From Tipula vernalis (Eukaryota; Arthropoda; Insecta; Diptera; Tipulidae), in contig OY282558.1 in assembly GCA_958295665.1 (NCBI GenBank), positions 45,074,389-45,138,388 on the forward strand: a stretch of DNA of 64,000 bases. The letters are read 5' to 3'. The notes beneath the pieces were generated by a model that made no database searches, had not been told where the DNA came from, and saw only the letters and a program-made list of their open reading frames with translations. A program made the translations under genes and the position numbers. This document shows, one piece after another, positions 1 through 64,000 of this stretch. Numbering within the stretch: position 1 is the first letter of the stretch; the number at the start of each line of letters is the position of its first letter.

Positions 1-1215
1 GAAATATAATTGGTCAGTAAAAACAAATTTGAGACAGTTGATCTGCCATGAAGGAATCCATGTTGCTTAGAAGAAATAAACCTACGAGTTTAAAAAAAAA
101 TAAAATCTTTGACTAATTTTTCAAAAAGCTTCGGCAAAACGGATAAAATACTGATGGCTCGATAATTAGTAATATCACTTCTGGAACCTGACTTAAATAT
201 TGGTTTAATTAAAGAGCATTTCCAAAAGTTTGGAAAGTACTTTGTTAAAAAGAACTGTGATTGGAAAAGCGACAGTATGTGCTGTCATTCTAAGAACCAA
301 GGGAGGGATGGAATCGAACCCTGCACTTTGATTGATATCAAGCGAGAGTAGACCATTCAAGACAGTATTAAGTTCTAATTGTAAGGAACAATTTATATTA
401 GCCACTGAACAATAGCTCGAGATCGAATCTGTCGTCAACAGTTTCTTTACATAAACAATCTCAAAAAAGTCAGCGAACAAGTTACAATTATCTTTCAAAT
501 TATGACCCAAACGATCGTCCAAAAACATAGTAGACGGATATCCCTTAGTTTTTCTATTAGAATCAACGAATCTCCAGAAGCTATCAGGTCTATTCTTTAT
601 GTCCGATTTGATCTCCAAAATGTAATTGTTGTTAAGAAATTTATTCAATATTCTTAATTTATTTCTCAAGGATTCAAATACAGCGTACTTATCAGGAGTA
701 GGGAAAATTTTAAATCTCTTATGAGCCTTGTCTTTACGGTTTTTCAGATTAATAAGCTGTTTATTATACCACGGTTCTTTCAACTGACGCGTAGTTTTAA
801 ATTTAGGAATAAATTTCACCATTCCTACATTTAGAACATTATAAAATTCATCCAGTACTTCCTCTAAATGATCATTACCCTCAAATGCACTCCAATCATA
901 ATTATCAAGAAAAGCATTAAAGGAATCGTAGTCCCCAATTTTATAATTAAAATTTTCAATAAATAACTCATCCTTGACAATTTCACATACATCGAAAGAC
1001 AGTGACACTTTTATTGGAAAGTGGTATATGATCGACGCAAAAATACCAGATCCAAAACATTCCCACACTTGTTCTTGACGTCCATACATTGTTTGATACC
1101 CATTGAAAGTAATCCGGTCATGAAGTTATCATAAATCGCATTCAAGTTCAACGGAGTTATACAATCATCAACTCGAAGCCAATTAACATTTGGTAAATTG
1201 AAATCACCCAATATA
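1..1215 (-). pseudogene. Jockey-clade non-LTR retrotransposon ORF2 fragment (endonuclease end and start of reverse transcriptase)
   Basis: Read right to left this is the middle of a non-LTR ORF2. From 1211 to about 1040 the frame gives the end of an APE-type endonuclease (GDFNLPNVNW, then NVLDLVF). The frame then shifts and a 294-codon stretch (1089-205) gives the linker and the start of the reverse transcriptase, with SAGFDSIPPLVLR as a finger motif. A second shift near 225 is needed to continue into KSGSRSDITNYRAIS and, further left, QHGF and RSTVSNLF, which are RT motifs. The catalytic centre would lie beyond the left edge. Two frameshifts mean it is dead. The clade comes from motif recognition and is less certain than the element type. 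Confidence 0.85.
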
Positions 1216-4200
1216 CATAAACGATCATCATCTTTAAAATAAAACTAAAATTTATTAATAAAATTAAAACTAAATTGTATATACAAAAGAAGCGGAGTTT
1301 TATTATAAATCAAACTTGGAAGTTCCTTCACAGTCAACTTGAGGAATTTATTATTCAAGGTAATTTATTCAATCTGGCTGTGCCTCCCCAATAGGCTACA
1401 ATAATTTAACCATTGTGACACAAATCAAATGTTCAAGTAAAATCAATTTCTAGAATTGTTAAGTTGTTTTCGACCATGATCATATTCATAGTAAACAACC
1501 CGTAAATTATATAAATTGTACTGCTTGTTTGATAAGGTAAGAATCACCAATTATACCAAGCTCACATTCGTCAAACTGTTTGAAAACATTTTCTGTTATG
1601 TTTGAAGCAGCTACCACATTATTAAATAAAAACCACGTTATTCACTAATTTCGCACTCCTAACTGTTTTGTTTATTCTTTTTTATAAGCTTCCTTCCTCA
1701 AAATTAATAACATTACCGTACTAAACTCCACCCGCGACTTCTTTCAACACATTCTTTAACAAAAAAAAAAAAAAAAAAAAAATGAAAAAAGCAAAATCGC
1801 TGATTCATGTCACAAGTTAACAAAAATCCGAAACAAATATGTGGTTTAGTTTTTCAACAAAAGCTTTTTCAAACAACAAAAGTGAATCAAATTGAATATA
1901 AAAAAAAAACGGATTTCGATATCTTCATTACAACATAAGCATGTTATCTTATAGATTATCCATACGCAGTATCTCATTTAATTATGTGGTCACATTTTGA
2001 CCTAACAGCAGCCAGTGTCAAGCGTGCGACTTTCAAATTTTTGTTTTTGTTTTTTTATTTTTCTACGCGACATATAACGTCGAAACACACATAATGAATT
2101 AATTCATCAAAACATCGATCAATTCCGGTGAAGTTAAATATCACAAAACAACGTTTAATAATCGATAAAATCCATCAGCTATATCCAAATACTAATTTAG
2201 TATTCAACTTTTTTAGTTTGCAAATTTACCATTTTTAAACCCCCAAAATAACTTTCATTTTGCATTTTAGAATTATTGGTCACGATATTATTCGATGAAA
2301 TGCGGCTACACGGGGTTAAAAAATCGTTTATGCAAACATTAATCAATTTGTTAGATTATTTTGCAAGCTTCCAAAATATTTATTTGCGCAAATAATTTTT
2401 TGTTTTTGGGTTTTCTAAAGAAATATCATTAGAATTCAAAACCATAATCATCGTGTATAATCAAAATCAATCGGATATAATGAAACAATAATTGAATCAT
2501 TCATTGATAATAATATGCGATCGCGAAAAAAATACCAAATTAAAGATCATCAAGTTAACTACAATATGATATATGTATGTATGTTTATGAAATGAATGAG
2601 TACATGTTTGTTTGTAACACACTAAACACCAAAAATTACGTCATTTGAATGCAATTCTCTCTTTGTACGAAAACAAAAAAAGCCAGACAGTAAAATAAAA
2701 AAAACGTAAAACAAAAATAAATAAATAAAACAAGTAATTTGGTCGGGTACACCATGAAATAAATAAATGAAGCATAAGTAAATAAATAAACTAAGAAATA
2801 TACACAATTTTGTGTTGTTGTTTTTGTTGTTGGTGCGCTTGCAGTTGTTATTTCTTATTTTAAACGTGAGAAAGTCGACTTAATAATCATCAATTATAAA
2901 TTGAAATCAATTGGTTCTGGTATGTTATATTGATTACGTAGAGTGTTGAACGTGTGTGCACGTCCAGTGTCTACTACATATATGGAGTGGGCTGTGCTTT
3001 ACGGCCGGAAACGGGGCACAAGTACAATACATTCGATGATCGAGTAATTTTTTTTAGGTTATTTGTGTGATGGATGAACACACATGTAGCCACCAGACAC
3101 AATCAGTTGTTTTGTATTGTTATTCATAAATTACAATTTCGCGAATTTTATTTTTTATGTTGTTTTGTTATACATTTTCACGCATTAATAATTTTTTTTT
3201 TATGAATTAAAAATATTTTTGTGTTTTTTATTTTGTTAAATTTTTGAAGAAAATGCTAACGAGGAATAAAATTTCTGTTCGTTTGGTTCTGAGAATACAG
3301 TTGAGATGGAGTGATTCAATAATATTTTTGGTTTGTTTGATCAAAAAACAATACATTTTAATGATTATGAATAAGTTCATAATGACTCCAACTTAAGGTG
3401 CATTTAGCAAGGAATACTTGACATTAAAATGTTTACATAACTTTCTGTTATTTGAACTCAAATTTTGCTTTGACTATTCTGAATTTGTAAAATAAGACAA
3501 TTTTAAACCGAAATCTTCGTACAAAATTCAGAGTTAACGAATCATTTTTTATTTAAATTTAATTTTACAACTACTAATTCGATGACAAAAATTTATTCAA
3601 CCTCAAAATTTTTATTTAAATTAGCATAATTTCGGAAGATCGATTATTGAAAAACAATCAAAATTTTAAGCAAATGCCAAAAATGTTTTCATTGAATATT
3701 CTAAATTCTGGATTTCCTAAGGATATTTTACTTGTTTGTCCCATGTATTTCAACGTCCTTACTTTAAGCTGAGTCAAACCGAGTAGATACAGTCCATTTA
3801 GAGTATATACGTAAAGAAAATACACTTGCAGCCAAAAATAATTACTGGAAGAATGTTTTTAAAGCAAGTTTATCAAAAATTTCTGTTTTTTGGTGCGGCG
3901 AAACGAAAACAATCGCTGTTGACTGTTTAAACTGCCATTTAGTTACAAAACAGATGAGGTTCTATTTAAAATAATCAAAAATTTTGGCTAACATCTCTCT
4001 GGTCGAAGATAGCCCAGAATGATTAAAACTTTTTTTCGGCAATACAACCTTCATCCAAATATAAATCATCGTCCGACTGACTTAACAAAAAATGTGTAAT
4101 TCTACGAAAAAACAATACATACATTTCTTAATTATTTAAATTTTATCTTACCACATACGAGTAACCATAACATTTTATTTACCTAAATAAAATTTCTCGA

Positions 4201-4840
4201 AAAAAGCAGCTGCAATCGAAATTATTCTAATTTTTATTTTTTTTTAAATTTATATTTAAAACTAATTTTAATTAATTCAATTTTTCAAAAGAAAATAATT
4301 TTCCCGAATATACGTTTTAACCAGTTTTCAGAGCAATAAAAATTTTAGCAGTACATAAAAACATAAAAACCTCCCCCACTGCAATGTTGTCACGTTTACA
4401 TGATAAAGAAATTAATGTTTGTTACCCAATAGAACTGTCAATGAAATTGCAAACTGAAATTGTCGAAATACATCGATTGATTTTAAATGTTCATGTTGTT
4501 TTTGAATTTTTCACTTCAATGTGGTCACAAATTGTTTTTCAAAGTGAAATTGTCGATTTTTTTAACAAAATATTTGCATATCAGACGATCAGACGAATAA
4601 GCAATTATTTCGTAACGGTATTGAAAATTCATAAATTTTAAATGTTCTTTGATAGAGACCCAATTTTTAATGAACCATAAATGAGACCTCCGTGAAGCTG
4701 GCCCGAAATTTCAACAGAATAAAACTATAAAAACAAGTAAACAGAAAATTATTGTGGATACATATTATGAAAATTTTGTTTACAGTTATTCAAAAAAAAA
4801 AATTATCTCAGCTTTTGAGATATATTCGGCCGAATATTTT
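1216..4840. other. AT-rich non-coding stretch
   Basis: No gene or element is recognised here. There is a run of about 22 A near 1760-1782, an AAAT-type tetranucleotide tract at about 2690-2795 and a GTT-rich tract at about 2811-2850. An 85-codon open frame at 4384-4641 has no recognisable motif and low-complexity, AT-driven composition, so I do not call it a gene. The stretch could be host intergenic or intronic DNA, or relics too decayed to recognise. Confidence 0.5.
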
Positions 4841-4844
4841 AGCT

Positions 4845-4965
4845 GTGCGATTTGTAAGTCGCACAACAACAAGTCGTACAATTGTATCTGGAATTTTTTA
4901 GATATAATCGTCTGAGCATTTTAACACAATCGATTTACGAGCACTTCTCATATACGGCCAGATTT
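4845..4965 (+). repeat. Dispersed short repeat, copy 1 (other copy at 11640-11770, minus)
   Basis: This stretch and the reverse complement of 11640-11770 share, in the same order, a TGTGCGA/AAGTCGCAC end, an ATTGTAT...GGAATTTTTTAGATA block, and a TTCTCATA...ATGGCC block. The spacing differs by small indels. Within this copy 4852-4873 is itself a short palindrome (TGTGCGA, 8 nt, TCGCACA). It looks like an old dispersed repeat of unknown class, possibly a MITE. Confidence 0.45.
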
Positions 4966-5480
4966 ATTAACAGCATCTATTGAATTTGGTCCTTGCGTCC
5001 TTTCCAAATTTTTCCGGCCATCGATTTTTAATTCTGGCCTTCTGCTTCACCGGAGAGTTGTTCTCATATGATGAGATAATTAGATCTTCTACAGATCGAA
5101 TTTCAATAATTTTTGTTCTCAATACCAATTTCGATACCGTAACTGTAGCCCGCAATTTTTGTTTCTTCATTTTTCGGAACTCTATACGTCTATATAAATA
5201 TAATTTGTCTGTTATCTATTTATTATTTATCACCCGAGAGTTTTATAGTAAGTCCGGCGTTCTGTCCCTCTGTCCTATGGAGTATAACAGGGAATAAACC
5301 TACCAATATTTTCCCATGATCGATTTTTCCTTTTATACGAACGACATTTATCCTGCCTTATTCAACCTACAACCTACCTCCCACCCTCATGTATTCTATT
5401 TTCAATCTGATCCGACTCTTAATATTATACTTTCATGTGAAAATGGTTGAGGCTTAGTGAGATGCTTTGATTAAGTTAAT
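4966..5480. other. Non-coding, probably including LTR sequence of the following BEL element
   Basis: Open frames of 105 (plus) and 67 (minus) codons overlap at 4967-5297 but show no motif. The right part probably belongs to the 5' LTR that ends at 5554, but its start cannot be set because no second LTR copy is present in the window. Confidence 0.35.
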
Positions 5481-5555
5481 ATAGATATATAGGTATTGTT
5501 CCTGTACCAAGAGGTTGGGTTCCACAATTGAAATTCGAAACTTGGTATAGAACAT

Positions 5556-5573
5556 TGGTCCTTCGAGCCGGAT
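5556..5573 (+). other. BEL/Pao primer-binding site, tRNA-Tyr type (old copy)
   Basis: TGGTCCTTCGAGCCGGAT is the complement of the 3' end of an insect tRNA-Tyr including CCA (the tRNA sequence is from memory). It follows a CA-ended sequence (LTR end at 5554) after one T. The young BEL element at 33389-33406 has the same 18 bases in the same relation to its LTR, which supports both calls. Confidence 0.8.
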
Positions 5574-6012
5574 TCGGACCTACGGATCCTATAATAAAAT
5601 TTATTTATTGAATATTAGACAGCGAATCGAGTACGAAAACCAGAACACGGAATTTTCATCAAATAACCGCTTGAAAATCTAACTTACAGCTGCAATAAGT
5701 ACACATATAAAAAGAAACCGCAAGTATAACTTTATTTAAATTAATAAATATAAATAAATATACAATTTGAGCAAACAATTTATAAATCGTAATTTTATTG
5801 GGGTCTTTCAAAATATAAACTTTAAAATCTTGCAAACGCGAATTCTTGTAATATAAAACAATTATATAAAGAAAAGTGATCAGTGAACAATGATTTTAGT
5901 GAAAACATAAAGCGTGTCATAGTGAAAATTATACATCAAAATAGCGGACTTAGTATCTTTAAAAAAATGCCGCTCATATATAAAAGTAAACATGACAAAG
6001 CTACTGAAATAA

Positions 6013-6990
6013 ATCAACGAAATAAAAGGTACAACCAATATTGAAGATATTAGGGCTAGATTGTCCAACGTAGAACGTTACCGCACTGACTTTATGAGTA
6101 AAGAAGACCAAATTGTTGTGCTCGACAACAACGAGGAACTAGATGAAGAGTTTGAAGAAAACTACTACAAGGCAGCATTAGGCTTAAATTCAGCACTACG
6201 AATGAGGATGGAACCAGCAATTGCATTAAACGAAATCATAGCTGCCAGATGCTTCTTTGAATGGAACCCACACTGAAGTAAAATTGCCCAAAATCTGCAT
6301 ACTACTAGTTTCTGGAGAATACACATAATGGCAGTCTTATTTCGACTTATTCTGTTCAACAATTCATGATAACATCCTAATAACGCCGTCGCAAAAGTGA
6401 CAGTACCTAATAGGAACCCTACGAGATGAAGCTGCTGGGCTACTCAAGCACTTTAGTATAACCGATGCCAACTATATTGAAGCACTACAAAAATTACGAA
6501 GCCGATATGACTGCAAGAAACACACGATCCAAGCATTTATTAAAAATTTGTGATCCAGCCCTCTGTAACAACGCCAAAGAGTGCAAATGTCCGACGATTA
6601 CACGACACCTCCGAAGAAATCATACGGGGACTTAAAGCATTAGGAGAAGGTGCTGAATCCAGGGATCATCGGTTAATTCATATATTGGTCAGCAAACTAG
6701 ACGAGGAAACGAACAGCCTATGGGCCCAAGCTTCAGTAGATTACGACTTACCAACCATTAAGCAATTCTTTGATTTTCTTACAAAAAGAATTGAAGCGCT
6801 TGAGTCATTCAAAGGTGGTACTGTTAGACGTTCCCAGTTTTCGACTAAACCTTCCATAAAAAGTCACGTTGTTTCAGATATCCGAAACCCATTATGTTCA
6901 TTGTGTCCAAAAGAGCAACATAGATTGTTCGAATGTCCAAAATTTAAAGAAATATCAATAGAAGATAGAAAGGCTTTATAATTAAAGGAA
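6013..6990 (+). pseudogene. BEL Gag remnant
   Basis: Fragments in shifting frames correspond to the Gag part of the intact BEL protein. 6061-6276 encodes the acidic N-terminal region (DEEFEENYY, against NEEFEEQYY in the intact copy). 6420-6550 gives the central DUF1759-like part. 6550-6981 is one open frame with VRRLHDTSEEIIRGLKALG and a C-H-C knuckle (CSLCPKEQHRLFEC). A stop at 6979 splits off the next knuckle, CFNCLNNNH. At least three frame breaks are seen and no start codon is evident. The particle protein cannot be made. Confidence 0.85.
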
Positions 6991-7217
6991 AATCGTTGTT
7001 TCAACTGCCTAAACAACAACCACAATATATTACTTATGTAAATCCAGATTTAGGTGCAAGCAGTGCAACAGAAAACACCACACCCTACTCCAAAATGATT
7101 TGCAGACATAACCAACATCAGAAGTCACTGTGCACAACGTACAAGAGACTGAGTCCAGCGTCACAAGCTATACCACAAGCCATAAAATCGGAAGTTCGGT
7201 ATTACCCACAGCCTTAG

Positions 7218-7600
7218 TATGCTTACTTGATGGACAAAACCGACTCCAACAGTGCCGCGTATTACTGGATTCCGCTGTGCACAAAGACTTCAGTTAAAAA
7301 GAAGATGTGCTAAACTTGCCATAGCCGGTATTGGAGGAGTATTGTCTGGATATTCAAGAGGATTAGTATCACTGACAGTTTCACCATCGAACAAACCCGA
7401 ACCAAACATACAAATCGAAGCATTTACATATCCTAAGTTGACCGCAAAATCATCTGTAATCCAATCTATTAACCTCGACGAATTTAATAATTTTGACCTA
7501 GCTGACCCATATTTCCACAAGGGGTTAGAAATTGATAACATCATTGGTGCCGACAAATTCTTCGAATTACTCTCAGAAGGAAAATTGTAACCACAAGCCA
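7218..7600 (+). pseudogene. BEL aspartic protease region, broken
   Basis: One frame shows CRVLLDSAVHKDF around 7245-7285, the position of the active-site DSG; here the glycine is alanine. After a frameshift near 7290 the frame 7252-7590 continues with the region beyond the protease, ending ADPYFHKGLEIDNIIGADKF. The same segment in the intact BEL copy reads LPLADPTFNQPNKIDVLLGS. The altered active site and the shift both indicate loss of function. Confidence 0.75.
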
Positions 7601-7634
7601 ATTAGTTTTGCAAAGAACTAAATTTGGATGAATC

Positions 7635-8404
7635 GTGGCAGGAAGAACTGAGAGCAGCCCAGCAATACAATCAATGACTGTTACAATGAGCAACTCCGAA
7701 GAAAACTTAGACTGCCAATTACGGCAATTTTGGGAAATTGAATCAATAGAGTCCCCAAACTACCAACTCTTACAAGAAGAAAGGTTTTGTGAAAATTATT
7801 TCACAAAAACCACTGAAACAGATATCACTGGTCTATTTAAAATACGTTTACCATTTAAACTGTCTCCGCAATCATTTTTAGGCGATTCATATAAAGCAGC
7901 TGTTCAAAGGATGCATTCAATGGAGAGAAGATTCTACAAGGATAAAGAACTTGAAAAAATGTATAAAGACTTTATGGCAGAATATATACAACTCAACCAT
8001 ATGAAACCACTAAGCGAAGCTGATGAAAGGTCTAAAGGTTACTACCTACCTCATCACGGCGTAATCAAAAATTCGAGCAGTACGACCAAACTAAGAGTGG
8101 TCTTTGATGGTTCCACAAAAAGTTCCACAGGAAAATCGTTGAATGATTGTCTTGCAGTCGGGCCAACAGCACAATCAACATTGTATGAAATTTTACTATG
8201 CTTCAGAAAATTTACAGTAGCATTCACAGCAGATGTCGAGAAGATGTTTCAACCAGTTTTAGTTGCCAAAGAACATACGCAATATCAAAGAATATTATGG
8301 AGGATTTCATCAGATACACCATTCACTACCTGTGAGCTGCAAACCGTCACCTATGGCACAGCAAGTGCTACTTACCTAGCAACCTGTGCACTCAACGAAG
8401 CAAT
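7635..8404 (+). pseudogene. BEL reverse transcriptase, N-terminal part
   Basis: A 259-codon open frame carries YYLPHHGVIKNSSSTTKLRV, the RT finger FDGSTKSSTGKSLND, the first catalytic aspartate in FTADVEKMF, and TVTYGTASATYLAT. It ends at CALNEAICK, where about 30-40 residues before the YVDD motif are missing and the frame shifts. The same order is seen in residues 740-870 of the intact BEL protein. It overlaps the next frame by four bases. Confidence 0.85.
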
Positions 8405-8410
8405 ATGTAA

Positions 8411-9316
8411 GTGAACGATCTTATGACTGGAGCCGACACAGTAGAAGAAGCAGCAAAACTCAAAGACGAAATCATCACCATCTTATCAAATTCCGGATTT
8501 AACCTTAGAAAAAGGTTAACCAACGATGAAATGATACTTACCAACCAAAAGCCAAATGATTCATACAACATATTTGAAATAGAACCATCCACTGCTGTTA
8601 AAGTTCTAGGGTTACATTGGAATCCACAAAAGGATTGCTTCCAATTTCAAATTAATCTCAGTAACGTGCCAACCATAACAAAGCGAGGAATTCTCTCTGA
8701 GGCAAGTCGACTCTTTAACCCTCTTGGATTGCTTGCCCCAGTAACCATCAGAATAAAAATATTCTTTCAAAGATTGTGGATTGAGAACCTAAATTGGGAT
8801 GACCAACTACCTGATTATTTATCGGCAGAGTGGCTCAACATATGTAATGCTCTACATAATATAAGAGAAATCGAGATAGCCAGATACATTAACACAACTC
8901 AAAAGGGAAAGGTTGCTTTTCATGGCTTCTCAGATGCCTCAAAGCACGCTTATTCAGCGGTAGCATATGACGAAATTACAAAGGAGAGTGGTCGTTCCGA
9001 AATTTGTTTGCGGTCGTCTAAAACCAAAGTAGCACCAGTGAAACAGGTTTCAATTCCACGGCTGGAGTTGTGTGGCGCAATGCTTTTATCAAAATTGCTA
9101 ATAAAGGTAAAAGAAAGATTGAAAATAGAGATACCAAAAATAACTGCATGGACTGACTCAACAATTGTCCTAGACTGGCTTTCTGCACATCCAAGAAAAT
9201 GGAACACTTTCGTCGGAAATCGAACCGGTGAAATACTTACCACCACAAACAGATCTCAATGGAGACACGTAAACTCCGAAGACAATCCTGCTGAACGCGC
9301 ATCTAGGGGAATATAA
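8411..9316 (+). pseudogene. BEL RT thumb and RNase H
   Basis: A 301-codon open frame begins in the catalytic YxDD box, which here reads VNDLMTG, so the first aspartate of the pair is asparagine. It continues with the thumb (SRLFNPLGLLAPVTIRIK) and an RNase H domain: HGFSDASKHAYSAVAY, LELCGAMLLSKLL, AWTDSTIVLDWLSAHP and NPAERASRG. The long open stretch is striking for a dead element and suggests decay is moderate. The stop at 9316 cuts it from the integrase linker. Confidence 0.85.
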
Positions 9317-9990
9317 CCTGAGCAACTACGGAACTTAAATTTATGGTAGAAAGGTCCAGAGTGGCTAGGAGACACAAGTAAATGGCCAAATAACAAATGG
9401 GATACAAGCACAACCGAAGAAATGCGTTCACAAACACTGAATATTCAAATTCATCAACCCAGCGTGATAGACAATCTGATAAAACGAATACCTAGCTACA
9501 ACAAAATAATCCGAATCCTAGCCCATGTATTTCGATTTATCAATATAAGATCAAGTCCGAGAACCCCAGTATTACCATACCTTATCTGTTCAGAATTACA
9601 AAAATCCCAGAATTCACTATTCAAGCAAAACCAATCAAAGCACTTTGATCTAGAATTGAAACTCTTTGCATTCAATAAAGAACTTCCGTCGTCAAGTAAG
9701 CTCATCTACCTTAAACAATTTTAACGAGTTGGTGACAGAATTAAAAACGCATCAATAACCTACAACATCAAGCACCCATTGATATTGCAATCCAGAGAAG
9801 AATTAACAGAATTAATTGTCCGAGAACATCATGTACGTTACCTGCATGCCGGACCAACGCTAATGATGGCAACACTTCGTACAAAATATTTGATTCTAGG
9901 AGGGCGAAATCTAATCAGAAAAACAGTACGTAGCTGTGTAAAATGCGTGAAATACGACGCCAAGACGCTTACCCAAATCGCGTGTAGGTC
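9317..9990 (+). pseudogene. BEL integrase linker and zinc-binding part, truncated
   Basis: 9317-9720 encodes the region between RNase H and integrase (a frame with NKIIRILAHVFRFINI, matching HKIIRVLAWVYRYLDI in the intact copy). 9779-9990 encodes the HHCC zinc part of integrase: ELIVREHHVRYLHAG ... CVKCVKY. The catalytic core of integrase (D,D,E) is absent because the element stops near 9990. Confidence 0.8.
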
Positions 9991-10070
9991 AGCTATTATT
10001 TTTCAATGCATAAAACAGAAAGGCCGGATTTTAAATAATCAATTTCCGTATTCCAGAACTTCACCAGAAT

Positions 10071-10300
10071 AAAACACTTTTTAAATCACTTTTTAATTCG
10101 TTTTTAATCTTTACACTATCGCTTTCCAAATACTAATAATCCTATTCGACTTCGTTCGCCTTTTTATATACACAAACCAAACTTCTAGAATAGCGTAGAA
10201 ACATTTAGAACAATTTTATCATGGAAAATTCCATTTTAGTACAGTTAAACATTGAGCTATTAATTTAACTTATTCTATTATATACTAGGTGTCACCGTCA
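10071..10300 (-). repeat. LTR-like sequence, inverted copy (left arm of palindrome)
   Basis: Reverse complement of most of 10314-10585, with only scattered mismatches by eye. It contains the same TATA-like GTGTATATAA and the following GCGAACGAAGTCGAAT block, as expected for an LTR promoter. It lacks a 40-45 base AT-rich block present in the right copy after GTATTTGGAA. The arms are separated by 13 bases. Confidence 0.85.
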
Positions 10301-10313
10301 CAATATATTATTT

Positions 10314-10743
10314 TGACGGTGACACCTAATGTGTAATAGATTAAGTTAAATTAATAGCTCAATGTTTAACTGTACTAAAATGGAATTTTCCATGATAAAA
10401 TTGTTCTAAATGTTTCTGCGCTATTCTAGTAGTTTGGTTTGTGTATATAAGTAAGCGAACGAAGTCGAATTGGATTATTAGTATTTGGAACGCGATAATG
10501 TAAACTTGTAATATTATTAGTAATATTTAGTAAGCGATAGTGTAAAGATTAAAAGAAATTAAAAAGTTATTTAAAAAGTGTTTTTGTGCGAAATAAAAAT
10601 TATAAGTGAACAGTAAAACTTGAGAATAATTTATATAAAGTGATTTTGTGAATTTTTATTGATAAACTGTGTTGTGATAAATTTTGTGAAATAAATAAAT
10701 TCGTTGGAGATAAATTAAATTGATTTTGTATTATTCACAATCC
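10314..10743 (+). repeat. LTR-like sequence (right arm of palindrome and its continuation)
   Basis: Begins TGACGGTGACACC, has a TATA-like GTGTATATAAG near 10441 followed by GCGAACGAAGTCG, and continues past the palindrome to a possible end ...CACAATCCA near 10743. These are features of a solo LTR (TG...CA, internal promoter), probably of a gypsy-like element. The proposed end is a guess since no matching internal region is attached. No target duplication was found. Confidence 0.6.
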
Positions 10744-10810
10744 AGTGATACGAACCTTGATTGACATGGCAAAAACGTAACATTATCAATCACCTCTAGA
10801 ATCTAAAATC

Positions 10811-11046
10811 AACCTTCGAGCGGGCGCCCATTTTATTTTAACACGAGCGAGCGCGCGCCGTAAATTTTACGTCATACAGTTTACAACAAATATTCACTAT
10901 TTTACGATAACATAGAGTTTGGTAATTATTAATAATTAAGGAAAAATAGTATTTAAGCTTAAAAAAACATTTTATTTGCAAAACTATTTTATTAGAAAAT
11001 TAATAAGTTCACCGTAAATTTTGCGGATTGCGCCCGCTCGAAGGTT
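10811..11046. mobile_element. MITE with 17-bp perfect terminal inverted repeats
   Basis: AACCTTCGAGCGGGCGC at 10811-10827 is repeated inverted at 11030-11046. The 236-bp unit also has CCGTAAATTTT near both ends, and its GC-rich ends contrast with the AT-rich middle. No coding capacity. No convincing target duplication is visible beside it, so the superfamily is open. Confidence 0.7.
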
Positions 11047-12225
11047 AAGGGTATAAAGATTTGAATTTCGAGAAGCATTCCGTCTTTCGTTGTCACTGTC
11101 ACTGTTTCTGTCGGAAAGCCAATGATTTAGTAAAGTCGAACATGAACTAAGGCACTGTCAAAAATATGCGCAAAGGGAAAATATTTTTGTTTAAATTCAC
11201 CAACTTTTTCTGCGAACCGTAACCAATCAATAAACAGCATTTTGTTACTCTTCCCTACCATTACTACATTATATGCATCTCTTTCTTTATGTGTCACATT
11301 CTATTATAACCACCAAATGTTAGGCAACTTAAATCTTTCTTTATATTTTGATACCTCAAACCACACATTGTAAAAACATAGATTTACTATTTAGATAGAG
11401 AAAAAAGCAATTTCAATTGAGCATGCAAGGGAGAATATAGCAAATGAGGAATTGCCCTTGTTTGTTTGTATCTCTTCGAACAAAACGTTTTTGCAGCGAT
11501 ATTTGCTGTATAATAGTATAAGCTCTCTTTTTTGACCAAGGGGTTACAATTATACAATTTTACAACAACAATGTTGCTTTACTGTTCTTTAAAATCTAGA
11601 AAAAATTACGCATCTTTAAAATTAGTGATACAATTTTTTTTTTAAGTCGCACAGAATATAGATGAAACCTCAATCTATTTGGCCATATATATGTATGAGA
11701 AGAATCGCTTGAGTTGAAAAATGTATACGACTGTATCTAAAAATTCCAAATACATACAATTTTTTTGTTCAACGAACGGAATTTATTAAAAAAATTATTT
11801 GCGTTATTTCAGGTTGACGGTTATAAATATGTTCGTGATAATAAATTCTATCGTTATAGTAACTTTAGTAAAAACTGTCGCGATAGAGAGTTTAGTGTTG
11901 CCGCCGCATTTTTTGGAATGAGTTTCGGGCTAGCTTCAAATACAACAATTTGACAAAAGAATCATGATGTTTATTGTCATTTTGGTCCAACCGTACGGTT
12001 CGTAGTCCGTTATATTCTAAATCTCATGCACATGGAAAATCATATAAGAATTTTTAAAACCTTATAGCACAATCACGGTATGAATAATAATACTTCAAGG
12101 TATAACAAACTGTAGTAGATCAACATGCGACAAAGTACAAGTACAATTTTACAAGGATATTAAATAAATTAAAACCGCTAACACGAAAAACTCCTTGAAG
12201 CATTTATCTTGATAGCATAGTTAAG
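11047..12225. other. AT-rich non-coding stretch with one dispersed-repeat copy
   Basis: Nothing coding is supported. It holds copy 2 of the dispersed repeat at 11640-11770 (minus orientation). A 62-codon open frame at 11765-11953 has no motif. Confidence 0.45.
11640..11770 (-). repeat. Dispersed short repeat, copy 2
   Basis: Reverse complement resembles 4845-4965: a GTGCGACTT end, ATTGTAT...GGAATTTTTAGATA, then TTCTCATA...ATGGCC. Copies differ by indels. Class unknown. Confidence 0.45.
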
Positions 12226-12648
12226 AGACATCTGTATTCTAATACGAAAACTCCCATTTTACTAGCAAAAGCCTAGTATGCTGTTCAAGTGAAATGAAAT
12301 TTACACAGGTCTCCAAAAACAGGAAGATAAATCTGACGTGAAAAATTTGTTTGTCGATACTCGTAAAATTTTATGTTAGATAACTTCAATTTGGAATTTA
12401 AAAACAAAATTAAAATTGAATGCAATAGGCAGTTGAAAAACAAGAAACTCAAATCATGAAACGTCAAGGAAGATTAAAATGAAGTGCAAAATGTGTAGAG
12501 ATAACATAGAGACATCTGTATTCTAATACGAAAACACTCATTTCTCTAAGTAGCTAAACTGCGTACTGCAAAATGAAATTCAGCGGTGAAATTTTCATTT
12601 TCGTTTTCACTTGAGAAATTTCATTTCACTTCAGCAGCATATCGGCCT
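12226..12648. repeat. Short direct and inverted repeats, possible MITE relic
   Basis: GAGACATCTGTATTCTAATA plus CGAAAAC occurs at about 12226 and again at about 12510. Separately, TGCTGTTCAAGTGAAATGAA near 12280 is repeated inverted, with a few mismatches, at about 12618-12645. The combination suggests a decayed element with internal duplication. A 60-codon open frame (12285-12467, minus) lies within and has no motif. Confidence 0.45.
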
Positions 12649-13615
12649 TTAATGAATAATTGAAACGGTAATTAGTGATATGGTGTAATTGTAATGTTAA
12701 TAAAGTAACTTAACGTTAGTTAAGTAAATTTGATTACAAAAAAACAAAATATTTTGTAGTTTCCCAATGTTGAGTGGCAAAGCGAGAATAGGAAAAATGC
12801 GCATTTAGCGCAGATACATTTTTAAAACTACATATATGCGATGTAATTTTGTGTTATCTAGTTTTAATTAGTTTAATAACACAACATACAAATTAAAAAT
12901 CACTAGAGTACTTAAATTATTATTTTTTTGTCGCAGTCCATCCTTGACGAGTTTAATTATAGTACAATATTTTAATTATGCAAACTAAACTCTTCTCTAG
13001 TGGAATTGGCGAAGTGAAATTGACCCATAGTGGAATCTACAAATTCAACTAAACGCCATCTGGAATATCCACATTGTACGCCCATACAACCGTAAATTTA
13101 GGAAATGATGGTCTACAAAGCAACATTGCACAAGAACTAATACTGAAGCCTATCGTTTTAACAGGATTATATTGCCACAGGATATTCCTTTCCGCTAAAT
13201 AATTAGTGAAATTTATTATTGTTTCTAAAATGTTAGAATTTAGCTTTACCAGGGGACAAACAGTTTAAGTTGCGACTAGTTAACTTCCTTAGTTTAAATC
13301 TTACATGCATTTTTAATATTTATTTAACTTCACAATGTCTTGAAGCACTCATAAACATTTTTGGAAAATATGCCTATTTCGGCCTTTATACAGTATTTTC
13401 CATAAAGAAACCATGTGGTTTGTTTAATAATTTCATAGTTTTTGGTTTTTAGTATCTACTGACTGAATAATTTATAGGGATTCTCTACCACAACAAACGC
13501 AATATTATTTAAGATGCTAATCTGTTATAGAACTATATAAAAATAATATGCAAGCACTGACATTAATTAAAATTAATAATGAAACAGGTATCCAACCACT
13601 TTGTAAAACATTTTC
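12649..13615. other. AT-rich non-coding stretch
   Basis: No motif, repeat array or supported gene was recognised. A 60-codon open frame at 13270-13452 is AT-driven. Confidence 0.45.
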
Positions 13616-13622
13616 CGAAACA

Positions 13623-14219
13623 TTACAAAAGACCAAATTTTGAAAATTTGAATAGCTCTTGAACCGCACTACAAAATTTGGCCAACTTATCAAATTGTAT
13701 TTTATGATTTATTTGATTTTGTCTCCATCGTTTGGGATTAGGATTATACAGTTTAGGATGTAATAGATTATCATGAACTGGAATTTTAGTTCTTAATAGT
13801 CTATTCATCAACATTTGTGAGGGTGATAATCATGTATTTGCAACTGGAGTTGTTCGTTATTCAAGTTAGATATTTGATACATCACCTTGAATTTCTATAA
13901 CTTTTTTGATGATACATTTTGCAATATGCCACCATCTTCTCAGCTAGGCCGTTCGATCGTGGATAACGGGTACTTGAAAATATAAACTTGAAATCCCAAG
14001 ATTATGCAAAATCATTCATCTTATAAGAATTAAAAGGATTATTGTCTGTAACAATATAGGAATACCATTATTACAAAAAAATTGTTCAACAAATTTTTCT
14101 TTTTCGGCGTCTTTCAGTGATCTTTCAATATCTGTTGAATCAAAATTAGAATTTCTAGATAATAAATCAGCAACATGCAAATATTTACCCAGTACGTACT
14201 GAAACACAACTTTATTCAC
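13623..14219 (-). pseudogene. Mag-like RNase H end and integrase remnant
   Basis: 14219-14016 begins with YVLGKYLHVADLLSRN, the usual end of gypsy RNase H. Around 13960-13890 another frame gives YPRSNGLAEKMV, the end of the integrase core before its catalytic glutamate. 13814-13623 gives LMNRLLRTKIPVHDNLLHPK, the region after the core. Most of the integrase core is deleted. Confidence 0.75.
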
Positions 14220-14269
14220 ATACGATTTAAGCTATTGGATGGAATTCCAGATATTAACTTTCTCATAAT

Positions 14270-14950
14270 CAATATTAACGTATATCTGGTATAGATCTAT
14301 AATCTATTTCCACTTTGACCATCCACCCATAAATGAAATTGTGGAATTTCTTCTTAGAATTTTTTCTAATTCGTTGCGATTTTTTGGTTCCATAATATTT
14401 TGAACCGCCCGGATTCGCTCTACTTGCATACCATTCTCTGAAAATATTTGTTCCAGATATTTTACGCTTTCAACATAACTGAATTTTATTTGGATTAAGT
14501 TTTACATTAATTTCAAATGTTTTGTTCAGTACACTTGTTAAGTTATTATTAAGTTCTTCTTTAGTACTGCCGCATACTAGGGTATCATCAATGTATATAA
14601 AACACCAAAATTACCGAAGAATTTCGAATTTATTTTTTGAAGCACTAGGAACAAAGTAAATTTTTTTGATTTATCTTTTAACTTTATTTGCCAAAGTCCT
14701 TGACGTAAATCTAATACCCTAGACACACTGCGATTTAATAAAACCGATTTAGTGAATTTTTCGAGATTAGTCGCAGTGTGTCAACCTTGATTTTAGATAA
14801 TCCCTTCGTTTTTGCATAGAATACTTAAACTAAGTTAGCTAAATCGGATTTATTAAACCACAGTGTGTCTAGCGTATAAGACTGTAACATAACAGATTGT
14901 CCAAAGGTGTGGTATTAAATAATGTTCGATTTTTAAATAGTTATTTAATT
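14270..14950 (-). pseudogene. Mag-like reverse transcriptase remnant, split by a MITE
   Basis: The reverse strand of about 14610-14400 encodes FIYIDDTLVCGSTKEELNNN, with the YIDD active site at about 14583-14598, and then INVKLNPNKIQ. After a shift ENGMQVERIRAVQNIMEPKN follows, a thumb region. The 148-bp MITE at 14722-14869 interrupts the sequence upstream of the active site. Confidence 0.75.
14722..14869. mobile_element. MITE with ~33-bp terminal inverted repeats and TA target duplication
   Basis: Ends GACACACTGCGATTTAATAA and the inverted GACACACTGTGGTTTAATAA, continuing to CCGATTTA, agree over about 30 bases with three mismatches. TA lies on each side (14720-14721 and 14870-14871), which fits the Tc1/mariner target rule. 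It sits inside a gypsy RT remnant, so it inserted later. No coding sequence. Confidence 0.75.
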
Positions 14951-15328
14951 TAAGTGGATCTAGAAAAATTCGAATGGATTTGTCCGATTTCTCAATTGGT
15001 ACCACATTATGAGTTCATTCAGATGAACCGTTCTGATATTATATTGGCATCCTCCATTTACTGGAGCTTTTTAACACTTTATCACGAATTCCCAATGATA
15101 TGCGTGGTGGTGCTTTGTAGTTTGCTGTTGTATCATCTTTCATTTTCAGGACATGGCAGGAAAATAATCCACACCTCCACATATATCTTTGTTTACTTGA
15201 ACGAAAGAATTTACCCCTTGCAGTTGCAGCGAACAACCATGTGAATTCACTGATTCAAGCCCATTTGAACCTATGACTGAAGACCAAGAATTGGCTTTGC
15301 CGGTGAATAAGACAAAATCTCAAATTTT

Positions 15329-15720
15329 CTAAAATATTTTGACAGTAATTTCACCAATTAAATTGAGCTTTAAACAACCAAAAGTTTCCAATGACAATGA
15401 AGAATTTCGAATAATTGGTTTAGGTGAAATTGCTTTATACAACACAAATATGCTTTCAGGTAGAACGTTGACATCCGCAGCACTATTCAATTTGAATTTG
15501 ATTATCATAATTTTCATACCATGATCTATCCTGTAAATCTTTAAAACATTTTTGTTTGATATTTTTCTCATTTGCAAGGTCATTTATTTTGGCTTGAATT
15601 TACCTCACCGAACGACATACATCAGCAAATTGGTTAAATTTGTTGCATTTGTTTCATCGCTTTTCAAATGCTGGGCATTGTCAATTCAGTAAGAACAATT
15701 GTTGCAGTTGGCAATGTGTT
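15329..15720 (-). pseudogene. Mag-like Gag zinc knuckle and protease remnant
   Basis: Reverse strand near 15690-15610 gives CPAFEKRCNKCNKFNQFADV, a Gag C-C-H-C knuckle of the Mag type with the histidine altered. 15583-15329 gives an 84-codon frame with IIKFKLNSAADVNVLPESIF. That is the aspartic protease site with the catalytic aspartate changed to asparagine (LNSAADV for LDSGADV), followed by GCLKLNLIGEITVK. Inactive. Confidence 0.75.
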
Positions 15721-15909
15721 ATCAGTGCTCCTGCAGAAAATAGAAAAAATGAGGTGGCTACATATAAATCGAGACCCTCCAATCGTCAATTGTTTGTATA
15801 TTTGTCTAAACGAAACGGCATGACATATTTTTTTTTTAATATGCAACATTCAGAATTGAAAATTATCGTGGCAACGACGAAATTTCTAAGAACAAAAATT
15901 TAAATTATT

Positions 15910-16465
15910 TGACGTTTTATACGTATGATGTTGTAATGGTATTAGTATGACGATGTTATGGTTTGATGGTATGCCTGTAAGATGGTATGATGGTACGATC
16001 GTTTGGTGGTATGATTGTATGATGGTTTGACGATATGATGATGTGATGTTATGAAGGTATGATTATATGTTGGTATGATGGTATGTTGCTATGCTGATAT
16101 TATGGTATGATGGTATTACGGTGTGATGGATTAATGTTATACATGTATAATGGTATGCTATGATGGAATAATGGTGTAATGTTATGATGGTAACACGGTA
16201 TGGTAGTATAATGGAATCATGATATGCTGCTGTGATGGTATAATATGATGCTATGTTGGTTTGGTGGTATGATGGTTATACGGTATGACATTATGACAGC
16301 ATGATGCTATGCTGCTATAATGGTCAGATGGAATGTTGCTATGATGTTTTGATCGATGATAGGATGGTATGATGTTATGATGGCGTCTTGGTACGATGGT
16401 ATGATGGTATAATCTGATTATAAAATGGTATGATGATTTGATGTTATGATTGTATGGTGGTATCA
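15910..16465. repeat. Degenerate ATGGTATG-type simple repeat
   Basis: About 550 bases consist of imperfect copies of 8-10-base units such as TATGATGG and TGGTATGA. The 71-codon histidine/tyrosine/serine-rich minus frame at 16251-16466 is a by-product of the repeat, not a gene. Confidence 0.9.
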
Positions 16466-19400
16466 AACAGGTCTTGGAGTCGGCATCAACAAAGTAGGAT
16501 CTTGCGGGAGAACACCTAATTGACGAATGAACAACGTTGAAAAATACTTCAACATGCTCTGTAGTACTTTCATAAATATAAAGGAGCTATGCTCTTAAAT
16601 ATACCAATTTGAATTAGGCTCAATTGTTGCTCCTTATTTCGAGAAAAATAACAGATGCTGAATTTTATTTCTAATATCATTTTTTGAAATGAGGCTCCAC
16701 CTGATATTTAGCAAGCCATCCAGTTTAAAACTGTATTACTTCTCCTGAAAATGAATCATAATTTGATCAGCATCGCATTGGTTATCCATTCAACTTTTTG
16801 TTTTAACTAAACCCAGAAAAAAATTCCGGGCGGTTAAATCATTTGATGTTAACTGTCTTCAAGTAGGATTAAATCCAAGTGTTCCCGATTTTTTTTCTCA
16901 AGGGAAACCTAAAAAGAAAAGTTTATTCGTGTGAATGAAAACGGTAGCAGATCTCAAAGACATTATTATTTTATGGTAATGGAACACCGATTGAAATGTT
17001 GCGAAATGTTAAGTGGAAAGTGCAGTAGTGTAGTCCAAGAAATTCCGTGCACCAATTTCAACGACTAGAATTTCAACAAACAGTGTAGAAAAAGACTTTA
17101 TGACCCACCATGTACAACGTTTAAAGAAATTAGAGATCTACTGAGGACATCTTATTTATAAACGAATAGAAAATGTGACCAGTGTAAATGTCTGTATGCA
17201 CTCTAATTTACATACCAACACTTGACTTTAAATATCCAACACACAAAGGCGCTAAATGGAAGAAGATGAAAGTGATTGAAGAAGTTATAAAAAAACTTAT
17301 ACAAAAACTAGTGGATTATTATTTATCCTTATAAAAACACATAAGTTACCGGTACTTATGTTATGAGAAAAGTAAGAAATTGGTGATTAAAGCAACCGAA
17401 GATTATGCTTAGCTTCCATTATATTGGCGAAGATGATAAATTTAAAAATATTTATCATTTCCACCTGTAAATATGAATAATTCCCAAATACATATTTCTA
17501 ATTTTGATAATCGAATTCATTGTGTTACATTTTTTTTGTTTTTTTCACTTTATAATTTGTTAATGTGTCTTTTGCTTTGTAGATCTGTCCAAAGAAGCGA
17601 CATAACTGTTTTCATTTAACTAAAACTAATTTATCTACATTTCCAATTTGTCTAAAAAAAATCTTCTATGACCAGTTGTAACTTCTTATATAATCAATGA
17701 GAGTAAATTCCTAAATACTTAGGGTTATTGTTCTATGCAAAACAGTTTGATTAAAGCATTTTAGCTTTCACGTTTATATTTGCACATTAAAAGCTCTAGA
17801 GGGAAATAAGAGAAAGTGTAACAAATAATTCGTTTATCAAATTTATCATTGCCTCTGAGGGTTATACACAATAAACCGTAAATGTAATAATTCAAATATT
17901 AATACATCAAAGCTTTCCCTGTTCCTGTTACATTGTGACAAACTGTTGAAACAATAATTTTATTTTGCAGCAAGTCGCTTAAGGATTCGACCACTGGCAA
18001 AAGCTTTTAACGGTTCAAATAAAAACCAAATAAAATTATAAAATTTATTAAAGCGGGTATTGCATTTTATTAATTGTTTGTAATTGATCTAAATAGATAC
18101 ACTTTATATCAATATTCAGATCTAGCAAATTGCAGTTGATTAGACCGCATCTAGAATTTAAACATCCGAAAACATTTCCGCAAAACTTAATGGTTTAAAT
18201 ATACGGTTTAACGCCAAAAGCAATAATATTCCAGAGCAGACGGCTATTAATTACAAACCAATTCATTTTCTAACGAAATTCGGACTTATCTCTGCAGTTT
18301 GATCACACACCGCAATATATCGATCTAATCGCGATCAAATATTTTTTTTTTTTGGCGTACACAGACATAGACAAAATTTAAAAACGATACAACATCTTTG
18401 TGCGGTCGATCGCGAATAGTTCAACAATAGATATATATGTATGAATATGAAACATATGCCATTGCAACAATTGGCAAATTTAATTTGGGACCCATAAAGG
18501 TATATAACTTATAAATATAAACTAAGCGCCATTTGATAAACGATCGTATAACGTTTTTAATGATCATCATCCAATTTCATTCAATTTATTCAAATGGGTG
18601 ATCATGATTTTATATACATGTATTGGTATATACATACATAAGAGAGATAATGATCGTTTTGATCGTTATATGGTATTCTGTACGCGTATATACGGGAATA
18701 GCGAAAATATGAAATCAAAACATGTTACTCGTCATAAAGATCTTTTTTCTTTCTAATATCGTTACAATTTAGATATTTTGTAATAAGCACAATCTTTAAC
18801 TTCAAAATGCATCGTCGCAATTTTTTTTTTTTAATATTCTTCTTCTCATTTATCCTAACCTTGCAATTTATTATATTGTCTGTTCCGAATTTTGAAGAAG
18901 AAACCAAAAAAATTTCCTAGAATTCCTTCCTTTTGTTCTTAATGTTTTTATTCGTTGATTTTTTTTTTTTTTGGTTTTAATTCAGGGACAAATAATTTCT
19001 TCTCAATACTTAGATGTAAGATTATGTTTATAAAGAATATGACTAAGGTGCGCGAATTTTATGTATAATTTTTTTTTTGAGGTACTTGCAAATCAAGTGA
19101 TAAGACGCAACATTTTATCGTTTATTGCATTTTCTTTTGTTAAATATCGTATCTTCTGATTTCTTATCCTCATCATATACCATTTATATTTGTGTTCATC
19201 GTTTTAAAGAGATTCTTTAAGAATTCGGTCACTGTGCCACCAAAATATTTTGTTGTATTAAAAACAAAATACAAAATAAAAAAAAATATTAAATATTATT
19301 AATCGAGCTTCGAAAGCTTTCGATATCTCTTTACTAAATATTTAGTGTGCTGCAGACAACGGACGTATATATTGTATATATACAATTTTAAATGATAAAT

Positions 19401-20412
19401 TCCATTAGAGCCCGATCTGCACAAAGAGTCTATAAAATAAATTACCTTTAAAATTCGAAACTACATTTTTAATTTAATTTCGTTGTTAAATTTTTTTTGT
19501 TATTTTCTTAAGCTTGATGCAGTTTTTCTTTAGTTTTGTTTTTTGTTTTTTTTTTGTGTATGTGCGCAGACGATGCAACAACGCGAATATCAATTGTATG
19601 ACCTTGAAATTATTATTGTTTATTATTAGTTTCTTTATCGTTGCTGTGTTACTGTTAGTTTGATTGTTGTTGGTTCACCAAAATAAAATAAAATAAAAAA
19701 GGTTCGCGGGGTATATTCGAATATGTATTACAAAAGGAAGAAGAGAAAATATGTTTGAAGATGCAAAAAAATAAAAATAAAAAAACTCGATCGCGAAACT
19801 ATTTCGCGATCTTTAATAATAGCTATTGTTTAGAAACCAATTTATTTTCCAAATCTAACGGTATTTTAATTAAAATGATAACAAAAAAAAGTTTTCTTTC
19901 AAGAAGGTTACATTTCATCTTTCTCGCCTGCATATTGCCCTAACCCATATGTATGGATATTATATATACCTACATACTAATCAACAAATTACTGTAGATG
20001 CACAACATTTTTTTGCTTTTTACGCGAATTATGTTGAATTTTTTTTAAAGTTTTTAATTTTTATTATAATAAAATAAAATAATAAGTTTTTCGAGACCGC
20101 AATTCTTGGAATTTTGTCTTATTGTGGTGTAAGTTAAGTTTTTTTTGGTAACTTCTTTTTTTTGTTTAATACAATTTTTTTTTTTTACTTTATATTATAT
20201 TTAAAAGAAATGAAACCGAATTAACAAAGAAAAGTTTTAAAAGATATATTATTGGGATGCAATTTGATTTCGGTTTTAAGGTTTGAACAAAATAAAATAA
20301 AATGTATTTCATGGCATTAATATTTGTGTGCGAGATGATTGGTGGAGTTATACTTGATATGTGTGAGTGTGTGCTAGAAGTTATTGGATGAATTGAAACC
20401 ATTTTGTAGGCA
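16466..20412. other. Long AT-rich non-coding stretch, possibly 3' UTR or intron of a host gene
   Basis: No supported gene or element. From about 17500 on there are many short T runs on the plus strand and TATA-type tracts. If the candidate terminal exon at 20413-20556 (minus) is real, the sequence below it would be its 3' UTR and downstream DNA. Frames of 60-70 codons (18725-18907, 19755-19943, 20190-20402) have no motifs. Confidence 0.4.
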
Positions 20413-20556
20413 TTATCTGCGATTTTCCATCTTTTCTGGAAATGCTTCCAAAAGCGATGATTGGCTGTAAGGCATTTTCATACCTAAATATCCGCAAAGC
20501 CACTTGTACTTCTCCTGATCGCAGTTATACGAGTACCAATAAGATTGATAACATCT
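20413..20556 (-). CDS. Candidate terminal coding exon of an unidentified host gene
   Basis: On the minus strand the sequence CTATTTTTCTGCACTGTTACAG, written here only to show a pyrimidine-rich splice acceptor, ends at 20557. The next 47 codons run to a TAA at 20413. The peptide is Cys/Tyr/Trp-rich and does not look AT-driven: it starts RCYQSYWYSYNCDQ, has YKWLCGYLGMKMPY, and ends FPEKMENRR. I do not recognise the protein. A non-LTR element begins within about 50 bases upstream, so the exon lies at the edge of a TE-filled intron. It could also be chance. Confidence 0.35.
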   Translation of the reverse strand, partial: RCYQSYWYSYNCDQEKYKWLCGYLGMKMPYSQSSLLEAFPEKMENRR

Positions 20557-20597
20557 CTGTAACAGTGCAGAAAAATAGTGAAGATAGGGCGGTGGGA

Positions 20598-21055
20598 ATA
20601 TGCCCCCGAATGAGGACTGCTCTTCGGCTCCTAATGAGGGGGCTAGGAAGAGGGTTCGGAGCGATTGTATTGAAGCTGAAACGCTGGATCTGTCAAAGAA
20701 TAGTGATAGTATTAGTGAGATGGCTGAAGCGATCTCAGTCTTTGAAAACGTAATAAAGGCGATCAAAGTAAATGTAGCTGAAAGAGCTAGAATGCAAGAC
20801 TGATTTCACGCATTAGTACTGTTGGTCTAGAGAGATAGTCGGCATAAAATGTCGACTATCGGAAAGAAAGCAAATTGTGGAGTCTTTAAAGAACATTGAA
20901 TGTAAGGCAACTTATGCTCAAACGTTAAAGTCAGGAGTAGTTCAAGCGCCAATTCATGAGTCAGGTGCAAAGGTCTCAAAACCTAAAATATCACAGTGGA
21001 AACCTTCGATGGTTTTCACTGATAAACCAGTAGTGAGCGAAACTGTTATGTGATT
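20598..21055 (+). pseudogene. Non-LTR ORF1 (Gag-like) N-terminal part
   Basis: Starts MPPNEDCSSAPNEGARKRV and is open to 20803; after a stop and shift it continues with CKATYAQTLKSGVVQAP and then KISQWKPSMVFTDKPVV. An AYA/TYAQ-LKSG segment is typical of ORF1 proteins of R1/Jockey-type elements before the central region. The central region is missing where the foldback unit begins. Confidence 0.65.
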
Positions 21056-21075
21056 AAATACATAACAGGCCTATT

Positions 21076-21836
21076 GGAACATATTACATACCGTAAGTTG
21101 CACCAAATTCAACGTCGAAATCCGTTCAACCAATATCAAAAGATTGACATTCGAATGTAAAATGTAAGATGTATGTAAAATGTACGTAAAATGACATATA
21201 GTCGATCCTACGGGTCTGCAATATAAATAACACGCAATATATATACGGCATGTTGCATTAAATTTCAACGACGAAATCTGTTCAACAAAAATCAAAAGAC
21301 TGATACTCGACTATAGTTTCTGGGATCTCTATCATGTAGTCCTTATATGTAAAATATGACATGGGCAATCCTAGGGGTCAGCGATATAAATAACAGGCAA
21401 TGTATATCCGGCAATCCGTCATGTTGCATAAAATTTCAACGACGAAATTTGTTGAACAAAAATGAAAAGATTGATATTCGGCTATAGTTTCTGGTATCTC
21501 TATCACATAGGCGTAGCATGTAAAATATTATATGGTCAATCGTAGGGGTTGGCGATATAAATTACAGGCAATTTATAAACGGCATGTTGCATTAAATTTC
21601 AACGACGAAATCTGTTGAACAAAAATCAAAAGATTGATAATCGACTATACTTTCTGGCATGTTGCATCAAATTTCTATGGTTTCTGGAATCTCTATTATA
21701 TAGGCCTTGAACGTAAAATGTCACATGGTCGATCCTAGGGGCCAGCGATATAAATAACAGGCAATATATGTTCGGCATGTTGCATCAAATTTAAACGACA
21801 AAATCTATTCAACAGAAATCAAAAGGTTGACATATG
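21076..21836 (+). repeat. Tandem array, ~155-190-bp units (left arm)
   Basis: The marker GGCATGTTGCATTAAATTTC or a variant recurs at about 21091, 21246, 21419, 21581 and 21774, each time followed by CAACGACGAAATCTGTT, AAAATCAAAAGATTGATA, ATAGTTTCTGG, CACATGGTCGATCCTAGGGG and GATATAAATAACAGGCAAT. A truncated unit near 21666 shows unequal recombination inside the array. Confidence 0.9.
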
Positions 21837-21849
21837 TGGTGGTCGATCG

Positions 21850-22885
21850 TTGGTTCTACGAGAGCTGACCATAATTGATACCAACGTTGATATCTTGAAT
21901 ATAGAACAAAAACACTAAAGTCATGATGAAATTGCCAATTACATCGATTGTAGATTTGTGAATATACCAGGAGCAATATGATGTTTGCTAGGGACACCAA
22001 TGCACAATAGATCGTAGGCAATAGTAAGAATGTGAATTCATCCTCCATAATAGCGGAGTATAATTTTTGAAGAAGACCAGTAAAATGAAACTTTAAACGA
22101 CGCTAGACATGTAATCACTAGACTTACAATTAATTCCCAGTATATAAAAATTCCTTATCACGTGTACCGTCGAGGAGCGTGACAAAAAATGATTGGAAGA
22201 ATGTACACAGTTAGAGCAAATGTTTCGTTTTTATTTGCGATTTGCGACGTACCTGGAACGACAACTGGCAATTATTTTGAATATTTAATCTTTAAGGAAG
22301 CAACGTTTCATCTCAATTCGTTGGACTCAGGAGAAGAATGGGAGAAATGTTTAGATGAAAAATTCGTTTTTCAAATGTCGTACCAAATGAGGCAAGCTTT
22401 TGCATTCATTTGTGTTTTCTGCAATCCTCAATGCTTTGGTTCTTTGGGATAAATTTAAGTTGTAATTGCCTTTAAGGTTTTTGCGATATTATGACAGTGA
22501 AGCGGCATGTAATTTAATGTGCTGCATCAACAGGGTGATGAGTATGCTAAATTTGGTCCACCTCAACCAACGGGAACTCGGAATATTCCTAAATAACACA
22601 ACGTACTTGAGAAAGAAGAGAAAGCAGAATGTCGCATACGAAATTTGAATCAGCAGCAGTTGACAGTATTCACAAATATTTTTATCGCTATACGTAGATT
22701 TCGAGAATAATTGCGGGCTTATTTCTTCTTAGATGGCCTAGGAGGATCCAGTATGATAAACATTTACAATATGTTGATGCAATTTAATAAAAAATGGTAA
22801 TACCATTCGCCAAAACGGGAATAGAACGTACTTTGCTAAAAGGTGGCCGTACATTTGTCAGCGCCTTAAATTACCATTACCAGGG
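21850..22885 (+). pseudogene. Helitron Rep/helicase (Pif1-like) remnant
   Basis: In shifting plus frames the core gives, in Helitron order: DEIANYIDCRFV, LLGTPMHNRS, IIFEED (21880-22075); then IGRMYTV, DVPGTT and FKEATFHL (22190-22305). Next come SGEEWEKCLDEKFVFQM and RQAFAFICVFCNP (22325-22430), then RFLRYYDSEAACN (22470-22515), FFLDGLGG, the degraded Walker A of the Pif1 helicase (about 22715-22740), and GGRTFVSALNYHY (about 22842-22880). The N-terminal Rep endonuclease and the rest of the helicase are absent. Many stops. Family assignment rests on recalled Helitron motifs, several in a row. Confidence 0.8.
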
Positions 22886-23640
22886 CAACCATTATACGCA
22901 ACATGCAGTATATATATATATTGCCTGTTATTTACATCGTTGACTTCTAGGATCGAACATGTGACATTTTACGTTCTAGGGCTATACAACAGGCATCCAA
23001 GAAACCATAGTCGAATATCTATCTTTTAATTTTTGTTGAAAAGATTTCGTCGTTGAAATTTGATGCAACACATCGTAAATATATTGCCTGGTATTTATAT
23101 CACTGACCCCTGGGTTCGACCATGTGACATTTTACATACAAGGCCCATACAATAAAGATCCCAGAAACCATAGTTGAATATCAAACTTTTGCTTTATATT
23201 GAAGAGATTTTGTCGTTGAAATTTAATGCAACATGTCGTATATACATTGCCTGTTATTTATATTACCAACCCCTAGGATTGACCATGTGACATTTTACAT
23301 TCAAGGCCTATATAATAGAGATCCCAGAAACTGTAATTGAATATCAATCTTTTGATTTTTGTTGAATAGATTTCGTCGCCGAAGTTTGATACAACATGTC
23401 GTATATACATTGCCGGTTATATATATCGCCAACCTCTAGGATTGACCATGTGACAATTTAGGTTCAAGGCCTATACAATTGAGATCACAGAAAGTGTAGT
23501 CGCATATCAATCTTTTGATTTTTGTTGAAAAGATTTTGTCGTTAAAATTTGATGCAACATGCCGTATATATATTGCCTGTTATTTATATCGCTGACCCCT
23601 AGGGGCCTGTTATTTATATATAGCGTACTTGATGTACATA
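22886..23640 (-). repeat. Tandem array, ~163-bp units (right arm, inverted copy of the left)
   Basis: GATGCAACATGCCGTATATA variants recur at about 22898, 23064, 23227, 23391 and 23552, a regular spacing of 161-164 bases. Each unit carries the reverse complement of the left-arm blocks, for example AACAGGCAAT as ATTGCCTGTT and GATCCTAGGGG as CCCCTAGGATC. A partial extra unit follows CCCCTAGGGGCCTG near 23600. Confidence 0.9.
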
Positions 23641-23829
23641 GTTGATAGTGTAATATACAATATTTTATACTTCTGATTTCAAGTTTAACCTTTTTGGGAT
23701 TTATATACAACATTTGATGCTCAAAATATCGCCTGAATGAATGCAACTTGTATAATCATATACATACATATTTTTTGTTTTTTGGGAAGGATTTCACTTC
23801 GGTGAATTGCCCTTATTAAAAACCGTAGG

Positions 23830-24570
23830 GTATACATAGGATGGTCATCCTGCAAAATCAATGACTTTGTAAGGGTTTCAAGGTGCATTAAGTGTCATGC
23901 CTTTGGACAAATAGCAAAGTTCTGTATGAAAAGACATCAAGTTTGACATTGCAGCTTAGGCGGTTACGACAGAAATGTTTGCCAAGTGTATCTGTTGTAA
24001 AAAAGCCAATAAGATTTTTTGACCATTCGACCTACATCAAAATCTGCACAGCTTACAGAGCGGCTTTGAAACTAATCATGAAGAAAACTGCATATGAGGG
24101 ATAAAAACCACAATAAAAACCACAACACTTGTCATTTAAGGATTGTCCAACTGAATAAGCAAAATCCAAGGGCAAACCATCCAATTATCATAACTGGCGA
24201 CTTCAATGCTAAATCAAAACTATGGCAAAATAGAGAAACAAATGATAGAGAAACTCTTGTTGAAGAGTTCCTAGCGAGCTACCTCAAAAACTAGTACTTA
24301 GCTCGCATTTTACTCAAATGTTAACAGGGCATGGTAAATTACATACATACAAAAGGTCGAACAATCAGAGTCAAGTACTTGTACTGTGGCTAAGAACATA
24401 AGGACATTAACCATGTTATTTATGAGTGTGAGAGAAATCAGGAGGCTAGATACAAGTTAGGGATAGATATCAAGATTGACTGGCCAGCTAGGAGGCTAAC
24501 ACTAATGACGCCCATGAGCACAAGTGCATTTAAAGTTTTCTGTGAGACAATTTTAAGAGACAGGTAGAAA
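23830..24570 (+). pseudogene. Non-LTR ORF1 zinc end, endonuclease fragment and ORF2 C-terminus
   Basis: RRVYIGWSSCKINDFVRVSR followed by CIKCHAFGQIAKFC (about 23828-23925) is the ORF1 zinc-knuckle region with the usual GW..C lead-in. 24094-24294 has IIITGDFNAKSKLWQNRETN, the endonuclease GDFNA motif. About 24380-24567 gives DINHVIYECERNQEARYKLG and FKVFCETILRDR, the zinc-type ORF2 C-terminus. The RT between is deleted. Confidence 0.8.
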
Positions 24571-24689
24571 AAACAGATTGCTCAGTAAAACATTTTAAGC
24601 ATTTTTTAAATGACACAATGCCTTGTGGCAGAAGAGATTTTATTAAGACAAGAACTAACGTTCGTTAAGATTTTACTTTTTTGTCGTAT

Positions 24690-24860
24690 CATTTGTCGTA
24701 TCATTTTTCAATCTGTTGTATATTAATTTATTGATTTATAAATTAATTAATTCCGCACAATCAAATTATTTTTGATATAATTTGGAAAATAAATTAGATT
24801 CGATATTTTTAAAGTTAGCCCAAAGGTTCCAGTCGAAAGTAATAAGTCGCTAGTTGTAAC
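24690..24860 (+). repeat. Probable 5' LTR end of the old gypsy element
   Basis: Shares AAATTAATTAATTCC, ATTCGATA/CTTCGATA and GGTTCCAGYCGAAAGT with 37040-37205, in the same order, with indels. LTR start not located. Confidence 0.5.
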
Positions 24861-24865
24861 GTACC

Positions 24866-26225
24866 ATACACATTATGGGGCCTTAGCGATTTTCTTTAAA
24901 TAGTTTCACGTTTAATTTATAATTATTTTAAGATTACATAAAGTCAGATTTACCGAAATATTAATGCAAAGATTTTGTGAAAAACATTATGGTGGAATTA
25001 TTGGATTTTAAATTGCATGTTGAGGCACTTAAGTGTAAGGAACGTTGTTGAAAGTGGGACGTCACGCTAAAAAGTATTGGAACTATGAAAAGTTTTGGAA
25101 TTAGACGAGACGCCGCCATTGGACTCATCTAAGGATTGCAAAATTACCTCAAATTCAATTATCGGTAATTTATCGATAAAATTTTATTTATTCCTTTATG
25201 TTTAAATTATCCTCCAGCAGTGAAGAATCTCAAACATTCGGTTGAGTTGCTAATGGCAGTTTCTACCGTTTTCGTTAACACAAAGGCATACATCCGATCA
25301 AGTCTACAATTTATAGAATACCATAGAAAATTACTCTTACACTTAAGCTGTTTGTTTCATAGATAGAGACTAAGACTATATTGATAACATCTGAATTTGT
25401 CTGTTGATTTCAGACTTTGGAAAAATTTGGAAATTGTGAACCTTACGAGCATATCGGACGAATTGTTCCATTTTGTTTTGGAGTACCAATTTCAATTCGG
25501 TTTCTTTATCAAATAGGCCCAAATAGGTCTAAATCATTATTTGTGTTGCCGATACCTATCCTTTTTGGTACCAGTTTCTAAGCCATTATCATCAGTAATT
25601 ATATCCTCTTTACCGATAGTACTTTGATCATGGCAAGTTGTCATGTGTCTAGACTGCAGCTTCCTTAACAGGAGGTCCTGAAATTATTTATCGAGGGTCG
25701 CGTAAATATTTAAATAGGAATAACTTGCCGAACTGACAAATTGAAAGCTCAATATGCCATTTGACCAATTATACGTCAATATGATATTTGATATTATTGA
25801 TTACTGGATACTTCTAAAAAGCGAATTTCCGTTATTTCCTAACAACATTTTTGAACTAAATTTTCAAAAAAAATTTTGGATCACCTCGAAAATTTGTCGA
25901 TTTGAAAATGTGCCCGCCAAAAGAAAGTGTGGTAACTACTGGTCTAGACATGCCTAGGCCAACTTTTCAAATTTTCGTTTTGTCCAAAGCTTTAAACAAA
26001 GCAAAATTTATCGGGAGAAATAAATTAAATTACCGATAAATTAAAAACAGTCGATTAATCGATTATCCATATTGCAATTCCTAAACTCATTGGTAAATGA
26101 AGATGATTTTAATTGGGCATTTGAGAGGTCAATAGAGAAGGGGAGATAATGAATAAAAAAATTATCAAATTTCTAATTCGGCATTACCCACCTTACAATA
26201 GTTTGGCGAAAGTAATTCCCAAAGA
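24866..26225 (+). other. Leader region of the old gypsy element
   Basis: No clear coding motif; a 67-codon frame at 25754-25957 is unrecognised. Lies between the degraded LTR and the Gag remnant. The primer site could not be read with confidence. Confidence 0.4.
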
Positions 26226-26229
26226 TGAC

Positions 26230-27202
26230 GTTTGAACTTTCTTGATGGGTATAGAGCCAGAGGTAAGAAGTCAATCGCCGATTCCTACATAGCAGAAAAA
26301 TTGAAGTCCGCTACAACTAGTCGAGAAGAATCTATAACAGGACGTGCACAGGGCAGTTCTTCTTCGTCAGACCGTGGCCACCACAACATATCCGTACACA
26401 CTCAAAGTACTGAGAGGAATTTCTTTGAATACATTGCTTGAGATGAAGAGGGTTTAGGACAAAAATCCATAATAGATTGATATGTTCCCGTTCCAAGATC
26501 GATGGACTCCGGAGTTCTGAAGTATGTAGAACGACGTCGAGTGGCTAAAGTAAAGTGGTCAGTGAGATTTTCTGATGGTGGGACTCTTTCGTTGACCAGA
26601 AAATTGAGTTGTATGCGGAAGCCGATGAATTTGCGATAAGAGATGTATTTAGGGGCATTTTTAAACTGTTAGAAGGAATGGCCTTGGAGTGGTATGAAGT
26701 GAGTGGAGGCAAAATTCATGTGCGAGATTTTAATAACTGGACTACGCGATTTCTCTCAAAGAACTACGATTTCATGATAAGAAAGGAGATTTTGGAAAGG
26801 ATGCTGTTACTGGGTGAGCCTATAGCAGCCACAAATATACCCACCATCTGCTGCCATAATGTACTTAGACCAACATTATAGACGAGGCAATATGAGGATT
26901 GAGCCGGCTGTTGATGTTGTGTATAACCACTCCTCCATACTTGAAGATTTGCCAGAAGACAGCAATCGAGCAGAAATAATTCAAACTTAAAACGCTGGAA
27001 CTGCTTACAGACGGCTCATCGACATTTCGATTGTGATAAACACCAACAAAGGACTTATTGTTGGTGTTGTAGAATAGATGATGGAGGTTTATCTCTATAC
27101 GTGGACGGACCGACACAAAAATTATCAAATCCATTGCAAAACTCCAGTCTGAGAAATTAGGGGATCTCGTCATCTCAGATGATTGAATGTATTGGGTATG
27201 TG
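26230..27202 (+). pseudogene. Gypsy Gag remnant
   Basis: Frames at 26232-26441 (low-complexity serine-rich N-terminus), about 26475-26600 (YVPVPRSMDSGVLKYVERRR) and 26609-26881 join in order across shifts. The last contains RGIFKLLEGMALEWYEVSGG and TRFLSKNYDFMIRKEILERM, typical of the retrotransposon Gag capsid region. Near 26990-27060 WNCLQTAHRHFDC is a degraded zinc knuckle. The remnant ends at the mariner/BEL insertion site. Confidence 0.8.
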
Positions 27203-27207
27203 AATAT
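27203..27207. repeat. Target-site duplication of the young BEL element (left)
   Basis: AATAT, repeated at 33992-33996 directly after the other LTR. Confidence 0.95.
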
Positions 27208-27791
27208 TGTTTGGCTCGATATAGTGGACTGTATGGTTGTATCAACTATCCAAAAAAAAACTTGGTTTTAATTCGCAAAACTTTATTTAATTTATGAAAT
27301 AAAATGTTTGATTTGGTTTTTAATCTCTTTTTATAATTTATTGGTTCGCTTATCTCGGAAATCAAAATTTGACTCCTCTTTTTTGGCTTTGCATTTTCCT
27401 TTTCTAATTACAACTATAAAAATCCCTTGATCTGATTTGGTCCATAATTTATTATGCTGTGTCGTTCACTGATTGGTCATAGTAAAACTCGGCTTAAAAG
27501 TAATCGCGGTTAATTTGAATTTCAGTGAAGACGCAATTATCACGAATGGTCTAAATTAGTGCGTATCTAACTCTATAGTCAACCACATAATTTATTTATC
27601 TTTACATAGATGGCAATCGGATCGTTTTTAAGCTACTACATTTATACAATTTAATTTGAGAAACGTCAAATTAAACAATAATAATTACTAATTTAATACA
27701 TATGCAAGATAAGTTCATTATTGTTACTATTGTAAGAAAAAAAATTTAATTAATTTTCTTTTAGGTGATTGATGACTATTGTTCCACAACA
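27208..27791 (-). repeat. BEL 3' LTR
   Basis: 584 bp, same length as the 5' LTR with one substitution (27375). The Gag-Pol stop codon lies 16 bases inside it. Confidence 0.97.
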
Positions 27792-30700
27792 TCCCCCTCG
27801 CCATGAATCGGTTGATTCAATTCATTTGTTGATAATTTCGTTAGTTTATGGACGGGTTGCTTCAAGTATCCAGTTTTGGTTTTTATTGTTACAACTCTTG
27901 TTGTGCCGTCGCGCCCGGGATGAACTTCTTCTATTCTTCCTAGTAACCATTTTGTAGGTGGAAGATTTTCTTCTCGGATTAGCACAATCTCGCCGGTGTT
28001 GTATGATTCTCCTGGAGTTTGCCATTTATTTCGGTTGTGTAATGACGTCAAGTATTCCATCTTCCATCGATTGCAAAAATGTTGTGTAATCTGTTGCATG
28101 TGTTGCCATCTTGAGAGGTGTGAAAGCTTGGCCTCGGTTAACGGTGGTTGAGGAATTTGGACAATTGGCCTTCCAATTAATAAGTAACCTGGTGTTAAAG
28201 CATCCAGATGATCATCTGACAGTACGCATAGTGGTCGTGAATTCAGTACTGCTTCGATTTGACTGGATATCGTTGTGAGTTCTTCAAACGTAAACACTGT
28301 GTTGCCCATTACGCGTTTAAGGTGGTGTTTAAAGGACTTTACGGCGGCTTCCCACAGTCCGCCAAATGTTGGTGCTACGCTGGGAATAAAGTGCCATTTT
28401 ATGTGCTCTGAAGCGAGAAATGAGAAAATGTGATTAGAGTTAGTTTTTAAGAAATCATAAGTCTCGCGAAGTTCATTGTTGGTGCCAATAAAGTTGGAGC
28501 CATTGTCCGAATATATATCGCTGCACAATCCACGACGTGACACAAATCTCTGCAATGCTGCGATAAAATTCTCCGTGGTCAAATTTGAAACAACTTCAAT
28601 ATGCACAGCTTTAGTCGCCATACAGACAAATATTGCTACGTAAGCTTTCCACCTTTGGGTTGACCTGCCATAAATTTGTTTCAGTTGCAATGGTCCCGCA
28701 TAGTCAATACCGGTCTTTAAAAATGGGCTTTCGTACCGAACACGATCGATTGGTAGATTTCCCATTATTTGATAATTTGGCTTCGTGTTGAATCGTTGAC
28801 ATCTATTACATCTCTTAATTACATCCTTTACACTTTTACTGCAATTGATTACATGATACTGTTGCCGTATTATACTGGTTAACAATGATGCACCTGCATG
28901 CTGGTGTTTTCCGTGAAGGTCTCTGATCAATAATTTGATAAAGTCGCAGCTTGGTAATATTACTGGATGTTTGGTGGAATAGTCGGCGGCTGCATTTTCG
29001 ATGCGACCGCCAACTCTCAATAAATCTTGCTCGTCTATGAATGGGTTTAGGCTGCGAATCTTGCTCTTCTTAGGTAATTGTCGTTTCGATTTGATTTCAA
29101 TGATTTCGGTGGCAAAGTATTCGTTCTGCACCCACGTAAAAATTGTAGTCTGGCTTCTCGTGATTTCATCTACTGTCAGTACTGATTCTCTGATGACTTT
29201 AGGACAAGGTTTCACTCTATTATGGAGTATATCTAAGTATCTGTAGACCCAGGCCAGCACTCGGATAATTTTATGACTGGAAGAAAATTTATTAACTAGG
29301 TATTGTAATATGACATTCGTATTATTTGATATTGCTGTTAGCACTGTCGGTTTAGTCTTTCTTTCTTCCGTCGACAGGTGGCCTTCGTCAATAATCAACC
29401 TTTGATTTGGCCATTTTTCCAGCGATTCACTTAACCAATGTGGACCGTGCCACCACAAATCAAATTGAATTAGTTTTGATGGCATCATTCCGCGTGATGC
29501 GCAGTCTGCGGGGTTGCAGTGTGAATCGACATGATTCCAAGATTCTCTCGATGTTTTCATTAATATATTGGCGGTTCGATTGGCTATAAATGTCTTCCAT
29601 CTTCTCGGCGGAGCAGACAACCATCCCAAAACTATAGTGGAGTCGGTCCATAACATGGTTTTAGCATCAGGGACTCCCAAAGCTTCTCTCGTGGATTTGA
29701 TTAAAGTGGCTAATAACGATGCGGCACACAGTTCAAGCCTTGGAATGGACACCTGATTTAACGGAGCCACTTTAGTTTTGGCGTTTATTAGCGTAACCCT
29801 TATCTTGCCATTTTGGTCTGTGCATCTGCAATAAATAACCGCAGCATACGCCTTCTCTGATGAATCGCAAAACCCGTGCAGCTCGAACTTTTCCGCATTT
29901 GTGCCGTACCATCTCGGAATCTTTACCTTTTCGAGTTCTGGAAGTTCCTCCTTTATAATTCGCCACACTTCATCCTCCCTTGTAGGTAACTGATCATCCC
30001 ATTTCAGGTTTAACAGCGACAAACTTTGGAATAGTATCTTAATGGTCACGATGGCTGGTGCAAGCCAACCCATTGGGTCGAATATGCGTGCGGATTGTGA
30101 TAGTATTTCTCGCTTCGTTCCGGATGATTCATTCTTAATGGAAACTTTAAACTGGAATTGATCTTCAATAGGGTTCCATTGGATGCCGAGCAGTTTAAGG
30201 TACGATTCCTTTTGTTCGATATTTAAAGGAATGCTTTCCTTATTTTCTGGAGCAATTTTATCTAGTAAGGGGCCGTAGTTCGATGACCACTTACGCAAGT
30301 TAAATCCATAAGATTTGAGAACGTCAGTAACGGATTCTTGAATGTGGTAGGCTTCCTCGGCTGTGTGGCATCCGGACATAAAGTCATCTACGTAAAAATC
30401 GTGCAGTATCTTCCTTGCGATTATCGGTTCCTTGTTCATCAAACTCTTCCCGATCACTTGGAGAGCTTTGGTAGCGAGGTATGGTGCTGATGTTGTACCG
30501 TAGGTGACGGTCGTGAGTCGATAGTGTGTTGGTGGTTTCTTTGGATCAGAACGCCACAGGATTCGGTGATAATTCCGATGATCTGGGTGTAATACTATTT
30601 GTCGGAACATTTTCTCCATGTCCGCCGTAAATACGATTCTATATAGGCGGAATCGCATCAGAATTGATGTAAGCGGTTCGTATAAAGTTGGTCCGACCAT

Positions 30701-33028
30701 CAACATTTCGTTAAGCGAGGTTCCACTGGATGATTTGAAAGATGCGTCGAATACAACCCGCAGTTTTGTGGTAGAGCTGGATTCTCGAAGCACACCATGA
30801 TGAGGAAGATAGTAAACTCCGTTGGTTTGGTTTATCTCTTCTGCTGGTACTTCTTCCATGTGTTTGAGAGCCACGTATTCTTCCATAAAGTTTATGTAAG
30901 ACGTTCTAAATTGTGCATTTTTCTCGAATCGTTTCTCTATTGCCTCCAGCCTTTTCAATGCTCCGCGACTGGAATTCCCCAACTTAAATGATGTTGATTT
31001 AAATGGAAGTTTGATCATAAATCTTCCATCCTCCATTCGTGTTGTCGTCTTATCGAAATGTTCCTCGCAGCTCTTCTCTTCTTCGGAATAATTAGTCGAG
31101 TGGCCTGACGGTGAAATCTCCTCTAATTCCCAAAACCTTTGTAATAATTCATCTACATTTACCTCACAATGTAGACTGTTAAGAATTGGTGACTGTTGAT
31201 TGGTGGCACACAATGCGCCGGCGATAACCCAGCCGAACACTGTATTTTGTGCTGTTAGTCCGCTATTATTTAGATTGATAGTGCCTGCTTTCAATAAACC
31301 GAAGAACTGGCCGCTTCCCAATAGCACATCGATTTTGTTGGGTTGGTTAAAGGTAGGGTCAGCTAATGGCAGGTGTTCTAAGTCGTGAGGTATAAGTTGT
31401 CCAATTAGTGTGGCTGGTTGATACGAAGTAATTTTCGGAATTATTAGACACTCTACTTGTAAATTAATTTTTTCGGTGCGGGATGATATGCAAATTGTGA
31501 CCTTGCCCTTGGTTGTTCCCGCCGTTGCTTGGCCAATTCCGCTAATACGGATGCGTGCATTTGTCCGCGATAATTTTAGTTGCTGTACCAGATTTTCACT
31601 CACAAACGACACTTGAGACCCTGAATCCAACAAGGCCCGACATAACCTCCATTCACCAAACCCGTCCTTGATTTTTATTATAGCGGTTGGTAGAAGCGTC
31701 TGATTGATGACGCCTTGTGTGTGATTAATATTTACGTTGTGAGTACTAATGCTGGTATCTTGCTGCTGATTACTGACCAAAGTTACAGTGGATGATGACG
31801 ATTGTCGTCGCGTGGCTAATTCTGCATTTTCTAGTGGAAGTAAGTTGCTTGTTGCAGATGTCTTTCCTGTTCCTTCTTCCGGCAGTATCGCTGAATGTAG
31901 AAGCGAATGATGTCTCTTTGAGCAAATACGGCATCTTTTGGTTGATCGGCAGTTGTACACACTGTGGTTGTTGTTTAGACAATTAAAACAGCGACCGTCG
32001 GTTTTGATCAAATCCCTTCGTGCCGCTACATCCATTGATTTAAATTTCGTACATTCAAACAGCTGGTGGGTGTTGTTTTGGCAAACTGGACATGTGACAT
32101 CTGTCTTGACATAAAACCCCTTGACCGAGGCATCTAGCCTTGATGAGTGACTCTTATTTGTTAAATTTACTCCTTCAAGCGCATCTGCTCTGCTCGCCAA
32201 AAAGTCGTAGAAGTTTTGGATTGATGGAAACTCCTGATCACTGGTATGTCTCATCCACAATTGTCTTGATTCCTCGTCCAATTTGTTGAATAGGACATAC
32301 AACAACCATGGATCCTTTGACTCTGCTTCGGTTCCCAAGGCCTTTAGTCCGCGTGTGGCCTCATCTGACGTATCTAAAAGCTTTCTTATATTTGAAGCAT
32401 TTGCTTGGCGAATATTAGGCTGCTCCATAAAACGTTTAATAAAGGTATTAGCAATTAAACCTTTTCTATCGTACCTTTTGCACAACTTCTGGAATGCCTC
32501 TATATAATTTGCTTCTGTAACCGCTAAATGCTTTAAAAGATTACTTGCTTCGCCATTGAGTAGTCCTTTCAAGTATTGGAATTTTCGCACTGCTGTAAGC
32601 GCCTGGTTCTCGTGCACCATTGTATTAAATAGGTCGAAGAAACTCTGCCACTCCCGATAATCACCAGAAAAGGTTGGTATATTAACTCTCGGTAGTTTGA
32701 AGTCACTGTTGATTGCTTGAGAAGTATTCATTATTGAATCATTCATCTGATTTGTAGGCAAAAATGTTTTCAGGCGCAACCATTTATTAAGTCTAGCTAT
32801 CACGCGGTAGTATTGCTCTTCAAACTCTTCGTTCTCCGAATTTTCCTCTGGGTCTATACTGAAAATTTGATTTTCTGTATCAGCAAAATTCTGCAATAGC
32901 TCCTTCGCGCGACGTGCACGTTCCTTTACTTCCTCTTCGCATGATTCCTCGTTTAACGTAACGGAATACTTATCTACTCTGGTTAGGAGGCCCTTTAATA
33001 CGCTTCGGCGTTTAATTAGCGCATCCAT
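27776..33028 (-). CDS. BEL/Pao Gag-Pol polyprotein, intact
   Basis: One open frame of 1750 codons from the ATG at 33028; the frame is open ten codons further up but without ATG. Order, with residues counted from the upstream limit: DUF1759-like Gag (about 120-300), two zinc knuckles (CFNCLNNNHSVYNC, CRICSKRHH; 357-385), aspartic protease ALLDSGSQVSFV (475-486), RT with FTADMEKMF (809-817) and FYVDDFMSG (888-896). Then RNase H (HGFCDSSEKA, WTDSTIVLGWL; 1061-1147), integrase zinc part (HGKHQHAG...CNRCQ; 1382-1421) and its D,D,E in GIDYAGPL, SDNGSNF and GGLWEAAVK (1450-1574). A DUF5641-like tail follows. All catalytic residues are in place. It makes the particle, copies the RNA and integrates the cDNA. 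No env-like frame follows. Confidence 0.97.
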   Translation of the reverse strand: MDALIKRRSVLKGLLTRVDKYSVTLNEESCEEEVKERARRAKELLQNFADTENQIFSIDPEENSENEEFEEQYYRVIARLNKWLRLKTFLPTNQMNDSIMNTSQAINSDFKLPRVNIPTFSGDYREWQSFFDLFNTMVHENQALTAVRKFQYLKGLLNGEASNLLKHLAVTEANYIEAFQKLCKRYDRKGLIANTFIKRFMEQPNIRQANASNIRKLLDTSDEATRGLKALGTEAESKDPWLLYVLFNKLDEESRQLWMRHTSDQEFPSIQNFYDFLASRADALEGVNLTNKSHSSRLDASVKGFYVKTDVTCPVCQNNTHQLFECTKFKSMDVAARRDLIKTDGRCFNCLNNNHSVYNCRSTKRCRICSKRHHSLLHSAILPEEGTGKTSATSNLLPLENAELATRRQSSSSTVTLVSNQQQDTSISTHNVNINHTQGVINQTLLPTAIIKIKDGFGEWRLCRALLDSGSQVSFVSENLVQQLKLSRTNARIRISGIGQATAGTTKGKVTICISSRTEKINLQVECLIIPKITSYQPATLIGQLIPHDLEHLPLADPTFNQPNKIDVLLGSGQFFGLLKAGTINLNNSGLTAQNTVFGWVIAGALCATNQQSPILNSLHCEVNVDELLQRFWELEEISPSGHSTNYSEEEKSCEEHFDKTTTRMEDGRFMIKLPFKSTSFKLGNSSRGALKRLEAIEKRFEKNAQFRTSYINFMEEYVALKHMEEVPAEEINQTNGVYYLPHHGVLRESSSTTKLRVVFDASFKSSSGTSLNEMLMVGPTLYEPLTSILMRFRLYRIVFTADMEKMFRQIVLHPDHRNYHRILWRSDPKKPPTHYRLTTVTYGTTSAPYLATKALQVIGKSLMNKEPIIARKILHDFYVDDFMSGCHTAEEAYHIQESVTDVLKSYGFNLRKWSSNYGPLLDKIAPENKESIPLNIEQKESYLKLLGIQWNPIEDQFQFKVSIKNESSGTKREILSQSARIFDPMGWLAPAIVTIKILFQSLSLLNLKWDDQLPTREDEVWRIIKEELPELEKVKIPRWYGTNAEKFELHGFCDSSEKAYAAVIYCRCTDQNGKIRVTLINAKTKVAPLNQVSIPRLELCAASLLATLIKSTREALGVPDAKTMLWTDSTIVLGWLSAPPRRWKTFIANRTANILMKTSRESWNHVDSHCNPADCASRGMMPSKLIQFDLWWHGPHWLSESLEKWPNQRLIIDEGHLSTEERKTKPTVLTAISNNTNVILQYLVNKFSSSHKIIRVLAWVYRYLDILHNRVKPCPKVIRESVLTVDEITRSQTTIFTWVQNEYFATEIIEIKSKRQLPKKSKIRSLNPFIDEQDLLRVGGRIENAAADYSTKHPVILPSCDFIKLLIRDLHGKHQHAGASLLTSIIRQQYHVINCSKSVKDVIKRCNRCQRFNTKPNYQIMGNLPIDRVRYESPFLKTGIDYAGPLQLKQIYGRSTQRWKAYVAIFVCMATKAVHIEVVSNLTTENFIAALQRFVSRRGLCSDIYSDNGSNFIGTNNELRETYDFLKTNSNHIFSFLASEHIKWHFIPSVAPTFGGLWEAAVKSFKHHLKRVMGNTVFTFEELTTISSQIEAVLNSRPLCVLSDDHLDALTPGYLLIGRPIVQIPQPPLTEAKLSHLSRWQHMQQITQHFCNRWKMEYLTSLHNRNKWQTPGESYNTGEIVLIREENLPPTKWLLGRIEEVHPGRDGTTRVVTIKTKTGYLKQPVHKLTKLSTNELNQPIHGEGDVVEQ
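27792..27802 (-). other. BEL polypurine tract
   Basis: GGCGAGGGGGA on the minus strand directly precedes the 3' LTR; it primes plus-strand DNA synthesis. It lies within the last codons of Gag-Pol. Confidence 0.9.
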
Positions 33029-33388
33029 TTTATGGTTTCGTGGACTGGTTGGTTGCACTAATATTCACTAAACTGGTTTTATTGATCGTTAACTTATTCA
33101 CTTGTATTCACTAACTGGTCAATTGATTTTTTTTTATACGGTTTTACGAATTTTAATTTGAATTTTACACTCGGTATTAATCAATTTTGGTATTGATTAC
33201 AATTACATGGTAGAACATATATCAATTTTGGTATTGATTATACACTTATGCAAGTATTAAATAATTTGTCGGTTGATGAGTAACAAATTATTTATTTATT
33301 GACTTATCTGATCTAGGGTGGTGGTTAGTGCGGTCTTGAGCACGTTTTTTGGTTTAGATCTGTTGATGCCTTATAGCCGATGCGTAAG
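33029..33388 (-). other. BEL 5' leader
   Basis: About 360 bases between primer site and Gag start, AT-rich, no open frame of note. ATCAATTTTGGTATTGATTA occurs twice (near 33180 and 33220). The packaging signal would be expected here. Confidence 0.7.
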
Positions 33389-33406
33389 ATCCGGCTCGAA
33401 GGACCA
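33389..33406 (-). other. BEL primer-binding site, tRNA-Tyr type
   Basis: On the minus strand TGGTCCTTCGAGCCGGAT begins one base after the 5' LTR and complements the 3' end of tRNA-Tyr with CCA. The plus strand here reads like that tRNA end (ATCCGGCTCGAAGGACCA). The tRNA identity is from memory of fly tRNA-Tyr. Confidence 0.88.
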
Positions 33407-33407
33407 A

Positions 33408-33991
33408 TGTTTGGCTCGATATAGTGGACTGTATGGTTGTATCAACTATCCAAAAAAAAACTTGGTTTTAATTCGCAAAACTTTATTTAATTTATGAAAT
33501 AAAATGTTTGATTTGGTTTTTAATCTCTTTTTATAATTTATTGGTTCGCTTATCTCGGAAATCAAAATTTGACTGCTCTTTTTTGGCTTTGCATTTTCCT
33601 TTTCTAATTACAACTATAAAAATCCCTTGATCTGATTTGGTCCATAATTTATTATGCTGTGTCGTTCACTGATTGGTCATAGTAAAACTCGGCTTAAAAG
33701 TAATCGCGGTTAATTTGAATTTCAGTGAAGACGCAATTATCACGAATGGTCTAAATTAGTGCGTATCTAACTCTATAGTCAACCACATAATTTATTTATC
33801 TTTACATAGATGGCAATCGGATCGTTTTTAAGCTACTACATTTATACAATTTAATTTGAGAAACGTCAAATTAAACAATAATAATTACTAATTTAATACA
33901 TATGCAAGATAAGTTCATTATTGTTACTATTGTAAGAAAAAAAATTTAATTAATTTTCTTTTAGGTGATTGATGACTATTGTTCCACAACA
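33408..33991 (-). repeat. BEL 5' LTR
   Basis: 584 bp; identical to 27208-27791 except G at 33575. It should hold the promoter and polyadenylation signals. Confidence 0.97.
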
Positions 33992-33996
33992 AATAT
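33992..33996. repeat. Target-site duplication of the young BEL element (right)
   Basis: AATAT. It covers the TA duplication of the mariner (33994-33995) and the first base of the mariner end. Confidence 0.95.
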
Positions 33997-34920
33997 GACT
34001 CCGCCCTTTTTTGTTAAAATAAAACACATTTGCTTGTTTAGAAAATGAAAGAATTATTTATTGAAAGTATGCTCCATTTGCACCTACAACTTTCCCCCAT
34101 TTTTTAGGCAGTTTACGGATTCCCTCTCTGAAAAAATCTTGATCTTTGGAGGCGATCCAAACATTAAGCCAATTTTCGATCTCTGCGCGAGAACTGAACC
34201 GCTCTTCAGAAAGAGACGACTGCATCGACCGGAATAAGTAGTAATCTAAAGAAGCTACGTCTGGTGAATACGGCGGGTGGCATAGAACTTCCCAGTCCTG
34301 TCCTTGTAAATAATTTTTCCCAACGTTTGCAACATGTGGTTTTTCATTGTCATGTTGAAAAATTAATTTGTTGTGTCTATACACTCATTCTGGTGGTTTT
34401 TCCTCTATAGCTCGCTTCAAACGTATTAGTTGTCGTTGGTACACATCGCCATTGACAGTTTCACCTGATTCCAGCAGTTCATAGTGTACCATACCTTTCT
34501 GATCCCACCAGATACAGAGCATAACCTTATTGCAATGGATATCTCGCTTTGGTTGCGATGGACCAGCTTCACCACGCTTCACCCATGATTTTTGGCGTTT
34601 GGGATTCTCATAATAAATCCATTTTTCATCTCCAGTAACTATCCGACGCAGAAAACCTTTTCTTTGTTGTCTTTGAATCAGTATTTCACAAATGGTTTTT
34701 CGACGTTCGAGGTCTCTTTCATTTAATTCATGTGGAACCCAGTTGTTAGTTTTTGAACCATTCCGATTGTTTGTAAGCGTTTTGCAACAGTTGATCGATC
34801 AACATTTAATGCTACAGCCAATTCTGATTGTGTTTGAGAAGAATTTTCAGCCAATAACGCGCATTTATGGTTTTCGTAAGCAGTAGAAATAACGACAGCA
34901 ATTGAGAAAGGGCGGGGTCA
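33996..34920 (-). mobile_element. Mariner transposon, internally deleted copy
   Basis: Ends TGACTCCGCCCTTTT and the inverted TGACCCCGCCCTTTC, flanked by TA at 33994-33995 and 34921-34922. At 925 bp it is shorter than the usual 1.3 kb because the transposase N-terminus is missing behind the right end. It lies inside the old gypsy element and was later hit at its left edge by the BEL element. Confidence 0.95.
34058..34885 (-). pseudogene. Mariner transposase (DD34D), broken
   Basis: Read leftward: part of the helix-turn-helix (SELAVALNVDRSTVAKRL, near 34830-34760), a frameshift, WVPHELNERD (near 34735), the first catalytic D near TGDEKW, then 34582-34385 with KVMLCIWWDQKGMV. A stop at 34385 splits off 34384-34058, which holds the second D in IFQHDNEKPHV and the third D in PPYSPDVASLDYYLF. 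There are 34 residues between the last two, the mariner signature. The first ~50 residues are lost. Motif style is nearest the mauritiana/mellifera types. Confidence 0.92.
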
Positions 34921-34938
34921 TATTCACACACACACAAT

Positions 34939-35170
34939 ATGATAAACATTGACGGAGACAACCGACCACACTTAGAGGTAGAAATTTTGGGGTACGGTGT
35001 GACTGAGTTGTTGGATTCAGGAGCCAGTTGCACGGTGTTGGACAAGGACGATATCTTTGTGCGGTTAGATCATCTTGGTTTACATCTGATTCCGGTCGAT
35101 CAATGCATTAAACCCATGAATGGAATAGTTCATAATGTTAAGTATTCTATCGATATACCATTCTAGGTCG
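34939..35170 (+). pseudogene. Gypsy aspartic protease remnant
   Basis: A 75-codon frame starts just right of the mariner and contains VTELLDSGASCTVLDKDD, the retropepsin active site with DSG intact, and a downstream CIKPMNGIVHNVKY. It continues the Gag interrupted at 27202. Stop at 35164. Confidence 0.85.
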
Positions 35171-35289
35171 GTAATAAATGCATAATGATCAGGTCTTTCC
35201 CAAAGATTTAATTTGTAAAAATCACACGCATGGATAATCAGCATCAGTTGGACGATTTGCGGTTGATCGGAGGAGTCTGGCAGATTGTA

Positions 35290-35915
35290 GTAAATGCTAG
35301 CAGTTGACCCAAAACGGCTTTTACTGTATCTGGAAGTGCAGCCAGACACTCTGCAGGTTGATGTACAAGGTTCTCTCAGTAGATTTGGAACCGAAGCTGT
35401 TTGTTTACCTTGATGACATCATCGTGATGTCGCAAAGGTTTGAGGAGCTGAGAAGATTACCGGAATCCATAACTTCGCAACACCTAAATCAGTTAAAGAT
35501 GCTCGGAGGCTCATTGGGATGGCTGGTTAGTATCGGCGGTTTATCCCTAATTTCCCGACAATTATAGTTTTTAAAAAAAACTGCCAGCAAGAAGTTTGAA
35601 TGGATCTCCGCCGCTTAGGTCGCTTTGACTCAATTGAAGACTTCACTTGTGTTCGCTCCAATTCTTGTCAATCCATAACATATCTGATAACGGAATAAGT
35701 GCTGTTATGTGGGAGAAGGTGATATGTGTCGAAAATTCGCATCAACGCAAAGAAAATATCCGGCCACCGGGCGTGAATGTTTGGCAGTTGTGTTAACCAT
35801 CGAGAAGATTAGGCCTTATATCGATGGTGTTAAATTTAATGTTGTAACCAATTTTGCTTCTCTGATATGGGTGAGGAATCTAAAGGCTTCTGCATCGAGA
35901 TTGACTCGAGCCTGA
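35290..35915 (+). pseudogene. Gypsy RT end and RNase H remnant
   Basis: About 35390-35430 encodes KLFVYLDDIIVMSQRFEE, the RT active site with YLDD intact. A thumb (FATPKSVKDAR / RRFIPNFPTI in shifting frames) follows to 35560. After further shifts 35709-35915 gives RKYPATGRECLAVVLTIEKI and NVVTNFASLIWVRNLKAS, the RNase H end. The first half of RT is missing. Confidence 0.82.
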
Positions 35916-36029
35916 TGCATTATCTTACGCTGTTGAGTGTATTCAGGTCGAGACTTAGGTGCAGGATGACCCAGCATATCAGAAGATTGGGAAAGCCTTA
36001 TTAGATGCTTTCGATAAGTATTTCGGCTT

Positions 36030-36690
36030 TTGTCGTTTTTTCAAAACGCTCCGAAGACTTCAAGGGAAGTATTATTTGCTGAATATGGCTGGTGTTGTTT
36101 AATTTATTGGCGTTTTTCAGTGTTTGATGTTCCGTCCACTTTGACATCAGACAATGGCAGTCAGGTTACTTCAATTAAATTCAAGGATTTTTTGCGAATA
36201 TATCAGGTCCAACATTGGCTAAATACGTGGATGCGTACTAACGGCCATATACATATTTAGGGAATGAAGATCAACGCATCTGGGGCGAGAATATTGTACA
36301 GATATATCGAGATACACGCCGTTCTTCATAATTTTTTGTAGACAAATGGAGGTGTTTGGCACATGGGTTACCTACATGGATAAAAAGAAGCCGTGTCAAG
36401 ATAGCGAAGAACATTCACAAAATATGGCGAAGATACATGAGACGGTCACAGAAAACTTCCGCAAATGACCAAAATCTCAGAAGATACAATTTATCCACAC
36501 GTCCGATACTGTTTAATGTTGCGGAGATCATACTTAAGGAAAATTTTAGGCAGTCCAAAGTGATAGGCAACTAGAATAGTAAATTAGACTGTCTGTATGA
36601 GAAATGTCGAATATTAAAAAAACTAGCAAATAACACCTATGAGTTGGAAGATATGAATGGGCGTAAAGTAGGAAAGTTCCACTAGTAGTA
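36030..36690 (+). pseudogene. Gypsy integrase remnant
   Basis: DVPSTLTSDNGSQVTSIKF (within 36030-36260) is the second catalytic aspartate region; YLGNEDQRIWGENIVQIYRD (about 36258-36320) is the stretch after the third. 36481-36690 gives NVAEIILKENFRQSKVI and, after a stop, CRILKKLANNTYELED, the C-terminal SH3-like end. The zinc part and first aspartate are not seen. Confidence 0.82.
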
Positions 36691-36984
36691 TGTAGTAGTA
36701 GATTTCTTTTACTGAATAAAGTTTGGTGAGTCGAAGATGAATTCGTGCAGGTTTCTTTTGTTAAATTGGAACGATGTTATTGGATTTTTTAAATTGGAAA
36801 TTGTTTTATACTCCTGGCATGTTTAATGAAAATTGGTCTTAAGATCTTTCGGGTTTTAAAAAAAAAATTCGTTGTCTCACTTGGAGTTCCATACGAGGCT
36901 AAGATCAGATAAAATAAAATATTAAACTTTTTCTTTTTGATAAAAAGCTGGTAATGGCGGTAAATGGATTGGCCATACCTTTGG

Positions 36985-37210
36985 TTTTTTTCGTGTTTTG
37001 TCAGTAAAATAATTAAATATTAATCAAAAAAAAAAATTGATTTTAAAATTAATTAATTCCACGCAAAGAAACTGAATTAAATCCGCTGTTTTTTAAACCA
37101 ATAATTTTTCTTAGTACTTTTTTGAAATTAAAATAAAAAATTATTAGCTTCGATACTGTTAAACTTAGAGGAAAGGCTGGTTCCAGCCGAAAGTGTTAAG
37201 TCGATAATTC
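36985..37210 (+). repeat. Probable 3' LTR end of the old gypsy element
   Basis: Shares ordered blocks with 24690-24860 (see there). CAGCCGAAA recurs at about 37187, 37228 and 37267, so the border may be further right. Confidence 0.5.
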
Positions 37211-40200
37211 TAAACTTTATTAAACTCAGCCGAAAATAAAAAATCGGTAATACAGATTGAATTATCCCAGCCGAAAATACAAAATAATGTTATTATCAAC
37301 CGATAAACTTGTTCCACAGTGGTTAAACCCAGCTCCATTTTCTCGTGGAACTTTGGGGAAACCGTTTACTCCAATACTACTTAAAATTGATATAAAATCA
37401 CCTCTATGTGTCATATCTGAAGATGGATCGCTTAAAATTAAACAATTCAACACAATTAATTTTTAAGCACTTTACGAAAATTGACAAATTGAAAATCTCA
37501 CATATTTGTCATACATTGAATAAAAGTTCTGCGAATACGATAATTCTGAAATGAGGCAGAGGGGAACCAAAATACCATAAGAAACCTTTCAATTCGCAAT
37601 TTAAATCAAGCGAAAACAAATCTGACCAATTCTACCAATGAATCAACAAATGAACGAAAACCCTCGTCGTCGCACACACATCGCAAACCTCATTTTTTAT
37701 AAAGTGTAATTGAGACAGTCTACATAATTTATTTGTATGCAACAATGTGTAATATATGGCGAATCCAAACCTTAAAAAAATTATAATTAAAAACATTTGT
37801 GTGTCTTTTTATAAATTTAATTAAATATTTGGGTATTTTAAAATCACATAAAAAAATTGTCTGGATATAATCTTATTTTGCTTCTTCTTTGTATACAGTA
37901 CCCAAATAATAAAACAAAAATGTTGCATATTGTTGCATTGTATATTGTGTGCTTATTATGCAATTAATTGATAATAATAAATAGAAATGTTTATATTTCA
38001 ATAATTTTTTTTGTATTAATTAAAATAAATAATCGAATTATAAGGACCTTAATGTACCGTTTGTTCAGAAGATTTAAGATAGATAGATAGATTTTGTATA
38101 AATAAAATTAAAAAAAAAAAAAAAAAAAATTACGAACAGAACAAAACATAAATCTGATTTCATTTTGATGAAGCTTAGATATGTGTGTTTGGTCCAAATC
38201 TCACTCATTATTAACCTCAGGCGAATTTTTTTTTGTTTTTTTCGAAAAATTTTATTTTTGAGATATTAATTTGTGTTGCGCTATAATAAAAATTTTTTAA
38301 AACTTATTTTTTGTATTTCTTAATTGCGATTATTATATACAGTCTACATATAATATCTTGACATTGATAGCTGGTTGTATCTGCATATACACGGATTAAA
38401 CTTCAAAATGAGTTTTTGATTTTTATTTTTGTTTTTTGTTTGAAGGACATAATCAAGTTGCATGCGTATTCAGATTAATGAGAGTGCAACAGGCGGATAA
38501 ATAACGCACCACCGGCTTATAGTTATACGTAGATGTAAGTATGTTATACGGCCGGAAATTAGTAGGATCAAAAGAAGAAATTAATTAAACTCATTAAAAT
38601 CTAAAGAATACCAATTTCACTAAAAAAAGAAAATCTAATTTTAATAAAAAAAAAAAAAAAAACGGAATTAAAAAAAATGTTTCTCTACATACATATACAT
38701 GCTTCCTCCAAATAAACACACACACATACACAAATACAAACACTCTTTAATTCTATCGTCAACCTCTTTTATTTCAAAATAATATAATTAAATTGTAAAG
38801 AAGTTAATAATTTTACTCTTCATTTTGAAAATACAGTGCTAGATCGAGAGTTACACTTTTCTTGGCTTATATGTAGCACGCTTACTGGAAAATTTCACCT
38901 CTGCGGATCATAATAAAACTCGACTCAGATTTTCATCGCGACACAAAAAATATTATGTCACACTTAAAACACAAAATACAAAAAACTATGGTGTATATAT
39001 TGTAGTAAAACATAAGAATAAGAATAAGAAGCTGATATACTTTAACAACTACTTGAGCAGCTAATAGTAGTCATATAGATGGAAAATAGAATAATAATCA
39101 TAATAATAATAATAATAGTGATTATGAAATTTATGAACGACACATGTGACAAAAAAACTATAAATATAATTTTTTGTGTGTAAATGAAATAATTAAAATT
39201 AACAAAAAAAATATCTATTTCAAAGTAGGAATAAGACGAAGAAAATTAATCAGAGACGAGAATTTTCCAAGAAAATTTTTGAAATTTTTTTTTATTTTTT
39301 TATGATTCATTTAAAATTTTGATATAATTTACAAAAGTAATTATGTTGAATGTTGGAAATAAAATTGACGATTTTTTTGTTTTTGTATCGCGGTTCGAAC
39401 GGAATACAAACAAAAACTAATTGAAGTTTGTTATATGGGTATGTATAAACTCGTATGTAAGTACATATATGTGTATGCAATCATTCGGTAAATGAAAAAT
39501 TTTAATTGAACATTAAATTTTACGAAACGCCTTTTTGTTTATTGTTAATAATTATAAGGTACTGGACATGTAATGATCGTGGCGCTGGTTTAATTCGACA
39601 CTACTGTGTATCTTAATGTCAGATAATCTACGTGGCGACATTATACTCGTATGGGCTTGCAAATTCTCAACTGTCGGTGGCTAATTCAATTCCTCCACCA
39701 TAACAGTGTGATTTTATTTTAAAGGCCGACCCATAGTAATTTGACTTTAATATAAACGACCTTCGACCTTTAATATCAAGAGCATTTATTACTCAGAAAT
39801 AATACCTTTAAAGGCGATTTTATTAAAGCAATTCACAAATAATGTATCGATCAACATGTCGTTGAAATTTCAATCATTAAAATGTAATAAAATGTCAATA
39901 AAACATCATGGAAATGTCAATGTCACAGAAATGGGTATGGCTTGCTATATTTCAAAGCTTACTAAATATATTTTATTTTTAAATGTTGATGATATTATTT
40001 GCGACCAGCAAAGTATTTTAGGTAAATTTCGAAATTTTAATTCCATGTTACACGCTTACCTGAAAAAAATATTCCGTAAAAAATATTACTTCGGAAAACA
40101 GTTCAGCAAGTTTTGTTAAACTATTTTTTGTTAAAAATAACCCCCACGCAATGCTTCAATCGACTTTTAATTTTTGTAAAAAAGGTAGATGATGTATTGT

Positions 40201-40330
40201 CAAATTTATTATCAACATAACAAAAAAATCGTCGGTCCCGCTTGTGAGAAAATCTGTTTGGCAGTTTTCTCTTCCACAAAAAACTCTCTCTATTCTAGAC
40301 TCAAATGGCGCTAATAGATAACACAAACTG
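37211..40330. other. AT-rich non-coding stretch
   Basis: No element recognised. Contains A-runs near 38110-38130 and 38647-38662, a CA/TACA tract near 38715-38745 and AAT-rich tracts near 39095-39120. A 69-codon plus frame (37257-37466) and a 63-codon minus frame over the same bases (37262-37453) both look less AT-driven than their surroundings; I cannot assign either. An 87-codon frame at 39856-40119 has no motif. Confidence 0.4.
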
Positions 40331-40392
40331 CTTATTACTAAAATCTATTTTTGTACAAAATTTTGAAAAAAACTGTCAATATTTGTGGGAAG

Positions 40393-40411
40393 TGGGGGGG
40401 GGGGGGAGGGG
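40393..40411 (+). other. Poly-G tract, G-quadruplex-prone
   Basis: Thirteen G, one A, four G in strongly AT-rich surroundings. The 89- and 99-codon frames across it show no recognised motif. Confidence 0.7.
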
Positions 40412-40639
40412 CAAAACAAAATTTTTTAAAATGTATGACTGGGAAAACGGAAGGACGTAACCTAATTCGCGAAAACCCTTTTTTCGCGATTTCAATACTT
40501 ACCCAACATAACTTCGTTAAAGTGAAACAAGTAAAAAGGAAAAATGACGGAATAATTAAAAAAATTAAAAGACGTCGTGAAAAATTAGAAAACCCTGTGA
40601 TTTCAGTATTGTTAGTATAAAATATTGGTGACACCAAGA

Positions 40640-40905
40640 AACGAACAAGACCTGAAAGATAAAAGCAGACTACCTGAATGTTTAAGAGATCTGCAGGTAT
40701 TCAATGGGAACCCCATACAATACATCTCATGGTTACATAAAGAGGCAATGCCAACTCCGTTTTAATATCCTATAACATTTTTAATGAAGAATGAACATTA
40801 ATATCTATCCGTATTCAGATGAAAAGGATCTGCGTACGTTGGAATAGTAGCTCAACAACCTATACCATCACTCTTTGAAAGACCGTTTTGCAGAAAATGG
40901 AAAGA
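40640..40905 (+). pseudogene. Gypsy Gag remnant, first part
   Basis: RNEQDLKDKSRLPECLRDLQ followed by VFNGNPIQYISWLHKEAMP (40640-40755) and, after a shift, YSDEKDLRTLE and LNNLYHHSLKDRF (about 40815-40890). These resemble the Gag of the 17.6/297 group. 40990-41190, a 66-codon frame, is unassigned. Confidence 0.65.
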
Positions 40906-42652
40906 AGTGATAAAGATTAACATGTGATTTTTGTAAAAATATTTTTCATGCTTAACGTTTACAATTGAGGGTCGTGAAAAAATGGAAATGTGCAGACTGT
41001 CGGAAAAAAAGATAAAAATGGTGATTGTAACCAGAATTTGTGTAATGACGGTGGTTTAGTAAACAGCTGTAACCGAATGTACGTCAGTTTGGACGAACTA
41101 ATCGTCGTTAGAACGTTTAAACATGTTGCTAACAAGAAAAAGGTACCTGTTACTAATAGGGATACAGATATACAAATGTTATCATATTAGTCTGATCAGC
41201 GGATGACAGGAAAAAACCCTGAAAGTAAAAGTAAACACAAGCCTGGTGTAATTTTTTTTTTTTAAATTTACCTCGTTTATGCTTAAGGAATCAATAATCT
41301 TGGCAAACAAAATTAAGAAGAAAATTTAGCTAAACGCTTCAATGTTCTCATTAAATTTGTCTTCCAACATCTATGCATGTTAATGAGAACATCTCAGAGC
41401 TCTTTATTTATGAACTTACATTCTAATTTAGATTTAATTTCGTTTTAGCTCATCCGGCCAAATCAACAAACAGTAATATCCTTAAACTATAGCACTTCAA
41501 AATATTAGAAGTATGTGAACCAATTTTGACAGTTTTATTGCACGAGGCGCTAATGATATTATTGCTCCTGATTTAATGATTTTAACAGATACATGGATCG
41601 TTGGTGATGAATTAGAGACGTTTAACACGAATGGTTATAGGATTTATGGAAGTTGTAATAATAATTATGATGTAGCTAGTATAGCAGTTCTTGTTCATGA
41701 TATTTAAATTGTGAGTATTTTAAAATAAATTGTGATAGTTTCGACATAATTCAGATTAACCTCAAGTCTTTTATTTCCATATAAAAATTGCAAAGAGTTT
41801 CTGTTCATAAATTTTTGTTTGACTTAAAAACTGTATTATCTGGTAATCGCTTTAAACATCTTTTGGTGTTAGAGGATTTTAATTTCGATATTTTAAGAAG
41901 CGTTAATTATATTGATGAGTACATGTAATCTTTTGCACTATTAAGTTGCATTGAAACACCCACTAGAACAACTGCATTGACCATCCCTTCTATAGGTCAA
42001 ACTACAATAAATATCCAGTGTCAACTATTCAACTTAGATGGGCAAAAAGAACCTTTATTGCTTGAAAACTTGAATTTGATATTTAGTGATACAGATCCTT
42101 CGAATTCGTTTTCAAATTTTTAAATATACTTTCTGAATGCATAGATCAGAACACCACAACAAAGAGTAGTAAATTCTTAAAAAATTGGATGAATCTTCAA
42201 CTACTAGGGAAAATAAAATGTCAACCGCCATAACAATGACATATAATTGATTACATATATGCTAGTAAATTAGCCAAGTCAGTTGGCAGTGAAATCGAAA
42301 AAACTTACGTGAAGTATTTTACGTAATAGGTAAAATAACTTCCGGTAAAAAGGTGCAAAGACATTTCAAACTGTGTGCGATCTGATCCCTTGGTAACGGA
42401 CAGTAGCTCTAACGATTGTTTCGCGAATATTGCCATCGATCTAAGGAAATAATTTTATGGTAGTAAAGGGAGTGTAATAACAACTGATAAGAATTTTCTT
42501 AATTACTTTAGTTGTTCAACGAATCTGTTCGACGTCTGTCAATGAACAATAACAAATCTTCTGGTTTTGACTGTATCACGAATGTTATTTTAAAACAGGT
42601 GTGTTCATATATTGTATCTATGTCAAAACAATGGAGTTTTTTTAGGCGACCT

Positions 42653-42794
42653 GAGCCCGCGTATTGTTGAAATTCACCGAAAAAAGTCGCCGGTGACTTT
42701 GGTATGAAACAATTTAAATTTTCGACTGAAATAACGTATTTCACTAGAAAATCAAGGGCGACTTTTTTTGATCGAATTTCAAGAATACGGGCCC
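42653..42794. mobile_element. MITE with ~37-bp imperfect terminal inverted repeats
   Basis: GCCCGCGTATTGTTGAAATT at the left and its near reverse complement at the right (AATTTCAAGAATACGGGCC) continue inward to AAAAAAGTCGCC / GGCGACTTTTTTT. About 140 bp, no coding. It splits the RT of the Jockey-clade element. Borders uncertain by a few bases; target duplication not resolved. Confidence 0.7.
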
Positions 42795-42969
42795 TGGCTT
42801 TGCTTCAAAATTATAGATTGTTTGGTTTCTCGAACGTTTTCGGAAAAGTGATTAAACAGCTTTTGTTGAACAATTTTGAAAACATAGAGTACACAGTAGA
42901 CGTATCACTGAAGATGCCACAAAAAGGCTCTTTATTTATTCAGCCTTATGTTGTGCGATTGGTGATTGT

Positions 42970-43041
42970 TGTAATGTATCCTTTATAAGATCGAATCTGA
43001 CTAAATCTGTAATGTATCCTTTATAAGATCGAATCTGACTA
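42970..43041 (+). repeat. Tandem duplication, 34-bp unit
   Basis: GTAATGTATCCTTTATAAGA and the next 14 bases occur twice, separated by four bases. The copies look identical, so the duplication is recent. Confidence 0.9.
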
Positions 43042-43524
43042 ATTCAAGATCATTAAATTTAAATCGCAAAATTAAATCGTTTTCTTATTCTTGGATTTAT
43101 CTGACTGGTTTAAATCTTATTTAGGTAAAAGGGAGCAAATGGTGATAATCTTATCTTTAAAGAATAGGAAAAAGTATGTTTCTATAGGTGTACCAAAAGG
43201 ATTGGTTCTTGACTCATTGTTTTCCCAACTCACCTTTCAATCATGAGTCCTAAGTCTAGAATAACGTTTTTTTTAATTTTGAACAAATAATTCAGCTCAA
43301 GACATCGTTCTCATCTGACGTTTTTCGTTTATTATCAAGGAACATCTTATTGGAAAGAAATATCCATTGCTTAAATCATAGTTTATACAGAGTAATAATT
43401 TTGCATATTTATTTACAATTATAGAATAAAACCATACTGTCTTCAAAAATAATAATTTATTGAAGAAATGTAGTCAACAAAGTCAAAACAAAACACTTTT
43501 CAGCTGAAACAGTCAACTTTTTGG

Positions 43525-43960
43525 TTGAAATTTACAGAAATAAAGCTTTAGACATTTTCATCCGAAGGGTGACTGGATACTTATCTAAGATTCTCATAAT
43601 TCAAAACCCAACCACGCTGCGCAAGCATCCTGTCTGGAAATTCAAAATCTGAATTTTAGGAACCTGCTAATACACAGAAGAAATATCAACAACGTGAGAT
43701 CAGCCGAAATAAATCAAATTTGTTACACCAACTCACTCTCATAGAAAGGAAGCAGGTAAACTACATTAACCATCCGAACCAGTAACGGCAATATGGAATA
43801 CGAAACATCCAACGAAATACAGGCAAATTTTATGACAGAAATCTCTTTCGTACCATATACCTAGAGAGCATACGCTAAGAAAAGGCAATATCCTCAAATT
43901 CCTGATCGACCCAGGAGGCAATAAAAAGGTTCAATTTAAAATAAGATCAGTACGAGGTAA
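43525..43960 (+). pseudogene. Gypsy Gag end and protease remnant
   Basis: YRNKALDIFIRRVTGYLSKI then LIIQNPTTLR (43530-43620) is the Gag C-terminal region; QNLNFRNLLIHRRNINN follows after a shift. Near 43885-43920 LKFLIDPGGNKK is the protease active site (FLIDPGGNK for the usual IDTGA), as in 17.6-group elements. Confidence 0.72.
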
Positions 43961-44039
43961 CATCGGAGGTAGTAAGAACAATACTTTATTGAATTCTTCG
44001 CATAATAGGAGACGACGCATTGAAGGAACTTGGAGCAAT

Positions 44040-44925
44040 AATTGACAGAATATACAATTGGTTCAAATAGGAGGTGGAGAAACAAATAACCCAGCTCTTA
44101 ACAAACGGAATATATGACTGTGAGGATATGCCTCACGAACAAAAAATTATAGAATGGTCATAAAATTAAAAGGGCTGAACGCCATCGCGATATTAGACTC
44201 ATATCTGATTCTAGATATATCCAGTGCATTAGCAAATCTCGAGACTCGAGATTTTTTACAACCATCAACCTAACGTCGGGATTCCATCAGATAAAACAAT
44301 GCCCCAGCCATCTTTCAAAAGATGATCGATGATGGCTTAACAGAATTCATCGGCGAAATATGCTACGTAATCGTTGGGTCAAAAATAGAAGAGGAACATT
44401 TATTCGAGAAAATCTTTGAAAATTGGAGAAAACGAACCTATGAGTCAATCTGGATAAGAAACAGTTTCTCAAAAATAAGAAACAGATTTTTTGGGTTACC
44501 TCATCACAAACAATGGTATCAAACCTGATTCTAAAAAAATTTCAAAAAACATTAACCAAAATGTAAACGATTTAAAATTATTACTGGAATTAGTGTTTTA
44601 TTATAGGCGTTTTATAAAAGACTCCGCAAAAATAGTGAAGTTACTGACTAACCTTGAAAGAGGATAGAATACACAAAAATGAGCAACCCACTTCAGAAAG
44701 GTACAACCTGGACTTAAAAAATACCTCCTTGTGACAGCAAATGCAACATCTTTGCAATTGTCGCAGTATTATCTCTTGGCGATATCGGAAATGACAGGTC
44801 CATCACCTATACCTCTAGATCACTGAACAAGACTTAAAATAACTATGCTACCAATGAGAAGGAGATCCTGGCTATATGTTGCGCCCTAGATAATCTCAGG
44901 AACTATACTTATAAGGAACAAAAAA
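44040..44925 (+). pseudogene. Gypsy RT and RNase H remnant (17.6-like)
   Basis: EVEKQITQLLTNGIYD (about 44071-44120), then LILDISSALANLETRDFFT and INLTSGFHQIKQ (44210-44300), the first RT aspartate region with the aspartate changed to asparagine. 44322-44528 gives MIDDGLTEFIGEICYVIV, where the YxDD box itself is deleted. The thumb (about 44585-44625) and an RNase H remnant with YATNEKEILAICCALDNLRN (about 44848-44905) follow. Confidence 0.78.
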
Positions 44926-45989
44926 AAAATTAAAATCATGACCTTCCTATCAAGGCACAGATGAAATGATTCACAGTATTGAGAAAGATTCTGCGGATCT
45001 TATACGCTACTGCAATGCACCAATCAACGTATTTGGGGATCATAAACAACAAAATGCAAAGAAATCGTAATAATTAACATAAACAACAAAGTGCAAAGAA
45101 TAGACATCACATTAGCCTGCTGGACCTAAATAAGGAAAACCTTAAAGAGAATTTCTTGAGAAAAATTAAATCCGAGCACGGGAGAAAAATGCCGGAGGAA
45201 TAGATTCAAACCACCCAGGAAGTCTTTTAAGCAAATTTCTCGGGTTATAAGATACGATTAACACAAAAAGTGGTGAAGGACATTTGGAATTAGGAAAACT
45301 AATTTGCGATTATAAGAGAGAACCACAAACGGGCACAACGAAATCACACAGAAAATAAAAAACCAATATTGGAAAAATACTATTTAGCTTGAATGGCTGT
45401 TCTAATAAAGAGTGAAACAACGATTCGATACAATGGAAAATACTTATGATGGTTCATTTTACGGTAGTTGAAATCGTCAGATGCCTCCAAAAAAGTACAC
45501 AGAACTAACAGTGAAGGTATTAATCGATATGATAACAGACCGGTATAATAACGGATAATGCAAACACAATGATTAAACAAATCCAAGTAAGGAATGAATC
45601 GTAACTCGAACAAGAAACGGTTGAAGAGACAATAATGGTACCATAACATCAACATCAGGGAAACGGACACCAGTAGTAACTGTAAAACAAGGAATTGGAC
45701 GAATTATTAGCGGTGGTTTTAACTAATCCATATCATCATTTATCAATGAAGCAAAATTCGAGCTCAGGAATGCGTAAACAAATTAATATTTGTCATACAT
45801 CTTGATTAAATATAAAAATTTTAATTAAGGGTTTTTAATTGTCGTTTATGTTTGGTTATAAAATCGACGTAACCGCCTCCAAATACCCGCTTTATAAATT
45901 TTTTAGAAATTCTAGGATTTATTGTCATCAAAATAACAAAACTTTTCAAGAAAATATGATTTTTATAACCCATTTTGCGTTGGCAAATC

Positions 45990-46036
45990 ATCATTCTGCG
46001 CAAAGACCAACGCAAATGGTCTTTGCGCAGAATGAT
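45990..46036. repeat. Perfect 20-bp inverted repeat with 7-nt loop
   Basis: ATCATTCTGCGCAAAGACCA (45990-46009) is followed after ACGCAAA by its exact reverse complement (46017-46036). The loop and left flank can form a competing stem (TTTTGCGTTGG near 45973 with CCAACGCAAA near 46007). It lies between two gypsy remnants that face each other. Confidence 0.92.
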
Positions 46037-46142
46037 AGAAAAATGAAGTGCGCATCACACCAAACCTTAACACATATTAAGCAAATTTTGATTGATCGAA
46101 GAACTACCAGGAAACAAGCTATGTGCCGCGTAGACTATCTCC

Positions 46143-46376
46143 TCACTGGAATAGAATCTGTTGAAAAAAAATACCCTGAACGAGGTACGGCTGATATTTT
46201 TTAACAGCCCAAATTATGGCTACCGCTTCTCTTTCGTTTGTCGCATACTTGGTATCAGTGATGTTCAGCGATCTGAATGCGAAAGCGATTAGTCTTTCAA
46301 CCTTATCGAGCATTTGGGAAAGGACAGCACCTAGTGAAATTCGGATGCATCTGTGATTAAGATAAAGAGGATTCAA
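46143..46376 (-). pseudogene. Gypsy RNase H remnant
   Basis: 77-codon frame with SLGAVLSQMLDKVERLIAFA and YATNEREAVAIIWAVKKYQP, the first half of the RNase H domain. It overlaps the RT frame by four bases, marking a frameshift. Confidence 0.8.
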
Positions 46377-46900
46377 AAGTCAGGATAGGCAAGAATTTGG
46401 TCCGTGGAGATAATCTTCTTTATGGTTTCAAATGCTTTAACATAGTCTGGCTTCTTGACATTAATGACTGTGGCTTTCTTTAGGAATTTTGTCATAGGTT
46501 TGGTTATCTTGAGAATAGTTCTGAATGAAGCGACGATAATAGCCTGATAAGCCAAGAAATTGCTTAATTTGTTTTTGGGTGGTTGGTAAACTAATGGACA
46601 TTTAATTATTTTTTCGATATTATCCGGGTTTGGTCTTACTTCTTCCTGAGGAATAATATGACCAAGAAATTCTGTTTCCTTCTTTAGGAATTCGCAATTA
46701 ACTAGCTGAATTTTTAAGTTGACGTGTGATAACCGTTTAAATACATCACAAAGATTTCTTATATGGTTCTCTAGATTATAACCTACATTAATAATGTCAT
46801 CGAGGTGTAAGTAACAAATTGTTCCGAGCAAGCCGTGCAAGACATTATTCACAGCTCGCTGAAATGTAGCTGGAGAATTACCCAGTCACCATTATTTACA
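46373..46900 (-). pseudogene. Gypsy RT second half
   Basis: Begins near 46895 with NSPATFQRAVNNVLHGLLG (partly before the 46852 frame start) and has ICYLHLDDIINVGYNLENHI, so the catalytic DD is present. Then come ETEFLGHII, the thumb FLAYQAIIVASF and ITKPMTKFLKK. The first half of RT, with the first aspartate, is deleted between here and the protease. Confidence 0.82.
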
Positions 46901-47292
46901 GTATTGAAGGTCACTATGTGGTTGTAAAAATGATCATTAGGGTAATATCTATAAAATTTCAGAAGGTTATTGTTCAAAGAAATTGCGCCAGATTTGAAAT
47001 CAACTTTGGCGTTCATTTGAGCCATTGATTGTGATCCTAGTATCCCGTCAAAGTATTCACGAAATTTTAATTCATAGTATGGTATTGAGGGTAAATTATG
47101 ACCAAACAAATTTATTTTTCGTACTTTAGTTACTTTTTGGGTTCCTAACAAGTTTTTTACGGATGAATCTTTTGAAAATAAAAGGTGTTTAGGGATTATA
47201 TTTGATTTGATAATGTTTTTGTTTGCGCCTGTGTTGAGAATTAGGTTTTGGTTGAATCTGAATTTTCTTAGAATTATTTTAGATAAGTTCAT
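46895..47292 (-). pseudogene. Gypsy protease remnant
   Basis: LILNTGANKNIIKSNIIPKH holds the retropepsin site with the aspartate changed to asparagine (LNTGA for LDTGA), and FDGILGSQSMAQMNAKVDF the second conserved block. The frame then joins RT sequence through a deletion. Confidence 0.78.
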
Positions 47293-47790
47293 TGCTCGTG
47301 AACTTACATAGAAAAGCGTACGCTTTGTCTATATTATGTGGTTTAGCCGCTTGGGCATAACCGAAATAGAGTTTACGTAACTCGGATATGAAGGCGACAT
47401 GCGCATCTTCTTCGATAAAGCGCAAATTGCCTGCCACGATCCGCTATACAGTTGATTTTGTCTAGCTAGTGGCTTAATATTTAATAAGATTTCTTTTGTT
47501 TTTTGGTAAAAGAGGTAAATTGACATATTTTCGTTTTGTTTATTGGCCCGTAATGGGACTTATAGAAGGGGAGTTCTTGTTTATCCCCTAAAGCTTCTAA
47601 TAGAATTCCCTTTACTTCTTAGAAACTTCCGGGACTACCAGCAAGACATAAAATGTCTTTAGCTTTGGCCGAAATTGTTGTTCCGTAACTAAGGGCATTA
47701 AAAGGTTTAGGGTATCCTCGGCTGTTTTTAGCCATCAAACGATGGAACTGATCAGCTTACACCTTTTGTGTGGGAATATTATGTGATATA
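47293..47790 (-). pseudogene. Gypsy Gag C-terminal remnant
   Basis: Shifting minus frames give RKLYFGYAQAAKPHNIDKAY (about 47380-47320), TKEILLNIKPLARQNQLYSG (47500-47440) and GDKQELPFYKSHYGPINKT (about 47590-47535). These are Gag segments of gypsy/mdg4-type elements. The N-terminal part is not clear beyond 47790. Confidence 0.7.
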
Positions 47791-47799
47791 ATATTATGT

Positions 47800-50700
47800 G
47801 GGACCATAACTACATTTTAAATATTAAAACGCATAAAGTATTTCTTCTTTATTTGCGTTTATAAAAGCGAAGTGAGCAGCATTGATTTTGGATAAAAAAT
47901 GGTGATCTAAAAGTAGTTAAACAATATTTTTCAGTACGAGTAAACAGTACGAGTATGAAGAGATATAGATTCAAAACGAAACGAGACAGAAAATTGAAAA
48001 TTGGTGTTTGTTTGTTTTACGCATTTTTTTTTTCGTTTCATGATACTAAGAGATTTCCACTTAAACAATCTCATGTAAATGCGAAGAGTTTCCCTATATC
48101 ATTAACATCCAAATTTCCGAAAAGAAATATGCACATTAATTCATCTAATACTTCTAGTGATGTGTTTCCTTGCGACCTTCTTCTCTTTATGTGGTGGACC
48201 GGAATCAAGCCGGAGATTTCCCCAAAACAAAAACAAAAAACAAATGAACATACTGCAGTAATAACCAATCTCACCAAACATGGAATCAGAAGACTCTTTT
48301 TTTTTAAATTTGCCAAGTGTTACTTTTTCAGTAGTTCCATTGTGTGATCAAGTAAATTCCGGTGTTTACTTGGTTGAGAGCTAAGCAGTTTTGTACATCG
48401 AACATAATAATAAAGAAAGAAACATAACGTTTAAGTTTCCCCGGCGAATTTAGCAATCTGCGTAATAATTTGCGGCGACATTTTGTCGCGAATGAATTAC
48501 CCAGCGCTAAAAGAAAATTTTTTCTTTAAACTTAAATTTTATACAGGGACTACATAACAACTACTCTCGTGTGATGTTTGCTCTAAATTTGTCCTAAATT
48601 TTTTATTTTTGGAAGGATAAACGAATCGATCAGAGCTCCCACATATTGCAGCTGAACAGTTCCATTTTTTTGTTCGGACGGTATGGCAATCGAATGAATT
48701 TTAACATTTTCCTTTTTATTTAACTGACGATAAAATAAAAATTTAAACCTCAACATTTTATTCTTTCTAATTTTAAATTTTACCAGAAACAAACCAAATT
48801 GTACTGCCATCTGGTAATTTGCAAAGTGGAAAAGAGCGGGAAAATAATTTAATGCCTCTCTCTTGTTGATTAATTATATAGAATATGCAATATATGAGTA
48901 GAACAACATACATAAAATTCATAAAATTTATATTGAATGCAAAATAGCGATACAAAAGCTGTAAGAAGAAAACTCAATTGCTTTTGATTACTTTTAATTT
49001 TTATAATGTCGCGTATTTGCGAAAACATGCAATTTATTTATTACTTTGCTATCTCCATTGCCTTGTTATGTCGTGCACACAATTTTGTAATGACGGAAGT
49101 AAAAAATCTAGACTTATACGAAATAACTTGTTTAAAAGGGCCACTAAGTATGTACCAGCATATACTATATGTACTTAAATTTTTTTATTTCAATTGAGAG
49201 ATATTTAAAATACTTAACCCAAATCGCAAAAATTCTTCTGCTTACCACACACTAAACACATGTGGATAGTTTCCTGTTGTGTGTGTGTATACATACCATA
49301 GACACAAAATAATAAAATTATAAAGAAATACTACCACGAATTACGAAAAGCCTTTAAAAATGGTAATTTAATGTTTTTTGTTGTATGTAGTTTTAGATAA
49401 TAGCTTTCTGAGTTTATTCGCGAATTTAATTTTTTTATTTTTTTATAAATTTTATGATTTCATTTGTCGTTCGTATATGTAATTGAAATTCTATTGTTTT
49501 ATGTTTATTTATTATTCATTATTTCTTTTTGAGGGTCACTGTTATAGAATTTTTGTGTAATGTTTAAATTGTAAGTTGTATATACATAGTTGTGAGGATA
49601 ATTTTAATTGTTGAAATTATCAAAGAGTCAAGGTAGTACATGTACTAAACTACTAATTTATTATGTATAAAGTAATGGACTAAAATATTCGTTGTATGTT
49701 CTTATATTTGAAACCGTATTGTATGGTAGTTAGATGGGTTCAAATTGATTAGACGGCGGAATGTAATAAAAAATTTATAAACATAAATAAAACGGTTTTA
49801 ATTAGCATATTTCACGCAACAGTGTGTCGAGAAGAAAATAATTTTAACAAAAAAAAAAAAATGGTTCGAATGAAATAAGTTTAAGATGTGATCTATAAAA
49901 GATCGCGCGGAGCACTTAGACACGCATATTATATTATTTAATATGGCACTATGCAAATAAATATAAAATCGCGCTCAGACTGAACGGGGGCGTATTGTAT
50001 ACAATGCACACAATTTCTTGATGTAATAATAAACTTTGTTGATTGCAAGAAATATTATTTTCAGCTTCTACGTCTTCTTCTTCTTCGTAGACGTAATTTC
50101 GCTTTTTGAACGCAAGGAACACAATGATCAACACAAATATAACAACAACATCATGATGATGGTGATCGTCATCGAACACACAAGTACATGTGTATGGGTG
50201 TAATATAAGCGAGAGCGATATGATGATGATCGCGATTCATGAAAATTAAATTTAAAAGAAAATACGACAAAAATGTTTGTATTCCTTAACCTTGACATTG
50301 AAAGTAAAAATGTAAATAAAACCAACATGATCGCTATAAAATGAAATTTTGCAGTTCGTATTTTCGTTTTATTGTTATGATATTTTTGTATATTTTTTAG
50401 GTCTGCTTGTTGCAAATACATTTTTTTTTTCTTTATTTTCATTATTATGGATGATCATATTTATTATTGTTACATTTTTTGTTATACAGTGCAGTCGTAC
50501 AAATTATTGGTTTGTATTCGTAATATCTGTAACATAATATTCATATGTAGGTACATTGAATCTCTCGGTAACCCAATTCAAGTTGTTTTACAAAAATTCA
50601 GCAATTATGGGGATATATTTCAGTCAGTAACAGATATTACAAATGATGTTGCACTATTTTTGGCTGCATTCGTAAATATAATTTTTGAACGTCTAAATTG

Positions 50701-51925
50701 TGTATATTTTGCTACAGAATTAATTTTTGAACGGAATGCTGTAATATTGTCCAACTAAAACATTGACCGAATCAAATACCCCGATGAACTGAATACTGAC
50801 GATTCGAGCTAATTAGTATCACTTTCGCCATATTTCGTGTTGGTGAAGATCAAAATAAATATTTGACATGACCAAAGTCGACAGTTCGTAGAAATATTTC
50901 AGAAACTAATTCGACCGTGATTTTGATTCGAACTGAATATATATTTGCTTAGGTTTTTATTGCTTGGACGATAAACTATTCAGACCATCTTGCTCAGCGG
51001 TCTATACTTTGGAACAAAATAACCCCATTTATGTATTTATTTGATATAATATCACAAGAGACTAAGTCTTGCATTTGACACGTATTTACAAACTTAATAA
51101 ACTTAGAATGAATTTTAATGTGTAATGTGTACTTAGAATGAATTTTAATGTGTTATAATTTGCAAAATACTATTTTGAAGATCTTTAATAGTTCCAGAAC
51201 TTTGTCACAGAATTTGGTAGCCCTAAAAAAATAGGAGTTTGCCCCGTGGTAATTTTCCTTTGTTGTATCTTGTTAATAGAGATGGTTCTGGATTATACAC
51301 TTTGGTATTGAACGGTATCTGTTTTGTAATTATTGAATGGATACGTATTGCTAAATTACATGTAATCATTTGCTGAGTGCTGCTAAGTTTGCAGCCTTAT
51401 TTTCCAGTTGTTGATTGATTTTGGATTGAATTTACTTGTAGAGCTCGAAAAATTGTACCCATGAAGAATATTACTATGAAATAATGTAAAATCCGTTGAC
51501 CTTAAATATTTTGAATCTTTTGAATCAATTGAGTCGTTCTTTAGTTTTTCAATCTCACAAAATTCAAATTTTCATCTATAATCAGTTCTTAATTACTAAA
51601 TTCAAAACATTTTTAAGTTGTGTAATTGTCACAGTAAATTTTATTGAATATTGTTATTAAATATTGTGCGAAAAATACTTGTAAAGGGAGCTTAACTCGC
51701 TATTCATCTAATTCTCTGCATCCATTAATTTATCTGGAAATGTGCTATATATAGTATACTAAGGCAAAGCACTATACTAATGTATTTCACGTAAATCATC
51801 ACATCACATCTTTATTTTTCATGGTGTACCGGAGGAAAAAGGTGAAACATCTCAAAGTGTCCAGAATAAAGTGTAGCAATTCCTTATAATACTTGAAATT
51901 GGTTCGTACATTGACAAGTTAAAAA
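47800..51925. other. AT-rich non-coding stretch
   Basis: No supported gene. A 130-codon plus frame (47955-48347) and opposing 81-codon frame (48071-48316, minus) share bases without motifs. Frames of 60-104 codons between 48583 and 50758 are AT-driven. A CATCATGATGATGG-type tract lies near 50145-50235. The region resembles host intron/UTR or very old repeats. Confidence 0.4.
51103..51155 (+). repeat. Short tandem duplication
   Basis: ACTTAGAATGAATTTTAATG plus TGT occurs at about 51103 and again at about 51131, separated by a few bases. Confidence 0.85.
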
Positions 51926-51929
51926 ATAT

Positions 51930-52935
51930 TATTGGATTTCATCAATCCAATACTAATTGAGTGTGATAATTTATCAGCCAAACTAAAAATATTTTATGCG
52001 GTGGAATTGAAAAAAATTGAATTGAATCGAAATCTACTTGTTACTGTTTTGGGATTCAAAACTCATAGCGGCAGGGAAGTTTTTTTTATTACCGACCATC
52101 TACCCAGTCTGAAGCAGAATTTGCTATACAAAGGTGTACAACTGTAAAAGGATAAACTTATGTTGAGTTTGTTTGGGTCCAAAACAACAGTGTGCTTATA
52201 AAAAAAAACCGCTAGCTCCAAAACCATCAGATTGTCATCCGAGCACATACTTAACCAACTTCGTGCATTATAAGCACAGGTTTGTCTGTCTATTTATCCA
52301 TGCTACCTACTATCAAAATGTGAACGGCTTAAGAACCAAATTTCAAATAAAATGCTTTACTAAGTAATTATAGCAGCATTTTCAACTCATAGCTATTCTC
52401 AACCGATTAGTAGCTGCCTTATTGCAGCAAAGAAAACATTTAAGCGAAAACAATCAGCTTCGTATTTTTTAATTTTTATCTATCGATAATGTTAGCAATT
52501 ATATTATCTCTAAAGATATTCTCAGTAAGGTTGGCCAAATACGGCCAAATTTTAATTTTAGAAATTGCAATTATAAGGTTGTTAATAACGATGGGTGGGA
52601 AAATCGAATTATTTTAGAATATTCCGATTTCCAATTACCTTAATAATCATTATCCGAAATGATATTCAGTGAAGTTAATAATGCTTCTGTAAGTAAAGGA
52701 GTACTTCAGAATTAGATCATAAAATCAAATAACTGTGAATATTATAAAATGTTTTCCAAGTGAAAAAAGAGCAAAGGCTGTCTTACTGTCTAAATAGAAA
52801 GTTCGCTGAGGGATAACCCCAAACTCTTTTGGTCTTGTTGTAAGAAAACTAACAATATGAATTGTGTCCCAACATATTGTCCACCATAATAATTATGTAG
52901 CTTAGATTTATTTTGTGAATTTTCCATGTCGGCGT
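51930..52935 (+). pseudogene. Non-LTR ORF1 end (FP-like domain) and ORF2 endonuclease remnant
   Basis: 51932-52147 encodes VTVLGFKTHSGREVFFITDH and LPSLKQNLLYKGVQL. After a stop, KDKLMLSLFGSKTTVC and SKTIRLSSEHILNQL follow (to about 52260). The order (neck, D/EHL, LL..a..L, KlkfvW.kng, kt..iri.s) matches the baculovirus FP25K-like domain known in ORF1 of some insect non-LTR elements. YYQNVNGLRTKF at about 52302-52340 is the start of an APE endonuclease; EYSDFQLP (about 52618) and LDLFCEF (about 52905) are its later motifs. Confidence 0.65.
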
Positions 52936-54005
52936 ATAATAGCAGTCAGGGTTTATTTAGTATCATTAATCTACCTGCTGTTCTAAATCAAAATGGAAGT
53001 AAGAGGAACAGAAATGGTTTTGGTACGTTAAATACAATCACGTTGTCAAATTTGCCATATCACTTTTTGGTCCTGAGTGATTTCAAGTGTAAATGTGCTA
53101 AAAACACGCTTTTTGACACTTTCAGGGTAGAATATCTCAGAAACCTGACGTGATAGGATAGTTTTGTGGCCAGATTCGGATTCAGCGGAAAAAATTACTT
53201 CGGATGCGACTGTTCAAACAATAAAAAGTTTGGAACCCTTTTTTGGAAGGTCGGTGACGACGAATGTGAACGCATTTTCTTCTGTCTGTAGACTACATAT
53301 ACATTATCGGCTTTACAGCGATTTGGACATTATTTGATTCATTTTCCAGTCGTTGAACTTTGCTTTGCAATCCATAATTTTCACCTGTAATTTTACGTTG
53401 AACGTTCACTGAACTTCGCGGTAGGGATAAAATTTCAGTTTGCACTATTATTGTAAAATTTGGTTTCAATTATTACTTTAATCCTTTTTAATATTTAATT
53501 ATTCGAAATTTTGTAATAATTTCGACGAATAATTCTGAAACCGAATGCAAAGTAGATCAATCTTTGTAAATCTCGGAAATGTGAAATACTTTACTTAGCG
53601 ATTTGCAATCCTCGAAAATTCTCAAAAACAAATCTTGAACAAACAAATCGAATACGGCAAAAAATCCTGCGATAAGCCAAATTTGCTTTAATATCGAATG
53701 GTATCAAATCATTCGTAAACGTTTTGAAAATATTAAAAGTTCACTGAAATTAAAACCAAAAACATTGCGAACCGAAAAAAAAAATAAAAAGCAAAAAACC
53801 AAAACTTTGCTACAGTTCGGCTTTCTTTAAACTTTCGGTTAATTAGCTAAACGTTCCACAGCTTTCCAAGTTTGCTGCTTTTAGAATTTCCGAATTTTTC
53901 GAAAATTATGAAACTTTTGGCTAAACTTTCCGTTTTTTAGTTAAAAAAAAATTTCGCCTTAAAATAGAAGCTTTTAAAAAACTTTAATAAAAATCATTAG
54001 ACAAA
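52936..54005. other. Non-coding, unresolved
   Basis: The 75-codon frame at 52926-53153 may still belong to the preceding endonuclease, but I see no firm motif. From 53450 to 54000 the sequence is AT-rich with repeated CAAA/GAAA tracts. Confidence 0.35.
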
Positions 54006-54009
54006 AAAG

Positions 54010-55655
54010 TTCACAAATTTGTAAACGATAAACAGCAATCAGCTTGGGAAAATACTCCTGAAATTAAAACGAAAATCAAGGGAAACAATTATCCTATATG
54101 GAAATTAGGGAACTCCTCGCAGAAAAAAAGAAGAGCGAGAAGAATATGGCAACAAACAAGGGCCCCCCAAAGATAAAACTCATTTGAACAATCTTACTCA
54201 ACAATTAAGAAGAGAGAACTATTTAAGAAAATTAACTAATGATAACAATACAAATGATTCTCTTTGAAAAGCAACCAAAAGAATCAAAAGACCAATAATG
54301 CAGAATCCCCCAATAAGAATAGCAGGTGAGAAATGGGCTAGAAATAATGAAGACAAAGCTCGAGAATTTGCCGAACACCTCGAAAAAATATTCCAGCAGC
54401 ATGAAGACCAAACGTTGGAAGCCGAGATAATAACTGAACAAGGTGTGCAAGAAAGTAAAGAAATCCTACCCATAACACAAAAAGAAGTCATGCGTGAGAT
54501 AAAAGCTAATATGAATACGAAAAAAGCTCCTGGATACGAACTTATTACTGCAGAAATCTTAAATCAACTGAACTGCCAAGGAAAGCTCTGGTAAAGCTCA
54601 CCAATCTTATAAACGCAGCATTTAGAATCAAATGTGTACCAAGCTTATGGAAAATTGCAGAAGTGATTATGATCCCAAAATCTGAGAAACCACCACACAT
54701 AACATCGTCACAGTACACAGAATAACCAGTATAATTGTTTAACAGTATTTCTAAACGTTGCACAAGCGTTTGAAAGAGTGTGGCATGAAGGACTTAACCA
54801 CAAGTTTAGAAATCTTCTACCAATGCATTTTGCTAAGATACTGGAATCTTACTTGAAAGATAGGTTCTTCAGAATTAAGTTAGGTCATACATTTTCTGAA
54901 TTGAAAGAAATCAATGCAGGAGTTCCACATAGCAGTGTATTATGGGCGGTTTTATACCTACTATACACTAATGATCTTCCTATAATAGAAAACAATACAG
55001 TGGCGACTTTTGCAGATGACACGGCGATCTTAGCTATTGGAAAAAGCAACGAAGAATCAACACAGAAGTTACAATCAGCTATAACTTCAATATATAAATG
55101 GACAAAAAGATGGAGAATAAAACTAAATGAAGCTAAATCAATTCACATCAAATTTACAAACAGACGATTCGAACATATTCCGATCATCATAAATCGGGAA
55201 ATAATACCGCATGCGAACACAGCTAAGTATCTCGGCATGACCCTGGATGAAAAACTACGATGGAAAGCACATGTCAAGAAGAAAAGTGAAGAATTAAGAC
55301 TTAAATACAGAAAAGTGTGTTGGCTGATGGGGAGGAACTCTTCTTTATCAACATACAACAAGCTTCTACTTTATAAGCAAATATTGAAACCTATATAGAC
55401 TTATGGTATTCAGCTTTGGGGTTGTACCAAACAGAGCAACATAAATATCATCCAAAGATTTCAGAATATGGTATTAAGCAACATCGTTGATGCACTTTGG
55501 TATGTCAGGAACAATGAACTTCTTAGGGACCTTAAAGTGAACCCCATCTTAAATGAAATCCAAGAAAAAGCACGGAGATTCCTAAGCATCACGAATTTAG
55601 TATACGCAGACTTAAAAGGATCAAACCTTTTGAGCTGGTGTGAACGGTGTATCTG
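54010..55655 (+). pseudogene. Jockey ORF2 (reverse transcriptase), broken
   Basis: Linker (RARRIWQQTRAPQ near 54145, AGEKWARNNEDKAREFAEHL at 54322) and RT finger (KKAPGYELITAEILNQL near 54520). An internal deletion of RT motifs near 54725 follows, then NVAQAFERVWHEGLNHKF (first catalytic aspartate is now N), GVPHSSVLWAVLYLLYTNDL and the active site ATFADDTAIL (FADD at 55009-55020). AKYLGMTLDEKLRWKAHV follows. A single TAG at 55396, where related proteins have Trp in KPIWTYGIQLWG, breaks the C-terminal part, which continues in the same frame to the insertion at 55643. Confidence 0.9.
55638..55643. repeat. Target-site duplication of the RAG1-like transposon (left)
   Basis: GTGTGA, repeated at 58590-58595. 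With one copy and no insert the Jockey frame runs on unbroken (LLSWCDYQLKQHC). Confidence 0.93.
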
Positions 55656-55806
55656 AACCACTTTTAAATGGCTCGGAAAACCACGTCTCTATTTTCTTCA
55701 AGGATCAAAAGTTCCATGTTTGAGAAGTCCAAAAAAACAAAAATTAGCAAAATCCCCAGAGCCGTTTTGAAAAAAACGCAATTTCAAAATTTTTTTGGTG
55801 ACGATA
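55644..55806 (+). repeat. Terminal inverted repeat, left
   Basis: 163 bp; pairs with 58427-58589. Starts ACGGTGTATCTGAACC. The 60-codon frame in each repeat (MARKTTSLFS.. / MARKSTSLFS..) exists only because the repeats are alike. Confidence 0.95.
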
Positions 55807-56027
55807 CGGAAATTTACGACTTTTTGCAGCTTGTTTGTTTTCTCTTGTAGAAAGAAGAATCGAGAATAGAAAGTTTTAATATTTTTATCAAAGATCAACT
55901 TTTCCAGACCAAATCAGTAATATTGGACGAAATCTATCGAATTAAGTAATACAACTTTATTTGAAAAATTACGAAAATCAAGATTATTGAATGAAATACA
56001 CGGAGACATCAAAATGAAAAGGCAAAA

Positions 56028-56033
56028 TTTATT
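56028..56033 (-). terminator. Polyadenylation signal of the transposase gene
   Basis: AATAAA on the minus strand about 105 bases after the stop codon. Confidence 0.55.
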
Positions 56034-56138
56034 TAGGCTGCCCAAATCATAATATATTCCTTATACGAAAAAATGTCTTCTCTTGACTGTCATTGTTTAT
56101 TCAAGGCTGTGGAACAAAAGCCAGAAACACCTTGAACC

Positions 56139-58164
56139 TTAAACATGGCGAGATTTATATTCTTGTATAGCTCTTAGAAGTTTGGAGCTATAATCTGGAT
56201 GTGTATGGTGGACTTTATAATTCATCCAGGTATTTTTGAAGTCATGGTGAACTGACTCCATAGCTTGCTCACTGTAGTTCCCGAGTCCTTTCTCCATTTT
56301 TCGGCAAAAATTAGGAACGTGGAAAAAGACAGCATGAACTTTTGGCATTATTGGTATTGCTAGGTCCAAATAACTTCTTTGAAATTCTGAAATATACACC
56401 TCAAATTTTTCGTCAAGACTACTTGAGAAACATGAATTGACGACACTTGAAAAATCATTAAAACATCTGACATATTTTAAACAATGAACACTACATTTTG
56501 CCCGAAGCAGATCTATCTTGTTCAACAAATTTTTGCAGGCATTGCCTGCGAAACCAGGAGATCCATGGACAAATTCTCTGCTTACATTGCACGATTTTGC
56601 CCATTTCTCAGTATCGTCTTCGCATTCCCTCAGCATGTGCCCATACAACGTGTTTACTACCCCGAGCATTAGATGCAGTTTAGGTGGAGGTATTATATCG
56701 ATGATTTCTGTCTCTGGATTCCTTGTAAAAATAGGTTGAGATACGTGACTGTAAAAATTCTTGGCACTAATTTTTTTACTGCCACTATTCTTGAAGGCGT
56801 CTGAATTTTCACGGCAACTACCAACGGTTCTATAACTTCCACACTTACTCAAGAGATCTTTTGATGCAGTACACCACGTACACGGGTAATGAGAAGAATG
56901 AGCCATGACCCCAGTTATTATATTGGCCATTTTTTGGTCTGTGGCAATGGTCATGACTTTTAAGTCATTCGAATGTAGAGAGGACCACAGAGTGCAAACA
57001 TTCACATAATTTTCTTGTGTATCAGAAATGATACCAAGGATGAATAACTTTTTCACACCCGTGTCCTTAAATTTATTGGCGTGTACTCCATCATGATAAT
57101 GCTGCCTGGCCCCTTTGAAATGTGGATTATTATCGGCTCCTTCGAATCTTGATTGAATGGATAAGCAAATCTTCAAAAACCCTCCACCACCGTCAAGCCC
57201 AATTTTCAAATCTACTTCTTGCAAACCTCTTTTTTCTCGAATATATGTAACTTAGCCTTATACATTATTATAACAAACAAAGCATCCAGATCTATTTATT
57301 ACACAAGACTATGGTATTCAATACGTCACAAACACGAGATTCAAAAAACGAATCAAGCTGATGATTCAACAAAAGCAGGTCCTGCTTCAAGTTGGGCTGA
57401 AACATTTTCCTATTCTTACTGCCAACTCGCAAAGCAGCAGTTAGAGAATGTGTCTTTCTTGTAGACAACCCCAATTCTGTACTTATTTTCAATATGTCGA
57501 TAGCTGCGACTGTTTGTTTTCTTGAGCTTTTATCCACATTGTTTGAATTCACTGAAACTGGTAGTTTTTTGCCTCTCCTTTGAGATAACCGCAACTGTCC
57601 TTCATTGTACGAGTGTTCTGGCATGTGTAGAATATCTTTTAGCATTGATGAAGCTAATTTTTCCTTTTCTTTGGTAGACAAATTTTTTGAAATCAATTCA
57701 GTGAGAATAGGGATGCATTTAGGTGAAGTGCAAATTTTGTTTTTATCCAGTGGTCCTCTGCATTTCTTACACTTTTTCTTGATCACTTTTCTTTTCGCTG
57801 AATTTCCTAGACACAGATTGTCTGGTGCACGTCTCGCAATTTCACACAACTTGCAGTCACAAAGTATCTTATTTTTAGATCGTGTTACACATGGGAGTTC
57901 CAGAAAACCAGAATAGTCCGCTAGAGCTAATGTGGTTTCTTCAGAATTTTGTTTATTGAATTTGTATATGATGATTTTGCAACTGCTACAGACAGCAGAT
58001 GGGTAACGAATATCATCAAGATTAATATTTACCGCATTTTTTACCTCAATTTTCAATGGGCCCACAATATCCCACATCTTATCTTTCTTTCTTAAACACA
58101 AAAAACAAATCACGCCTCGGTTTTCTTCATGAGTTCGCGCATGGTCCTTTGTCTTTCGTGACAT
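56139..58164 (-). CDS. RAG1-like transposase (two exons, 58164-57303 and 57250-56139)
   Basis: Exon 1, from the ATG at 58164, gives a Cys-rich region: C20/C23 (CFLC), C59/C62 (VCSSCKIIIYKF), C102-C107 (CDCKLCEIARR), C132/C135 and C145/C150, then a basic stretch. RAG1 has the same series (C..C, FCHNCWSI, CDIC..ARR) in its N-terminal region. Exon 2 holds the core: aspartate in GLDGGGGF, aspartate in ATDQKMANIITGVMAHS followed by YPCTWC, PPPKLHLMLG, and H-x4-HVP (HAVFFHVPNF) followed by SEQAMESVHHDFKNTW with the glutamate. RAG1 has DGMGD, GYDEKL...YICTLC, H-x4-HVP and SEGNES in that order. Joined it is about 657 residues. It should cut and integrate the element. RAG1 comparisons are from memory. 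Catalytic and zinc residues all appear intact. Confidence 0.9.
57251..57302 (-). other. Probable 52-nt intron in the transposase gene
   Basis: Minus strand begins GTAATA and ends CTAAG. Removing it joins the two frames exactly (phase 1) and eliminates the stop codons between them. The length is typical of short fly introns. The acceptor lacks a strong pyrimidine tract, so a small frame-breaking change is the alternative. Confidence 0.6.
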
Positions 58165-58426
58165 TTTGTTTCACTCTTATGTAGTTAATATGTTCGTCTA
58201 TTACTAATAACTGTTATTTACTGGCCGGTTTGTCAACGACTGTTTTGACCAATATTGCGACAACTAAGTCTGTCTTTCTGCTGATTTTTGAAGCAAACAT
58301 TTGAAAACATCAAACATTTTTACGTGAAAAGAAACAAAACAATGTCTGTACACAGACAGATATGGTGATGTATTTATTTTTCAAGCATTTCAGCATATCT
58401 CTTGGCTACATCTACAGAATTATGAA

Positions 58427-58589
58427 TATCGTCGCAGAAAAAAAATTGAAATTGCGTTTTTTCCAAAACGGCTCCGGGGATTTTGCTAATTTTTGTTTTT
58501 TTGGACTTCTCAAACATGGAACTTTCGATCCTTGAAGAAAATAGAGACGTGCTTTTCCGAGCCATTTAAAAGTGGTTCAGGCACACCGT
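58427..58589 (-). repeat. Terminal inverted repeat, right
   Basis: 163 bp; reverse complement begins ACGGTGTGCCTGAACC and matches the left repeat at about 93 percent by eye. Confidence 0.95.
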
Positions 58590-58595
58590 GTGTGA
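58590..58595. repeat. Target-site duplication of the RAG1-like transposon (right)
   Basis: GTGTGA, directly after the right terminal repeat. Confidence 0.93.
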
Positions 58596-58815
58596 TTATC
58601 AGCTTAAACAGCATTGTGCTGATCTAAAATCCACTATAAAGATATGGTTTACTTCTATCAGACACTATGGAACGCCAATGGGAAGAAGCCATAGATTAAT
58701 TTAAGTTAGTTAGTAAATTAAATCAGAAACAAATTGCTCATTAGTCCAGGAGACTAGATTGTAATTACATAAAGTAAATAAATAAAATTTATTTTAAATA
58801 AAAAAAATAAAAAAC
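58596..58815 (+). pseudogene. Jockey ORF2 last codons, 3' UTR and A-rich tail
   Basis: Continues the frame from 55643 with DYQLKQHCADLKS and HYGTPMGRSHRLI, stop near 58697, then an untranslated stretch ending in an A-rich tail (about 58770-58815). Confidence 0.85.
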
Positions 58816-60730
58816 ATCATTTGCAAATCTTGAAAATTTACTAACTTGAGAATCGATCGATTTTTATCTTAACCTTTACCTTGACCGTGTATATTCGGGT
58901 AAAGATCTGGATTTTTACTTTTCAAGATCTCTAAATTTTTTAACGGATTTTGAATTCGTCTAGACTCAGTTACTAAATTTTTGAGTTCTTTTTGAAAACG
59001 CAAAAATTACAACCATCTTGATAATACAGGTATAGATTTTTTCTTTATACGTTTTCTATGGAAATAGCCAAAAAACAAATTGTAAAAGCCCGCTTATAAC
59101 TTTCAAAATTTGGCGCATATTATAAGTTATAATATTTCAGCCAAGTTGTACGATGGTTGATGTGAATAGGTGCCCATGTTCATATGAAGGTAATCCAAAA
59201 ATACCTTGCCATGATAACCATCACAAATTCAAAAATTTATGGAACTAATAAAGCGTAAAATTATACGGTTTTACAAAATTATTTTGGGACTTATAATGAA
59301 ATAATCAATATTCATAACTAATGATATTTTTGGGCTAAGAAATCTGTTGTATCAAGCAATATTGCAATACATCATTATCGTGTTCTTCAAATAAAAAGTG
59401 CACCAAGTGTACTTTTGCATTTCAATGCATTTTTTGGTTAATCGAAAACGACATAAGACTGAGCGTTTGATAAACCTGACTTTTTGCACTGAAGTTTTAT
59501 TGAAAATGCACTTTTTACCGTATTTGTTGTATTTACCCTGTGAATTGGCCGATAACCTATTGGAATAAAGTAAAACCGTATTTTAAGGTACACGTTTAAT
59601 TCTATAATTGCAGACTGAAAGCTCGAATTATTTCATTGATTATTCAAAGGAGGAGACACTTAAAATCATGAAAGTGAAAAAAAAAATCAAATCGATCAGT
59701 TAAATCAAGAATTAATTGCCCAAGGAAACTAACTCGATCGTAAACATCCCAACTCGCGAAGTACATCGTCATTTGTGAAGTATAAAAAACGAGTGGATCA
59801 TTTGATTTGAATAGATAAAGGATAATTGAGAGGTTTTAGTTGGAAAAGCTTTAAATCAAGCTGTACTAACCTCAACATTTATTAGTAATTTTATACATAA
59901 AAATCTTTATACATGTAGATGCTAAGATTTTTTTAAAATTGTGATTTCTTAAAGCAAAATAAAATATTGTTCTAATTCTTCATCTTTAATTATGAAATAA
60001 ATTCGTCGATTATTTTAGAAAATTACTATTCGACAACTAACTAGTTAGTAAAAATGTCTAAGAATTAATTGTCAATCCTTATTCCTATAACTTTCCTAAA
60101 CTTACCTCATTTTTCACGTTACTTTAAAAAAATTTCGTAAGGGAACCTAATGGCCATGACGGTTATAACCAAAAATAGGTCAGGCATATTGCCATAACCA
60201 GCACTAGCGAAACTAAAATTAGGTTGCAGGTCAATCTAGGCTTAATTTTTAATTAAATTAAATTTGTTCCACATACTTGATATTTCTATCAAAGTCTTGC
60301 TTTTGTCTAAAAATGTTTCCTCCAAAATTTTTTAAATAATTTAAAATTGTAGATTAAACCCAAAATTCCAAGAAGTTCTTGTATAGTGTAAAGACAACCA
60401 AATGATTGATTCTCTTTGCAAATGTTCTGCAAAATTTGATTTTTTGGGTTTAGATACAAAAACATTTCAGTTTATTTATGTGGAAGAAGGGCAACTATCT
60501 TATATCAATATATTTAGCTTAAATTAAGCGAGCAGCTAGTTTTTGTTGAATTATTTTCGTCCGGAAAGCCGAACAATGAGTTTAGGATAAAACTTTTGCT
60601 TTATCACTTGGTTTCCGAGTTCAATTCCAGCGGGTTGTAAGTACACTAAAAAACCTGAAACCAGAAAATCCTTGGATTTCGCCATCTTTAATTTCTTTAT
60701 TTTTAACTACATGACCTTTTTGTCCAAATG
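58816..60730. other. AT-rich non-coding stretch
   Basis: Nothing recognised on either strand: no long frame, no repeat array, no LTR ends. Probably host intergenic or intronic DNA or very old relics. Confidence 0.45.
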
Positions 60731-60734
60731 TTGT

Positions 60735-61490
60735 GAAGCTGTAGCTTACCGAATATAGTGAATGTTCGAACTACAATGTGGAATAGATTGCGACCGATGT
60801 ATCTTTTGTCGCAGGAATCTTGGTTTCTAATGTGGGCGTTAAAATCTCCTAGGATGACTACATCGCATGATTTGGGACAACGGTCAATGATTGATGACAG
60901 AGTCGTAAAAATTTTGGAGTGTATGGTGGAACATACACAGAGATGAAAAGGATTTTCCCTTTATTAGGGAAATGGCCAAGTAAAGTAATTATGGCTCCAA
61001 AATAATATTTAATTCCCTTGGGTATTATGTTTGAGTTTCTTATCATGAGAATTCCTACACCTCTCCGAGGACTCTTTGGGTCTTTGGTGAGGGTCATACA
61101 CCTGAGCTAATGTTGGTCTCTTGGAAGCGGCAGCTACTAATATTGTTTGCTTGCAAAATGTCATCGATAATGTCGCGTTTTTGATCGCTGTTGATCCCGC
61201 ATTCGTTCCAAGTGCCAAACCAGTATGAGTAGTGTGTTATAGGAATGGTGGTGGGAGTTAATCGTGTGGCATCAACAATTGTATGTAAGGTTTATCTGAT
61301 GTATGAAGAACGCGATGTATATTTTCAGTAAAGTTATGAACGTAGGAATTTTGTATAGTGGAAGTATATTTCGGTAAGGAGTTTGGCTGGGGTATTAGAA
61401 TGTGGTAGTGGATTCCATTGTATAATAGGTTAATTTGATTTTTATAGTTACAGCATGATGAACGGCTATTTTGATTCCTTTTAATCTGCA
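60735..61490 (-). pseudogene. Non-LTR ORF2 endonuclease remnant
   Basis: Minus frames near 61215-61090 give GINSDQKRDIIDDILQANN and QETNIS, the start of an APE endonuclease. 61097-60858 gives GVGILMIRNSNIIPKGIKYY and KGKILFISVYVPPYTPKF. About 60895-60735, in another frame, gives SCDVVILGDFNAHIRNQDSC. One or two shifts separate them. 61491-61258, a 77-codon frame upstream, may be the end of ORF1. RT is absent. Confidence 0.78.
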
Positions 61491-61978
61491 TATAGCCGAT
61501 AGATATTCGGCACCGCCACAGCTGGAACAGGGTGACACAGTAGTGTTTAACAAACGAAAATTTACAAGTGACACGTTTTTATTCATCATCAAAAATATAT
61601 ACATACAGCAGCATTGCAGCAAAGTAAAATTAAATAATTAATACAAGTACCAGCACAATACAGCGAGTTATCATCATTTTTCATACCAGGTTTGACGACT
61701 TTCATCAATAGATTTCTATTTTTATTATTCATTCAACAAAATTATTAATTTTTAGTAGTAATACAAATATATATATATTTATTTTATTATTAAATTCAAA
61801 TAATTTTTAGCTCGGTCAGGTCATTGTTTTTTTAAATTGTTGTTTCTTTCTACAACGTCATTCGTGGTCAGGGCAATATTGTAAAAGCGATCTATAACAA
61901 TCAAACTTGATTTCAAAATTTTTCTCTCGAATAAAAAATATTTTTAACGGGTAATTCAATTCATTTTTTTTAAATAAA
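61491..61978 (+). other. Probable LTR/leader of the following gypsy element
   Basis: AT-rich, with an (AT)n tract near 61765-61780 and TTTATTTTATTATTAAATTC. The 75-codon minus frame (61395-61622) is unassigned. LTR borders and primer site could not be fixed because the other LTR lies beyond the window. Confidence 0.4.
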
Positions 61979-62335
61979 ATGCCTGATACATTAAAGGGTT
62001 CTGGCGGTGGTGCCGATGTTAACAAAGAAAATTCCTCCGAGCCGCAGGTTTCGGTCAAATCACCTTCAAAATCTATAAATTTGGACCAGCCGTTACAAAA
62101 TCATTTTTCAACGGACAATGGCCAAATTATTCTCATTAAGGAACAATTATCAAATCTTTTGGGTCAATATAACGAATTAAAAACGAAGTTAGACAATCAA
62201 AGTGACATTAAAGATAACGACGGTTCATATAGAAATCATGAGCCTGAACTATGGGAAACGTTTAAAGTCGCAACAAAATTACCTCATTTTTATACCAAGA
62301 AACCGGATCTTTGGTTTTTGCAAATTGAGTGATTA
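61979..62335 (+). pseudogene. Gypsy Gag N-terminus, truncated
   Basis: 117-codon frame from ATG: a Gly/Ser-rich start, a probable helical stretch (LIKEQLSNLLGQYNELKTKL) and KLPHFYTKKPDLWFLQIE, the conserved capsid start of CsRn1/Mag-type Gag. It ends at a stop where most of capsid and nucleocapsid should follow. Confidence 0.8.
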
Positions 62336-62780
62336 TTCATTTTTGACAAGTTATCAAACAATCATTTTTTAGTCGATACGGTTTCAGATTTATCTATCGT
62401 TCCTCCTACTCCTAAAGACAAATCAAGTACGAGTAATTCCATTAATTTGTTCGCCGCTAACGGCTCAAAAATCAAAACATTCGGACAGAAAATCATTACC
62501 ATTTCATTATGATTGCGTAGAAGTTTTGATTGGCCATTTACTGTTGCTGACGTTACAAAACCAAATATCGGTGCAAATTTTTAAAAAAATTTTAATATGC
62601 TCAGACTCAGAAACTAAACTTAAAACCTCGTGTTCTATTAAACACATCTCAGACAACGAAGTGAATATAACCACGTTAATTAACGACAATTCTTTGACAA
62701 ATGATAAATATCTTCGACTCTTAATAGAATTTCACGATCTGACAATTTCTAATTACAAACATTCAAATTCACACGCAAAC
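62336..62780 (+). pseudogene. Gypsy protease remnant
   Basis: [20 protein letters not shown] (62372-62430) is the protease site with DTG changed to DTV; then [13 protein letters not shown] and, after a stop, [19 protein letters not shown]. The downstream spacer continues in the frame 62526-63122. Confidence 0.8.
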
Positions 62781-63590
62781 GTTTTCCATTTTATTGAAAC
62801 AAAGGCTCCTCCTGTCTTCGCGAAAGCTCGTCGGTTGACCCAGGAAAAGTATGATTTAGCGAAAAAAGAGTTTGAATATATGGTTAAGGAAGGGATATGT
62901 CGACCATCAAAGTCTCCATGGGCAAGTCCTTTACACATGGTGCCTAAAAAGGACGGTGATTGGCGTCCGTGTGGCGATTATCGGCGTCTCGATGCCGTAA
63001 CTGTACCTGATCGATATCCAGTGCCTAAAATACAGGATTTTACAATGTACCTTGAATCGATCTCACACGCTCATTTCATCAAATACCAGTTCATGAGTTC
63101 GATATTCCAAAAACTGCAATAATTACACCTTTCGATCTTTATGAATTTACAGTAATGACATTCGGACTTAGAAACGCCGGTCAAACGTTTCAAAGATATG
63201 TCGACCAAGTACTAATAGAGCTACCTTTTGTTTTCAAATATATTGATGATGTTCAGATCGCATCAAAAACCCATGAAGAACATTATGAACACCTTAAAAT
63301 AGTTTTCGAACGTTTTCGTTAATTCGGTCTTAAAATTAATCTAGCAAAATGTGAGTTTGGGAAGTCGGAGATTCATTTTCTTGGCTTTAAAATAAACGAA
63401 AGTGGAATCAAACCCAATCCGGTAAAGGTAGAGATGATATCACAAATTCCATTATCTCAGCTCGCAAAAGATTTAAGGCGATTTATTGCTTCAATAAATT
63501 TTTACCGTCGTTGCATCCCTAACGCTGTCGAGTCTCAAGGCATTTTACAAAAAATGATAAAGGGGAATATTAAAAACTAAACTTCTATTA
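62781..63590 (+). pseudogene. Gypsy reverse transcriptase remnant
   Basis: [60 protein letters not shown] and VPKIQDF (to 63045). The block with the first catalytic aspartate is lost around 63050-63120. Then, after a shift, TFGLRNAGQTFQRYVDQVL, the active site FKYIDDVQIAS (about 63236-63268), a stop at 63320 and the thumb (FLGFKINESGIKPNPVKVEM, RRFIASINFYRRCIPNAVES). Confidence 0.85.
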
Positions 63591-63599
63591 GCGCTTTCG

Positions 63600-64000
63600 A
63601 AAAGTGCAAAAACGAATTAAGAAATGCAATTTTGTTGGTTCACTTGTCTCAAAATTCAAAAATATGCTTACACGTTGACGCATCCAATGATCGCGTTGGT
63701 GCGGCATTGCACCAATTCAAAAATGACATTCTAGAACCATTAGGTTTCTATTCAAAACGGCTAACCAATGCGCAACAAAAATATAAATTTGTAAAACACT
63801 GCCGAACTTCAATCGAAGGTCGTAATTTCACGATTTTTACAGACCATAAACCATTGGTTTTCATGTTTAATAAAAACATGAACCAAACATCACCTCGTCA
63901 ATTAAGGCACATTGATTTTATTGGACAATCTAGCACCGACATATAACACATATCTGGCGAAGAGAATATTGTAGCAGAAATGCTATCGCGTCTAGAAGAC
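63600..64000 (+). pseudogene. Gypsy RNase H, partial
   Basis: CLHVDASNDRVGAALHQF, EPLGFYSKRLTNAQQKYK, NFTIFTDHKPLVFMFNK and RQLRHIDFI, in a frame open from 63632 to 63946; a stop follows, and GEENIVAEMLSRLED runs to the window edge. Catalytic aspartates of RNase H are visible in VDASN and TDHKP. Confidence 0.85.

Follow-up and report, generated by a model that had tools for sequence, protein, structure and literature searches.

The stretch of DNA analysed here (64,000 nucleotides, hereafter the window) contains what is very probably a decayed copy of a multi-copy cut-and-paste DNA transposon of the Chapaev superfamily, an assignment made from published marks. Its family combines a 4-bp target-site duplication (TSD) and CAC...GTG ends with C(2)C, LH and H(4)H motifs in the protein, so that Chapaev is the most likely filing, ahead of RAG-like (RAGL) or Transib transposons. 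It is ordinary, belonging to a family of similar copies, most of which are broken. The initial annotation had called it RAG1-related. This holds for the predicted fold and for the arrangement of catalytic and zinc residues, but the motifs used are common to EnSpm, Mirage, Chapaev, Transib and RAG1, as described in a 2025 paper (PMC12730594), and the ends and TSD are those of Chapaev. The element and its insertion site comprise the following features:

55643..58590, minus strand: whole transposon, probably Chapaev-type, 2948 bp, sitting in a non-LTR retrotransposon remnant
55643..55806, plus strand: left terminal inverted repeat (TIR), starting AACGGTG, its first base differing from the family CACGGTG
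58427..58590, minus strand: right TIR, starting CACGGTG
55639..55642, no strand: left TSD copy, 4 bp, TGTG
58591..58594, no strand: right TSD copy, 4 bp, TGTG
54703..55656, plus strand: non-LTR retrotransposon reverse transcriptase remnant hosting the element, two ORFs separated by a stop

The TIRs are confirmed at 55644-55806 and 58427-58589 (163 nt, 93%) but for one base. The right repeat starts with a C (CACGGTG) and the left one reads AACGGTG, so that the element spans 55643-58590. TGTG flanks it on both sides, a duplication that, in the window copy considered alone, could equally be drawn as 5 or 6 bp. The insertion, with its 4-bp duplication and conserved inverted ends, is seen directly. 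The host remnant matches Pfam RVT_1 (E 2.1e-13), and its frame already carries a stop upstream of the insertion point; when the flanks are joined at the duplication, using the window sequence only, the frame stays open for 36 codons beyond the join. Further sequences in the window resemble mobile elements. One, at 27208-33707, is an LTR retrotransposon that we take to be BEL/Pao-like, with one 1762-aa ORF (27776-33064, minus strand) and two 300-nt repeat stretches that are 100% identical, so that its insertion is probably recent. By eye, a minus-strand ORF at 34385-34798 looks like a mariner transposase remnant, and 46373-46885 and 62373-63122 look like gypsy-type pol fragments.

The element carries two minus-strand ORFs of 292 and 370 aa, which resemble two exons and had been annotated as such. 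This gene model gave way on comparison with the nearest protein, P0001, which is 94% identical and in which the stretch between the ORFs is coding. The parts of the gene are as follows:

57301..58164, minus strand: N-terminal transposase remnant reaching to the frameshift and corresponding to P0001 residues 1 to about 290, located by tblastn of P0001
57934..58113, minus strand: ZAD-like zinc domain with two CxxC pairs (four Cys), corresponding to P0001 residues 18-77, coordinates from the tblastn frame
56139..57308, minus strand: transposase remnant, C-terminal part, RAG1-like catalytic core, with TAA stops at 57260-57258 and 57254-57252

When P0001 is aligned to the window by tblastn, two frames (95% identity, 275/290, and 96%, 375/389) meet at 57301-57308, and the two TAA codons lie just past this junction. 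Since P0001 reads through the supposed intron, the window copy contains one frameshift and two stops. A working transposase gene of two exons, its intron lying around 57251-57301, would be compatible with any filing of the element; a GT...AG splice joining both frames can be drawn, and two-exon Chapaev3 transposases are described (PMC4079192). However, both the coding sequence of P0001 and one genome copy that stays open in one frame over 677 residues (1/22 copies; the next longest frame has 603) speak against it, and we regard it as extremely improbable. As judged from its sequence, the family's transposase gene has one exon encoding about 677 aa and is broken in the window copy, which can no longer yield a complete enzyme. 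Its ends might be mobilised by another copy.

One protein search returned 96 proteins at E<=0.1, with Hydra, the beetles Brassicogethes and Psylliodes, and the fungus gnat Pseudolycoriella among the named organisms; the viral, prokaryote and phage collections searched held no homologue. One protein of Pseudolycoriella hygida (P0223), named 'doublesex', consists of most of this family's transposase fused to a DM domain, and the fusion is either a gene-model error or real. The conservation counts below come from an alignment of the 96 homologues, with denominators omitting sequences that have no letter at the site:

57192..57194, minus strand: putative first catalytic Asp, D327 (RAG1 D600, by motif match only)
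56937..56939, minus strand: putative second catalytic Asp, D412 (aligned with RAG1 D708), kept in 94/94
56871..56882, minus strand: C(2)C zinc motif, C431 (94/94) and C434 (92/94)
56673..56678, minus strand: LH motif, L499 (89/91) and H500 (89/90)
56319..56336, minus strand: H(4)H zinc motif, H613 (82/84) and H618 (77/80)
56256..56258, minus strand: putative catalytic Glu, E639 (aligned with RAG1 E962), kept in 77/79

The D, D, CxxC, H-x4-H and E series was found exactly where it had been claimed (57194-57192, 56939-56937, 56882-56871, 56336-56319 and 56258-56256), and its residues are not a matter of chance because they are near-invariant across the 96 homologues. The 'VP' after the second His, which had also been likened to RAG1, is not a family trait, as the site has P in 12 and E in 14 homologues. 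The description of the element as intact in its key residues is right for the catalytic residues, which are kept. The reading frame, however, is broken, and some conserved positions are altered: the window copy has Q for L413, K for E498 and M for T609, all rarely changed in the family, and ATDQKM in the window is ATDLKM in P0001.

In the same genome (1.27 Gb, 340 contigs), at least 114 matches were found, a few of which are pieces of one copy. Both ends could be located at 24 of the 30 best-matching loci (L016, L017, L018, L022, L023 and L027 were dropped). An exact 4-bp TSD flanks 19 of these 24 copies, including the one in the window, and at least three of the four bases match in 22; a 5-bp TSD was seen in 0/24. 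CAC stands at both ends in 20/24, and the left end of the window copy reads AAC. Mean mutual identity among 22 of the 24 copies is 97.1% (92.0-98.3%), and this high identity together with mostly broken frames would be compatible with a burst of copying and later decay. There is a second subfamily with similar ends, its main matches being 63-71% identical to P0001. Among eight of its loci, L031, L034 and L038 have a 4-bp TSD (two read by eye), L037 has no matching duplication although both of its ends are readable, and the other four have no usable end pair.

Chapaev elements are described as having CAC...GTG ends, a TSD of generally 3 to 4 bp and the motifs C(2)C, LH and H(4)H (PMC4079192), and all five of these marks, the decidable ones, are found in the family. 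A Cys-rich N-terminal domain that scores as zf-AD is present and may correspond to the Chapa zinc domain of Chapaev. Against the filing stand the 5/24 copies without an exact 4-bp TSD and L037, which lacks any. The related Chapaev3 group is described as making TWA 3-bp duplications (PMC4079192), which are not the rule among the genome copies: their 4-bp TSDs include TGTG, AACG and CCAA and follow no TWA pattern. It is also conceivable that the family is a separate, as yet unnamed lineage of the EnSpm-Mirage-Chapaev-Transib clade and not Chapaev proper. Indeed, the filing was set by published descriptions, none of the searches having returned a sequence named Chapaev, and the clade is wide, with the further lineages Plavaka, ESTA and Lanisha appearing in the 2025 paper (PMC12730594). 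Nevertheless, the presence of the five published marks and the lack of a TWA rule among the copies make a separate lineage unlikely, and we favor Chapaev.

The predicted structure of P0001 (of this protein, not of the window copy) is a confident model with a RAG1/Transib-type core, so that the refuting outcome named in the initial annotation, a model lacking the RAG1/Transib arrangement, did not occur. The RAG1-like order of residues noticed in the initial annotation was upheld in part: a profile of the family core pairs residues with those of RAG1, but the local alignment does not reach the first Asp, whose match is one of motif. This comparison scores 31.2, with the best control at 30.4, and its hhalign probability is low (2-9%), as is the sequence identity to RAG1 and RAG1L (14%). 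Pfam RAG1 (PF12940) matches 0/41 family members at E<=0.1 and 21/21 RAG1 proteins; a search of PDB sequences with a family profile (A1) returned no RAG1 at E<=1, and no RING domain was found in the 41 members at E<=0.1. Pfam DUF1280 (PF06918) matches 8/41 family members (best 7.1e-5) and, weakly, 4/21 RAG1 proteins (best 0.055), and with matches in both sets it may be another relative of the transposase core.

Could the element then be a RAG-like (RAGL/ProtoRAG) or Transib transposon, directly related to the RAG1 lineage? Its CACGGTG ends are similar to the RSS heptamer and to the ends of Transib. In addition, the predicted model and the profile alignment provide a RAG1/Transib-type core fold with the catalytic and C2/H2 zinc residues aligned, as in RAG1L/ProtoRAG and Transib. 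However, the TSD length contradicts this origin, since none of the 24 copies has the 5 bp of Transib, and neither a RAG2-like gene nor a Pfam RAG1 match, as expected of RAG1L/ProtoRAG, is found; the profile search likewise gave no clear RAG1 similarity. The absence of a RAG2-like gene had been remarked on earlier and agrees with the space left inside the element, which is too small for one: between the transposase and the repeats there are only about 330 and 260 nt, and none of the other internal ORFs, all antisense, exceeds 110 aa. One published survey found no RAG-like sequences in Arthropoda (PMC7204232), which is relevant if the host is an arthropod. We consider a RAGL or Transib origin highly unlikely, and Chapaev remains the preferred assignment.

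The N-terminal zinc region is of interest in its own right. At E<=0.1, Pfam zf-AD matches 13/41 family members, and one of them, P0025 (33.1 bits), passes the curated cut-off of 28 bits; below it are the window frame (16.2 bits) and P0001 (14.4 bits whole, 20.3 for its N-terminal piece). In the part of the Chapaev literature available, no zf-AD description of the Chapaev N-terminus was found. In a low-confidence model of RAG1, the N-terminal zinc region is likewise placed on the ZAD structure, a single structural match that hints at a ZAD link from the element's N-terminus to RAG1. For mouse RAG1, PDB 21wb_A is a solved chain that includes this N-terminal zinc region; it was not among the matches of the structure searches. 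It is possible, although we would not count on it, that a ZAD is what Chapaev transposases and RAG1 have in common as their N-terminal zinc region. If so, the RAG1 N-terminus would have come with the transposase and not via a separate N-RAG-TP insertion, and its origin would be testable by structure. In insects, a large family of zinc-finger transcription factors begins with a ZAD; these proteins and RAG1 would then have a transposon-borne domain in common, and work on insect ZAD zinc fingers and RAG biology would gain a common root.

From a mechanistic perspective, the predicted enzyme is a transposase with a RAG1/Transib-type core and active site. By homology of the core, two transposases would pair the CACGGTG ends and, in the manner of RAG1 and Transib, nick the flanking DNA and turn it into hairpins; the released ends would be joined to target DNA with a four-base stagger. 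The ZAD-like domain, by analogy with ZAD proteins, probably serves in dimer formation or end binding. Kapitonov and Koonin have placed Chapaev, Transib and RAG1 in one superfamily from distant core similarity and shared domains, naming the N-terminal Chapa zinc finger as shared (PMC4411706). With this grouping already in print, our finding backs a published idea and opens no new kind. The predicted structure, a Chapaev-type transposase with a full RAG1-type core, strengthens the grouping and broadens the range of enzymes that can inform our understanding of V(D)J recombination.

Compared with known systems, the family differs from RAG1 and RAG1L (ProtoRAG) in lacking space for a RAG2 partner, in the RING domain not found, in its 4-bp TSD and in its low identity. 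N-RAG-TP of Aplysia, compared by description only, is likewise mobile and has a region like the RAG1 N-terminus, but is described as composed entirely of RAG1 N-terminal-like sequence (PMC8355894), whereas the window element has a full catalytic core. Transib (HzTransib) is described as core only with a 5-bp TSD, whereas the window family has an N-terminal zinc region and a 4-bp TSD. The Chapaev3 elements Garfield, Merrow and Conan have the same motifs and animal hosts, including insects; their TSD, as described, is TWA with 3 bp and not 4 bp, and the silkworm element Garfield encodes a 556-aa two-exon enzyme (PMC4079192), whereas the transposase of about 677 aa here comes from one exon. Chapaev, in the CMC/CMCT clade, is alike in C(2)C, LH, H(4)H, CAC...GTG ends, a 4-bp TSD and a zinc region before the DDE core.
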